In this document: positions 1 to 64,000 of the stretch, piece by piece
How positions within the stretch are numbered: the first letter of the stretch is position 1
How the letters are laid out: every line of letters begins with the position of its first letter
NCBI RefSeq assembly: GCF_003416885.1
Contig: NZ_QVPD01000007.1
Location: 13,039 to 77,038, forward strand
Origin: Cognatiluteimonas weifangensis
GTDB taxonomy: Bacteria > Pseudomonadota > Gammaproteobacteria > Xanthomonadales > Xanthomonadaceae
DNA length: 64,000 nt
Direction: 5' to 3'
Notes under the pieces: generated by a model
Databases searched by the model: none
Seen by the model: only the letters and a program-made list of their open reading frames with translations
What the model was told of the DNA's origin: nothing
Program-made: the position numbers and the translations under genes

Positions 1-3000
1 CATCCCTTCGCTCTCCAGCTGCGCCTGGAAGGCCGCGATCGCCGCCGACGGGCCGGCGACGACGCCACTGCCCGGCGCGTTTTCCGCCGCCAGCGACAAC
101 TCCGCCGGCAGCCGCGCGAGCAGCGCCTCCAGCGGCAGCCGCACCGACAACATGCCGCCGGCCGGCTGCGCCTGCATCAGCGCGCCGCGTCGCGCCACCA
201 GCGCCAGCGCGTCGGGCAGCGCGAACACGCCGGCCAGGGTCGCGGCCACGAACTCGCCGACGCTGTGGCCGATCATCGCCGCCGGGGTCAGGCCCAGGCT
301 CAGCCACAGCCGCGCCAGCGCGTACTCGATCGCGAACGTCGCCGGCTGCATGATCGCCGTCGGCAGCAACGCCGCCGGGTCGGCGCTGAACATGCGCTCA
401 CGCAGGTCGCAGCCGAGCACGCCGCGCAGGCCCTGCGCGCACTCGTCCAGGGCCGCGCGGAATATCGGCTCGCTGTCGTACAGTCCGCGGCCCATGCCGG
501 GGTAGGTCGCGCCCTGCCCCGGGAACAGGAACACCACGTCACTCTGCCGCGCCGGCCGGCCGTGCGCGACCGCGGCGGCGAACTCCGGACTGCGCAGCTG
601 CGCGACGGCGCCGGCGACATCGTCGGCGACCAGCGCTGCGCGCTGGGCGAACGCCTTGCGCCCGGCCGCCAGCGTCCAGGCCACGTCCGCCAGGTTCGCA
701 TCGGGTTGCGCTTCCAGGTGTTCGGCCAGGCGCGCGCCGGCGCGCGCCAGCGCTGCCGGCGTGCGCGCCGAGAGCACCAGCAGCTGCGGCCCGCTCGCCG
801 GTTCGGACGCCGGCAATACCGGCGCTTCCTCCAGCACCACGTGGGCATTGGTGCCGCCGACACCGAACGAACTCACCCCCGCACGCCGCGGTGCATCGCC
901 GTCGGGCCAGTCGCTCAGCGCGGCGTTGACCACGAACGGCGAGCCGGCGAAATCGATCGCCGGATTGGGCGTCTGGAAATGCAGGCTGGCGGGGATCTTG
1001 CGTTCGGTCAGCGTCAGCGCGGTCTTGATCACGCCGGTGGCGCCGGCGGCGATCACCAGGTGGCCGAGGTTGCTCTTCACCGAGCCGATGCGGCAAAAGC
1101 CGGTATCGGCGGTGCCGCGGCGGAACGCCCGGGTCAAGCCCTCGATCTCGATCGGGTCGCCCATCGGCGTGGCGGTGCCGTGGGTCTCGACGTAACCGAT
1201 GCTGCGCGGATCCACCCGCGCGCGCTCGTGGGCCATGGCGATCACCGCCGCCTGCCCGGCGCTGCTGGGCGCGGTGAAGCTGGCCTTGCCGCCGCCGTCG
1301 TTGTTGACCGCGCCGCCGAGGATCAGCGCGAACACCTCGTTGCCGTCGGCCACCGCATCGGACAGGCGCTTGAGCAGCACGATCGCCGCGCCGTCGCTGA
1401 ACACCGTGCCCTGCGCATTGGCGTCGAAGGCGCGGGTGCGGCCGTCGGGCGACAGCATCGCCCCGTCCTGGTGGAAATAGCCGCTGCGCGGCGGGCAGGT
1501 GACGGTCACGCCGCCGGCCAGCGCCATGTCGCACTGGCCGCCGCGCAGGCTGTCGACGGCCTGGCAGATCGCCACCAGCGAGGTCGAGCACGCGGTGTGC
1601 ACGCTGATCGCCGGCCCGGTGAGGTTCAACTTGTGCGCCACATGGGTGGCGATGAAGTCCTTTTCGTTGTTCAGCATCACCTGGAAAGCGCCGACCTTGT
1701 CGACCAGCTCCGGATGGGCGAGCACGTGGCGCTGGAAATAGCTGGCGTTGTACATCCCGGCGAACACCCCGACCGGTCCCGGCGTGGCGTCGGGCACGTG
1801 GCCGGCGCGCTCCAGGCATTCCCAGGCCAGTTCCAGGAAGATTCGCTGCTGCGGGTCCATCAATTCGGCCTCGCGCGGACCGATGCCGAAAAACGCCGCG
1901 TCGAACTGCTCGACGCCGTCGATCACGCCGCGCGCCGCGACGTAGGCCGGGTCGTCGCGCTCGGCGGCGCCGATCGCGGGATCCAGGTCGTCGGGGCCGA
2001 ACACGGTGATCGAATCGCGGCCCTCGCACAGGTTGCGCCAGAACGCCTCCACGTCGGCGGCGCCGGGGAAGCGCCCGGCCATCGCCACGATCGCGATCGG
2101 CTCGGTCGCCGTCGTCCGCAGCTCGCCGCTGCGATCGGCGCGCGCGAACCGGGACGCCTCGATCGCATCCGCGCCGCCGTCCGCCAGCGCCGCCGCCAGC
2201 GCCGCGGGCGCGGGGCTGCGGAACAGCAGCGAGGCGGGCAGCGCGCCCGGGGTGTCGTGCGCATGCACCTGCCGGAGCTGCTCCATCAGCCGCACTGCCA
2301 GCAACGAATCCCCGCCCAGCTCGAAGAAGTTGTCGTGCCGGCCGACGCGGTCGATGCCCAGCAGCCCGGCGAACAGCGTGCACAACGACTGTTCCAGCGC
2401 GCCTACCGGCGGCTCGTAGGCGCCGGCGAGTTGCGGACGCTCGCGCACCGGCGCCGGCAACGCGCGGCGGTCGAGCTTGCCGTTCTCGGTCAGCGGCAAC
2501 GCCTGCAGGTCGACGAACGCGCCCGGCAGCATGTAGTCCGGCAGTGCCGCCGCCAGGTGCGCACGCAGCGCCGCGTGCGTCGCCGGCTCGCCGTCGGGGA
2601 CGACGTAGGCCACCAGCCACGCTTCGCCGCCGGGTCCGTCGGCGCGCGCGATCACCGCGCACGCGCGCACCGCGGGGTGGCGCACCAGCACGCTCTCGAT
2701 CTCGCCGGTCTCGATCCGGAAGCCGCGGATCTTGACCTGGTGGTCGATTCGGCCGAGATGTTCCAGGTCGCCGTCGTCCAGCGCACGCGCCAGGTCGCCG
2801 CTCTTGTACAGCCGCAGGCGCTCGCCGTCGGGCGCCTGCCAGTCCAGGAAACGCTCGGCGTTGAGTTCGGGACGGTTGAGATACCCGCGGCACACGCCGG
2901 CGCCGCCGACGTGGATCTCGCCGACCTCCCCGACCGCAACCGGCACGCGATCCGGATCTAGCACGAACACGCGCAGGTCCGGGATCGGCCGCCCGATCAC

Positions 3001-4023
3001 GCTGCCGGCATTGCGCTCCAGGTCGGCGCGGACGATCGGCCGGTAGGTGACGTGCACGGTAGTCTCGGTGATGCCGTACATGTTGATGAGTTGCGGCTGC
3101 CGGTCGCCGTGGCGCTCGAACCACGGCCGCAGCATCTGCAGCTCCAGCGCCTCGCCGCCGAAGATCACGTAGCGCAGCGACAGCGCGGCCGGGTCCGTGC
3201 CCGCGGCCAGGTCGGCGTGGATCAGGCCGCGGAACGCGGTGGGTGTCTGGTTGAGCACGGTCACGCACTCGCGCAGCAGCAACGCATGCAACAGCTCGGG
3301 CGAGCGGCTGACCAGGTACGGCACCACCACCACGCGACCGCCGTGCACCAGCGCGCCCCAGATCTCCCAGACCGAGAAATCGAAGGCGTGGGAGTGGAAG
3401 AACGTCCACACGTCCGCCGGCCCGAAATCAAACCAGTCGGCGGTGGCGGTGAACAGGCGCGCGAGGTTGGCGTGAGTGACCTGGCAACCTTTCGGTTGCC
3501 CGGTGGAGCCGGAGGTGTAGATCACGTAGGCCAGATGCTCCGGCTGCGCCAGCGGCTCCGGATCGTGCACGGGCTGCGCCGCGAACTCGGCCCAGCCGGC
3601 ATCCAGCAGCAGCGTCGGGCCGTCGTACGCCGGCAACGCGTCGCGCTGCTGCGACGAGGTCAGCACCACCGCCGGGCGCGCATCCTCGAACATGAATTGC
3701 AGGCGTTCGCGCGGGTAGGCGGCATCCAGCGGCAGGTAGGCGCCACCGGCTTTCAGGATGCCGAGCAGGCCCACCACCATCTCCAGCGAACGCTCCAGGC
3801 CGATCGCCACCAGGGTCTCGGGACCGACGCCGAGCGCGCGCAAACGATGCGCGACCTGGTTGGCGCGCTGGTTGAGTTCGCGATAGCTGAGCGATGCACC
3901 TTCGCAGGTCACGGCGATCGCGTCCGGTGTGCCGGCGGCGTGCCGCTCGATCCGCTGCGGCACGCAATGTTCCCGCGCGACGCTGGCGTCGCATGTCGGG
4001 GGACTTGCCGAATCTGTGTCCAT
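1..4023 (-). CDS. Hybrid NRPS-PKS, starter module A-PCP-KS-AT (3' end beyond window)
   Basis: The first 1341 codons are in the window and the gene continues past base 1. The order is an adenylation domain (about residues 20-520; YTSGSTGQPKG at 169-179, NMYGITETT at 314-322), a carrier domain (GGDS, phosphopantetheine Ser573), a ketosynthase (641 to about 1050; Cys812 in HTACSTS, His948, His988) and an acyltransferase from about 1160 (Ser1254 in GHSVGE). No condensation domain precedes the A domain, so this looks like an amino-acid loading module feeding polyketide extension. Hand alignment to GrsA gives the pocket D215 F216 W219 N258 I287 G289 M315 V323 H324 K516, the published threonine code. 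GHSVG in the AT is compatible with malonyl-CoA, but the second specificity motif is outside the window. The ATG at 4023 is the first that includes the whole A domain. The final product is unknown. A phosphopantetheinyl transferase lies 2.3 kb away. Confidence 0.95.
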   Translation of the reverse strand, partial: MDTDSASPPTCDASVAREHCVPQRIERHAAGTPDAIAVTCEGASLSYRELNQRANQVAHRLRALGVGPETLVAIGLERSLEMVVGLLGILKAGGAYLPLDAAYPRERLQFMFEDARPAVVLTSSQQRDALPAYDGPTLLLDAGWAEFAAQPVHDPEPLAQPEHLAYVIYTSGSTGQPKGCQVTHANLARLFTATADWFDFGPADVWTFFHSHAFDFSVWEIWGALVHGGRVVVVPYLVSRSPELLHALLLRECVTVLNQTPTAFRGLIHADLAAGTDPAALSLRYVIFGGEALELQMLRPWFERHGDRQPQLINMYGITETTVHVTYRPIVRADLERNAGSVIGRPIPDLRVFVLDPDRVPVAVGEVGEIHVGGAGVCRGYLNRPELNAERFLDWQAPDGERLRLYKSGDLARALDDGDLEHLGRIDHQVKIRGFRIETGEIESVLVRHPAVRACAVIARADGPGGEAWLVAYVVPDGEPATHAALRAHLAAALPDYMLPGAFVDLQALPLTENGKLDRRALPAPVRERPQLAGAYEPPVGALEQSLCTLFAGLLGIDRVGRHDNFFELGGDSLLAVRLMEQLRQVHAHDTPGALPASLLFRSPAPAALAAALADGGADAIEASRFARADRSGELRTTATEPIAIVAMAGRFPGAADVEAFWRNLCEGRDSITVFGPDDLDPAIGAAERDDPAYVAARGVIDGVEQFDAAFFGIGPREAELMDPQQRIFLELAWECLERAGHVPDATPGPVGVFAGMYNASYFQRHVLAHPELVDKVGAFQVMLNNEKDFIATHVAHKLNLTGPAISVHTACSTSLVAICQAVDSLRGGQCDMALAGGVTVTCPPRSGYFHQDGAMLSPDGRTRAFDANAQGTVFSDGAAIVLLKRLSDAVADGNEVFALILGGAVNNDGGGKASFTAPSSAGQAAVIAMAHERARVDPRSIGYVETHGTATPMGDPIEIEGLTRAFRRGTADTGFCRIGSVKSNLGHLVIAAGATGVIKTALTLTERKIPASLHFQTPNPAIDFAGSPFVVNAALSDWPDGDAPRRAGVSSFGVGGTNAHVVLEEAPVLPASEPASGPQLLVLSARTPAALARAGARLAEHLEAQPDANLADVAWTLAAGRKAFAQRAALVADDVAGAVAQLRSPEFAAAVAHGRPARQSDVVFLFPGQGATYPGMGRGLYDSEPIFRAALDECAQGLRGVLGCDLRERMFSADPAALLPTAIMQPATFAIEYALARLWLSLGLTPAAMIGHSVGEFVAATLAGVFALPDALALVARRGALMQAQPAGGMLSVRLPLEALLARLPAELSLAAENAPGSGVVAGPSAAIAAFQAQLESEGM

Positions 4024-4286
4024 GGCCGCCTGTCCTGCCCGCGATCGCGCCTTCACACCGGCCTTCCTGCCGGGGTGCCCCGCCCAAGCCTGTCGCCGGG
4101 TCAGCGCCCCTGCCGGTTACTGCCAGGCAGTAACGGCCATGCCGTGCTTCTTCACCGCGCGCCGCGAGGATCGCGCTGGTGTCGGGGCAAACGCCGAGAG
4201 TCCGTTGCTGCGGCCATGCCGCGCCGCTCTTTCATGCCTGTTTGCGCGCCGCGGCAGCGCGCTTAGGATGGGCGCCGGACGGCCCC

Positions 4287-4682
4287 ATGAAACCCGACCT
4301 GACTCTGCTCTATTCACAACTCGGACTGAAGCCGGACTGCACCCTGGCCGAACTCCAGCTCGCCTATCGCAGGCGCATTTCCGAGCTGCAGCCCGATCGC
4401 CCGGCGGCCGGCGCGCAATCGGCGGACACCGCCGCGTTACTGCGCAACCTGATCTGGATGTACACCACGGCGCGCCGCTTCCATCGCCGCCACGGGCGCC
4501 TGCCGGGCGCGGCTCCGGCATCCGCCGCCCGGGGCGTGGGTTTCGCCCGGCCGCATCCGGCCCCGGGGCCGCCCGCGGTGGCCGCTCGCGGCCGGGCGCA
4601 GGCCCGGATCCGGCTCGGCTTCACCTTCCTCCTGCTGCTCCTGCTGCTCGGCCTGCTGGTCTTGCTGGAGCGCGGGCCATAG
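4287..4682 (+). CDS. Small J-domain-like protein with QPD in place of HPD and a C-terminal membrane anchor
   Basis: This 131-residue protein is divergent from the NRPS-PKS gene. Residues 5-35 follow the helix I-II pattern of DnaJ domains (LYSQLGLKP, then TLAELQLAYRRR), but the catalytic HPD tripeptide reads QPD, so stimulation of a DnaK ATPase is doubtful. The middle is rich in Pro, Ala and Arg. The C-terminus is a run of Leu (about 15 hydrophobic residues) followed by ERGP, which suggests a tail anchor with the J-like part in the cytoplasm. The start is the ATG directly before KPDLTLLYSQ; a longer upstream frame is open but does not look like protein. The next gene on the other strand ends 21 bases away. 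The role is unknown. Confidence 0.7.
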   Translation: MKPDLTLLYSQLGLKPDCTLAELQLAYRRRISELQPDRPAAGAQSADTAALLRNLIWMYTTARRFHRRHGRLPGAAPASAARGVGFARPHPAPGPPAVAARGRAQARIRLGFTFLLLLLLLGLLVLLERGP

Positions 4683-4703
4683 GCAGGTGAGCGGCGGCCC
4701 CGG

Positions 4704-6098
4704 CTAGCGCGCACCTTGCCGGAACACCACCACTTCCACCGTTTGCAGCAGGATCATCAGGTCGAACAGCAGGCCGTGGTTCTTGACGTAGTACAGGTCG
4801 AACTTCAGCTTCTCCTCGGCATCCCGGACCGAAGCGCCGTAGGGGTAACGCAACTGCGCCCAGCCGGTCAGCCCGGGCTTCATGCAGTGGCGGACGGAGT
4901 AGTAGCGGATCTCGCGGCTGAGCATGTCGACGAACTGCGGCCGTTCCGGGCGTGGCCCGACGAAGCTCATCTCGCCGCGCAACACGTTGAACAGCTGCGG
5001 CAGCTCGTCCAGGCGAGTCTTGCGGATGAAACGGCCGACGCGGGTGCTGCGGTCGTCGTCGCGGCTGGCCCAGCGCGCGACCCCGTCCTGCTCGGCGTCG
5101 TTGCGCATGCTGCGGAACTTGGCGAGCTCGAAGCAGCGCCCGTTCTCGCCGACCCGGGTCTGCCGGTAGAGCACCGGCGATCCCGACTCCAGCCACACGC
5201 ACAGGGCGACCAGCAGCATCGCCGGCCAGGCGAGCAGCAACAGCGCCGAGGCGGCGATCAGGTCGAACAGACGTTTGCTCAGGCGCCGCGGCATCGAGTG
5301 GTCGAAACCGCCGGAGAACACCAGCCAGGACGGATCGGCCACGCTCACCGTGATCTGCCCCGCCTCGCGCTCGAAGAACGTGGACAGGTCGGTCACCAGC
5401 ACCCCGCGCTGCGCGCACTTGAGCATGCCCTCCATCGGCAAACCGCCACGACGCTCGTCGGGCGCGATCACGATCTCGTGGACGTGCAGCCACTGCGCCA
5501 GTTCCGGCAACTCGAAGTCGGTGTCGATCCGCAATGCCTCCGGGACCAGTGCCGGCTGCCCCGGCAGCGGCACGAAGCCGACCAGGGTGAAGCTGCGCCG
5601 GTCGCTGCTGCGACGCATGCGGTCGTTGATCAGGCTGGCATTGCGGCCGGCGCCGAGCACCAGGATGCGGCGCCGGAAAGCCTCGGTACGCAAGGCGCGT
5701 TCGGCGAGGAAGCGCAGCGTCGTCACGCCGATGCCGGCGCCAGCCAGCGTCAGCACCAGGACGCCGCGCCCGACATAGGTCTGCGGCACCAGGTAGAACA
5801 GCACCGACAGGACGACGCCCGCGAAGGCGAACGACAGCGCCAGCCGCAGCAGCAGCTCCATCGGCGTGCGCCGCACATGGACCTGGTACAGGCCGAACGC
5901 GGCCATCGCCATGGTCAGGAACGCCGCGACCAGCAACAGGCGCAGCACGCCGGTCTGCATGAACGCCGCCTCGCCGGCCGGGTCGTGCAGGAAACGCAGC
6001 CGGATCGCAAGCAGGCCGGCCGCGACGGTGAGGGCGCATTCCAGCAGCCACAGCACCAGGGTGGCGCGATCTTTGCGGCTGGCCGGCAGGATCGTCAC
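4704..6098 (-). CDS. Polyprenyl-phosphate sugar-1-phosphate transferase, PEP-CTERM/XrtA-associated type
   Basis: This 464-residue membrane enzyme transfers a sugar-1-phosphate to undecaprenyl phosphate, the first step in building an exopolysaccharide repeat unit. The N-terminal half has about four hydrophobic segments, then a CoA-binding-like Rossmann segment (RILVLGAGRNA). The C-terminal bacterial sugar transferase domain begins near KRLFDLIAAS and carries AKFRSMRNDAE, DELPQLFNVLRGEMSFVGPRPERP and GLTGWAQLRYPYGAS. From memory, the YPYGAS and VEVVVF..GAR ending is typical of the transferase subfamily found with PEP-CTERM/exosortase (XrtA) loci. No exosortase is visible here. It lies between the J-like gene and the phosphopantetheinyl transferase gene. 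Confidence 0.88.
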   Translation of the reverse strand: MTILPASRKDRATLVLWLLECALTVAAGLLAIRLRFLHDPAGEAAFMQTGVLRLLLVAAFLTMAMAAFGLYQVHVRRTPMELLLRLALSFAFAGVVLSVLFYLVPQTYVGRGVLVLTLAGAGIGVTTLRFLAERALRTEAFRRRILVLGAGRNASLINDRMRRSSDRRSFTLVGFVPLPGQPALVPEALRIDTDFELPELAQWLHVHEIVIAPDERRGGLPMEGMLKCAQRGVLVTDLSTFFEREAGQITVSVADPSWLVFSGGFDHSMPRRLSKRLFDLIAASALLLLAWPAMLLVALCVWLESGSPVLYRQTRVGENGRCFELAKFRSMRNDAEQDGVARWASRDDDRSTRVGRFIRKTRLDELPQLFNVLRGEMSFVGPRPERPQFVDMLSREIRYYSVRHCMKPGLTGWAQLRYPYGASVRDAEEKLKFDLYYVKNHGLLFDLMILLQTVEVVVFRQGAR

Positions 6099-6295
6099 GG
6101 CAGATCACCAATACCCGGCATCCGGGGGAGATGCCTCGCGCCGGCGCCGATCGGGCAGACGACAGGAGTCCCGCGACCTCTGGCCCCATCGGGCGCTTGC
6201 TCCCCATGCAACGCGGGCGCGGTCGCGGCGCGGCCGCGCGCGTGAGTGAACGTCGGCAATCCAGCGACGAAAGGCGCGGACGGATGCGACGGCGC

Positions 6296-7051
6296 TCAGT
6301 CGGCAGGCGGCCGCAGCCAGGCGCTCGACACCGCCGCAGCCGCGGGACCGGCAACGGCAGCCGCCCAGGCAGGACCCGCATCCAGCAGTTGCACCCGGCA
6401 GGTGCCGGCGACCGTGAGCTCCCCGCCATTGGCGCGGAAGCTGGACATCGCCCGCGCCAGCCCGATCCCGGCCGCCTTCAGCAGCGCTTCCTTGCGGACC
6501 CACAGGTCCAGCAGCGCCGCCGCGTGAGCCGCGGCATCCAGGCCGGACAGCGCCGCGGCCTCGGCCGGATGGCAAATGGCCGCGGCGATGTCGCGGACCG
6601 CGATCGCACGTGCGGCCGGCTCGATGTCGATCCCGACCGGGCCGATCGCGCTCGCCGCCAGCGCGACGCAACCGTCCGCATGACTGAGGCTGGTGCGGAG
6701 CTCAGACCCGGCGAGCCGCGGGCAGCCGCGCGCATCCCGGAACAACGGCACGGCCGCCGGCTCGCAGCCGAGCACCGCCGCCAGCAGCAGGCGGTGCCCT
6801 GCGTACGCCAAGGTGAGCAGGTCGCGGTCGGCCGCCAGCCGCCGGCGCCGGACGCGCGCCGCTTCGGCGGCATCCAGCAGCGCGCGCGCCGCGGGCAGCC
6901 AGCGCGCCCACGCATCGGTGTCGATCAGCAGCACCGTCACGCCAGTCCACGCCGTCAGCGCCCACTGCGGCGAAGGCAGGGCGTCGCCGAAGGCCGTCCG
7001 CAGATGCGCGGTGACTGCGCTTGCAGGGGCATGCTGGACTGATCGGGACAT
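6296..7051 (-). CDS. 4'-phosphopantetheinyl transferase, Sfp type
   Basis: This 251-residue enzyme would move the phosphopantetheine arm of CoA onto a carrier-protein serine. Diagnostic motifs are VGIDIE (Mg/CoA binding) and WVRKEALLKA in the second half, plus a LSHADG-type segment. It is single-copy here and of the larger two-lobed Sfp class. The start chosen is the ATG of MSRSVQHAP; the frame stays open 91 codons further but that stretch is Arg-rich and unlike the family. It lies 2.3 kb from the NRPS-PKS gene on the same strand, so activation of that enzyme (Ser573) is a reasonable inference, though such enzymes can also serve other pathways. Confidence 0.88.
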   Translation of the reverse strand: MSRSVQHAPASAVTAHLRTAFGDALPSPQWALTAWTGVTVLLIDTDAWARWLPAARALLDAAEAARVRRRRLAADRDLLTLAYAGHRLLLAAVLGCEPAAVPLFRDARGCPRLAGSELRTSLSHADGCVALAASAIGPVGIDIEPAARAIAVRDIAAAICHPAEAAALSGLDAAAHAAALLDLWVRKEALLKAAGIGLARAMSSFRANGGELTVAGTCRVQLLDAGPAWAAAVAGPAAAAVSSAWLRPPAD

Positions 7052-7335
7052 CCGCCCCCGCCGGATCGCTGCAGACCGCGGACACCGCCGCGGAACTGCA
7101 TCGGACAACGCCGGCCGGCACCCGCCACGGCCAACGCGTCGCCGGCAGCGCCGGTCGCGGGGCGATGACCGGGCTGCCGTCGCCCTGCCGTTGTGTTCCG
7201 CAGGCACGGCGGGGCCGGCGCTAAGGAGGACGGGGGAATCCCCGGTGGTTGCAATAACGGCGAACGGCTGGTGCACGCCCTGGCTCGGTCGTGCGCCGGC
7301 TCCCGCAGGCGCGCCACGGGGCAACGGCCCGAGTC

Positions 7336-8109
7336 ATGGACACCAACAAGATCTCGCTGGATCCGTCGGCCCTCGCCTGGCGGCTGGCGCTGGTGGCGAT
7401 GCTGCTGGTGGCCGGCAACATCGTCCTGCAGTTGTTCCGGTTGCACTCCAACTACGAATATTTCTCCGGCCTGGCGCTGGTCAGGGTTCTGGTCGATTTG
7501 GATGGCGAGAACACCTTCCCGGCGCTGTTCTCGACCGCGCTGCTGCTGTCCGCAAGCGCGCTGCTGGCGTTGATCGCCAGGCTCGAGCGCCACGACGGCG
7601 CGCGAGACGCGGCCAAATGGACACTGCTGGCGATCGGTTTCCTGCTGATGGGCATGGACGAATCCCTGGCACTGCACGAGCACCTGATCGCGCCGCTGCG
7701 CGCCCTGCTCGGCGGCCGCCAGCTGGGCATCTTCTATTTCGCGTGGGTGATCCCCGGCATCGTCCTGGTCGCGGTGTTGGGCGCGTACTTCATGCCGTTC
7801 CTGTGGCGGCTGCCGCGGGGCACCGCGATCGCGTTTGCGCTGGCTGCGGCGATCTACGTGGGCGGCGCGCTGGGTGTCGAACTGGTCGAAGGCTGGTGGC
7901 GCGAAGGCCATGGCCACCGCAATGCGGCCTATCACCTGCTGGTGAGCCTGGAGGAAGGCATGGAGATGCTGGGCACGATCCTCTTCATCCATGCCCTGCT
8001 GCGCTACCTCGCCGGGCACCATGGCGAAGTACGCCTGCGATTCGATGCCGCCACCGCGATGCAGCCGCTGCCGGAAAAGCAAAAGGGCCAACGGGTACTG
8101 GCCCGTTGA
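7336..8109 (+). CDS. Polytopic membrane protein of unknown function
   Basis: This 257-residue protein has about six to seven hydrophobic helices. It is not recognised. Charged residues cluster at two places near membrane segments: MDESLALHEHL (residues about 113-123) and ELVEGWW with HGHRNAAYH and LEEGMEML (about 180-220). Acidic and histidine clusters of this kind could bind a metal, as in intramembrane hydrolases, but no family motif is complete. The ATG at 7336 gives a hydrophobic N-terminus; an upstream in-frame ATG at 7291 adds an Arg-rich stretch. The last codons coincide with a hairpin that looks like the terminator of the opposing tRNA-Arg gene. No obvious partner gene. Confidence 0.75.
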   Translation: MDTNKISLDPSALAWRLALVAMLLVAGNIVLQLFRLHSNYEYFSGLALVRVLVDLDGENTFPALFSTALLLSASALLALIARLERHDGARDAAKWTLLAIGFLLMGMDESLALHEHLIAPLRALLGGRQLGIFYFAWVIPGIVLVAVLGAYFMPFLWRLPRGTAIAFALAAAIYVGGALGVELVEGWWREGHGHRNAAYHLLVSLEEGMEMLGTILFIHALLRYLAGHHGEVRLRFDAATAMQPLPEKQKGQRVLAR

Positions 8110-8114
8110 CCCTT
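8073..8114 (-). terminator. Rho-independent terminator downstream of tRNA-Arg
   Basis: The arms at 8083-8095 and 8102-8114 pair over 13 positions with one mismatch around a six-base loop. On the minus strand the stem is followed by TTGCTTTT. It ends the tRNA transcript and overlaps the last codons of the convergent membrane-protein gene. Confidence 0.65.
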
Positions 8115-8122
8115 CGTCTTGA

Positions 8123-8199
8123 TGGCGCGCCCGGAGAGATTCGAACTCCCGACCCCCAAGTTCGTAGCCTGGTGCTCTATCCAGCTGAGCTACGGGCGC
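8123..8199 (-). tRNA. tRNA-Arg (anticodon ACG)
   Basis: 77 nt including an encoded CCA. The acceptor stem GCGCCCG pairs with CGGGCGC, the D-loop is GCTCAGCTGGATAGAGC, the anticodon loop CTACGAA gives ACG, and the T-arm GGGAGTTCGAATCTC is intact. Confidence 0.97.
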
Positions 8200-8268
8200 A
8201 GAAGCGGAATTGTGCCGAATCCGGTGGGACCTGGTCAATCCGTTTGTTGCTCGATCGCTGACCGGGTC

Positions 8269-8361
8269 TGGCGGAGACTGAGGGATTCGAACCCTCGATG
8301 GAGCTTTTGACCCCATACTCCCTTAGCAGGGGAGCCCCTTCGGCCTCTCGGGCAAGTCTCC
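8269..8361 (-). tRNA. tRNA-Ser (anticodon GCU)
   Basis: 93 nt including an encoded CCA, with the long variable arm typical of serine tRNAs. The acceptor stem starts GGAGACT, the anticodon loop CTGCTAA gives GCT, and the T-arm GAGGGTTCGAATCCCTC is intact. It sits 32 bases after csrA on the same strand, the usual position next to csrA in this group. Confidence 0.97.
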
Positions 8362-8393
8362 GGAAGGTCAGGCGAGCGCGGAAGGATACCGGC

Positions 8394-8636
8394 TCACTCC
8401 GCCTGCGGCAAATTGCCGCTGCCGGATTGCTTGCCGGACTCGGGTGTTGCGCCCGACGCGGCGCCGCCTTCATCGCCACGCTGGATGCGCTGGTAGATTT
8501 CCTCGCGGTGCACGGCGACGTCCTTGGGCGCGGTGATGCCGATGCGCACCTGGTTGCCCTTGACGCCGAGCACGGTGACGGTGACCGAGTCGCCGATCAT
8601 CAGGGTTTCGCCGACGCGGCGGGTAAGGATCAACAT
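8394..8636 (-). CDS. csrA: Carbon storage regulator CsrA/RsmA
   Basis: An 80-residue post-transcriptional regulator that binds GGA-containing hairpins in mRNA leaders. The N-terminus [16 protein letters not shown] and the segment [22 protein letters not shown] are the canonical CsrA fold. The tail after residue 58 is about 20 residues of Gly, Ser, Ala and Glu, longer than the 61-residue E. coli protein. The Shine-Dalgarno GGAGAG lies five bases before the ATG. It lies 162 bases after alaS, with an inverted-repeat region between, so it may have its own promoter. In xanthomonads CsrA controls virulence, motility and biofilm; this is family knowledge. Confidence 0.97.
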
Positions 8637-8798
8637 TGCAGCTCTCCGTTGGGCCGGCGGTCCCGTTGCGGTTCGCCCCCGGTCCGGGGGCTTGCCTTCA
8701 CTTTCATAAACAACCGCGGATACTAACCGATCCGGCCATACCCGCGACCGGGAAAAAAGTCCCGAGTCGCGGGTTGGACCAGACGCGACAGTACGTGT

Positions 8799-11447
<2,649 letters not shown>

Positions 11448-11589
11448 GGGGGTCGGATTGCGGACGGGCGCGGCGTCAAGCCCACGGACCCAAGATGCAG
11501 GCGCAGGCTGGAGCAGGCAACCCAATGCCGTTTAGGTTAGCAGACCGGACCGCCAGCCCGCGCCCCGGCTGCGTCGAGGCCGACGCCCT

Positions 11590-11731
11590 GGACGACGGCG
11601 CACGCGTGCGGCGCCGTGGGCACCGGCCGGTGGACGGGATCGATCCGCCAGCCGCCGGAGGCCGACAACCCCGGACGATGGCATGCGCGTGCGGCGCCGC
11701 GGATACCGGCGGACGGACGGGATCGGCCCGG
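11590..11731. repeat. Imperfect ~60-bp direct repeat between recX and alaS
   Basis: Two copies, about 11590-11650 and 11672-11731, share the cores GCGTGCGGCGCCG and GGACGGGATCG with scattered differences. This lies in the 331-base gap (11448-11778), which otherwise holds no gene I can support. Confidence 0.6.
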
Positions 11732-11778
11732 GAACCGCGGCGCCTTCGCGGATTGCGCGCCCATGCGCGCGGCGGGGG

Positions 11779-12309
11779 TCAGTCGTCCGGCGCCTCGCGC
11801 AGCGCCGCGCGCACGCAGTCGCCGTCGTAGCCGCGGCGGAGCAGGAAATCGGCGGCCTTGCGCCGGCCCGGAACGCCGGCCAGGGCGGGACCGAAGCGGC
11901 GCCGGACCAGCTCCCGCGCGCGCGTCGGCCAATCGTCCTCGCCGGCCTGCGACAGGGCCGCGAACGCCGCGGCGACCGCGTCGTCGTCCAGGCCGTGGCT
12001 GGCGAGCTCGGCGCGGATCCGCAACGGGCCGTAACCGGCACCGGCGCGGGCGCGGGCCAGGCTGCAGGCGAAGCGGGTGTCGTCCTGCCAGCCGGCCGCG
12101 GCCATCTGCGCGACCGCGGCTTCGGCGTCCTGTGCGGGGATGCCGCGCGCCAGCAGCTTGCGGGTCAGCTCCGGCCGCGAGTGCTCGCGCCGCACCAGCA
12201 GTGCAAGCGCGCGCTGCGCCGGCGTGGACTCCTGCCGGCGCGATGGCTTGCGCGAAGACGCCCGGGACGGGTCCCCGTGCGACCGATCGCTGCCGTCGTC
12301 CTGCGACAT
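11779..12309 (-). CDS. recX: RecA-modulating protein RecX
   Basis: A 176-residue protein of the RecX family, which binds RecA filaments and limits their extension and ATPase activity. Tandem three-helix repeats are visible ([20 protein letters not shown] and [18 protein letters not shown]). The N-terminal 28 residues are a Ser/Arg-rich extension. It begins 16 bases after the recA stop, so it is almost certainly co-transcribed with recA, as in many bacteria. No separate promoter is visible. Confidence 0.93.
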
Positions 12310-12325
12310 GCGCGGCGTCGGCGAG

Positions 12326-13369
<1,044 letters not shown>

Positions 13370-13537
13370 CGCGGATTCCTCGGTGTGGTGGCGTGAGTGC
13401 AGGTTAGGGGGTGCGGGTCGCGCGGACTGAGACCGCCGCGGACCGGGAGCGAAGATAGACGCGCGTCCGGGAGACATCCTTCCGGCAAGCCCGTGCCCGC
13501 GTGTCGGGAAACGCCGCGCAGCGGGCACGCGCAGCCG

Positions 13538-14185
13538 TCACCGGTGCGGCCTCACCAGGCCGCAGTACAGGCCCTCGATGGCGAACTCCTGGTCGGGTCG
13601 CACGTCGATCGGGGCGTAGTCGGGGTTGCGCGGCAGCAGGCGGATGCGGTCCCGGCCGACCTTGAGCAGCTTGACCGTGATCTCGTCGTCGATCCGCGCC
13701 ACCACGATCTGGCCCGAGCGCGCGTCGGCGGTGCGGTGCACGCCGATCAGGTCGCCGTCGAAGATGCCCTCCTCACGCATCGAATCGCCCTGCACCTTGA
13801 GCAGGTAGTCGGGCGCGGGCGAGAACAGCACGCGGTCCAGGATCAGCAGTTCCTCGGCCTCGAGGCCGTCGTTGCCGGCGCCGATCGGCGCGCCGGCGGC
13901 GACTCGCCCGAGCACCGGCAGGTGCAGCGCGGCGTCGTCGGCGGCGAGCGCGAGTGCGCGCTGCGGCGGTGGCGGCGCCCGCAGCACGCGGATGCCGCGC
14001 GCACGGCCGGGGATGCGTTCGATCGCGCCCGCCGCCTCCAGCGCCTCCAGGTGGTACTGCGCCGCGCGCACGCCGCGGAAGCCGAAGGCGCGGGCGATCT
14101 CCGCTTGCGACGGCGGCATGCCTTCGGCCTCGATGCGTTCGGCGATCAGGGCCAGGATGGCGTGCTGGGTATCGGTCAGCGACAT
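13538..14185 (-). CDS. lexA: SOS repressor LexA
   Basis: A 215-residue repressor and self-cleaving protease. The N-terminal winged helix-turn-helix (PPSQAEIARAFGFRGVRAAQYHLEAL) has the xanthomonad form, with RAAQYH in the recognition helix. The cleavage site is probably Ala97-Gly98. The catalytic dyad is Ser135 (GDSM) and Lys172 (TVKL), 37 residues apart as in E. coli LexA. The ATG at 14185 gives the usual start MSLTDTQHAILALIAERI. It is only two bases from the operator, with no Shine-Dalgarno in between, so the mRNA may be leaderless. Autoregulation through the adjacent box is expected. Confidence 0.98.
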   Translation of the reverse strand: MSLTDTQHAILALIAERIEAEGMPPSQAEIARAFGFRGVRAAQYHLEALEAAGAIERIPGRARGIRVLRAPPPPQRALALAADDAALHLPVLGRVAAGAPIGAGNDGLEAEELLILDRVLFSPAPDYLLKVQGDSMREEGIFDGDLIGVHRTADARSGQIVVARIDDEITVKLLKVGRDRIRLLPRNPDYAPIDVRPDQEFAIEGLYCGLVRPHR

Positions 14186-14187
14186 GG

Positions 14188-14206
14188 TTAGTAGTAATAC
14201 TGCTAA
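14188..14206 (-). promoter_or_regulatory. LexA operator of lexA
   Basis: TTAGTAGTAATACTGCTAA on the plus strand is an interrupted palindrome that differs by one base from the published xanthomonad consensus TTAGTARTAATACTACTAA. It ends two bases before the lexA start codon and must overlap the promoter. Confidence 0.92.
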
Positions 14207-14362
14207 TTCCTGTCAGCCGTCAAGCGCCCTGCCCCATGGGGCCGCGCCAACGCCCCGGCTGCGCCGCCGAGCAGGCCTGCGCCGTCTCCGGGGGTCGCAC
14301 GGCCGGCCCGCGGGCACCCCGACGCAACCGCCGCACCGCCCGGGTGCCAGGCTCCGCGCCGC

Positions 14363-14860
14363 TCAGTCGGCGACCGTCTCCAGGCCGCGCAGTGCGGCCG
14401 CCACGGTCTGCCGCCGCACCGCCTCGCGGTCGCCGTCGAAACGGAATACCTGGGCGGTGGGATAACCGCCGCGCCGTTTCCACGCGATCCACACGGTGCC
14501 CACCGGCTTGTCGACGGTGCCGCCGCCGGGCCCGGCGATGCCGGTGACCGCCACCGCGACCGTGGCCCCGGAATGCACCAACGCGCCCGACACCATCTCG
14601 ATCACGGTCTCGCGGCTGACCGCGCCGTGACTCTCCAGCGTTTCCGGACGCACGCCCAGCAACGCCTGCTTGGCCTCGTAGCTGTAGGCAGCCAGGCCGC
14701 AATCGAACCAGTCCGAGGCGCCGGCGACGTCGGTGACGGTCTTGGCGATCCAGCCGCCGGTGCAGCTTTCGGCGGTGACCAGCATCTGCCGGGTGCGGTG
14801 CAGGTGTCGGCCGATGCGTTCGGCCAGGCCTTGGAGTGCGGCGTCGTCGAGAGCGGGCAT
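14363..14860 (-). CDS. pncC: Nicotinamide-nucleotide amidohydrolase PncC (CinA C-terminal family)
   Basis: A 165-residue single-domain CinA-like enzyme that deamidates NMN to nicotinate mononucleotide in pyridine nucleotide recycling. The N-terminal motif TAESCTGGWIAKTVTDVAGAS includes the catalytic serine. VAVTGIAGPGGG and KPVGTVWIAW are also family signatures. It lacks the N-terminal competence domain of full CinA, as in E. coli YgaD/PncC. It lies upstream of lexA on the same strand, with 177 bases between that contain the lexA operator. In several proteobacteria pncC precedes recA. Confidence 0.93.
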   Translation of the reverse strand: MPALDDAALQGLAERIGRHLHRTRQMLVTAESCTGGWIAKTVTDVAGASDWFDCGLAAYSYEAKQALLGVRPETLESHGAVSRETVIEMVSGALVHSGATVAVAVTGIAGPGGGTVDKPVGTVWIAWKRRGGYPTAQVFRFDGDREAVRRQTVAAALRGLETVAD

Positions 14861-14975
14861 GCGCGGGGACTTGATCCAGACCGCAGCAGGCGGCCTTTGC
14901 AGGGCGTGTCGGGCGCCGGCGCGCGGCGCTCACGCCGCAGCATGATGTCACGCTCGTCGCCGCCCGTGCGCGTGA

Positions 14976-14998
14976 ACGCCCTCCCGCGGGGAGGGCGT
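14976..14998 (-). terminator. GC-rich hairpin after the copper-receptor gene
   Basis: ACGCCCTCCC and GGGAGGGCGT form a ten-base stem 24 bases downstream of the receptor stop codon. The base run after it has few Ts, so termination efficiency is uncertain. Confidence 0.5.
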
Positions 14999-15021
14999 CT
15001 GCTGCCGTCGTGCGGATCCGC

Positions 15022-17160
15022 TCAGTACGTCAGATTGAACTTCATCCACACCGTGCGACCGGGTTCGCCGATCCGCACCGGGTCGGCGGGATAGCCGAAA
15101 TCGGCATTGCCGGCGAGATTGAGGTGCTCGCTGTAGCCGCGGTCGAACAGGTTGTCGATGCCGGCGGTGAGCTGCAGCCGGTCGCCGAACCGATAGCCGC
15201 CATTGACCGCGAACGTGGCGAAGCCGGCGCTGGGGCCGAGGTCGCGGCCGACCACGTTGCCCTGGTCGAGCACGATCCGCTCCTGCGCCGCCACCGCGCG
15301 CAGCAGTGTGCCGAAGGACCAGCGCTCTCCTTCCCGGCCCAGCGACAGCCGCGCCTCCAGCGGCGGCATCTGCGGCAACGCGAGACCGTTGTCGCGCTGC
15401 GCGCCCCAAGCGTAGGCCAGGGTGCCGCCCAGCAGCCAGTGGTCCGCGGGGCGGAGTTCGATGCCCAGCTCGCCACCGTGGATGTCGGCGTCGACACCGG
15501 CCACCGATGTCGTCGGCCGCATGCCGCCGGACTGGTAGGTGAACAGGATGTAGTCGTCGATGCGTCCGGCATACGCGGTGACCCAGACGGCGACCCGGCG
15601 GCTGCGGTACTCCAGGCCGAGGTCGAGCTGGGTGGTCTTTTCGGTGTCCAGCCCGGCGAACGCATTGGCCGCGCCGGCCGGACCGCGGTCGGCGGAAAAC
15701 AATTCCCAGTAGTCCGGCATGCGCTCGCTGCGGCCGAGGCCGATGTACCCGCCCAGCGCGCCCTCGCCCGGCACGCGCTCCCAGCGCAGGAAACCGGCAC
15801 CCAGCGTTTCGTGGCGGGTGACGCCGGCGGTCGGGTTCGGCGTGGGCATCCTGCCGACGGTGACGCGCGCATCGGTGGCCGATGCGCGATCGACGCGTGC
15901 GCCGGCGACCAGCCGGTCGCGGCCACCCGCGCGCCACGCGACCTCGCCGAATGCGCCGACGTCGTCGAAGCGTGCGTCGGTGGCCCAGGCTTGCGCGCGG
16001 TAGGCCTCGCGCCCCGGCGCCTTGCGCTGGCGATGGCGGCTGTCCTGCGCGTCCAGCCCGGCGGTCGCCTCGAAGCCGTCGCCGCGCCAGCGGGCGGCGA
16101 CACGGCCACCACTGGTCAGGCGCTCGACGTTGGAGGCCATCGGCATCGGCATTGGCCCGGCTGGGTTGGGCTGGCGCAGGCTGTAGTTGTCCATCACGTG
16201 GTCGGCGAGGTTGCGGTACACACTCGCCTCGATCGCGCCCAGGCGGCCCTCCGGGCGCTCGTGCGCGAAGTGCAGCGTGTAGCTTTCGCGCACGAACTGC
16301 GCACCATCCATGCTGCGCCCGGCGTAGCGCGCTTCGCCGTCGCCGAAGCCGGCCGACAACTCCAGCACGGTGTGCGCATCCGGGGTCCAGCCCAGCGCCA
16401 GGTCGCTGTTCCACTTGTTCCAGGCCGAGGCGACCGTGCGACCGTCGCCGTCCTCGTAGTCGTCGGCGTGCGAGCGGTTGGCGTTGAGCCGCGCATACCC
16501 CGATGGCGCGCCGTGGGTGGCATCCAGCACCTGGTCGTTGCGGCCGGCGGAACCGCCCAGCAGGCTGCCGCCCAGTTGCAGCTCGCGGGACTGGAAATGC
16601 CGGCGTTCGCGCTCGAAGCGCACCGTGCCGGCCGACGCGCCCGGGCCCCACAGCACCGTCTGCGGGCCTTTCACCACCACCAGGCGGTCGTAGTTCTCGG
16701 GCGAGACGTAGGACAGCGGGTTGTCCATCCGCGACGGACAGGCGCCGGGCATCGCGCCGTCGTTGCTGAGCAGGTTCAGGCGCGAGCCGAACATCCCGCG
16801 CAGCACGGGGTCGGCGTTGCTGCCGCCGTTGCGGATCGCGCCGAAGCCGGGAATGGTCTTCAGGTAATCGGCGCCGTCGCTGGCCGGTACCGGTTGCCGC
16901 GGCAGTTTCGGATCGGTTTCGAAGGTCAGCGCTGAGCTCGGCCGCACCGCGGTCACCACCACGGCATCGAGGACCGGCACCTCGCTTTGCGGCGCTTCCG
17001 CAGGTTGATCGGCGCGGGGTTCATTGGCACGTGGGTTATCGGCGCGGGGTTCATCGGCGCGCGGTTCCGCGGCCGAAACGGAGCAGGACAACAGCAACGC
17101 GGCCGCGACAGACGCGGCCAGGCACGATGCACGCGGCATCGCGACGGGAAGGATCGACAT
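15022..17160 (-). CDS. TonB-dependent copper receptor, OprC/NosA-like
   Basis: A 712-residue outer-membrane beta-barrel receptor. The order is a signal peptide (residues 1 to about 30), a linker with four EPRAD-like units (32-51), a TonB-box-like LDAVVVTAVR (64-73), a plug domain (IPGFGAIRNGGSNADPVLRG) and a barrel ending in an aromatic residue (LTY), as the Bam machinery requires. Cys141 and Met145 form CxxxM (ACPSRMD), the copper ligand pattern I recall from OprC, and a PMPMPM stretch lies in an extracellular-type region. A DUF2946 gene follows the receptor's promoter side, 63 bases upstream on the same strand, which suggests one copper-responsive unit. Confidence 0.93.
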   Translation of the reverse strand: MSILPVAMPRASCLAASVAAALLLSCSVSAAEPRADEPRADNPRANEPRADQPAEAPQSEVPVLDAVVVTAVRPSSALTFETDPKLPRQPVPASDGADYLKTIPGFGAIRNGGSNADPVLRGMFGSRLNLLSNDGAMPGACPSRMDNPLSYVSPENYDRLVVVKGPQTVLWGPGASAGTVRFERERRHFQSRELQLGGSLLGGSAGRNDQVLDATHGAPSGYARLNANRSHADDYEDGDGRTVASAWNKWNSDLALGWTPDAHTVLELSAGFGDGEARYAGRSMDGAQFVRESYTLHFAHERPEGRLGAIEASVYRNLADHVMDNYSLRQPNPAGPMPMPMASNVERLTSGGRVAARWRGDGFEATAGLDAQDSRHRQRKAPGREAYRAQAWATDARFDDVGAFGEVAWRAGGRDRLVAGARVDRASATDARVTVGRMPTPNPTAGVTRHETLGAGFLRWERVPGEGALGGYIGLGRSERMPDYWELFSADRGPAGAANAFAGLDTEKTTQLDLGLEYRSRRVAVWVTAYAGRIDDYILFTYQSGGMRPTTSVAGVDADIHGGELGIELRPADHWLLGGTLAYAWGAQRDNGLALPQMPPLEARLSLGREGERWSFGTLLRAVAAQERIVLDQGNVVGRDLGPSAGFATFAVNGGYRFGDRLQLTAGIDNLFDRGYSEHLNLAGNADFGYPADPVRIGEPGRTVWMKFNLTY
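17008..17067 (-). repeat. Four 15-bp tandem units in the copper-receptor gene
   Basis: Residues 32-51 read EPRAD-EPRAD-NPRAN-EPRAD, encoded by near-identical 15-bp units. This is between the signal peptide and the TonB box, where copy number could vary by slippage. Confidence 0.85.
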
Positions 17161-17223
17161 GGCAACTCCAAAAGCACAAGGCGCCGGCGGCGACGCCGCC
17201 GGTCGGGTCGGGTGGCTTGTGTT

Positions 17224-17622
17224 TCAGAGTGCGATGGGCGGCCCGCGCGAACCCAGGCCGCTGGGGTGGCCGCGCCCGCCGCGGGGCGGCGCGCGCAGGG
17301 CCGGGATCGGTGTTGCCGCCGGCTGCGGCCACAACAGCAGCAGCGCCCACAGCAGCAGCGGCGCGAGCGCACTGAGCAGCGGACAGTAGGCACAATCCAT
17401 GCCGCGGTCGCCGCTCGGCGGCGACGGCTCCGGGTCGAGCGCGGGCAATTGCACCTGCTGCAGGCCGGCGAGCGTGCAGATCTGCGCCCACACCCCGTCC
17501 GCCTGTGGCCGCAACTCCGCCATGCGGCCCATGGTCGGGAGCAGCGCCAGCAACAGCGCGGCGACCAGCGCCAGGCAGTGCATCGTTCGGCGGAAGGCGC
17601 GGGCGTGGATCACGGCGCGCAT
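17224..17622 (-). CDS. DUF2946 family protein
   Basis: A 132-residue protein with an N-terminal hydrophobic segment (MHCLALVAALLLALLP) and a second one after a conserved MDCAYCPLL motif (LLLWALLLLW). DUF2946 proteins commonly carry this CxYC-type cysteine pair and sit beside TonB-dependent copper receptors or Cu chaperones. The function is unproven; a role in periplasmic copper binding is inferred from context. The C-terminal 25 residues are Gly, Pro and Arg-rich. It lies 63 bases upstream of the receptor gene, probably the same operon. Confidence 0.8.
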   Translation of the reverse strand: MRAVIHARAFRRTMHCLALVAALLLALLPTMGRMAELRPQADGVWAQICTLAGLQQVQLPALDPEPSPPSGDRGMDCAYCPLLSALAPLLLWALLLLWPQPAATPIPALRAPPRGGRGHPSGLGSRGPPIAL

Positions 17623-17674
17623 TGTAGGGATCGGGCTCGCGCTTGCCGAGTCCCTGCGGCGATGGCCGCAGCGC

Positions 17675-18604
17675 TCAGACCAGGGTGGTGTCGAGCACCA
17701 TCATCAGCGCGAACCCGGCCATCAGCCCCAGGGTCGCCGGGGTCTGGTGGCCGCGACGATGGGTTTCGGGGATGACCTCGTGCGAGACCACGAACAGCAT
17801 CGCCCCGGCCGCCAGCCCCATGCCCAGCGGATATGCCAGCGCCAACCCGCTGGACAGGGCCACGCCGAGCAGCGCGCCGACCGGCTCCAGCAGGCCGCTG
17901 GCGGCCGCCACCAGCACCGACAGACGCGGCGTGAAGCCAGCGCCGCGCAGCGCCAGCGCCACCGCCAGTCCTTCGGGAATGTCCTGCAGCGCGATCGCCA
18001 CCGTCACCGGCAGCCCCACCGCCAGATCGGCGCGGGCGAAGCTGGCCCCGACCGCCATGCCCTCGGGCAGGTTGTGCAGGGCGATGGCGAACACGAACAA
18101 CCAGATCCGGCGAATGCGCTCCGGGGCCGGGCCGCGGGTGCCGACGCTGGCGTGCTCGTGCGGAGTGAAGGCGTCCAGGCCGAGCATCAGCACCACGCCC
18201 AGCGCCATGCCCACGACCACAGCGCCGGCCCCCAGCGCCTTGCTGCCGAGAATGTCGGCCGCCGCATCCAGGCCCGGCAGCAGCAGCGAGAAGGTTCCGG
18301 CCGCGAGCATCATCCCGGCCGCGCAGCCCAGCAGACTGTCCTCGACCCGCTGCGGCAGGCGGCGCAGCCCCAGCGCCGGCAGCGCGCCCAGCGCGGTGGC
18401 CGTGCAACCCGCCGTGCCACCCAGCAACGCCAGCCGCAGGCCCGGCACCGGCGCGCCCGTGGCCAGCCGCAACAGCCCCTGCAGCAGCAGCGCGACAATT
18501 ACCGCCAGACCCACGCCCAGGCACAGCGCCGAGGCCCGGTTCGCACGCACGTGCGCACGCAGCAGCGGGAACCATCGCGGCCTGGAGGCAGCTGGGAATT
18601 GCAT
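17675..18604 (-). CDS. ZIP family divalent metal transporter (ZupT/GufA-like)
   Basis: A 309-residue transporter with about eight membrane helices that would import Zn, Fe or related divalent ions. The signature helices IALHNLPEGMAVGASF and IALQDIPEGLAVAL carry the metal-binding H/N/E residues. A short loop with FTPHEH lies between helices III and IV, shorter than in many ZIPs. The start chosen is MQFPAASRPRW; upstream in-frame sequence is Arg-rich and not membrane-like. It lies 52 bases upstream of DUF2946 and may belong to the same metal operon. Substrate not determinable. Confidence 0.9.
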   Translation of the reverse strand: MQFPAASRPRWFPLLRAHVRANRASALCLGVGLAVIVALLLQGLLRLATGAPVPGLRLALLGGTAGCTATALGALPALGLRRLPQRVEDSLLGCAAGMMLAAGTFSLLLPGLDAAADILGSKALGAGAVVVGMALGVVLMLGLDAFTPHEHASVGTRGPAPERIRRIWLFVFAIALHNLPEGMAVGASFARADLAVGLPVTVAIALQDIPEGLAVALALRGAGFTPRLSVLVAAASGLLEPVGALLGVALSSGLALAYPLGMGLAAGAMLFVVSHEVIPETHRRGHQTPATLGLMAGFALMMVLDTTLV

Positions 18605-18810
18605 CGTTCGGCCTCGCTTCGAGGAGGTGAACCGGAGGGTCGAGGCTGCCGGCTTGCGCCACCGCGTGCGACGGCCCGGTGCCATGGTAGCCCGGTGCGA
18701 CGCGCACCCTGCGCCGGCGCTTGCGGCGGCCCGGCCCGGGGCCGATGCTGCCGCAGCACGACTGCAGGCCGCGCCGACCCGGCGCGGACGCACCGCGCGA
18801 GGACTTGCCG

Positions 18811-19302
18811 ATGCCGCAGGATTTCAGCATCCGCCCCAACCGGATTCCGTGGCCGCCGCTCATCTATCTGGCCGCGGTCGTGGTCGCCCTCGTCCTGGAC
18901 CTGCTCTGGCCCCTGCCCGCGGCCGGCTGGACGCCGCCCGGCTGGTTGCGGCCGCTCGCGCTGGCGCTCGCCGCCGCCGGCATCGCCCTGGACCTGGCAG
19001 CGATGGCGACGATGCGCCGCGCACACACCAACATCCTGCCGCACCGCGGCGCGGACCGGCTGCTGACCGATGGCGTGTTCGCGCTCAGCAGGAACCCGAT
19101 CTACCTGGGCAATACCCTGCTGCTCGCCGGCGTGGGCCTGGCGTTGCCGTCGGCCTGGATGGTCGCCGCGGCGCTGGTGGCCGCATGGCTGGTCGACCGG
19201 CTGGCGATCCGGCGCGAAGAGCGCCATCTGGCCGCCCGCTTCGGCGCCGCCTATGCGGCCTACGTCGCGCGGGTGCCGCGCTGGCTGCGCCTGCGCCGCT
19301 GA
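18811..19302 (+). CDS. Isoprenylcysteine carboxyl methyltransferase family membrane protein
   Basis: A 163-residue protein of the ICMT/PEMT-like methyltransferase family (COG2020 type). It has about four hydrophobic helices, then the SAM-binding C-terminal motif: LSRNPIYLGNTLLLAGVGL and EERHLAARFGAAYAAYVARVPRWL. Bacterial members have no known prenylcysteine substrate; they probably methylate small molecules or lipids. The start is ATG at 18811, before PQDFSIRPNRIPWPP, with GAGGA upstream. It is divergent from the ZIP gene. The 206-base gap holds no supported gene. Confidence 0.88.
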   Translation: MPQDFSIRPNRIPWPPLIYLAAVVVALVLDLLWPLPAAGWTPPGWLRPLALALAAAGIALDLAAMATMRRAHTNILPHRGADRLLTDGVFALSRNPIYLGNTLLLAGVGLALPSAWMVAAALVAAWLVDRLAIRREERHLAARFGAAYAAYVARVPRWLRLRR

Positions 19303-19348
19303 AGCGCGAAGCAGGCGACCGCCGCGTTCGATCCGCGTCCGGCGCCGG

Positions 19349-19411
19349 CTACGCGACCGCGTCCGCTAGCGCGCCTCCACCCAATGCCTGATACAGCGCC
19401 GCGGTATCGGC
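19349..19411 (-). pseudogene. Remnant tail of a NodT-type outer-membrane factor
   Basis: Twenty codons ending in TAG read ADTAALYQALGGGALADAVA; an in-frame stop lies just upstream. The core ALYQALGGG matches the conserved C-terminus of NodT-type factors, including ALYKALGGGW in the intact gene at 22616-24160. The DNA differs, so this is not a recent copy. The rest of the 220-base gap (19303-19522) shows nothing else. Confidence 0.4.
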
Positions 19412-19522
19412 CCGGCGTCAGGCACGCGCCGCACGAACTCGATGCGGCTGTGCCGGGCCGGCTGCTGCGCGCCGAGCAATGACGGGCAGCTGGCGTGGCC
19501 GAGTGGGCTGCCGCGGCGCCGA

Positions 19523-19996
19523 TCAGGGCTGCCCACGGAAATGCTCCACGAAAGGCTGGCGGAAGCGCTGGTGGCAGGCCAGGCAACTGCGCTGCAACGT
19601 GGCGAACGACGCGATGACCGCCTCGCCGTCCCGGCGTTGCGCCGCCTGTCCCAGCGCCTGCGCCGCCTGCTTGGTCCGCGCGTCGTGCTGGCGGAAGGCG
19701 CCGGCGTCGTTGCCGAGGAAGCCCAGCACCCGCATCTTCTCGGCCAGCGGCGGTTGCCGATGGTCGGCCAGGCGCGGCGCGGTCTTCGCCACCAGCGCCC
19801 AGTCCTCGCGGGCAATGCCGTCGGTGACGACCTGCATGTCGCGGCCCATCTCGCGCATGATCGTGCGCAGCGCCGATCCGTCGGGTGCGCGCGCGGCCCC
19901 GGCCACCGCGGCCCAGGACGCGGCCCCCAGCAGCGCGGCAGCGGTCACGGCCGTCATGACGGTCAGGGTGGTGCGGGGGAAACGTCTTGGTCGCAT
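19523..19996 (-). CDS. Cytochrome c' family protein
   Basis: A 157-residue exported protein: Arg-rich start and hydrophobic signal segment (TVMTAVTAAALLGAASWAAVAGA), then a predominantly alpha-helical domain ending in the haem attachment site CLACHQRFRQPF near the C-terminus, the hallmark of class II cytochromes (c'). Length suits a periplasmic four-helix bundle after signal removal. Cytochromes c' bind NO or act in stress protection; this is family knowledge. It begins 23 bases after the LOG gene with a good GAGGAAG Shine-Dalgarno, so it is probably the last gene of the exporter operon. Confidence 0.85.
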   Translation of the reverse strand: MRPRRFPRTTLTVMTAVTAAALLGAASWAAVAGAARAPDGSALRTIMREMGRDMQVVTDGIAREDWALVAKTAPRLADHRQPPLAEKMRVLGFLGNDAGAFRQHDARTKQAAQALGQAAQRRDGEAVIASFATLQRSCLACHQRFRQPFVEHFRGQP

Positions 19997-20019
19997 GCGA
20001 ACTTCCTCGAATGATCTGG

Positions 20020-20964
20020 TCAGTCGACCGGGGTGGGTGCCGCGGGACCGGACTCCGTGTGCCCAGTCGCCGGCGCGGCCACGGATCCGCCCGCAAGACC
20101 GGCGGCGGCGTAGCGGTGGAAGCGCTCGAGTTCGGCGATCACGCCTTCGGCAGTCTCGACCACCGACAGCAGCTCGCGGTCACGGGCCGCGATCATGCCT
20201 TCGGCGACCAGGAAGTCGATGTCCACAGCGCGCGACCAGAACTCCCGCCCCACCAGCACCACCGGAATCCGCGGCATCTTCCCGGTCTGCATCAGGGTCA
20301 GCGCCTCGAACAGTTCGTCCAGGGTGCCGAAGCCGCCCGGAAATGCGACCAGACCGCGGGCGCGGATCAGGAACTGCATCTTGCGGATGCCGAAATAGTG
20401 GAACTGGAAACACAGCTCCTGGGTGACGAACGGATTGGGGGCCTGCTCGTGCGGCAAGGTGACGTTGAGGCCGACGCTGCAGGCGCCGGCATCGAAGGCA
20501 CCGCGGTTGGCCGCCTCCATGATTCCGGGGCCGCCGCCGGTCACCACCACGAAGTCACGGCGCCGCTCCTGCTGGAAGCGGCGCGACAGGATTTCCGCCA
20601 GTCGCCGGGCCTCTTCGTAGTAATGCGCGTAGCGGTACTGCCGGCGCGCCTGCGCCAGCTCTGCCGCTAAGTCGGAATCGGGCGGCTGCTCGCCGGCGCG
20701 CGCCTCCAGCGCCTCGAGCCGGGCGCGCGCCTCCAGCGGCGGCAGCAGCCGCGCGCTGCCGAACACGACCACCGTGGACTGCACATGATGCTGGCGCAGG
20801 TAGTACTCGGGCTTGAGCATCTCCAGCTGCAACCGCACGGGGCGCAAGTCGTCCAGGGCCATGAAGCCCGGGTCGTCGTAGGCCAAGCGGTAGGACGGGC
20901 TGTTGCGGATCGCGACCTGCAACGCTGCGCGTTGCCGCTGGTCGGGCTGTTGCGGGTCATGCAT
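20020..20964 (-). CDS. LOG family protein (TIGR00730-type Rossmann fold)
   Basis: A 314-residue protein of the lysine-decarboxylase-like/LOG family, whose characterised members hydrolyse nucleotide 5'-monophosphates, including cytokinin riboside monophosphates, to base and ribose 5-phosphate. The signatures GGGPGIMEA (143-151) and PGGFGTLDE (209-217) are complete, so the catalytic Arg/Glu set is plausible. It is longer than plant-type LOG (about 200 residues) through an N-terminal helical extension and a C-terminal Ala/Pro-rich tail. Its start overlaps the stop of the beta-CASP gene by eight bases, which implies translational coupling. Substrate unknown. Confidence 0.87.
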   Translation of the reverse strand: MHDPQQPDQRQRAALQVAIRNSPSYRLAYDDPGFMALDDLRPVRLQLEMLKPEYYLRQHHVQSTVVVFGSARLLPPLEARARLEALEARAGEQPPDSDLAAELAQARRQYRYAHYYEEARRLAEILSRRFQQERRRDFVVVTGGGPGIMEAANRGAFDAGACSVGLNVTLPHEQAPNPFVTQELCFQFHYFGIRKMQFLIRARGLVAFPGGFGTLDELFEALTLMQTGKMPRIPVVLVGREFWSRAVDIDFLVAEGMIAARDRELLSVVETAEGVIAELERFHRYAAAGLAGGSVAAPATGHTESGPAAPTPVD

Positions 20965-22384
20965 GCGCCATCTCCCGTGCTTTGCCCGCCGGCAGGTCCA
21001 CGCTCTGGCCGGGCCGGGGCACCATCACCGACCAGCCGTGGCGTGCCTGCAGGCGCTCGGCCAGGGCCAGCGCCGCCGGCTCCTCGCCGTGCACCACGAA
21101 CGTCTGCCGCGGCGGCTTGCGGAAAGCATCCGTCCACGCCAGCAACGCCGCCTGGTCGGCATGCGCGGAAAAGCCGCCCAGGGTGTGGACCGAGGCCCGC
21201 ACCGGCACGTCCTCGCCGAAGATGCGCACGCTGGCCGCGCCATCCACCAGCCGGCGCCCGAGCGTGCCGCGGGCCTGGAAGCCGGTGATCACGATCGCGC
21301 TCTCGCGGCGTCCCAGGTTGTGCCGCAGGTGATGCTTGATGCGGCCGGCGTCGCACATGCCGCTGGCCGAGACGATCAACGCGCCGGAGCGGACGGTGTC
21401 GAGCGCCATCGACTCCTCGACGCTGGCGGTGAAACGCAGCCGCGGCAGGCCGTCGCCGGCCGCGTGCCAGTCCACCAGTTGCCGGGCCGCCGTGTCGAAC
21501 AACGCCAGATGGTCCATCGTGATGCGCGTGGCGGCGGTGGCCATGGGCGAGTCGACGAACACGTCCAGCGGCGGCAGGCGTCCCTGCCGGGTGAGCTGGT
21601 GCAGGTAGTACAGGATCTCCTGGGTGCGGCCGACGGCGAAAGCCGGCACGATCACGTTGCCGTGCCGTTCCAGCAGCGTGCGCCGGACGATGCGTTCGAA
21701 CTCGTCCAGGGTCGCCGGCAGGTCCTTGTGCAGGCGGTCGCCGTAGGTCGACTCCAGCACCAGCACGTCGGCGTCCGCGATCGGCACGGGGTCGCGCAGG
21801 ATCGGCCGGCCCGGCTGGCCGAGGTCGCCGGAAAACACCAGCTTGCAGCTGTCGCCGTCCTCGGTCACCACGATTTCCAGGATCGCCGAACCCAGGATGT
21901 GGCCGGCATCGCGGAACCGGCAGGTGACGTCGGCATGCGGCGCCAGCGCCTCGTCGTAATGCACGGCGCGGACCTGGGCCAGGCAGGCGTGGGCGTCGCG
22001 CACGGTGTACAGCGGTTGCCGCTCGCCGGGCGCGGTGCCGCGCCCGCGCTGCTGCGCGCGCCGGGCGTTGCTCTCCTGGATGTGGCCGCTGTCGGGCAGG
22101 ATCACCGTCAGCAGGTCGGCGCTGGCGTCGGTGGTGTAGATCGGGCCGCGGAAACCGTCGAGCACCAGCTTGGGCAGCAGGCCGCTGTGGTCGATGTGGG
22201 CGTGGGTGAGCAGCACGAAGTCCAGTTCGCGCGGATCGAAGCCGAAGCGCCGGCGGTTGCGCTGCGGCGCGTCGCGGTCGCCCTGGACCATGCCGCAGTC
22301 CACCAGGAAGCGGACGCTGTCGGTCTGCACCAGGAAGCACGACCCGGTCACTTCGCGCGCGCCGCCGAGAAAGCGCAGTCTCAT
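20957..22384 (-). CDS. Metallo-beta-lactamase fold protein with beta-CASP domain (RNA-processing type)
   Basis: A 475-residue zinc hydrolase of the CPSF/RNase J-like superfamily. The first metal motif HAHIDH is at residues 61-66; FRDAGHILGSA and SGDLGQ supply further ligands. The beta-CASP insert contains DSPMA, ASGMCDAGRIKHHL and GFQARGTLGRRL, and the last motif is GGFSAHADQ. All catalytic residues seem intact, so nuclease activity is plausible though untested. The start is the ATG of MRLRFLGGAREVTGS. It is seven bases after the DUF2892 gene and overlaps the LOG gene, inside the exporter operon. Confidence 0.9.
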   Translation of the reverse strand: MRLRFLGGAREVTGSCFLVQTDSVRFLVDCGMVQGDRDAPQRNRRRFGFDPRELDFVLLTHAHIDHSGLLPKLVLDGFRGPIYTTDASADLLTVILPDSGHIQESNARRAQQRGRGTAPGERQPLYTVRDAHACLAQVRAVHYDEALAPHADVTCRFRDAGHILGSAILEIVVTEDGDSCKLVFSGDLGQPGRPILRDPVPIADADVLVLESTYGDRLHKDLPATLDEFERIVRRTLLERHGNVIVPAFAVGRTQEILYYLHQLTRQGRLPPLDVFVDSPMATAATRITMDHLALFDTAARQLVDWHAAGDGLPRLRFTASVEESMALDTVRSGALIVSASGMCDAGRIKHHLRHNLGRRESAIVITGFQARGTLGRRLVDGAASVRIFGEDVPVRASVHTLGGFSAHADQAALLAWTDAFRKPPRQTFVVHGEEPAALALAERLQARHGWSVMVPRPGQSVDLPAGKAREMAHA

Positions 22385-22391
22385 CGGACGT

Positions 22392-22595
22392 TCACTCCGG
22401 CTTGCGCGCCGCACAGGTGCTGCGCCCCAGCAGGTGGTATGCCGGACAACGGCCGCTCAGGCCGGTCATGAACGGCATGACGCCGATCAGCCCTGCCCAG
22501 CGCCACGGGGCGTCCAGCCAGAAAGGCAGGCTGAGCAGGGTCAGCCCGATGGCGATGCGGGCGATGCGGTCGACGGTTCCTACATTCATCTTCAT
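22392..22595 (-). CDS. DUF2892 small membrane protein
   Basis: A 67-residue protein with two hydrophobic segments (IAIGLTLLSLPFWL and AGLIGVMPFMTGLSGRCPAYHLLG). The N-terminus MNVGTVDRIARIAIG and the CPAYHLLG motif are typical of DUF2892, the membrane part also found fused to rhodanese in YgaP. The cysteine in RCPAY and a second near the C-terminus could be redox or sulfur-active, but nothing is proven. It sits 20 bases after the NodT gene and seven before the beta-CASP gene. Confidence 0.85.
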   Translation of the reverse strand: MKMNVGTVDRIARIAIGLTLLSLPFWLDAPWRWAGLIGVMPFMTGLSGRCPAYHLLGRSTCAARKPE

Positions 22596-22615
22596 GGCGA
22601 TCTCCTGTCGTTGGG

Positions 22616-24160
22616 TCAGCGGGGCGAAACGATCCCCGGCGCGCGCGCAAGCGGGTCCGCAGCGGCCTCGGTCATCGGGGGTGCCGTGGCGGCCGCATCC
22701 CAGCCGCCGCCGAGCGCCTTGTACAGCGCGACCAGCCGCACGGCAGCCGCGGTCTGCGCGCGCGCGGCCGATGTTTCGGCCTCGTGCAGCAGACGCTCGG
22801 CCGCCAGCAGTTCGACCCGCGCGATGTCGCCGGCGGCAAAACGCCTGGCGGCGTGGGCGTGGCTGCGGCGCGAGGCGTCCAGGGCGCTGCGGCGACGCGC
22901 CAGCGTGTCGAGCCCCGCGCGGTAGTCGCCCAGGGCGCGCTCGGCGTCCTCAAGCGCGGTCAGCACGGCTTTTTCGTAGGCGAGTGCCGCCTGCCGTTCG
23001 GCCGCCTCGCGGGCGCGAATCTCGGCGCGTACGCGACCGCCGTCGAACAGGCGCCAGGAAATCATCGGCAGGATGGAGAAGCGCCTGCTGGACGCATCGA
23101 ACCAGTCGCCCGTGGCGAGCGCCTGAAACCCGCCGCCGACCCCGATGGAGAGCTTGGGGAATAGCTCGGCTGCAGCCACGCCGATGTCCGCCGTGCTCGC
23201 GGCCAGGCGCCGTTCGGCGGCCAGCACGTCCGGCCTGCGCCGCAGTACGTCGGCGCGCGCGCCCACCGGCAACGTCGGCAATGCCGGAGCAGGGGGCGCA
23301 GCGTCCAGCAACGCCAGTTCGCGCTCCGGCGGTGCGCCCAGCAGCACGCCGATGCCCAGCACGGCGGCACGTCGACGGGCCCGGATTTCCGGCAGCGCGG
23401 CATCGGCGGCCGACCATTGCGCGTAGGCCGCGTCCACGTCCGCAGCGGAGGCATCGCCCAGGGCCGCGCGCTGGCGCACCAGATCCAGCGTCTGCCGCAG
23501 CGTCGCCACCAGCGCCTGCTGCGCATCCAGTTCGTGCCCCGCACCGGCGGCGTCGAACCACGCGCGCGCCACCTCGGCAACGACGCGCATGCGCACTCCC
23601 TGCGCCTCGACTGCGGTCGCCTGCAGGCGGGCAGTGGCGCCCTCCAGCGCGCGCCGCCGGGCGCCGAACAAATCGAGTTCCCAGGCCGCGTCGAAACCGG
23701 CGTCGTAAATGGTCTGGGAGGCGTCGAGCCCGGGAATGGCGCCGATCGGCAACGGTCCGTTCTCGCTCTGCCGGCGGCGGTTGGCACTGGCGCCCGCGGC
23801 GACGACGGGCGCACGGTTGCCGGCAGCCCGGTCGCGCAGCGCGCGCGCCTCGTCGATGCGGGCCGCGGCCTGGCGCAGATCGAGGTTCTGGGCCAGGGCG
23901 GCGGCGATCAGGCGCTCGAGCACCGGATCGCCCAACGTCGTCCACCAGCGCGCCAGGTCCGCCGGTGCCGAGGTGGCGACCTGCGGCCGGGCCCAGCCGC
24001 TGCCGCTGTCCACCGGCGGCGGCGCGCGGTACTCGGGGCCCGCCGCGCACGCCGCGAGCAGGACGCCGGCCAGCGCCGGCACGAGCGGACGCAGCCGCCG
24101 CAGCGGCCGATCGCGTGCATCCATCCCCGGGCGTGTTGCGGTGCGGTCGATGTTTGTCAT
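22616..24160 (-). CDS. NodT family outer-membrane efflux lipoprotein
   Basis: A 514-residue TolC-like channel component. The lipobox LLAACAAG follows a hydrophobic signal, predicting a lipid-modified Cys. Two internal repeats of coiled-coil helices are visible (for example LAQNLDLRQAAARIDEARA and LRRRPDVLAAERRL), the standard NodT pattern, and the C-terminus has ALYKALGGGW. The ATG at 24160 overlaps the stop of the permease gene by four bases (ATGA), supporting coupling; a second ATG 12 codons in (MDARDRP) is also possible. It would provide the outer-membrane exit for the ABC/HlyD exporter. Confidence 0.93.
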   Translation of the reverse strand: MTNIDRTATRPGMDARDRPLRRLRPLVPALAGVLLAACAAGPEYRAPPPVDSGSGWARPQVATSAPADLARWWTTLGDPVLERLIAAALAQNLDLRQAAARIDEARALRDRAAGNRAPVVAAGASANRRRQSENGPLPIGAIPGLDASQTIYDAGFDAAWELDLFGARRRALEGATARLQATAVEAQGVRMRVVAEVARAWFDAAGAGHELDAQQALVATLRQTLDLVRQRAALGDASAADVDAAYAQWSAADAALPEIRARRRAAVLGIGVLLGAPPERELALLDAAPPAPALPTLPVGARADVLRRRPDVLAAERRLAASTADIGVAAAELFPKLSIGVGGGFQALATGDWFDASSRRFSILPMISWRLFDGGRVRAEIRAREAAERQAALAYEKAVLTALEDAERALGDYRAGLDTLARRRSALDASRRSHAHAARRFAAGDIARVELLAAERLLHEAETSAARAQTAAAVRLVALYKALGGGWDAAATAPPMTEAAADPLARAPGIVSPR

Positions 24161-25275
24161 TGCAGACGCCCTCGGACAAAGACGGTAGCCATCGTGAGCG
24201 ACACCGATGCGATGACCGCCAACGGCCAGAGACTGGCCAGGATGTCGCCCGGCGGCATCGCCTTCAGGAAGCTGCCTTCCACGATGATCAGGAAGTGGGT
24301 GAGCGGAATCGCCTGCGCCAGCCATTGCAGCAGCACCGGCATGTTTTCCACCGGCGTGGCGAAGCCGGACATCAGCACCGCCGGCACGCCGATGGCGAAG
24401 GCCCCGAGGATGGCCTGCTGCTGCGTCATGCTGACGGCGGAGATCATCAGGCCGATGCCCACCACCGACAGGATGAACAGCAGCAGGCTCGCGAGCAGCA
24501 GCGCGAACGAGCCGGTAAACGGAATGCCGAACAGGAACACCCCCGCCGAGACCATGAACAACCCCAGCATGGTGCCGATGGCCAGCGCCGGCAGCGATTT
24601 GGAAACGATGATTTCCGGCGTCGAGGTGGGCGATACCAGCAACTGGTCGAAGGTGCCGAGCTCGCGTTCGCGCGCAATCGACAGCGAGGTGATGAGCAGC
24701 GCGCTGAACAGCGCCAGGATGCCGGTCAGGCCGGGCACGATGAACCAGCGGTAGACCAGGTTCGGGTTGAACCAGTGGCGCACGACCACCGGCGTCGGCG
24801 GCTGCGCGTCGGACACGACCTCGGCGCCGACATCGGCGGCGATGGCGGACAGGTAGGCGACGGTGATCTGGCCCGAGTTGCTGCGCCGGCCATCGACCAG
24901 CACCTGCGCCCGGCCGCTGTCGCCGGCGGCGATCGCGCGCGAGAAATCCGCTGGAATGGCCAGCGCCGCGATGATCTCGCCGCGGTCGATCAGATCGTGC
25001 AGCTGCCGCTGGCTGTCCACATGCCGCACGCAGGCGATGAAGCGGGCGCTGTCCAGGCGCTGCACCAGTTCGTGCGACCAGCGGCCCGCATCCTGGTTGT
25101 AGACGGCGATATCGACGTTGCGCACTTCCAGCGTGGCGGCGAAGGCGAACACCAGCAGCTGCAGGATGGGCGGCACGAACACCACCATGCGGCTGCGCGG
25201 GTCGCGCAGGACGCTGAGCACTTCCTTGACGAACTGGGCGCGCAGGCGGGTGAACGAGAATGCGGAGGTCGGCAT
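24157..25275 (-). CDS. ABC-2 type permease, YbhR/YhhJ-like
   Basis: A 372-residue inner-membrane subunit. One N-terminal helix (VVFVPPILQLLVFAFAATLE) is followed by a large periplasmic domain and five C-terminal helices. The motif ARERELGTFDQLLVSPTSTPEIIVSK is typical of ABC-2 exporters. It lies four bases after the second permease gene. Two permeases of this type normally form a heterodimer on the double ATPase encoded upstream, as in E. coli YbhFSR, which with the membrane fusion protein YbhG affects drug sensitivity. The substrate here is unknown. Confidence 0.93.
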   Translation of the reverse strand: MPTSAFSFTRLRAQFVKEVLSVLRDPRSRMVVFVPPILQLLVFAFAATLEVRNVDIAVYNQDAGRWSHELVQRLDSARFIACVRHVDSQRQLHDLIDRGEIIAALAIPADFSRAIAAGDSGRAQVLVDGRRSNSGQITVAYLSAIAADVGAEVVSDAQPPTPVVVRHWFNPNLVYRWFIVPGLTGILALFSALLITSLSIARERELGTFDQLLVSPTSTPEIIVSKSLPALAIGTMLGLFMVSAGVFLFGIPFTGSFALLLASLLLFILSVVGIGLMISAVSMTQQQAILGAFAIGVPAVLMSGFATPVENMPVLLQWLAQAIPLTHFLIIVEGSFLKAMPPGDILASLWPLAVIASVSLTMATVFVRGRLQ

Positions 25276-25279
25276 GGCG

Positions 25280-26449
25280 TCACTCCAGGTTCTTGCGCGT
25301 GGCGCGCTTGGCCAGCCCGAAGAACACCATGCCGATCGCCGCCATCGCCAGCAGGTTGGGCACGAACACCGCCCAGATGTCGCCGGCCAGGAACACCGTC
25401 TTCAACGATTCGACGAAATAGCGCGCCGGGATCAGATGGGTCACGGCGCGGATCGGCGCCGGCATGGCGTCGATCTCGTACAAAAAGCCCGACAGCATGA
25501 AAGCCGGCAGAAAACCGGTGAACAAGGCGATCTGCGCCGCCAAAAACTGGTTGCGCGCCAGCGAGGAAATCAGCAGGCCCTGGCCCAGCGCCGGCACCAT
25601 GAACACCGCCGACAACAGCAGCAAGGCCGCCAGCGAGCCGTGCAGCGGCACGCCGAACACGAACACCGCCAGCGCCGCGGCGCCCAGCGTGGACAGCATG
25701 CCGAGCACGAAATAGGGCAGCAGCTTGCCGATCAGGATCTCGGCCACCGACGCGGGCGTGGACAGCACCGCCTCCATGGTGCCGCGCTCCCATTCGCGCG
25801 CCACCACCAGCGCGGTGAGCATGGTGCCGATGATGGTCATGACGATGGCGATGGCGCCGGGGATCAGTGCACGGCGGCTTTCCAGTTCGGGGTTGAACCA
25901 GTAGCGCGGCTCCAGCACCACGGCCTGCGCGGGCGCAGCGGCGCCGCGCCCGGCGCGCCAGGTCTGCACCACGCCGCGGGCGTAGTTCTCGACGTAGTTG
26001 GCGGTGTTGGGGTAGGAGCCGTCGGTGACGATCTGCACCAGCGGCTCGCTGCCGCGCCGGGCCAGGCGCTGCTCGAAATCCTGCGGAATCACCACGTAGC
26101 CGCGCAGCGTGCCGGAGACGAGTTGGTCGGCCACTTCGCGCCGGTCGTGGGCGAAGTGCGCCTCCAGGAAGCGGGTGCCGGAAAAGGCGGCAGCCAGCTC
26201 CTGCGCGGCGGCGCCCGGGGATTCCAGCACGATGCCGACGCGCACGCTCCTAGCATCCAGCGAGACCGCGTAGGCGAACAGCAGCAACAGCACCACCGGC
26301 AGCACGAAGGCGATGAGCAGCGTCGAGGGGTCGCGCAGGGCCTGCAGGCTTTCCTTGCGGACCAGGGCCGCAAGGCGCCGCAGGTCGAGACGGCGCGGAT
26401 CGGCCAGCCGCGCCCGACCCGCCTCCGGGCGCTCCGGGACGGCGTTCAT
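25280..26449 (-). CDS. ABC-2 type permease, YbhS-like
   Basis: A 389-residue partner of the previous permease with the same layout: an N-terminal helix (TLLIAFVLPVVLLLLFAYAVS), an external domain and a C-terminal helix bundle, with AREWERGTMEAVLSTPASVAEILIGK as the ABC-2 signature. The ATG at 26449 overlaps the TGA of the ATPase gene (ATGA, four bases). A much longer frame is open upstream in the same phase, but that part is a shadow of the ATPase gene. N-terminal residues 1-25 are Arg and Glu-rich, probably cytoplasmic. Confidence 0.93.
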   Translation of the reverse strand: MNAVPERPEAGRARLADPRRLDLRRLAALVRKESLQALRDPSTLLIAFVLPVVLLLLFAYAVSLDARSVRVGIVLESPGAAAQELAAAFSGTRFLEAHFAHDRREVADQLVSGTLRGYVVIPQDFEQRLARRGSEPLVQIVTDGSYPNTANYVENYARGVVQTWRAGRGAAAPAQAVVLEPRYWFNPELESRRALIPGAIAIVMTIIGTMLTALVVAREWERGTMEAVLSTPASVAEILIGKLLPYFVLGMLSTLGAAALAVFVFGVPLHGSLAALLLLSAVFMVPALGQGLLISSLARNQFLAAQIALFTGFLPAFMLSGFLYEIDAMPAPIRAVTHLIPARYFVESLKTVFLAGDIWAVFVPNLLAMAAIGMVFFGLAKRATRKNLE

Positions 26450-28218
26450 GCGGCCGCCTCTGCGTCGCGCTCGGTGGACTCCACCAGGTGGATGAAGGCG
26501 TCCTCCATGGTCGGATCCGGCCGCTGCGGGCCGGCGGCCATGCGCTTGAGCGCATCGGGCGTGTCCAGCGCGATCAGCTGCGCGCGCGAGAGCATGGCAA
26601 CCCGGTCGCAGTATTCGGCCTCGTCCATGAAGTGGGTGGTGACCATGACGGTCACGCCCTTGCGCGCCAGGCCGTTGATGTGGGTCCAGAACTCGCGCCG
26701 GGTGATGGGGTCCACGCCCGAGGTGGGTTCGTCCAGGAACAGCACCGGCGGGCGATGCATCAGCGCGCAGGCCAGTGCCAGGCGCTGCTTGTGCCCAAGC
26801 GGCAGGGCATCGGGCGTGGCCGAAAGCCACGCGCCGAGATCGAAGGTTTCGATCATTTCCGCGATGCGCTCGCGCCGCGTGTGGCCTTCCAGCTGGTACA
26901 CGCCGGCCGAGAACTCCAGGTTCTGCCGCACCGAGAGCAGGCCGTAGAGCGAGAACTTCTGCGCCATGTAGCCCAGGCGACTCTTGGCCGCGCCGGTGGC
27001 GCGACGCAGGTCGTGGCCCACGACATGGGCCTCGCCCGCGGTCGGCTTGAGCAGGCCGCAGAGCATCTTGAAGGTGGTCGACTTGCCGGCACCGTTGGGG
27101 CCGAGCAGGCCGAAGATCTCGCCCTTGCGCACCTCGAAGCTGACGCTGTCGGTGGCGGTGAAGGCACCGAAGCGCTTGGTCAGGTTGCGGCAGGACACCG
27201 CAATGTCGGAACCCAGTTCGACCGGCGGCAGGCGCTCGGCCAGGGTCGAGGTGCCGCCGGGGCCGCCGCCGAGCAGGTCGATGAAGGCGTCCTCGAAGCG
27301 CGCCGGCACCGGCGCCAGCCGTACTTGCGCGCGGTCGGCCAGGGCCTGAATCTGCTGCGCCTCGGCGCCCGCGCGCAGCACCACGCGCACGCCGGCGCCC
27401 TGGATCACCCCATCGCTCACGCTGGGCAGGTCGAGCGCCTCGGTCAGCAGCGCCCGGCGCTCGGCACCGACGTCTTCGAGACGGAAGCTGCGGCCTTCGA
27501 GCTGTGCAGTCAGCGCCTGCGGTGGGCCGTCGAACAGCAACTGCCCCTGGTTCAGCAGCAGCACGCTCTCGCAGCGCTCGGCCTCGTCCAGATAGGCGGT
27601 GGACCAGACCACGGCCATGCCCTCGTCGGTCAGCGCCTGCACCATGCGCCACAGGTCCTGGCGGCTGACCGGGTCGACGCCCACTCCGGGCTCGTCCAGC
27701 AGCAGCACCTTGGGCCGCGCCATCAGCGCGCAGGCCAGGCCGAGCTTCTGCTTCATGCCACCGGAGAGTTTGCCGGCCAGGCGCCCGGTAAAGGGGCCGA
27801 GCCGGGTGAAGTCGAGCAACTCGGCGAACAGATCGGCGTGGTAGTCCGCGTCCATGCCGCGCAGCTGCGCGTACAGGCGCATGTTCTCCATCACCGACAG
27901 GTCTTCGTAGAGGCCGAAGCGCTGCGGCATGTAGCCCGTGACCACATGGATGGCGTCGTTGTCGCGGACCACGTCGAATCCGGCCACCCGCGCCTGGCCC
28001 GCGTCCGGCACCAGCAGACCGGTGAGGATGCGCATCAGCGTCGTCTTGCCGGCGCCGTCCGGGCCGACCAGACCGGTGAGGCGACCGTACCGGATGCGCG
28101 CCGTCAGGCCGCGCAGGGCCTGCACGTCGCCGAAGCGCTTGCCCAGGCCTTCGATGACGACGGCGGCCTGGCTCCCGGCTTCGGGCGCGGCAAGGGTGGC
28201 GCCGGACGCGGTGGCCAT
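26446..28218 (-). CDS. ABC transporter ATP-binding protein with two fused nucleotide-binding domains, YbhF-like
   Basis: A 590-residue protein of two ABC ATPase domains. NBD1: Walker A GPDGAGKTT (52-60), signature LSGGMKQ (151-157), Walker B LLLDEP, but alanine (A208) where the H-loop histidine should be. NBD2: Walker A GPNGAGKST (373-381), degenerate signature LPLGHKQ (472-478), Walker B LFLDEP, H-loop His529. NBD1's defect and NBD2's signature would meet in one composite site, giving one consensus and one degenerate ATP site. As I recall, E. coli YbhF shows the same pattern. It powers the two permeases that follow. The start is one base after the hlyD-type stop. Confidence 0.94.
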   Translation of the reverse strand: MATASGATLAAPEAGSQAAVVIEGLGKRFGDVQALRGLTARIRYGRLTGLVGPDGAGKTTLMRILTGLLVPDAGQARVAGFDVVRDNDAIHVVTGYMPQRFGLYEDLSVMENMRLYAQLRGMDADYHADLFAELLDFTRLGPFTGRLAGKLSGGMKQKLGLACALMARPKVLLLDEPGVGVDPVSRQDLWRMVQALTDEGMAVVWSTAYLDEAERCESVLLLNQGQLLFDGPPQALTAQLEGRSFRLEDVGAERRALLTEALDLPSVSDGVIQGAGVRVVLRAGAEAQQIQALADRAQVRLAPVPARFEDAFIDLLGGGPGGTSTLAERLPPVELGSDIAVSCRNLTKRFGAFTATDSVSFEVRKGEIFGLLGPNGAGKSTTFKMLCGLLKPTAGEAHVVGHDLRRATGAAKSRLGYMAQKFSLYGLLSVRQNLEFSAGVYQLEGHTRRERIAEMIETFDLGAWLSATPDALPLGHKQRLALACALMHRPPVLFLDEPTSGVDPITRREFWTHINGLARKGVTVMVTTHFMDEAEYCDRVAMLSRAQLIALDTPDALKRMAAGPQRPDPTMEDAFIHLVESTERDAEAAA

Positions 28219-28219
28219 G

Positions 28220-29251
28220 TCATGCGCCCTTGGCGGCGGGACGGGCGTCGACTTCGATGGTCACGGGCATGCCCTGGCGCAGGCCGGCGCGGGCATCGGC
28301 CTTGTCGATGACGATGCGCAGGCGATAGACGAGGTCGGTGCGCAGGTCGGTGGTTTCCACCGTCTTCGGCGTGAACTCGGCGCGCGGCGAGATGAAGCCG
28401 ATCCGGCCGCGATAGACCTTGTCGGACGAGTCGCTGCGCACGCGCACCCGCGTCCCGGGCGCGATGCGGCCCAGATCCGGCTCGCCGACATAGGCGCGCA
28501 CGTACACCGGGGCATCCAGACTCAGGCCGTAGATCGTGTCGTGGCTGGTCACCATGCTGCCCGGTTCGCGCACCCGCGCGATCACGGTGCCGTCGCTGGG
28601 CGCCGACAGCACGGTGTCGGCCAGGGCGGTGGCGGCCTGCGCCTGCATCGCTTTCGCCGCCGCCAGTTTCGCCTTGCCCGCGGCGATGTCTTCGCGACGG
28701 AAGCCTTCCCTGGCCTGCGACAGCGCGGCCCTGGCCGCCTCGACCGCGGCGATCGCCTGGTCCCGGGCGGCGCGTGCGGCATCCACCGTGCGCTGACTGC
28801 TGGCACCGGATGCGAGCAGCTCGCTCTGGCGCCGATGGTTGCGTTCGGCATCGCGGGCGACAGCCTCGGCCTGGCCGAGGGTCGCCTGCGCCTGGACGAT
28901 CTCCTGGGGGCGCAGGCCGCGCTGCAACTTGTCCAGTTCCGCCTGTGCCACCCGCACGGAGGCCTCGGCCGCCGCAAGCGCCTGCCGGTAGGGTTCGGCG
29001 TCGAGCACGGCCATGCGCGCGCCGGCGGTGACGGCATCGCCCTCGTCGAAGGCCATCTGCGCCACGCGTCCGGGCTGCCGGAAAGCGAGCTGCACTTCGC
29101 GGATGTCGACGTTGCCGTAAAGACGCAGCACGCCGTCCTGACTGCCCATGCGCTGCTGCCACCACAAACCCGCGCCCGCGGCGACGAGGACGACGGCGAC
29201 GGCGGCGATGGCGAGGTGCTTCCTGGTGCGGAGCAAGCTGCTGGCTTTCAT
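28220..29251 (-). CDS. HlyD family periplasmic membrane fusion protein, YbhG-like
   Basis: A 343-residue adaptor that links the inner-membrane ABC exporter to the outer-membrane factor. One N-terminal membrane anchor (HLAIAAVAVVLVAAGAGLWW), a biotinyl-lipoyl-like half motif (GRVAQMAFDEGDAVTAG), a long coiled-coil hairpin (about residues 85-200, rich in Ala, Glu, Gln and Arg), the matching lipoyl half (APSDGTVIARVREPGSMV) and a beta-barrel domain. The Shine-Dalgarno region lies in decayed sequence downstream of tetR. It is the first intact structural gene of the operon. Confidence 0.94.
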   Translation of the reverse strand: MKASSLLRTRKHLAIAAVAVVLVAAGAGLWWQQRMGSQDGVLRLYGNVDIREVQLAFRQPGRVAQMAFDEGDAVTAGARMAVLDAEPYRQALAAAEASVRVAQAELDKLQRGLRPQEIVQAQATLGQAEAVARDAERNHRRQSELLASGASSQRTVDAARAARDQAIAAVEAARAALSQAREGFRREDIAAGKAKLAAAKAMQAQAATALADTVLSAPSDGTVIARVREPGSMVTSHDTIYGLSLDAPVYVRAYVGEPDLGRIAPGTRVRVRSDSSDKVYRGRIGFISPRAEFTPKTVETTDLRTDLVYRLRIVIDKADARAGLRQGMPVTIEVDARPAAKGA

Positions 29252-29305
29252 TGCGGGGCCTCGTTATTCAGGCGGTGCCGGAGCCGTGACGCGCCGACAT
29301 GGACG

Positions 29306-29488
29306 TCACTCGAATCCCCGGCCTTCACCGGCTCCCTCGCGGGAGACGCCGTCGCGGATACGGCAGATGCGCTTGAAGGTCGGGATGATCTTCCCGTCGT
29401 GGGTGACGACGACGATGGTGGTCCGGCACTGGCGCGCCATCCGGTCGAGGATGCGGATCGCCGCCAGCACGCGCTCGCGAACCGGGGC
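29306..29488 (-). pseudogene. Remnant C-terminus of an ABC transporter ATPase
   Basis: Between tetR and hlyD the minus strand, in the same phase as tetR after its stop, encodes about 60 codons including TTIVVVTHDGKIIPTFKR and IRDGVSREGAGEGRGFE before a TGA. VTHD is the H-loop of an ABC ATPase, and the following part resembles the tail of LolD/DevA/MacB-type ATPases. The Walker A, signature and Walker B parts are absent and no start codon fits. It is best read as what is left after a deletion, perhaps of an older exporter gene at this site. Confidence 0.6.
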
Positions 29489-29512
29489 GTTGGCGCAGGG
29501 GCAGAGCTGCCA

Positions 29513-30121
29513 TCACCGGCTCCGGACCAGGCCGCGACGGTAGACGGCGAACACGCCGGGCGCATTGGCGCGGATGGCCTGCACGTTGCCCGCGATCAGC
29601 GACTGCATCACCAGGCCCTGGATGGAACCGACGAACAGCGTGGCGGCCGCACCGGCATCCAGGTCGGCCGCCAGCTCGCCCTGCGCCTTGCCCTGCTCGA
29701 TCAGGCGCTGCACACGCGCGCCGTAACCGCCGGTCAGGGTGCGCACCATCTGCTTGGCGGGGGAATCCTCGGCGCGCTGCAACTCGCCGAACAGCATCCG
29801 CGGCACGCCGGGGTGCTGCACGATGAAATCGATGTGGGCCAGGAACACGGCCTCCAGCGCGGCCAGCGGCGAGGCCGCCGCCGCGATCGCCTTGTCGACC
29901 CGGCCGAGCAGGCGCTCGGCGACCCATTCCATGACCGCCTGCAGGATCGCGCTCTTGTTCGGGAAATGCCGGAACAGCGCGCCCTGGGTCAGGCCCATGC
30001 GCTGGGCGATGGCCGCGGTGGTGATGTCGGTGGGGTTCTGTTCCGCCGCCAGCTGGACCACCGTTTCCACGGTCACGGCCTTGCGTTCGTCGGCCGGGAG
30101 GTGCTTGGGCAGCGCGCGCAT
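29513..30121 (-). CDS. TetR/AcrR family transcriptional regulator
   Basis: A 202-residue repressor-type regulator. The helix-turn-helix is at residues 33-60 (ITTAAIAQRMGLTQGALFRHFPNKSAIL); the remaining helices form the ligand and dimer domain. The ATG at 30121 is chosen because upstream sequence, though open, runs through the inverted repeat at 30134-30151. It is the first gene of the minus-strand block. By position it probably represses itself and the exporter operon downstream and responds to an exported compound; the ligand is not predictable. Confidence 0.9.
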   Translation of the reverse strand: MRALPKHLPADERKAVTVETVVQLAAEQNPTDITTAAIAQRMGLTQGALFRHFPNKSAILQAVMEWVAERLLGRVDKAIAAAASPLAALEAVFLAHIDFIVQHPGVPRMLFGELQRAEDSPAKQMVRTLTGGYGARVQRLIEQGKAQGELAADLDAGAAATLFVGSIQGLVMQSLIAGNVQAIRANAPGVFAVYRRGLVRSR

Positions 30122-30133
30122 GCGGATTCCTAA

Positions 30134-30151
30134 AGTAAGTGAACGATTACT
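30134..30151 (-). promoter_or_regulatory. Candidate TetR operator
   Basis: AGTAA and TTACT form an inverted repeat eight bases apart, 13 bases upstream of the tetR start, in an AT-rich patch of otherwise GC-rich DNA. Binding is inferred from position and symmetry only. The rest of the gap to mutS (30152-30411) shows no other element. Confidence 0.55.
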
Positions 30152-30411
30152 ATCTTTCGGATTCACGCCCCCGTTGTCAAGGCCTCCAGCCCGACCCCGG
30201 GACCACCCCCGCCTTCGCGGCCCGGTTCGCGCCAGGCAGCCGAAGCCGGCACAATCCCCGGTACGCCGGTGCACGTCGGGGAGTTTCTTGTCGCGCTGCG
30301 CCCGACCCCGCGACCGGGTTGCCGCGGGAGGATCCGTCGTTCCACGACGCACACCCTGACGCCGGCGCCGCGCCCGGCGGCACCGGTTTTCACTCCATCC
30401 CCCAACCCGCC

Positions 30412-33026
<2,615 letters not shown>

Positions 33027-33030
<4 letters not shown>

Positions 33031-33734
33031 ACGCGGTGCCGGCTCTTGCGGTGCGCGTCGACGCGCTGCTGCTGGGCAAGGCGGTGCCATACACGCGGCC
33101 GGGCAGCCGCAGCGCGATCGACAAGCGGCCGACGGACGCGCCGCTGGCGATCGGCGCGCTCGGCCTGGCCGGCGACGAGCAGGGCGACCTGCGCGTGCAT
33201 GGCGGCCCCGACAAGGCGATCCACCATTACGCCTTCGACCATTACCGCGGGTGGCGCGAGGAACTCGGCGCGCTGCCGCTGCTGCAGGCGCCGGGCGCGT
33301 TCGGCGAGAACATCAGCACCCGCGGCCTGACCGAAGCCGAGGTCTGCCTGGGCGATCGCTTCACCCTGGGCACCGCGCTGCTGGAAGTCAGCCAGGGCCG
33401 GCAGCCGTGCTGGAAACTCAGCGACCGCTTCGGCGTGCCCGACATGGCGCAGCGGGTCCAGGCCAGCGGCCGCACCGGCTGGTACTACCGGGTGCTGCAG
33501 CCGGGCGTCGCCGCAGCCGGCGACCTGCTGCGGCTCGACGCGCGCCCGTATCCCGACTGGCCGCTGCAGCGGCTGGGTGCGCTGCTGTTCGGGCGCGTGC
33601 TCGCGCCCGCGGCGCTGGAACCGGCCCTGCAGTTGCCGCTGGTGCCGTCGTGGCGGCGCCTGCTCGAGCGCCGCCTGCAGCACGGCGCCGCCGAGGACTG
33701 GGGCAAGCGCCTCGAGGGGCCGCCGCCGGGCTGA
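33027..33734 (+). CDS. MOSC domain protein (YiiM-like)
   Basis: A 235-residue protein with a MOSC domain, the fold that carries sulfur in molybdenum-cofactor sulfurases and in YiiM-type N-hydroxylated base reductases. Family features are [32 protein letters not shown], the conserved cysteine in [13 protein letters not shown] and [13 protein letters not shown]. The proposed start is GTG at 33027, overlapping the mutS TGA (GTGA); a GTG three codons later is an alternative. Coupling to mutS is implied by the overlap, but a functional link is not established. The C-terminal 45 residues are Arg and Leu-rich. Confidence 0.88.
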
Positions 33735-33798
33735 GCCGCATATCGCATCGCACCGCAGGCGTGTTGCCCATGCATGCTTCCTGCAGCCACCTGCCGCC

Positions 33799-33945
33799 AT
33801 GCCACCCGCGCCGGCGACCCTGCCGCCGCGCACTACCCGCTGCGCCCGCGTGCACCTCAACAAGGCGGCCGAGCGCGACTGCATGAAGGTCGATCCGGCC
33901 TGCACCGCCGGCGTTGCCGCGGCATTGGAGAAACTGGCGGACTAA
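33799..33945 (+). CDS. Possible 48-residue ORF, unrecognised
   Basis: The reading frame ends HLNKAAERDC, then MKVDPACTAGVAAALEKLAD. It is charged and helix-like with two cysteines, unlike the Arg/Pro-rich translations typical of false frames here. No good Shine-Dalgarno precedes the ATG at 33799. The stop overlaps the end of the opposite PLP-enzyme gene by four bases. It could be a real small protein, a remnant or chance. Confidence 0.25.
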   Translation: MPPAPATLPPRTTRCARVHLNKAAERDCMKVDPACTAGVAAALEKLAD

Positions 33946-35174
33946 GCACCCGCAGCGACGGACAGCGTCCGCCGCCGCCCGGCTGCATCGTCCGCCGGGC
34001 AGCGGGCCTCGGCACGCGCCAGCGCCTGCGCCAGGTCGTCCCACAGGTCTTCCACATCCTCGATGCCCACCGACAGCCGCAGCAGGCCGGGGGTGATGCC
34101 GGTGGCGGCGCGGGTGGCGTCGTCCACCACCCGATGGGTCAAGCCGGCCGGATGCTGGATCAGGGTGTCCACCGAGCCCAGGCTGACCGCCGGGGTCATC
34201 ACTTGCACCGCCGCCATGACCGCGGCCGCCGCCGCGTGGCCGGCGCGCATCTCGAAGGACATCAGCGTCCCCGGCCCGCACATCTGCGTGCCGACCAGGT
34301 GGGCATTGCGCACCTTGCCCAGCCCCGGGTAATCCACCCGCGACACCGCCGGATGTTCGGCCAGCCGCTGCGCCAGCACCCGAGCGTTGGCCTGCGCACG
34401 CTCGACCCGCAACGCCAGCGTCGGCAGGCCGCGGTGCAGCAGGTAGGCCGCCAGCGGATGCAGCAGCGCGCCGGTCGCCGCGCGCACGGTGCGCAGCGGC
34501 GCGGCGTGCGCCTCGTCGCAGCAGACCACGCCGGCAATCACGTCGCCGTGGCCGCCGAGGAACTTGGTCGCGCTGTGCAGCACGTAGGTCGCGCCCAGCG
34601 CAGCCGGCTGCTGCAGCACCGGGGTGGCGAAGGTGGAGTCGACCAGCACCGGCACGTCGCCGGCGGCGGCCACCACTGCGCGGATGTCGACCAGATCGAG
34701 GGTGGGATTGGCCGGCGTCTCGATCACCACCAGGGTGGTGTCGGCGCGGCGGCGCGCGGCGATCTGGCCGGCGTCGACGAACTCCGCCTCCAGCCCGCAC
34801 AAGCCGCTGGCCAGCAGATGGTCGGCGGTGCCGTACAGCGGCCGCACCACCAGCACATGGCCGCCGTGCTGGCGGCGCGCCAGCAGCACCGCGGTCAGCG
34901 CCGCCATGCCCGAGCCGTAGGCGACGCAGGCCTGGGTGCCTTCCAGTGCGGCGATGGCGTTTTCGGCGCGGGCCACGGTCGGGTTGTGCAGGCGCGCGTA
35001 GATCGGATTGGCGGCATCCGCCGCGCCGCCGACCAGGGCGTCGAAGCTGGCGGTCCCGACACCGAGGTCGGACACCGGGTAGGTGGTGGACAGGTCGAGC
35101 GGCGGCGCATGCACGCACAGGGTGGCGAAGTCCTCGCGGCCGGCATGGACGGCGGTGGTCTGGAAGCGGAGCAT
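33942..35174 (-). CDS. Cys/Met metabolism PLP-dependent enzyme (methionine gamma-lyase / cystathionine gamma-lyase type)
   Basis: A 410-residue fold-type I PLP enzyme of the trans-sulfuration family. PLP-binding elements are AYGSGMAALTAVLLA, IETPANPTLDLVDI and the Schiff-base lysine in HSATKFLGGHGDVIAG. The Cys in AGLTHR and other specificity positions cannot settle whether the reaction is methionine gamma-elimination, cystathionine cleavage or cystathionine synthesis. The divergent Lrp-type gene 81 bases away resembles the mdeA-mdeR arrangement of Pseudomonas putida, where the enzyme is methionine gamma-lyase; that favours a catabolic role but is inference. Confidence 0.9.
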   Translation of the reverse strand: MLRFQTTAVHAGREDFATLCVHAPPLDLSTTYPVSDLGVGTASFDALVGGAADAANPIYARLHNPTVARAENAIAALEGTQACVAYGSGMAALTAVLLARRQHGGHVLVVRPLYGTADHLLASGLCGLEAEFVDAGQIAARRRADTTLVVIETPANPTLDLVDIRAVVAAAGDVPVLVDSTFATPVLQQPAALGATYVLHSATKFLGGHGDVIAGVVCCDEAHAAPLRTVRAATGALLHPLAAYLLHRGLPTLALRVERAQANARVLAQRLAEHPAVSRVDYPGLGKVRNAHLVGTQMCGPGTLMSFEMRAGHAAAAAVMAAVQVMTPAVSLGSVDTLIQHPAGLTHRVVDDATRAATGITPGLLRLSVGIEDVEDLWDDLAQALARAEARCPADDAAGRRRTLSVAAGA

Positions 35175-35255
35175 GGCGAGCCTCGAAGCGGTGAATGCGG
35201 GCTATGCTAGAAGCCCATTCGGGTATCCATTCCGCTTTCGAACGATATTTCGCAA

Positions 35256-35738
35256 ATGGCGCTCTCCATCGTGCTCGACCGAATCGACTACGCCCTGCTC
35301 CGCCTGCTGCGGAAGAATGCGCGGCTGCCGAACAAGGACCTCGCCGCGAAAACCGGCATCGCGCCTTCCACGGCGCTGGAACGGGTGCGCCGCATGCGCG
35401 AGGCGCGGGTGCTGCTCGGCTACCACGCGGAAATCGCGCCGGCGGCGATCGGCATCGGCCTGCAGGCGATGGTGTCGGTGCGGCTGGCGAAGCACTCGCG
35501 CGCGCTGGTCGACTGCTTCCACCGGCACCTGCTGGACCTGTCGGAAGTGCTGGCCTGCTACCACGTCGCCGGCGCCGACGACTTCCTGGTCCACGTCGGC
35601 GTGCGCGACAGCGACCATCTGCGCGACTTCGCCCTGGCCGCCTTCACCGAACGCGAGGAAGTGGCCCACATCGAAACCCGGCTGATCTTCGAGTTCCAGC
35701 GCAACGTCGAGCTGCCGCCGTGGCCGGGCGGCGACTGA
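35256..35738 (+). CDS. Lrp/AsnC family transcriptional regulator
   Basis: A 160-residue regulator with an N-terminal helix-turn-helix (LDRIDYALLRLLRKNARLPNK, then IAPSTALERVRRM) and a C-terminal amino-acid-sensing RAM domain (about residues 70-150, GADDFLVHVGVRDSDHL). It is divergent from the PLP-enzyme gene across an 81-base, relatively AT-rich spacer that includes TTCGAACGATATTTCGCAA, a plausible site for both control regions. It probably activates or represses the neighbouring enzyme in response to an amino acid such as methionine. Confidence 0.92.
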   Translation: MALSIVLDRIDYALLRLLRKNARLPNKDLAAKTGIAPSTALERVRRMREARVLLGYHAEIAPAAIGIGLQAMVSVRLAKHSRALVDCFHRHLLDLSEVLACYHVAGADDFLVHVGVRDSDHLRDFALAAFTEREEVAHIETRLIFEFQRNVELPPWPGGD

Positions 35739-35766
35739 TCGCATCGGCATCGCACCGGCGCGCCTG

Positions 35767-35787
35767 GGCGCAAGGCAGCCTTGCGCC
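35767..35787 (+). terminator. Hairpin after the Lrp-type gene
   Basis: GGCGCAAGG and CCTTGCGCC form a perfect nine-base stem with a three-base loop, 29 bases past the stop codon. No T run follows, so this may be a weak terminator or an RNA end-stabilising hairpin. Confidence 0.4.
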
Positions 35788-35876
35788 TGGCGGGCCGGCC
35801 GCGTTCACCGGTGGCCTCGCGGGGGCCGGGCAAGCCGGAGGATCGCGCGGCCAGTCGCGCGCCCTCGCCGGCACCG

Positions 35877-36281
35877 CTACGACGCGTCGAGGTCGCCCAG
35901 CGCGCGGATCAGGCGCCGCGCGCGCTTGTCGGGCTTGTGCTCGGGCGCGCGGTAACCGGCCCGCGCGGCGGCACGGGTCGCACGCTCGGCGTCGCGGCGC
36001 ACGCGCGAGACTTCGGACTCGGCGTACAGCGCCTGCGCGACGCTGGCCGGCCCGCGCGTGTCCGCCAGCGCCAGCACCGTCACCTCGAACAGTTCGCCGG
36101 AACGCTCCACGCGCAGCGCTTCGCCGCCGCGCAGCAGTCGCGCCGGCTTGGCGCGCTGGCCCTCGACCTCGACCTTGCCGGTTTCGACGGCCTGCCTGGC
36201 CAGGCTGCGCGTCCTGAAGAAACGCGCGGCCCACAGCCAGACGTCGATACGCACGCCGGCGGTCGCGGGAGCGGTGGTCAT
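35877..36281 (-). CDS. S4-domain RNA-binding protein, Hsp15 (HslR)-like
   Basis: A 134-residue basic protein. The S4 RNA-binding domain occupies the first half (RIDVWLWAARFFRTRSLARQAVETGKVEVEGQRAKPARLL), and the C-terminal part is rich in Arg and Lys, as in Hsp15, which rescues stalled 50S subunits carrying peptidyl-tRNA. The ATG at 36281 is the first good start; a long open frame further upstream is a shadow of rplS. It follows the rplS terminator on the same strand, so it may have its own weak promoter in 36282-36360. Confidence 0.88.
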   Translation of the reverse strand: MTTAPATAGVRIDVWLWAARFFRTRSLARQAVETGKVEVEGQRAKPARLLRGGEALRVERSGELFEVTVLALADTRGPASVAQALYAESEVSRVRRDAERATRAAARAGYRAPEHKPDKRARRLIRALGDLDAS

Positions 36282-36360
36282 GAGCTCACCATAGCGCGGG
36301 ACGCCCGCTGACGGCGGCCAGCCGCAGACGGAAAATGCCGATCGGCCGCCCCGGAAACGG

Positions 36361-36386
36361 AAAAGACCGCCACGCGGGCGGTCTTT
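36361..36386 (-). terminator. Rho-independent terminator after rplS
   Basis: GACCGCC and GGCGGTC pair around a five-base loop, with AAAA on one side and TTT on the other. On the minus strand it reads stem, then TTTTCC, just after the rplS stop; it could work in both directions. Confidence 0.82.
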
Positions 36387-36406
36387 CCGGAAACCTGGCG
36401 CCAGGC

Positions 36407-36811
36407 TTACTCGGCGGCGGCAGCGGCCGCGGCCTTGGCCTTGGCATTGCCGGCCAGGTCTTCCCGGATCCGCGCCTTCTTGCCTTCCAGCCCGCGCAGG
36501 TAGTACAGCTTGCCCGAGCGCACCGCGCCGCGGCGCTTGACCTGCACCGAGTCGATGCTGGCGCTGTGGGTCTGGAACACACGCTCCACGCCGTAGCCGT
36601 GCGAGATCTTGCGCACGGTGAAGGCGGAGTTCAGGCCGGCGTTCTTCTTGGCGATGACCACGCCCTCGTAGGCCTGGACGCGCTCGCGGTTGCCTTCCTT
36701 GACCTTGACGTTGACGACGACGGTGTCGCCCGGGCCGAAGGCCGGCAGCTGGCGCTGCACCTGTTCGGTCTCGAAATTCTGCAGCAGCGTGTGGAGCGAG
36801 GGCTTGTTCAT
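36407..36811 (-). CDS. rplS: 50S ribosomal protein L19
   Basis: A 134-residue ribosomal protein at the 30S-50S interface. [37 protein letters not shown] and [20 protein letters not shown] are unmistakable. The last dozen residues are an Ala-rich tail ([12 protein letters not shown]) not present in E. coli L19. It is the last gene of the rpsP-rimM-trmD-rplS unit, 139 bases after trmD, with a TATAAT element in that gap suggesting an additional promoter. Confidence 0.98.
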
Positions 36812-36915
36812 GGGTGTCGGCCTGTTGGAATGCCGGGTCGCCTCGGGGGCGCCGGGCTGTTGTAGCGCGAGTGCACGTGGACCCGCGTCTTGGCGTGGAT
36901 GCAGCGAAGCCGCGC

Positions 36916-36921
36916 ATTATA
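36916..36921 (-). promoter_or_regulatory. Candidate -10 element for rplS
   Basis: TATAAT on the minus strand in the trmD-rplS gap, about 105 bases before the rplS start. No good -35 hexamer is seen 16-18 bases upstream. It implies extra rplS expression independent of the operon promoter. Confidence 0.5.
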
Positions 36922-36950
36922 GCGGCAGTTTTCCGTCTCGCGCCAGCGGC

Positions 36951-37727
36951 TTACCCGGTTTTCCCGGGCCCGGCCGCGGACTCGGCCAGGAACGCGTCCA
37001 GCAGCGCCCGGTCGGCGGCGGACAGCGCCTGGCGGTCGATCAGGTCCGGGCGCCGCAGCCAGGTCCGGCCCAGCGCCTGCTGCCGCCGCCAGCGGGCGAT
37101 CGCGGCATGGTTGCCCGACAGCAGCACCGACGGCACGACGCCCAGGGCGTGCTCGACCGGGCGGGTGTAATGCGGGCAGTCCAGCAGCAGCGGGCCGTCC
37201 CCGGCGTCCGCCCCGAAACTGTCCTGGGCCGCCGACTCGGCGTCGTTGAGGGCGCCCTCCTGCAGGCGCGCCACCGCGTCGATGACCACCGCGGCCGCCA
37301 GCTCGCCGCCGGACAGCACGTAGTCGCCGATCGACAGCTCCTCGTCGACCTCGGCCGCGACCAGGCGCTCGTCGATCCCCTCGTAGCGGCCGCAGAGCAG
37401 GATCAGGCGCTCGCGCGCGGCCAGTTCGCGGACCCTGGCCTGGGTCAGGCGTTGGCCCTGGGGGCTGAGATAGCTGACCCTGGCCGGCGCCGGATCGGCC
37501 GCGCGCGCCGCGGCCAGGCAGGCCCGCAGCGGGTCGACCAGCATCACCATGCCCGGGCCGCCGCCGAACGGGCGGTCGTCGACCCGGCGGTAGCTGCCCT
37601 CGGCGTAGTCGCGCGGATTCCAGCCGTGCAGCGACAGCAGCCCCCGCTCCAGCGCCCGCCCGACCACGCCATGGCCGGCGAGCTGGGCGACGAAGTCCGG
37701 GAACAGGCTGACGATATCGATGCGCAT
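36951..37727 (-). CDS. trmD: tRNA (guanine-37-N1)-methyltransferase TrmD
   Basis: A 258-residue SPOUT methyltransferase that makes m1G37 in tRNAs reading CNN codons and prevents frameshifting. The trefoil-knot SAM site is visible in [15 protein letters not shown] and [15 protein letters not shown], with [13 protein letters not shown] near the N-terminus. The ATG at 37727 has GGGAG five bases upstream; a GTG two codons earlier is possible but too close to that ribosome site. It lies 15 bases after rimM. Confidence 0.97.
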
Positions 37728-37742
37728 GCCCACTCCCGGCTG

Positions 37743-38270
37743 CTAGAACTCCGCATCCCAGTCGACCGTGACCGTGCCGGCCGCGAAATCCACCGCGCGG
37801 ATGAATGCGGGTTCGACGAACGGGATCATGCGCTCGCGCTCACCCTGCACCACCAGCACGTCGTTGGCGCCGGTGGCGAACAGGTGCGAGACGGTGCCCA
37901 GGTCCACGCCCTCCAGGTTCACCACCCGCAGGCCTTCCAGGTCCACCCAGTAGTACTCGCCGGGCGCGGGCGGCGGCAGCGCCGAACGCGGCACCCAGAC
38001 TTCGGTGCCGCGCAGCGCCTCGGCGGCATCGCGGTCGGCGACTTCCGAAAATGTGGCGACCAGGCCCTTGGCCGTTTCCCGGCCGCGCGCGCCGGCTAGT
38101 GCGCGTTCGCGGCCCTGCGGATCGCGCAGGGTCCAGGGCTGGTAGCGGAAGATCGCGGCGGCGGGCTGGGTGAACGATTCCAGCTTCAGCTCGCCACGCA
38201 CGCCGAAGGCGCCGTGGATCCGGCCCAGCAGAATCATCTGCTGCACGGCGGACGGCGCCCGGGGTTCCAT
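37743..38270 (-). CDS. rimM: 16S rRNA maturation factor RimM
   Basis: A 175-residue factor with an N-terminal RimM barrel ([22 protein letters not shown]) and a C-terminal PRC barrel ([30 protein letters not shown]). It binds S19 and helps assemble the 30S head. The start chosen is [11 protein letters not shown]; an ATG six codons upstream is also in frame. It sits between rpsP and trmD, the canonical order. Confidence 0.96.
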
Positions 38271-38303
38271 GTCGGCGACGGACCGCACGCAGCGGTCCGC
38301 GGA

Positions 38304-38561
38304 TCAGGCCGCGGTCGCGGCCTTGCTGACCTGCTTGTACAGGTCGGCGACCTTGTCGCTCAGCTGCGCACCCTGGCCCACCCAGTGCTGCACGCGCGCG
38401 ACATCGAGCTCGACGCGCTTCTCGCCGCCGGTCGCGACCGGGTTGTAGAAGCCCACGCGCTCGATGTTGCGGCCGTCGCGGGCGCTGCGGCTGTCGGTGA
38501 CGATGATGTGGTAGAAGGGGCGCTTCTTGGCGCCGCCACGGGTGAGGCGGATCTTGACCAT
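38304..38561 (-). CDS. rpsP: 30S ribosomal protein S16
   Basis: An 85-residue ribosomal protein: [20 protein letters not shown] and [16 protein letters not shown] are diagnostic. The ATG of MVKIRL is chosen; upstream open sequence overlaps the promoter. It is the first gene of the rpsP operon and 33 bases before rimM. Confidence 0.98.
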
Positions 38562-38609
38562 GGTGGTTGCGGTGTTGCCCAGCTGCCGGGATGGCAGGGT
38601 AAGCCGGCA

Positions 38610-38615
38610 ATTGTA
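38610..38615 (-). promoter_or_regulatory. Candidate -10 element for the rpsP operon
   Basis: TACAAT on the minus strand about 50 bases before rpsP. The best -35 match at 17-base spacing is weak (TTCCCC). Position between ffh and rpsP fits the operon promoter. Confidence 0.45.
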
Positions 38616-38697
38616 AGCCATTGATCCGGGCCGGGGAAAGCCCGGGCGCCGGTCCCCCTCCAGCCGGTTCGCTCCGGTCGGGCAAGCAGCGCCGGCT

Positions 38698-40062
38698 TCA
38701 GCGGAACGGCATCCCCCCGCGCCCCATCATGCCCTGCATCCCGCGCATGAGCCCCTTCATGCCGCCGCGGCCCATCTTCGCCATCATCTTTTCCATCTGC
38801 TGGTACTGCTTCATCAGCTTGTTGACGTCGGCCGGCGCCATGCCGGCGCCGCGGGCGATGCGGGCGCGGCGCGAGCCGTTGAGCAGCGCCGGGTTGCGGC
38901 GCTCCTTCTTGGTCATCGAATTGATGATCGCGACCATCCGCGGCACTTCCTTGCCGGTGACCTGGGCCTTGACGTGGTCGGGGATCTGGCCGACGCCGGG
39001 CAGCTTGTCCATCAGCCCGGCCAGGCCGCCCATGTTCTGCATCTGCTCGAGCTGGTCGCGCATGTCGTTGAGGTCGAACTTGCGGCCCTTGGCGACCTTC
39101 TCGGCCAGCTTCTGCGCCTTGTCGCGGTCGACCTGCTGCTCGACTTGCTCCACCAGCGACAGCACGTCGCCCATGTCGAGGATGCGGCTGGCGACGCGAT
39201 CGGGATGGAACACGTCCAGGCCGTCGGTCTTCTCGCCGGTGCCGATGAACTTGATCGGCTTGCCGGTGATGTAGCGCACGCTCAACGCGGCGCCACCGCG
39301 GGCGTCGCCGTCGGTCTTGGTCAGCACCACGCCGGTCAGCGGCAGCGCCTCGCTGAAGTGCTTGGCGGTCGTCGCCGCGTCCTGGCCGGTCATGGAATCG
39401 ACCACGAACAGGGTCTCGGCCGGGTTCGCGGCCGCGTGCAGCGCCTTGATCTCGGCCATCATCGCGGCGTCGATGCTGGTGCGGCCGGCGGTATCGACGA
39501 TCAGCACGTCGACATAGGACTTGCGGGCGTCCTCGATCGCGGCGCGGACGATGGCCTCGGGCTGCTGCGAGGCGTCCGACGCGAAGAACAGCACGCCGAC
39601 CTGCTGCGCCAGCGTCTTCAGCTGCTCGATCGCGGCCGGACGGTAGACGTCGGCGCTGACCACCATCACTTTCTTCTTGCGCCGTTCTTTCAGGTGCCTG
39701 GCGAGCTTGGCCACGGTGGTGGTCTTGCCCGCGCCCTGCAGGCCGGCCATCAGGATCACCGCCGGCGCCGGCACATTGAGATTGAGGTCGCTGGCCTGCG
39801 CGCCCATCACCGCGGTCAGCTCGTCGCGGACAATCCGGATCAGCGCCTGGCCGGGGGTCAGCGATTTCAGCACTTCCTGCCCGACCGCACGCACCTTGAT
39901 CCGCTGGATCAGCGCCTGCACCACCGGCAGCGCGACGTCGGCCTCGAGCAGCGCGATCCGCACCTCGCGGGTGGCCTCGGTGATGTTGGATTCGGTCAGC
40001 CGGCCGCGGCCGCGCAGGCGCTCGATGGTGCCGGACAGGCGCTGGGTCAGGGATTCGAACAT
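38698..40062 (-). CDS. ffh: Signal recognition particle protein Ffh
   Basis: A 454-residue GTPase that delivers membrane proteins to the translocon with 4.5S RNA. The N domain begins [24 protein letters not shown]; the G domain has [28 protein letters not shown] and [14 protein letters not shown]; the Met-rich M domain ends [38 protein letters not shown]. The start is the ATG at 40062, the family N-terminus. It is upstream of rpsP on the same strand and divergent from the CcsA-like gene. Confidence 0.99.
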
Positions 40063-40094
40063 GGGCGCGGAAACCGTGCGGAAAACGGGCGCAA

Positions 40095-40100
40095 AGTATA
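40095..40100 (-). promoter_or_regulatory. Candidate -10 element for ffh
   Basis: TATACT on the minus strand in GGCTATACTTT, 33 bases before the ffh start. The same GGCTATACTTT string precedes ribF. No clear -35. Confidence 0.45.
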
Positions 40101-40275
40101 GCCGGGCGCGCGCGGCGCCCCGCGGCACTGCCGTCGGAGCCGCAACCTCGCGCGGTCGCTGGCCGGCCGCGCCCGCGCCCGCCGCCGGCGCGGAAACGCT
40201 GCGGCTCGCGGCCAAGGCCCGGAGAATGCGCCGCGGGCCGGTGCCGCCCCTGCGCGGCTATGCGAAACTGCCGCG

Positions 40276-41064
40276 ATGGCAACCGTGCTCATCGCCGCCC
40301 TGCTCTATCTCGTGGCCACCGGCCTGCTGGTCGCGTTGCTGCGCCGCGAGCGCGGCGGGGCCCGCAGCTGGCTGCTGCCGGCGGTGTTCGCGATCGCCCT
40401 GCATGGCGTGGTGCACGTGCTGGCGTGGCGGCAGTCGGGCGGAACCGACATGCACTTTTTCGCCGCGCTGTCGCTGACCGGGCTGGGCATGGCGGCCTTG
40501 ACCGCGGGGTTCGGCGCCGGCGGGCGGATGCAGGCGCTGGGGGTGGTGGTGTATCCGCTGGCGGCCGCCTCGCTGCTGGCTTACGCGGGCTACGGCCGGC
40601 ATCCGGCCGAAGTACTGGGCTGGCGCCTGCAGCTGCACGCCTGGTGCGCGCTGCTCGCCTACGCCACGCTGGCAGTCGCGGCGCTGCTGGCGATGATGCT
40701 GTGGCTGCAGGAGCGCGCCCTGCGCCGCCACCGCATCAGCGGCTGGCTGCGTGCGCTGCCGCCGCTGACCGAGCTGGAAACGCTGCTGTTCCGCACCATC
40801 GCCGCCGGCTTCGTGCTGCTCAGCGCCACCCTGCTGACCGGCGTGCTGTTCGTGGAGGACCTGTTGGCCCAGCACCTGGCGCACAAGACCGTGTTCAGCG
40901 TGCTGTCCTGGCTGGCATTCGGGATCCTGCTGCTGGGGCGTTGGCGTTCCGGCTGGCGCGGCCGGATCGCGGTGCGCTGGACGCTGGCGGCGATGGCGCT
41001 GCTGGTGCTGGCCTTCTTCGGCAGCAAGTTCGTGCTGGAGCTGGTCCTGCAGCGCGGCCCCTGA
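40276..41064 (+). CDS. CcsA/HemX-like cytochrome c assembly membrane protein
   Basis: A 262-residue protein with about eight membrane helices. The order of helices and conserved residues (HGVVHVLAWR, LHAWCALLAYATLAVAALLAMMLW, HLAHKTVFSVLSWLAFGILLLGRW) matches the inner-membrane protein encoded beside ffh in gammaproteobacteria (YpjD/CcsA-like). The WWD-type haem motif of true CcsA is not visible, so haem handling is uncertain. The start is ATG at 40276. Divergent from ffh across 213 bases. Confidence 0.85.
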   Translation: MATVLIAALLYLVATGLLVALLRRERGGARSWLLPAVFAIALHGVVHVLAWRQSGGTDMHFFAALSLTGLGMAALTAGFGAGGRMQALGVVVYPLAAASLLAYAGYGRHPAEVLGWRLQLHAWCALLAYATLAVAALLAMMLWLQERALRRHRISGWLRALPPLTELETLLFRTIAAGFVLLSATLLTGVLFVEDLLAQHLAHKTVFSVLSWLAFGILLLGRWRSGWRGRIAVRWTLAAMALLVLAFFGSKFVLELVLQRGP

Positions 41065-41152
41065 ACGGGCCGGCCCGGGAACGGCCGCCGGTTTGCCCGG
41101 TTCCGCCGGCACGACCGTGGCGTCGGGCGCGACAAGTGTGCCCTCCGCCCCC

Positions 41153-41190
41153 TCGTTCTCGACTCCGATTCTCGACCTTGGTTCTCGAGC
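41153..41190. repeat. Three ~13-bp tandem TTCTCGA units
   Basis: GTTCTCGACTCC, GATTCTCGACCTT and GGTTCTCGAGCC follow each other in the gap between the CcsA-like gene and the convergent radA. The rest of the gap holds no gene. Confidence 0.55.
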
Positions 41191-41207
41191 CCGGCCTTGC
41201 CCGTGCC

Positions 41208-42623
<1,416 letters not shown>

Positions 42624-42763
42624 CGCCTTCCCCGTTCCGATGTCGCCACTGTAGCGGCCCGCGGTCGCAGGCGGGGAGATCGGCGGGAGGAAGACCGGTG
42701 CCTGGCCCTGACAGGCGGCTCCGCCGTGCGGCGGAGCCTGCGTCGTCGGGCGCTGCAATCCAG

Positions 42764-42794
42764 AAAAACGAAGCCCCGCGTCCGCGGGGCTTCG
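42764..42794 (-). terminator. Rho-independent terminator of tRNA-Thr
   Basis: CGAAGCCCCGCG and CGCGGGGCTTCG form a perfect 12-base stem with a two-base loop, followed on the minus strand by TTTTTCTG. One of the strongest terminators in the window. A second hairpin (GGCTCCGCC/GGCGGAGCC) lies about 30 bases further toward radA. Confidence 0.9.
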
Positions 42795-42800
42795 AGTGCC

Positions 42801-42876
42801 TGGTGCCGGAAACAGGAGTCGAACCTGCGACCTACGCATTACGAATGCGCCGCTCTACCAACTGAGCTATTCCGGC
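42801..42876 (-). tRNA. tRNA-Thr (anticodon CGU)
   Basis: 76 nt including an encoded CCA. The acceptor stem GCCGGAA pairs with TTCCGGC, the D-arm is GCTCAGTTGGTAGAGC, the anticodon loop TTCGTAA gives CGT, and the T-arm GCAGGTTCGACTCCTGT is intact. Confidence 0.97.
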
Positions 42877-42951
42877 GTGTCTGTGACCCGGCCCTGGCGA
42901 CCGGAGCGGGCCGCGCGTCGCGGCAGGGAGCGGATTCTAGCCGCTCGCGGC

Positions 42952-43902
42952 TCAGTCGACCAGTTGCGGCCGCAGCTCCTTGGGCAGGGCGAACACCATG
43001 TCCTCCGGCTTGCCGTCGAGCTCGCGCACGGTCTGCGCCCCGAGCTGCTGCAGGCGCTCGATCACGCCTCGCACCAGCACCTCCGGCGCCGAGGCCCCGG
43101 CGGTAACGCCGATGTTGCGGCGCCCGGCGATCCAGCCCGGATCGATCTGGCTCGCGCCGTCGACCAGGTGCGCCTCCACGCCCTCGCGCTCGGCCAGCTC
43201 GCGCAGGCGGTTGGAGTTGGAGCTGTTGGGCGAACCCACCACCAGCAGCAGGTCGCACTGGCGCGCCAGCTCGCGCACCGCGTCCTGGCGGTTCTGGGTC
43301 GCGTAGCAGATGTCGTCGCGGCGCGGCCCCTGGATCGCGGGGAAGCGGGCCCGGAGCGCGTCGATGATGGCCTTGGCGTCGTCCACCGACAGCGTGGTCT
43401 GGGTGGTATAGGCGAGGTTGTCGGGCTGCTCGACCTGCAAGGTCGCGACCTGGGCGAGGTTTTCGACCAGGTGGATGCGGCCGTTCCCGGGCGCGCGCTT
43501 CCACTGCCCCATCGTGCCCTCGACCTCGGGGTGGCCGGCATGGCCGATCAGGATCATGTCGCGCCCGGCGCGGCAGTGGCGCTCGACCTCCAGATGCACC
43601 TTGGTCACCAGCGGGCAGGTGGCGTCGAACACCCGGAATCCGCGTCGCTCGGCTTCCGTGCGCACCGCCTGCGACACGCCGTGGGCGCTGAAGACCACGG
43701 TGGCGCCGTCGGGAATCTCGTCCAGGTTCTCGACGAAGATCGCACCGCGCCGCTTGAGGTCCTCGACCACGTAGCGGTTGTGCACCACCTCGTGGCGCAC
43801 GTAGATCGGCGCGCCGAGGATCTCCAGCGCGCGCCTGACGATCGCGATCGCGCGATCGACGCCGGCGCAGAATCCGCGGGGATTGGCGAGGATGATGTCC
43901 AT
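42952..43902 (-). CDS. ispH: 4-hydroxy-3-methylbut-2-enyl diphosphate reductase IspH
   Basis: A 316-residue 4Fe-4S enzyme, last step of the MEP isoprenoid pathway (HMBPP to IPP and DMAPP). Three cluster cysteines are in [25 protein letters not shown] and [25 protein letters not shown] and ITAGASAPE-like [12 protein letters not shown] are also conserved. The ATG of [12 protein letters not shown] is chosen. TACAAT lies six bases before it, so a leaderless transcript is possible besides read-through from lspA, 79 bases upstream. Confidence 0.98.
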
Positions 43903-43981
43903 GCCGGCATTGTACCTTGCGTCCGGCGGCCGCCCCGGTGGAACGCGCCGGCCGAACGCGCGACCAGGCGGTCGCGGCCGG

Positions 43982-44470
43982 TCAGCCCTTGGGCTTTTGC
44001 ACCAGCCCGAACAGGGCAATGCCGACCGCGCCGGCGACGATCGCCGCATCGGCCAGGTTGAACGCCGGCCAGTAGTAGTCGCGCCAGTACCACTGGATGA
44101 AGTCGACGACGTGGCCGTGCTGCAGGCGGTCGATGACGTTGCCGAGGGCGCCGCCGATCACCAGCGCGTACGGCAACGCGGTCTTCCAGTCCGCGCGCGG
44201 GGTCTTGACCAGCCACCACGCCAGCAGCGCGCTGATCGCTGCGGCGAGCGCCACGAACAGGTATTGCTGCCAGCCGCCGGCGTCGCTCAGGAAGCTGAAT
44301 GCGGCGCCGGTGTTGTAGGTGCGGAACCAGTTCCAGACGCCGTCGATCACCGGCACCGGCCGGAACTCGGGCAGGCTGCGCAGCACCCACAGCTTGCTGA
44401 GCTGGTCCAGCCCCACGACCACGGCCGACAGCAGCAGCCAGGGCAAGGCGTTGGGTTGCGGTTTTTGCAT
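43982..44470 (-). CDS. lspA: Prolipoprotein signal peptidase (signal peptidase II)
   Basis: A 162-residue inner-membrane aspartyl protease that removes signal peptides from lipoproteins. Four helices; conserved [25 protein letters not shown] and FNLADAAI carry the catalytic aspartates. Two ATGs are possible; the one at 44470 ([11 protein letters not shown]) has GAGG nine bases upstream, whereas the ATG at 44479 touches that GAGG directly, so the shorter form is preferred. It follows ileS by 11 bases, the common ileS-lspA pair. Confidence 0.96.
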
Positions 44471-44481
44471 TTCGACCATCC

Positions 44482-47372
<2,891 letters not shown>

Positions 47373-47376
<4 letters not shown>

Positions 47377-48362
47377 GCTGTTGCCTGTCGTTGCGATGCT
47401 GCTCGTGGAATGTCCGCACCGGGAGATGCGGACGCGTGTTCTTGGGCGAGGATACGACGCGCCTGCGCGGCATCGCGCTGCATCTGCGCCGCCAGCGCCG
47501 GCAGGCCGTCGAAGGTTTCCTCGTCGCGCAGTCGGGCGACGAACTCGACCTCGATCCGGCGCCCGTACAGGTCGCCGTCGAAGTCGAACAGATGCGCCTC
47601 CAGCAGCGGCTCGACCCCGGCCACGGTCGGGCGCGTGCCGAAACTCGACACCGACGGCCAGGGCTGCGCGGCGACGCCGTGCACGCGGGTGGCGAAGATC
47701 CCCGACAGCGGCGGCCGCTTGCCGCCGAAGCGCAGGTTGGCGGTGGGGAAGCCGAGCGCGCGGCCGAGCTGGCGCCCGCGCACCACGCGGCCGCCGATCG
47801 CGTACGGACGCCCCAGCAGGCGCGCGGCGCCCGCAAAGTCGCCCGCCTGCAGCGCGGCGCGGATGCGGGTGCTGGAGACCCGCTCGCCGTCCAGCAGCAC
47901 CGGCGCGATTTCGCCCGCCGCGAAGCCGTGGCGCGCGCCCTGCCGCTGCAACGTCGCCAGGTTGCCGCCACGGCGCTGGCCAAACCGGAAACCGGGCCCG
48001 ACCCAGGCCTCGCGCACGCGCAGGCGTTCGAGCAGCAGCCCGCGCACGAAGGCTTCCGCGCTCATTTCCGCCAGCCGTGCATCGAAGCGCAGCAATCCGA
48101 CGACGTCCGCGCCCAGCGCGCGCAAGCCCAGCACCTTCGCCCGCGGCAGCAGCAACCGCGATGGCATCGGCCTGGCGAAGAATTCGCGCGGCAACGGCTC
48201 GAAGGTCAGTGCCACCAGCGGTACGCCGAGCGACCGCGCACACGCGGCGGCGTGCCGCAGCAACGCCTGGTGGCCCAGGTGCAGGCCATCGAAGGCGCCG
48301 ATGCAGACCACGCTGCCCTGCGGGCACAGGAGCCCGCCGTCGACGTCGCGGAACAGATTCAT
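47373..48362 (-). CDS. ribF: Bifunctional riboflavin kinase / FAD synthetase RibF
   Basis: A 329-residue enzyme that makes FMN and FAD from riboflavin. The N-terminal FAD synthetase domain has [18 protein letters not shown] and [13 protein letters not shown]; the C-terminal flavokinase domain has [11 protein letters not shown] and [22 protein letters not shown]-terminal tail of about 25 polar residues extends beyond the kinase. The start is ATG at 48362. First gene of a ribF-ileS-lspA-ispH series joined by overlaps or short gaps, with TATACT about 55 bases upstream. Confidence 0.97.
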
Positions 48363-48416
48363 GCGGATGGGTGGACGGCCCTGCCGTGGCGGGCCTTTGC
48401 AGAGGAGCGGCCGAAA

Positions 48417-48422
48417 AGTATA
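48417..48422 (-). promoter_or_regulatory. Candidate -10 element for ribF-ileS-lspA-ispH
   Basis: TATACT on the minus strand in GGCTATACTTT, between murJ and ribF. The -35 region is not obvious. Confidence 0.45.
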
Positions 48423-48453
48423 GCCGCGCCCCTGCTGCCGGGGCCGGGGCGGC

Positions 48454-50154
48454 TCAATGTCGCAGGTCGCGCGGGCGGATGCCCTGCAGCCACAACAACG
48501 CGGCATAGGCGAGCGCGCCGGCGCCGACCACCACCGCCAGGCGCCACGCGCGTTGCCACCACGGCCATGTGGTCCAGTCCGGCCACAGCCACAGCAACGC
48601 CAGCACCACCGCGACCATGCCGACCGCGGCCACCGCCAGTTGCCGCAGGAACCGGCGCCAGCCCGGCTGCACCGCGTACACCGCCGCGCGCCGCAGGTAC
48701 CACCACAGCTGCACCGCGTTGAGCCAGCCGGCCAACGCGATCGCCAGCGCCAGGCAGGCGTGCGCGCCGGACACCCGGCCGAGGGCATCGAACGCGCGTC
48801 CGTCCGAGGCCGCCAGCGCGGCGCGTCCGGGCTCGGTCCACAGCAGCAGCGCCGCCAGCAGGGCGACGGTGAACAACAGGTTGCCGGCGACCGCCACCAC
48901 CGCCGCCTTCACCGGCGTGCGCGTGTCCTGGCGCGAATAGAACGCCGGCGCCAGCACCTTCACCAGCAGGAACGCCGGTACCGCGGTCGCCTGCGCCACC
49001 AGGCTCAGGCGGCTCATGCGGGTGTCGTGCGCGGTGAAGTTGCCGTGCTGGAACAAGGTCGCGATCAACGGTTCGGCGCACAGGATCAGGCCCAGGCAGG
49101 CCGGCACGCCAATCAGCAGGCACAGCCGGAAGCCCCAGTCCAGCGCCCGGGAAAATCCCTGCGGATCGGTCGAGGCGTGGCGCCCGGAAAGGTGCGGCAG
49201 GATCACCGTGCCGATGGCGACCCCGAACATGCCCAGCGGGAATTCCAGCAGCCGGTCGGTGTAGTACAGCCAGGTCACGCTGCCGCCGATCAGGAACGAG
49301 GCCATGATGGTGTTGAGCAGCAGGTTGACCTGCGCCACGGAAGCGCCGAACAGCGTCGGCACCATCAGCCGCATGATCTTGCGCACCCCGGCGTCGGCCA
49401 CGCCCCAGCGCGGGCGCGGCAGCAGCCCCAGCCGCTGCAGCGAGGGCAGCTGGAACCCCAGTTGCAGGATGCCGGCCACGAACACGCCCCAGGCCAGCGC
49501 TTTCACCGGCTCGGCCAGGTACGGCGCCACGCACAGCGCCGCGGCGATCATCGACAGGTTCATCAGCAGCGGCGACAGCGCCGGGATCGCGAACCGCCCA
49601 TAGCTGTTGAGGATGCCGCCGGCCAGTGCCGCCAGCGAGATGAACAGGGCATACGGGAAGGTGATCCGCAACAGCTCCGCCGCCAGCCGGCCCTGCTCGG
49701 TCTCGGTGCCGAAGCCGGGCGCGAACACCGGCATGATCCACGGCGCGGCCAGCACCGCCGCCGCGGTCAGCACCAGCAGGAACGCGGCCAGGGTCCCGGC
49801 CACGCGGTCGACCAGCGCCTTGACCGCGGCGTGGTCGCCGCGCGCCTTGTATTCGGCCAGCACCGGCACGAAGGCCATCGAGAACGAGCCCTCGGCCGAG
49901 AGCCGGCGCATGAAGTTGGGGATCCGGAAGGCGACGACGAAGGCGTCCATCATCGGGCTGGCGCCGAATACCGCGGCGTAGACCTGGTCCCGCACCAGGC
50001 CGGTGATGCGCGAGAGGAAGGTCATCGCGCTGAACACCGCGGTGGAGCGCAGCAGGCCGACCCGCGGCGCCGCCGCCGCAGACGGTTCCGGGCCGGGGCC
50101 GGCGGCGCTCAACGCGGCTCCGCCGGGGCGGCCTGGTTGTTGACGCAAGTCCAT
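48454..50154 (-). CDS. murJ: Lipid II flippase MurJ (MviN)
   Basis: A 566-residue membrane protein with about 14 helices that flips lipid II for peptidoglycan synthesis. Conserved elements: LLRSTAVFSAMTFLSRITGLVRD, MDAFVVAFRIPNFMRRLSAEGSFSMAFVPVLAEYK, and later charged helices (PVKAAVVAVAGNLLF). The N-terminal 30 residues are a Pro/Ala-rich cytoplasmic extension. The start at 50154 overlaps the divergent rpsT promoter, so the mRNA leader or promoter of murJ must lie in or beyond the rpsT leader. Confidence 0.96.
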   Translation of the reverse strand: MDLRQQPGRPGGAALSAAGPGPEPSAAAAPRVGLLRSTAVFSAMTFLSRITGLVRDQVYAAVFGASPMMDAFVVAFRIPNFMRRLSAEGSFSMAFVPVLAEYKARGDHAAVKALVDRVAGTLAAFLLVLTAAAVLAAPWIMPVFAPGFGTETEQGRLAAELLRITFPYALFISLAALAGGILNSYGRFAIPALSPLLMNLSMIAAALCVAPYLAEPVKALAWGVFVAGILQLGFQLPSLQRLGLLPRPRWGVADAGVRKIMRLMVPTLFGASVAQVNLLLNTIMASFLIGGSVTWLYYTDRLLEFPLGMFGVAIGTVILPHLSGRHASTDPQGFSRALDWGFRLCLLIGVPACLGLILCAEPLIATLFQHGNFTAHDTRMSRLSLVAQATAVPAFLLVKVLAPAFYSRQDTRTPVKAAVVAVAGNLLFTVALLAALLLWTEPGRAALAASDGRAFDALGRVSGAHACLALAIALAGWLNAVQLWWYLRRAAVYAVQPGWRRFLRQLAVAAVGMVAVVLALLWLWPDWTTWPWWQRAWRLAVVVGAGALAYAALLWLQGIRPRDLRH

Positions 50155-50168
50155 GAATCGCCCATACT
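50140..50168 (+). promoter_or_regulatory. Promoter of rpsT
   Basis: TTGACG, a 17-base spacer and CATACT, about 80 bases before rpsT. The -35 and part of the spacer lie inside the first codons of the divergent murJ gene. Confidence 0.7.
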
Positions 50169-50246
50169 TTCCGGTCTGCCCGGGGCAAAACCCGTGGCAC
50201 CCGCCCCATTCCCGACCGTCCCTATCCCAGTTTCCAGGATTTCCTC

Positions 50247-50516
50247 GTGGCCAACATCAAGTCCGCCAAGAAGCGCGCCAAGCAGACCGTCGTGCGCAAT
50301 GCCCGCAACGCCGGCCAGCGTTCGATGCTGCGCACCGCCGTGAAGAAGGTGCTCAAGGCGCTCGACGCCAACGACGCCGCCGGCGCCCAGGCCGCGTTCG
50401 CCGTCGCCCAGCCGATCCTCGACCGCTTCAGCGCCCGCGGCCTGATCCACAAGAACAAGGCCGCCCGCCACAAGAGCCGCCTGAGCGCGCGCATCAAGGC
50501 ACTCAAGGCCGCCTGA
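50247..50516 (+). CDS. rpsT: 30S ribosomal protein S20
   Basis: An 89-residue primary 16S rRNA-binding protein: [19 protein letters not shown] and [19 protein letters not shown] are diagnostic. The start is GTG, not ATG; E. coli rpsT also uses a weak start (UUG) that is part of translational feedback by S20. AGGA lies eight bases before the start and is followed by TTTCCT, so the ribosome site could pair with its own flank. It is a single-gene unit with a clear promoter and terminator. Confidence 0.97.
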
Positions 50517-50540
50517 AGCCCCGCTTCCGGCTGTACCGAA

Positions 50541-50565
50541 AAACCCGGCGCACGCCGGGTTTTTT
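50541..50565 (+). terminator. Rho-independent terminator of rpsT
   Basis: ACCCGGCG and CGCCGGGT pair around a two-base loop, preceded by AAAAA and followed by TTTTT. It may also serve obgE's end region in the opposite sense. Confidence 0.9.
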
Positions 50566-50598
50566 GTTGCCGGCGCCCGCGCTTCGGACGGCCGCGCC

Positions 50599-51861
<1,263 letters not shown>

Positions 51862-52122
51862 TCAGGCGGCGGAGACCACGCTGACGGTGCGGCGCTTCTT
51901 CGGGCCCTTGGTCGCGAACTCGACGGTGCCGTCGACCAGCGCGAACAGGGTGTGGTCGCGGCCCAGGCCGACGCCCGGGCCCGGATGGAACTGGGTGCCG
52001 CGCTGGCGCACGATGATGTTGCCGGCCTCGATCGCCTGGCCGCCGTAGATCTTCACGCCGAGGTACTTCGGATTGGAGTCGCGGCCATTGCGGGTCGAAC
52101 CGCCAGCCTTCTTGTGTGCCAT
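51862..52122 (-). CDS. rpmA: 50S ribosomal protein L27
   Basis: An 86-residue ribosomal protein reaching the peptidyl-transferase centre. [19 protein letters not shown] and [23 protein letters not shown] are diagnostic; no N-terminal cleavage extension is present. It starts 12 bases after the rplU stop. Second gene of the rplU-rpmA operon. Confidence 0.99.
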
Positions 52123-52134
52123 GACTGCTGCTCC

Positions 52135-52452
52135 TTACTTGCTGCCGCCGGCGATGCCGGTGATCTGGATTTCGGTGTAATGCTGCCGGTGGCCCATCTG
52201 CTTGCGATGGTGCTTGCGGCGGCGGAACTTGACGATGCGGACCTTGTCGGCGCGGCCGTGGCCGACGATCTTGGCCGAGACGCTGGCGCCCTGCAGCGCG
52301 TCGCCGACCTTGATGCCGTCGCCGTCGCCCAGCAGCAGCACGTTGTCGAACTTGACCTCGCTGCCGGCTTCGGCATCGAGCAGCTCGACGCGCAGCGTTT
52401 CGCCTTCCATCACGCGGTATTGCTTGCCGCCGGTGACCAGTACTGCGTACAT
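52135..52452 (-). CDS. rplU: 50S ribosomal protein L21
   Basis: A 105-residue ribosomal protein: [20 protein letters not shown] and [23 protein letters not shown] are diagnostic. The ATG of MYAVLV is chosen; the open frame continues upstream across the promoter and is not coding. A TTGCTC/TACAAT promoter lies about 77 bases upstream. Confidence 0.99.
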
Positions 52453-52528
52453 GTTTGCGGTTCCTGATTCGTGGATCTTCTGTAGTTCTTCTATGGCCTG
52501 ACCGCCTTCGAGGGCGGGCAGAAGCGGA

Positions 52529-52557
52529 ATTGTAGTGGTTTCAGTGGTTTGGAGCAA
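52529..52557 (-). promoter_or_regulatory. Promoter of rplU-rpmA
   Basis: On the minus strand, TTGCTC, a 17-base spacer and TACAAT, a good sigma-70 match. The leader to rplU is about 70 bases. Confidence 0.72.
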
Positions 52558-52700
52558 CTTGGTCATGGCCGCGCCGGGCAGGGGGTGCCGGACGCGAGTG
52601 TCCCCCGGCCGCGGCCTGCAGCCACGAGATCCTCCTTGACTTCGCCCCAGCCCCCTCACCCGGCGTTCCCGGCTGTCCGCTCATGAGCCGCCGTGTTGAG

Positions 52701-52798
52701 GGTGCGGCCTGCCTGCCTTCGGGGCGAAGTAAAGGAGGAGGCAGCCGCCGGAGGCGGATGCCGGGGGACATTCGCCCCGAAGGCAGGCAGGCCGCACC
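52701..52798. repeat. Perfect 28-bp inverted repeat with 42-base centre
   Basis: Arms 52701-52728 and 52771-52798 are exact reverse complements (one begins GGTGCGGCCTGCCTGCC). The centre itself contains a small GCCGCC/GGCGG hairpin. It sits in the 534-base gap between rplU and uvrA (52453-52986), the longest gene-free stretch here. It lacks a T run, and no transposase or flanking target duplication is obvious. It could be a MITE/REP-like element or a large regulatory hairpin. Confidence 0.85.
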
Positions 52799-52986
52799 TC
52801 CAGCCACCAGCCACCAGTGATCGGCGCGAAGCTGAACGAGGCCGGGTCGCCAGCCCTGCGACGGCGGGCGGGCAGGCTGGCGTACGCCCCGGTTTGCCCC
52901 CAGATCGGCGGCTCGTTACGCTCCTTGGGTTCGGCTGCGCGCTTCCGCCAGCCGGCCTCCCCCGCAGCCAAGGCCCGATTCCTCCG

Positions 52987-55862
<2,876 letters not shown>

Positions 55863-55866
<4 letters not shown>

Positions 55867-56288
55867 GCGACCACGACCCGCAAGTCGCGACCCCCCGGCC
55901 CGCCCTGTTCCGGCTGCCGATCGCGCCGCGCTGGCGCGACCTGGACGCGTTCGACCACGTCAACAACTCCAATTTCCTCACCTACCTCGAGGAAGCGCGG
56001 ATCCAATGGTTCGCGAGCCTGCGCAAGCCGTGGATGAGCGACGCCACCGCGCCGCTGCTGGCGGCGGTGCAGATCAACTACCGGCGGCCGATCGCCTACC
56101 CGTCGCAGATCGTGGTGGAACTGTTCGTCGAACGCGTGGGCAGCACCAGCGTGACCATCGGCCACCGCATCGTCGCGGCCGACGGCACGACGCTGCATGC
56201 CGACGGCCACGTGGTGATGGTGTGGATCGACCGCGCCAGCGGCCAGCCGGTGGCGCTGCCGGAAGCGGTCCGCGAGCTGGGTGGGTAA
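55863..56288 (+). CDS. Acyl-CoA thioesterase, 4HBT hotdog family (YbgC-like)
   Basis: A 141-residue single-hotdog enzyme. The active-site aspartate lies in [27 protein letters not shown], the standard 4HBT motif. The C-terminal half ([25 protein letters not shown]) fits the hotdog sheet. The ATG overlaps the uvrA TGA (ATGA), so it is co-translated with uvrA. The substrate is unknown. Confidence 0.9.
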
Positions 56289-56304
56289 AAGCGAAACCGG
56301 ATCA

Positions 56305-56366
56305 GGGTGAATTTCGTGCCGGGCAACCGGCAGCCGGGCGCACGATCAGATCGCGAAATTTCACTC
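56305..56366. terminator. Hairpin between convergent thioesterase and PCuAC genes
   Basis: GGGTGAATTTCG and CGAAATTTCACTC form an imperfect outer stem; GTGC...GCAC pairs inside. It spans the end of the PCuAC gene and could stop transcription from both sides. Confidence 0.35.
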
Positions 56367-56828
56367 TGCCGCCGTTTCCCCGCGCAGCTCGAATTCGCCC
56401 CGCAGCGTCCGCCCGTCCTGCAGCCTGAACTCGACCGCGACCTTGCTGCCCGACCGCAGCGGTGCGCGCGGCTGCATCAGCATCAGGTGCAGGCCGCCGC
56501 GCTCGAGCACGGCCGCGCTGCGGGGGGCGATGCGCAGCGCCGGCACCGCGCGCATGCGGCTGATCCCGTCCACGAGCCGGGTCTCGTGCAGCGAGGCGTC
56601 GGCGAACGCGGGACTGGTCACCGACACGATCGTCGCCGGCGTCGCGCAGGCGTTGTCGATGCGGCCGTAGCCGGCCAGCATCGGCATCGTCGCCGACGCC
56701 ATCGGGCCCGGCGGCATCCGCACCCAGCCCTCGCGCACCTGCGGCGTGCACTCGCCGGCACAGGCCGCCAGCGACGCCAGGGCCAGGCCCAGGGCCAACC
56801 ACGGCAGCGCGGCGCGAGTCATGTTCAT
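56361..56828 (-). CDS. PCuAC family periplasmic copper chaperone lipoprotein
   Basis: A 155-residue exported protein with a lipobox-like LASLAACAG. PCuAC (DUF461) proteins hold Cu(I) through a H(M)x10Mx21HxM pattern and pass it to cytochrome oxidase. Visible elements are PPGPMASATMPMLAGYGRI, SLHETRLVDGISRMRAVPAL and GGLHLMLMQPR, matching the family and its ligands. The start is ATG at 56828. Divergent from the DUF4139 gene. Another part of this genome's copper handling, with the receptor at 15-17 kb. Confidence 0.92.
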   Translation of the reverse strand: MNMTRAALPWLALGLALASLAACAGECTPQVREGWVRMPPGPMASATMPMLAGYGRIDNACATPATIVSVTSPAFADASLHETRLVDGISRMRAVPALRIAPRSAAVLERGGLHLMLMQPRAPLRSGSKVAVEFRLQDGRTLRGEFELRGETAAE

Positions 56829-56866
56829 CGGCCTATGATAGCGACAAGCCATTGCCGGAGCTGTCG

Positions 56867-58432
56867 ATGCCATCGCCCCTGACAACGCGCCCCTTGCCGC
56901 TGGCGCTGCTGGCGTGCGCACTCGCCGCCTGTTCGCCCTCGCCTGCGCCCGACGCCGCGGCACCGGCCGCCGCGCCCGCCAGGCCCGCGCCGGCGGCGGG
57001 CAATCAGGCCGACAGTACCGACGCCAACGCCACCCGCCTGACCGTCTACAGCGGCGACTACGAGACCCTCGCCGCGCGCGGCGGCGCGCCGGCGGCCGAC
57101 ATGCCCGGCTACGCCCTGGTCGACAGCACCCTGCACTACGGCCTCAAGGCCGGCGCCAACACCATCACCCTCGGCCACCTGCCGCGCGCGCTCGACATCG
57201 CCGCGGTATCGCTGCGCGCGGCCGATGCCGGCGTCGCGATCCAGGGCCAGCGCTATCTGGCCGCGCCCGCCAACGCCGCCGCGGTGATCGCGGTCGCGCT
57301 CGGGCAGCGGGTCGCGGTCGAGCACACCTCCGGCGGCGCCAAACAGAGCGACAGCGGCGTCCTGGTCGCGGCCGGCAACGGCCTCACCCTCGCCCTGGCC
57401 GACGGCCGCACCAAGGTCATCCGCGAGTACGACAGCTTCAGCCTGCTCGATGCCGAGCGGCAGCCGGCGGCCGAACCGACGCTGCGCTGGCAGGTGCAGG
57501 CGCAGCGCGCCGGCGACGCCCGCTTTACCCTGTCCTACCCCACCGGCGGCCTGGCCTGGCGCGCCGAATACCTCGCGGTGTTGGCACCCGGCAGCGAATG
57601 CCGGCTGTCGCTGGATGGCGCCGCGCTGGTCGCCAACCGCTCCGGCATCGGCTTCCCGGATGCGGCGCTGACGCTGGTGGCGGGCGTGCCCAACCGCGTG
57701 CGCGGGGAATCGCCGGTGATGTTCGAGACCGCCGCGGATGCCCGCACGATGGCAGCCCCGCCGCTACCGCAACCGCGCACTTCCGGCGAATACCACGCCT
57801 ACCCGATCCCGGCCCGCACCACCCTGGCCGATGGCGCCATCGAGCGCGTGCCGCTGTTCGCGCGGCTGCCGGCGGTGGCCTGCGCACGCGCCTACGAGAC
57901 CGCGCCGCGCACGAACGTTTGGCAACCGCCGCAGCCGCTGCTGGATCCCGGCTACAACGACGAGACCGGCCCGCAACCGGTGCAGGCGACCGTTTCCTTC
58001 GCCAACACCAAGGCCGCCGGCCTCGGCCGCCCGCTGCCGGCCGGGCGCGTGCGCGTGTTCGACGGCGCCGATTTCCTCGGAGAATCGCAACTGGCGCACA
58101 CGCCCGAGGGCGCCGACATCCACCTGGAAGTCGGCAGCGCCTTCGACCTGACCGCCACGCGCGCGCGCCGGGCCTTCAATGTCGATCGCGCCGGCCGCAG
58201 CATGACCGAAGCCTTCGCCGTCACCGTGGGCAACGCCAGGCAAACCGACGCCACCGTCACCGTGGTCGAACCGCTGCCGCGCTGGAGCGACTGGGACATC
58301 GTCGCCAGCAGCGTGCCGGCGAAACGGCGCGACGCGCAGCGCGTCGAGTTCGCGCTGCCGGTCGCGGCCGGCGGCAAAACCGTGCTGACCTACACCGTGC
58401 GCTACCGCTGGCCGCAAGGAGTGACGCCATGA
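56867..58432 (+). CDS. DUF4139 domain lipoprotein
   Basis: A 521-residue exported protein with a lipobox (LACALAACS) and an Ala/Pro-rich linker (residues about 25-45). The C-terminal DUF4139 part is recognisable by FTLSYPTGGLAWRAEYLAVL, the VPLFA segment and GRSMTEAFAVTVGNARQTDATVTVVEPLPR. The function of DUF4139 is not established. The start is ATG at 56867 with GGAG seven bases upstream; a TTG five codons before is less likely. It overlaps the following isomerase-type gene (ATGA). Confidence 0.88.
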   Translation: MPSPLTTRPLPLALLACALAACSPSPAPDAAAPAAAPARPAPAAGNQADSTDANATRLTVYSGDYETLAARGGAPAADMPGYALVDSTLHYGLKAGANTITLGHLPRALDIAAVSLRAADAGVAIQGQRYLAAPANAAAVIAVALGQRVAVEHTSGGAKQSDSGVLVAAGNGLTLALADGRTKVIREYDSFSLLDAERQPAAEPTLRWQVQAQRAGDARFTLSYPTGGLAWRAEYLAVLAPGSECRLSLDGAALVANRSGIGFPDAALTLVAGVPNRVRGESPVMFETAADARTMAAPPLPQPRTSGEYHAYPIPARTTLADGAIERVPLFARLPAVACARAYETAPRTNVWQPPQPLLDPGYNDETGPQPVQATVSFANTKAAGLGRPLPAGRVRVFDGADFLGESQLAHTPEGADIHLEVGSAFDLTATRARRAFNVDRAGRSMTEAFAVTVGNARQTDATVTVVEPLPRWSDWDIVASSVPAKRRDAQRVEFALPVAAGGKTVLTYTVRYRWPQGVTP

Positions 58433-59190
58433 CCGGGCTGGTGCAGACCATCGATCACGGCGCGGTGCGCGAACTGCGGCTGGCGCGACCGCCGGTCAAT
58501 GCCCTGGACCCGCAGCTGTGCGCCGACCTGGTCGCGGCGGTCGCCGCGGCGGTGGACGCCGGCGCCCAGGGCCTGGTGCTGGCGGGCGGGCCGAAGGTGT
58601 TCTCGGCCGGGCTCGATGTCCCCTATCTGGTGGCGCTGGGCGACGACCGCGCGGCGTTGCGCGCGGCCTGGGAAGGCTTTTTCGAGGCGGCGCGCGCGCT
58701 CGCGCAGGCGCCGGTACCGGTGGTGGCCGCGATCGACGGCCACGCACCGGCCGGCGGTTGCGTGCTGGCGCTGTGCTGCGATTACCGGGTGATGGCGAGT
58801 GGGCCGTTCGCCATCGGCCTCAACGAGACCCGGGTCGGGCTGGTGGCGCCCGAGGGCATCCAGCACCTGCTGCGGCGCGTGGTCGGCCCGTACCGCGCCG
58901 AACGCCTGCTGGTCGCGGGCGAGCTGGTCGAGGCCGAGCGTGCGCTGGCGCTGGGCCTGGTCGACGAACTGGTCGAGGTCGAACACGTCGCCACCCGCGC
59001 CCGCATCTGGCTGGAGCAACTGCTGGCGCTGCCGCGGCAACCGATGCTGGTGACGCGGCAGATCGCGCGCACCGACCTGGTCGCGGCGCTGACGCCCGAG
59101 CGCATCCAGCTCGACCGCTTCGTCGACGCCTGGTTCGGGCCCGACGCGCAAGCCGCGCTGCGCGCGCTGGTGGCGAAACTCGGCAAGTGA
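58429..59190 (+). CDS. Enoyl-CoA hydratase/isomerase family protein, probably a delta3-delta2-enoyl-CoA isomerase type
   Basis: A 253-residue crotonase-fold enzyme. The oxyanion-hole segment SAGLDVPYLV and GHAPAGGCVLALCCDYRV are present. The hydratase Glu in GGxxEL is Val here (GGCVLAL), while the second acidic residue is in IGLNETRVGLVAPEG, the pattern of mitochondrial enoyl-CoA isomerase (ECI1) as I recall it. So double-bond isomerisation is favoured over hydration. The ATG overlaps the DUF4139 stop by four bases. Confidence 0.88.
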   Translation: MTGLVQTIDHGAVRELRLARPPVNALDPQLCADLVAAVAAAVDAGAQGLVLAGGPKVFSAGLDVPYLVALGDDRAALRAAWEGFFEAARALAQAPVPVVAAIDGHAPAGGCVLALCCDYRVMASGPFAIGLNETRVGLVAPEGIQHLLRRVVGPYRAERLLVAGELVEAERALALGLVDELVEVEHVATRARIWLEQLLALPRQPMLVTRQIARTDLVAALTPERIQLDRFVDAWFGPDAQAALRALVAKLGK

Positions 59191-59279
59191 GGCCCGCCGC
59201 CCGGCGGCGGGTCGCATCCCGGAACCGACGACCGCAGGGCCGGCCTCGGCCGCGAGCTTTTGGGGGCGCAGGCGCCGAT

Positions 59280-59308
59280 GCCACCGCGGCTGACGCCGCT
59301 CCTGCAAA
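59280..59308. repeat. REP-like palindromic element
   Basis: On the minus strand TGCAGGAGCGGCGTCAGCCGCGG resembles the GGGAGCGGCTTCAGCCGCGA type of REP found in pseudomonads and xanthomonads. A half-related GGGAGCGGCCGGTGG (minus strand) lies about 60 bases away. The rest of the 186-base gap has nothing else. Confidence 0.65.
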
Positions 59309-59376
59309 CCACCGGCCGCGCCGACAAGTTATCGGCGGCCGCCCCTGACCACCGGCCGCTCCCGCGGGCAATGCAC

Positions 59377-60228
59377 TCAGGCCGCGCCGGTCGCGACCGG
59401 GCGCGTGGGGTCGGCGATCCAGCCGCTCCACGATCCGGTGAACAGCTTCGCGCCCTTGAACCCGGCGCGCTCCATCGCCAGCAGGTGATGGCAGGCGGTG
59501 ACGCCGCTGCCACACATCACCATCGTCTGCGTCGGCGCGTGCGCGCCGAGCAGGGCACGGAATTCCTCCGCCAGCTGGATCGGCGTCTTGAAACGGCCGT
59601 CGACCAGGTTGTCGGCGTAGGGCCGGTTGCGCGCACCGGGCACGTGCCCGGCGATGCGGTCCAGATGCTCGTTCTCGCCGCGGAAGCGGTCGGCCGCGCG
59701 CGCGTCGATCAGCAGCTCGCCCGCAGCCAGCCGTGCCTGCACCTGGCCGGCATCGAGCAGGCGACCGGCATCGAATTGCGCGACGTAGCGCGCCGCCGGC
59801 GGCGCAGGCATGCGGCTGTCCACCGGCAGCCCGCGGCCGGTCCAGCGCGCCCAGCCGCCGTCGAGCACCGCCACTTTCTCGTGGCCCAGGGCGCGCAGCA
59901 TGAACCACGCACGCGCAGCGAGGGCGCCGTCGCCGTCGTCGTAGACGATGACCTGGTGCTGCGGGGTGATCCCCCAGACGCCGAGCCGGGCGGTGAAGTC
60001 GGCCGCCTCCGGCCACGGATGCCGGCCCTGGTCGCGCTTGCGATGGTCGGACAGGTCGCGGTCCAGGTGCGCGTAGACGGCGCCGGGCAGATGCGACTGT
60101 TGGTAGGCCAGCTCGCCGGCTCCGGGGTTGGCCAGCGAGAAGCGGCAATCGATGATCGCCAGGTCCGCGCGCCCGAGCGCGATCGACAGGGTCTCGGCCT
60201 GCACCAGCGTGGTCCATCCGGCCATCAT
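59377..60228 (-). CDS. sseA: 3-mercaptopyruvate sulfurtransferase (rhodanese family)
   Basis: A 283-residue enzyme of two rhodanese domains; the first is inactive, the second has the catalytic cysteine in CGSGVTACHHLLAMERAG. The CG(S/T)GVT loop marks mercaptopyruvate sulfurtransferases; thiosulfate rhodaneses have CRKGVT. The ATG at 60228 overlaps the Nudix stop by four bases and has GGAG upstream; a second ATG follows directly. It would transfer sulfur from 3-mercaptopyruvate to thiol acceptors or cyanide. Confidence 0.95.
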   Translation of the reverse strand: MMAGWTTLVQAETLSIALGRADLAIIDCRFSLANPGAGELAYQQSHLPGAVYAHLDRDLSDHRKRDQGRHPWPEAADFTARLGVWGITPQHQVIVYDDGDGALAARAWFMLRALGHEKVAVLDGGWARWTGRGLPVDSRMPAPPAARYVAQFDAGRLLDAGQVQARLAAGELLIDARAADRFRGENEHLDRIAGHVPGARNRPYADNLVDGRFKTPIQLAEEFRALLGAHAPTQTMVMCGSGVTACHHLLAMERAGFKGAKLFTGSWSGWIADPTRPVATGAA

Positions 60229-60848
60229 GCGTTCTCCAGTCGTTGTCGCAGGTTGTACAGGATCGAAGCGGTCGCGCCCCAGATCCGCCGCTGCGGATTG
60301 TCCCTGTTGACGAATTCCAGCACCGTGCGCGGCCGTCCGTGCCAGTCCAGGCGCACGCTGCGCAGGTTGTCCGCTGCCATCAGGTAATCCAGCGGCACCT
60401 CGAATACCTCGGCCACCTCCCGCGCATCCGGGTGCGCGACGTAGTCCGGGGCGACGACCGCGACCAGCGGCAGCACCCGGAAACCGGTGATGGTGGCCAG
60501 CGGATCCAGCCAGCCCAGCGGCGCCAGTTGCGACTGCGCCAGGCCGACCTCCTCGCCGGTCTCGCGGATCGCAGCGGCGCCGGCGTCGGCATCGCAAGGC
60601 TCGATCCGCCCGCCGGGAAAGCTGACCTGCCCGGCATGATGGCGCAACGCGTCGGTGCGCCGGGTCAGCAGGACCTGCGTGCCCTGCCCGCGCGGCACCA
60701 GGCCGACCAGCACCGCGGCCGCGACCGGTGCGGTCGCAGGCAGCAGGTCGGCTACCTCGTCCAGGTTCCAGGCCGTCCGCTGCGGAATGGCGGCCAGCGG
60801 ATGCAGGGCCGCCTGTATCTGTCGCAACCCCGGCGGCAGGATGATCAC
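60225..60848 (-). CDS. Nudix hydrolase, CoA pyrophosphatase (NudL)-like
   Basis: A 207-residue hydrolase with the Nudix box GGRIEPCDADAGAAAIRETGEEVGL. The neighbouring segments (LLTRRTDALRHHAGQVSFPGG) fit the coenzyme A pyrophosphatase subfamily. The start is GTG at 60848, overlapping the DUF1289 stop (GTGA); upstream sequence in this phase is a shadow of DUF1289. It is joined by short overlaps to DUF1289 and sseA, one minus-strand operon. Confidence 0.9.
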   Translation of the reverse strand: MIILPPGLRQIQAALHPLAAIPQRTAWNLDEVADLLPATAPVAAAVLVGLVPRGQGTQVLLTRRTDALRHHAGQVSFPGGRIEPCDADAGAAAIRETGEEVGLAQSQLAPLGWLDPLATITGFRVLPLVAVVAPDYVAHPDAREVAEVFEVPLDYLMAADNLRSVRLDWHGRPRTVLEFVNRDNPQRRIWGATASILYNLRQRLENA

Positions 60849-61042
60849 GAGCCCTCGAGGGAAGTCGCGGCGGCCGCGCGTGCCGGCAGCTCCTGCAGCA
60901 GGCGCAGCCGCTGTTCGTCGCCCATCCGCGACCAGGCCGCGATCTCGGCGGCGCTGCGGCGGCAACCCTCGCACAGGCCGTCCGCACCCAGGCGGCAGAG
61001 GCCGATGCAGGGGCTGAGGACGGCGCTGAAGCTGGAAGTCAT
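60845..61042 (-). CDS. DUF1289 family protein
   Basis: A 65-residue protein with the family motif SPCIGLCRLGADGLCEGCRRSAAEIAAW, four cysteines that could hold a metal or Fe-S site. The following residues MGDEQRLRLLQELPARA are helical. Function unknown in the family. It overlaps the Nudix gene by four bases and starts close to the fkpA-type gene's terminator. Start ATG at 61042. Confidence 0.87.
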   Translation of the reverse strand: MTSSFSAVLSPCIGLCRLGADGLCEGCRRSAAEIAAWSRMGDEQRLRLLQELPARAAAATSLEGS

Positions 61043-61061
61043 CCCGGGCACGGCAAGACAA

Positions 61062-61092
61062 TAAAAAACCCGGCCATTGTAGCGGCCGGGTT
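61062..61092 (-). terminator. Rho-independent terminator after the FKBP-like gene
   Basis: AACCCGGCC and GGCCGGGTT pair around an eight-base loop; on the minus strand TTTTTTATT follows. The DUF1289 gene starts 20 bases beyond, so its promoter must lie in or near this site. Confidence 0.88.
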
Positions 61093-61122
61093 CTGGACGT
61101 GCCGGAAGGCGGCTGCCGCGGC

Positions 61123-61809
61123 TTACTTCACGCCGAGCAGCTTGACCTCGAACACCACCGCCACGTTCGGCGGGAACGGGCTGCGCGGATCGGCGCCGAA
61201 AGCCTTGTCCGGCGGCAATGCCACTTCCCACTTGGAACCGGCCGGCATCTGCATCAGCACCTCGCGGATCGCTGGCATCTCGATCTCGCTGAGCTTGGTC
61301 GACTCCATCTTCTGCGCCGGTTGCGCCGGAGTCGGGTGCTGGCCCCAGGGATACGGGCCGCCGACTTCCAGTTCGACGCTGCTGCCCAGAGTGGGCTTGG
61401 CGCCGTTGCCGACCTCGATGACGCGGTACTGCACGCCATTGGCCAGGGTCTTGACCCCGGCCTTGGCCTTGTTCTGGGCCAGGAAGCTGTCGCTGCGGGT
61501 CTTGTTCTCGGCCGCGGCCTTGTCGTAGGCGGCCTTGGCCTTGGCCTGCATGCGCTTTTGCATGTCCTGGTAGGCGCTGCGCATCTGATCCACCGGCACC
61601 GCCGGGTCCTTCTTCGCGTAGCCGTCGGCCAGCGCCTTGGTCATGGTGTTGAGATCCAGCGCCTCGCCGCTCTCGATCGCCTCGCGGCCGAGCTGGTACC
61701 CCAGGGCGTAGCTGAGCTTGCCCTTGGCGGAGGTCGTGTCCTGCGCAATGGCCAGGCCAGAGCTCAGGGTCAGGGCCGCCAGGGTGGCGGTGAGCAAACG
61801 CAACTTCAT
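61123..61809 (-). CDS. FKBP-type (Mip/FkpA-like) exported protein with divergent isomerase domain
   Basis: A 228-residue protein with a cleavable signal (LRLLTATLAALTLSSGLAIAQ) and the FKBP_N dimer domain (KLSYALGYQLGREAI, AYQDMQKRMQAKAKAAYDKAAAENK). The C-terminal domain follows VKTLANGVQYRVIEVGNG, but the usual VHYxGxLxDGxxFDSS region is replaced by ELEVGGPYPWGQHPTPAQP, and GWxEGL-type residues are altered; FGADPRSPFPPNVAVVFEVKLLGV is near normal. So isomerase activity is doubtful and a chaperone role more likely. Start ATG at 61809. Confidence 0.85.
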   Translation of the reverse strand: MKLRLLTATLAALTLSSGLAIAQDTTSAKGKLSYALGYQLGREAIESGEALDLNTMTKALADGYAKKDPAVPVDQMRSAYQDMQKRMQAKAKAAYDKAAAENKTRSDSFLAQNKAKAGVKTLANGVQYRVIEVGNGAKPTLGSSVELEVGGPYPWGQHPTPAQPAQKMESTKLSEIEMPAIREVLMQMPAGSKWEVALPPDKAFGADPRSPFPPNVAVVFEVKLLGVK

Positions 61810-62018
61810 TCGGTGGGGCCTCCGGTTGGAGCTTGAGGATCTGGGATGGCGCCAGGGCCGGCCGCGGACGATGGAAGAACCGCCCGCCGAACCGGACACG
61901 GTGACGCGTTAGGATAACGGCCGCCGGCCTTAACCGCCACTGACGACTCCCGTCCGACCCGCGCCGAGCCGCAGAGTTCCGCGCGCTCGGCCACTCCACG
62001 GACCCTTGCGAGCCCCCC

Positions 62019-62801
62019 ATGACCGAACCCCTCCTGCTGAGCAACGACCACGGCGCGGTGCGCGTGCTGACCGTCAACCGTCCCGACAAGCTGAACGCAT
62101 TGAACGCCGCCACGCTGGATGCGCTGCATGCCGCCTTCGCCGCCGCCGCGGCCGAACCGGCGGTGCGCGTGCTGGTGCTCACCGGTGCCGGTCCCAAGGC
62201 CTTCGTCGCCGGCGCCGACATCGCCGAGATGAACCCCCTGACCCCGGTGCAGGGCCGCGACTTCGCGCTGCGCGGGCAACGCATGATGCGCACGGTCGAG
62301 ACCCTGCCCAAGCCGGTGATCGCGATGGTCAACGGCTATGCCCTGGGCGGCGGTCTGGAGCTGGCCCTGTGCTGCCACCTGCGGATCGCCGCGGACACGG
62401 CCAGGGTCGGACAACCGGAAGTCGGACTCGGCCTGATTCCGGGCTTCGGCGGCAGCCAGCGGCTGCTGCGCCTGGCCGGGCGCGCGGCGACCCTGGAGCT
62501 GTGCCTGACCGGCGCGCCGGTCGACGCGGCACGCGCGCTGCAGCTGGGCATCGTCAACCGCGTGGTACCGGCCGCCGAACTCGAAGAGCAGACCATGGCG
62601 CTGGCGCAGCAACTGGCGAACGCCGCGCCGCTGGCGCTGCGCGGGGTGCTGGATTGCGTCAACTACGGCGGCGAATGCGGGATCGAGGAAGGCCTGGCGT
62701 ACGAGGCGACGCAGTTCGGGCTGATGTTCGCCACCGACGACATGCGCGAGGGCACCACCGCGTTCCTCGAACGACGCAAACCCACCTTCGTCGGCCGCTG
62801 A
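62019..62801 (+). CDS. Enoyl-CoA hydratase
   Basis: A 260-residue crotonase-fold enzyme of fatty-acid or related acyl-CoA breakdown. Oxyanion-hole AFVAGADIAEM, both catalytic glutamates (NGYALGGGLELALCC and VGQPEVGLGLIPGFGGSQRL) and a C-terminal helix typical of hydratases. The ATG at 62019 gives the usual MTEPLLLSNDHGAVRVLTVNRPDKLNAL start. It lies two bases before the next gene's likely TTG start. Confidence 0.95.
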   Translation: MTEPLLLSNDHGAVRVLTVNRPDKLNALNAATLDALHAAFAAAAAEPAVRVLVLTGAGPKAFVAGADIAEMNPLTPVQGRDFALRGQRMMRTVETLPKPVIAMVNGYALGGGLELALCCHLRIAADTARVGQPEVGLGLIPGFGGSQRLLRLAGRAATLELCLTGAPVDAARALQLGIVNRVVPAAELEEQTMALAQQLANAAPLALRGVLDCVNYGGECGIEEGLAYEATQFGLMFATDDMREGTTAFLERRKPTFVGR

Positions 62802-62802
62802 G

Positions 62803-63213
62803 TTGGCGGACGCCGATGCCAGCCTGCCTTGCCCGGGTTGCGGCTGCCGTGCCGTAGCCGGCGCGCGTGCGCACGCGTTGCAGGCTGCGCTGCGCCGCGA
62901 CGACTTCGACGCGGCGATCGAGCTGGGCCTGCTGGATGCCGGCATCGATTGCGCCGGCTGCAACGCCGCGTGCCGCGATGCCTTGCGCGCCGCGCGTCTG
63001 GCGCGCACGCGCGCACTGGCTGCGCGCGAACGCTTCCGCGCCCGCGAAGCCCGACTGGCCCGGCGGCAACGCGAGCGCCGCGAACGCCGCAGGCCGGCCG
63101 CGGGCGATGCCGGCGAGCGCGCCGCCACCACGCCGACCGCCGCGCTGCCACCAGCCGCGGCCGCGGCGCTGGCCCGCGCCCTGGCCCGGGCCGGTCGGCG
63201 CGGCCAGCGGTGA
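62803..63213 (+). CDS. Basic cysteine-containing protein upstream of nth
   Basis: A 136-residue protein, not recognised. Two cysteine clusters lie at the start (CPGCGC and CAGCNAAC). The middle (LARTRALAARERFRAREARLARRQRERRERR) is a highly charged helix, followed by an Ala-rich tail. No ATG is in frame; TTG at 62803, one base past the hydratase stop, is the only early start. The stop overlaps nth (GTGA). By position it may be co-translated with nth. Clustered Cys suggests a metal or Fe-S site, unproven. Confidence 0.75.
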   Translation: MADADASLPCPGCGCRAVAGARAHALQAALRRDDFDAAIELGLLDAGIDCAGCNAACRDALRAARLARTRALAARERFRAREARLARRQRERRERRRPAAGDAGERAATTPTAALPPAAAAALARALARAGRRGQR

Positions 63214-63887
63214 GCGCCACGCCGACGCGCCGGCGCCACGCCAGCAAGCTGCGGCCGAAGGAGATCGAGGAACTGTTCGCGCGCCTCGCCGAACTCGACC
63301 CCGCGCCCACCACGGAGCTCGTCTACGCCACGCCGTTCGAACTGCTGGTTGCGGTGATCCTGTCGGCGCAGGCCACCGACGTCGGCGTCAACAAGGCCAC
63401 GCGGCGGCTGTTCCCGGTGGCCAACACCCCGCAGCGGATCCTCGCCCTCGGCGAGGACGGCCTGAAGCGCTACATCTCCAGCATCGGCCTGTACAACGCC
63501 AAGGCCGCGAACGTGATCGCGATGTGCCGGCAACTGCTGGAACTGCACGACGGCGAGGTGCCGCGCACCCGCGAAGCGCTGGAGGCGTTGCCCGGTGTCG
63601 GCCGCAAGACCGCCAACGTGGTGCTCAACACCGCCTTCGGCGAACCGACCATCGCCGTGGACACCCACATCTTCCGCGTCGCCAACCGCACCGGACTGGC
63701 GCCGGGCAGGACCGTGCGCGCGGTCGAGGATGGCCTGCTCAGGGTCGTGCCGGAGCGCTACCGGCGCGACGCCCATCACTGGCTGATCCTGCACGGTCGC
63801 TACACCTGCAAGGCGCGCCGACCCGAGTGCTGGCGCTGCCCGATCCGCGACCTGTGCCGCTGGCCGGACAAGACCGTCGAGCCCTGA
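63210..63887 (+). CDS. nth: Endonuclease III
   Basis: A 225-residue base-excision DNA glycosylase/AP lyase. The HhH motif LPGVGRKTANVVL carries Lys133; Asp151 is in VDTHIFRV; the 4Fe-4S cysteines C200, C207, C210 and C216 have the C-x6-C-x2-C-x5-C spacing. The start is GTG at 63210 (SATPTRRRHASKLRPKEIEELF), overlapping the previous gene's stop by four bases. Confidence 0.98.
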   Translation: MSATPTRRRHASKLRPKEIEELFARLAELDPAPTTELVYATPFELLVAVILSAQATDVGVNKATRRLFPVANTPQRILALGEDGLKRYISSIGLYNAKAANVIAMCRQLLELHDGEVPRTREALEALPGVGRKTANVVLNTAFGEPTIAVDTHIFRVANRTGLAPGRTVRAVEDGLLRVVPERYRRDAHHWLILHGRYTCKARRPECWRCPIRDLCRWPDKTVEP

Positions 63888-63991
63888 CTGTCGTCATCGC
63901 GAAACTGCGGCGCCACAAGACAGGCTTGTCACAATAACGAAAGATTCACGCTCTACGCTGCCCGCCGTCCTCCAACGCCCCAGGCATTTCC

Positions 63992-64000
63992 ATGAAACCC
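63992..64000 (+). CDS. Start of the next gene (first three codons only)
   Basis: ATG AAA CCC at the right edge. A run of AT-rich bases, including TTGTCA, lies 50-60 bases upstream and may be its promoter. Product not determinable. Confidence 0.4.

Follow-up and report, generated by a model that had tools for sequence, protein, structure and literature searches.

The exopolysaccharide (EPS) loci of XrtA/PEP-CTERM systems (PMC1569441; TIGR03013, TIGR03098, TIGR03100 and TIGR03101) resemble the locus described here in three respects: a sugar transferase that passes the TIGR03013 cut-off, genes like those for hydrolases 1 and 2, and an acyl-activating enzyme in the locus. They differ in that our genome has no exosortase, the hydrolases score below the family cut-offs, and the acyl-activating role would here be taken by an NRPS-PKS, if the analogy holds. 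A multidomain synthase of ketosynthase (KS) type in a surface-polysaccharide locus has a precedent in the rkp-1 locus: fatty-acid-synthase-like genes of this Sinorhizobium/Ensifer locus are needed for the K-antigen capsule (PMC7902896).

Hybrid NRPS-PKS lines of the mycosubtilin and microcystin type follow the order KS-AT-ACP-aminotransferase-C. The rkpA gene is synthase-like and, unlike the synthase described below, is not known to have amino-acid modules. Cyanobacterial beta-amino polyketides are likewise assembled by KS-AT-ACP-aminotransferase-C lines (PMC13252402). Most relatives that we found share this module order (KS-AT-ACP-AMT-C-A(Gly)-PCP), whereas our genome and its closest relatives have an amino-acid starter, no aminotransferase and no thioesterase (TE).

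Domain organization and predicted substrates of the synthase

The window, the whole stretch of 64,000 nucleotides that was analysed, spans C43:13039-77038 of a 2.76 Mb genome assembled in 45 contigs (99.99% complete). We assign the genome to the Lysobacteraceae, as relatives of its family match loci from named Luteimonas and Lysobacter. Its first 4,023 positions (1..4023, minus strand) hold the 5' part of NRPS-PKS gene 1, whose open frame begins with an ATG at window position 4023, exits the left window edge and stops at C43:11739, with an ACP as its C-terminal domain. Pfam matches on the window part comprise AMP-binding, AMP-binding_C, PP-binding, the N- and C-terminal ketoacyl-synt families and Acyl_transf_1, whose best stretch is truncated at position 180 of 319. 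Together with the motifs they give the order A(Thr)-PCP-KS-AT. The adenylation (A) domain lies at 2443..3948 (minus strand; TIGR01733, 446.5 bits against a cut-off of 317.4) and has intact A3 (TSGSTGQPK), A7 (YKSGD) and A10 (NGKLD) motifs. It is followed by a peptidyl carrier protein (PCP) at 2188..2391 (minus strand; PF00550), with an intact LGGDSL motif at residue 570, and by a ketosynthase at 829..2103 (minus strand; PF00109 and PF02801) in which the Cys-His-His motifs TACSTS, ETHGTAT and KSNLGH are intact. The N-terminal half of the acyltransferase (AT), with intact GQG and GHSVG motifs, occupies 1..534 (minus strand; PF00698). The original prediction of an A-PCP-KS-AT protein with all catalytic residues in place therefore holds for domain order and motifs, with the qualifications that the gene is on the minus strand and that a scaffold gap just before window position 1 leaves only half of the AT inside the window. 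Its histidine motif HAFH (TSHAFHS), which we take to be of malonyl type, and the ACP motif LGLDSL lie to the left. Neither the window part of gene 1 nor its part left of the window contains a reductive domain (KR, DH or ER).

The start of gene 2 overlaps the end of gene 1 (ATGA), and its product has the order C-A(Gly)-PCP, with the condensation (C) motif HHIVCDG and no thioesterase domain within the protein or after the last PCP. Across the window and C43:8419-12943, the two proteins hold the A, PCP, KS, AT, ACP and C domains of a type I hybrid NRPS-PKS, with their catalytic motifs. The remainder of the cluster had been placed left of the window from the window sequence alone; the left-flank sequence, with the end of the AT, the ACP and gene 2, bears this out. 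The Gly module and the exopolysaccharide setting were absent from the earlier account, and it is the setting that is more out of the ordinary.

Pocket codes rest on a sequence alignment of 274 A domains with GrsA. For GrsA we used what we take to be the reference sequence, and the alignment returned its known Phe code, DAWTIAAICK. The gene 1 pocket reads DFWNIGMVHK, as first reported, and this is indeed a published threonine code (PMC3547906). An identical code occurs in the A5 domain of the zeamine cluster NRPS of Serratia plymuthica, which is an internal extension module, whereas the domain described here belongs to a loading module (PMC3547906). Given the exact code, the prediction that the gene 1 A domain is Thr-specific is well supported. 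The gene 2 pocket, DILQLGLVWK, is one position away from DILQLGLIWK, presumably the classical Gly code. It differs at two positions from DILQLGMIWK, which is listed for Gly (PMC12283262). No MbtH-like gene was found in the genome. A 4'-phosphopantetheinyl transferase, encoded at 6296..7324 (minus strand; PF01648, 53.8 bits; start codon uncertain), is a candidate for activating the carrier domains.

From these domains and codes we propose that the A domain activates L-Thr as the adenylate and loads it onto the first PCP, from which the KS would accept the threonyl group for condensation with a malonate chosen by the AT. Because KR, DH and ER domains are absent, the product on the ACP would be an unreduced beta-keto thioester, 4-amino-5-hydroxy-3-oxohexanoyl-ACP. 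In the second protein, the C domain would then join this ketoacyl chain to Gly on the last PCP, giving a predicted Thr-malonyl-Gly chain with an unreduced beta-keto group.

An exopolysaccharide locus and the proposed destination of the chain

Only 0.7 kb separates the synthase from the gene for an initiating polyprenyl-phosphate sugar transferase (4704..6098, minus strand), which matches TIGR03013, the XrtA/PEP-CTERM-system glycosyltransferase family, with 545.5 bits against a cut-off of 393.35 and was the only PF02397 gene recovered in a genome search. Beyond gene 2 lie two alpha/beta hydrolases, a GINT1_N-like protein (whose AlphaFold model, with a mean pLDDT of 37, is too unreliable for conclusions), a Polysacc_synt flippase and a DUF218/ElyC-like protein; one Poly_export gene is on another contig of the genome. 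The order transferase, synthase, hydrolases, GINT1-like gene and flippase is kept in Lysobacter sp. Root916, a culturable relative, and in two further genomes (G012 and G022), and the loci of relatives also hold GT4 glycosyltransferases, Wzy_C polymerase-like proteins, DUF218, a deacetylase and a UDP-sugar dehydrogenase. A small ORF that is divergent from the synthase (4287..4682, plus strand) encodes a J-domain-like product, which has QPD where HPD is expected and a hydrophobic stretch at its C terminus; homologues in G022, G012 and G026 occupy the corresponding position, and one relative gives a weak PF00226 match.

The linkage extends beyond this genome. Thirteen genomes of the same order combine a related PKS with a TIGR03013 gene; the two lie at most 5 kb apart in nine of them and at most 60 kb apart in 12. 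Genes like that for the second hydrolase (hyd2; E below about 1e-13) are present in all 13, on the same contig as the PKS match used in 12 of them, as against none of eight TIGR03013 genomes without a related PKS (Fisher p 4.9e-6, an overstated value, since the compared genomes are related and p-values from such non-independent genomes are optimistic). Members from Bosea and Hyphomicrobiales adjoin Poly_export, epimerase, WecG or GDP-mannose genes. Based on these observations, gene 1 makes up the first half of a small predicted Thr-malonate-Gly assembly line built into an exopolysaccharide locus, in an association conserved in relatives. Two exceptions count against an EPS role: in G020 the synthase and its adjacent hydrolases are 690 kb from the TIGR03013 gene, and the sampled genes beside the Granulicella synthase include no EPS families. 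The clustering could also reflect the nature of EPS loci as variable islands that gather secondary-metabolite genes as well.

The paired hydrolases (L003:6745-8366, on C43 to the left of the window) differ at the nucleophile elbow. The first, hyd1, has a Cys there in all ten sequences compared (GGICSAAD in our genome), and its model, of low to moderate confidence (mean pLDDT 68.7), places this residue between a strand (98-103) and a helix (105-116); comparison with the PDB matched alpha/beta hydrolases and gave no more specific hint. In hyd2 an Arg occupies the corresponding position in nearly all sequences, so that this protein is apparently a pseudoenzyme. Against TIGR03100 and TIGR03101 the hydrolases reach 49.7 and 70.0 bits, below the cut-offs of 168.45 and 202.75. 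A genome search for exosortase (PF09721) gave no match, which rules out a PEP-CTERM/exosortase system proper. The low hydrolase scores and the missing exosortase also weigh against the EPS role. In five genomes whose EPS loci lack the PKS (G010, G019, G023, G047 and G056), the TIGR03013 gene has a TIGR03098-like acyl-CoA ligase nearby; the synthase may therefore fill the acyl-activating role in our locus, as the analogy with XrtA/PEP-CTERM systems suggests.

Given that the synthase is built into a locus of Wzx/Wzy type, a role in polysaccharide decoration appears likeliest. Release or transfer of the chain would most likely fall to the adjacent Cys-elbow hydrolase, assisted by the Arg-elbow protein as a subunit without catalytic function, and the aminoacyl-ketoacyl-glycyl group would be added to the polymer or to its lipid-linked repeat unit. 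Counting against this, the analysis identified no acyltransferase whose specificity is known. The most likely product of the synthase, we infer, is an acyl-amino-acid group that substitutes the polysaccharide, or else a compound that is made together with it. The more specific reading, in which a two-protein, Thr-primed NRPS-PKS supplies an aminoacyl-ketoacyl-glycyl group for attachment to the polymer or to its lipid-linked repeat unit, strikes us as evenly poised between true and false. If it is true, modular NRPS-PKS chemistry would be one means of diversifying surface glycans.

The strongest competing explanation is that the product is a free small metabolite, secreted or intracellular (a linear beta-keto amide, or a cyclised product of pyrrolidine-dione or dihydropyrazine type), and that the genomic island merely happens to be common to it and the polysaccharide genes. 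Free metabolites are the usual products of NRPS-PKS lines, more distant members of the family end in TE domains, and the PKS-hydrolase pair of G020 stands far from its TIGR03013 gene. However, the EPS linkage kept in 12 of the 13 same-order genomes recurs in Bosea and Hyphomicrobiales, and the hydrolases resemble those of EPS systems; we regard a free metabolite as a real possibility that nevertheless falls somewhat short of probable.

Threonine as the probable starter and the exchange of starter domains

Gene 1 begins with A-PCP, and Pfam detects no N-terminal C domain in its product. A genome-wide search for PF00668 returned a single C domain over the cut-off, in the gene 2 protein, and one weak match elsewhere (21.3 bits against 30.6). 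Since the sole convincing C domain sits in the gene 2 protein, we find no C-domain subunit that could dock upstream, and Thr is very probably the starter of the assembly line. The loading module that the original prediction had described, Thr-specific, devoid of a condensation domain and priming a PKS, is upheld by the exact code and by the lack of a C-domain partner in the genome, and the docking subunit that was to speak against it has no candidate in the PF00668 search. It could still be argued that the A domain is internal, as in the related Thr-A/PKS modules of Chamaesiphon, a gammaproteobacterial MAG and Caldimonas, where a C domain precedes it, and that the Thr amine is acylated from a donor that is unlinked or unrecognised. 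With neither an N-terminal C domain nor a second one over the cut-off in a genome of 99.99% completeness, we consider this highly improbable.

Threonine priming, first described as uncommon chemistry, proved less rare than that. An A-PCP with the code DFWN[IV]GMVHK precedes a KS without a C domain at eleven loci in Pseudomonadota, Acidobacteriota and Verrucomicrobiota (our own, L031, L102, L030, L034, L038, L041, L042, L044, L051, which is a partial contig, and L060), and sister loci have starters of Val, Pro or Ser type; at L040, L043 and L074 an upstream C domain is present. In the KS clade to which our synthase belongs, the first A code is of Val type at L010, L025, L027 and L028 and of Pro type at L024 and L106, and a deeper KS branch includes Pro-type (L011) and Ser-type (L110) codes. 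The second A domain is Gly-type at nearly all loci, with a Thr code at L030 and L038. Among the other relatives with a locus long enough to span the module, most have a class III aminotransferase between ACP and C, a domain absent from our own clade (our synthase, L031, L102 and L073); most relatives also carry further C, TE or A modules.

In the KS tree our KS is nested among the Val and Pro loci, whereas in the A-domain tree our A domain falls among Thr domains of other phyla. This disagreement indicates that starter domains have been exchanged, and that in Lysobacteraceae Thr, Val and Pro starter A domains have, as judged from these trees, been replaced several times on a closely related KS-AT-Gly backbone. 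We found neither a published product for such synthases nor a paper tying NRPS-PKS to EPS loci in the open-access literature. Thr priming as such adds a member to a known kind; what is new is the variant, a synthase family set in EPS loci and with exchanged starters.

Extended to the family, polysaccharide decoration would mean that the NRPS-PKS enzymes of EPS loci make (Thr/Val/Pro/Ser)-malonyl-Gly acyl groups, that the Cys hydrolase and its dead Arg-elbow partner transfer them from carrier to polysaccharide, and that recombination swaps the starters and so varies surface chemistry. A surface glycan would thereby be acylated by an assembly line. We put this forward tentatively, and think it rather doubtful as a whole. 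Should the product instead be a free metabolite, the family still forms a natural starter-exchange series (Thr, Val, Pro and Ser) with a KS-AT-Gly backbone that hardly varies, and this bears on the swapping of NRPS loading domains.

The scaffold gap at the window edge

A gap of 95 N lies directly left of the window start, inside the AT domain. Positions 1..104 of the window are identical to the last 104 bp beyond the gap, an exact overlap of the assembly and not a repeat. Both AT halves map to one continuous AT in all relatives compared (L031, L073, L025 and L024), sharing about 33 residues. Because the two ends have these 104 bp in common and the halves overlap in relatives, the gap represents an assembly overlap with nothing missing. 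That the locus is decayed or misassembled and without function, as the broken gene might suggest, is hardly credible when the flanks overlap by exactly 104 bp, both halves fit continuous genes of relatives and every catalytic motif is intact. A reading of genes 1 and 2 as one protein of 2,891 aa was rejected, as the joined frame is an artefact of the N run, given the gene 1 stop at C43:11739 and the ATGA overlap. At the left end of the contig (L003:1-1426), an FG-GAP/VCBS-like repeat protein is interrupted by a separate 7-N gap within near-identical repeats.
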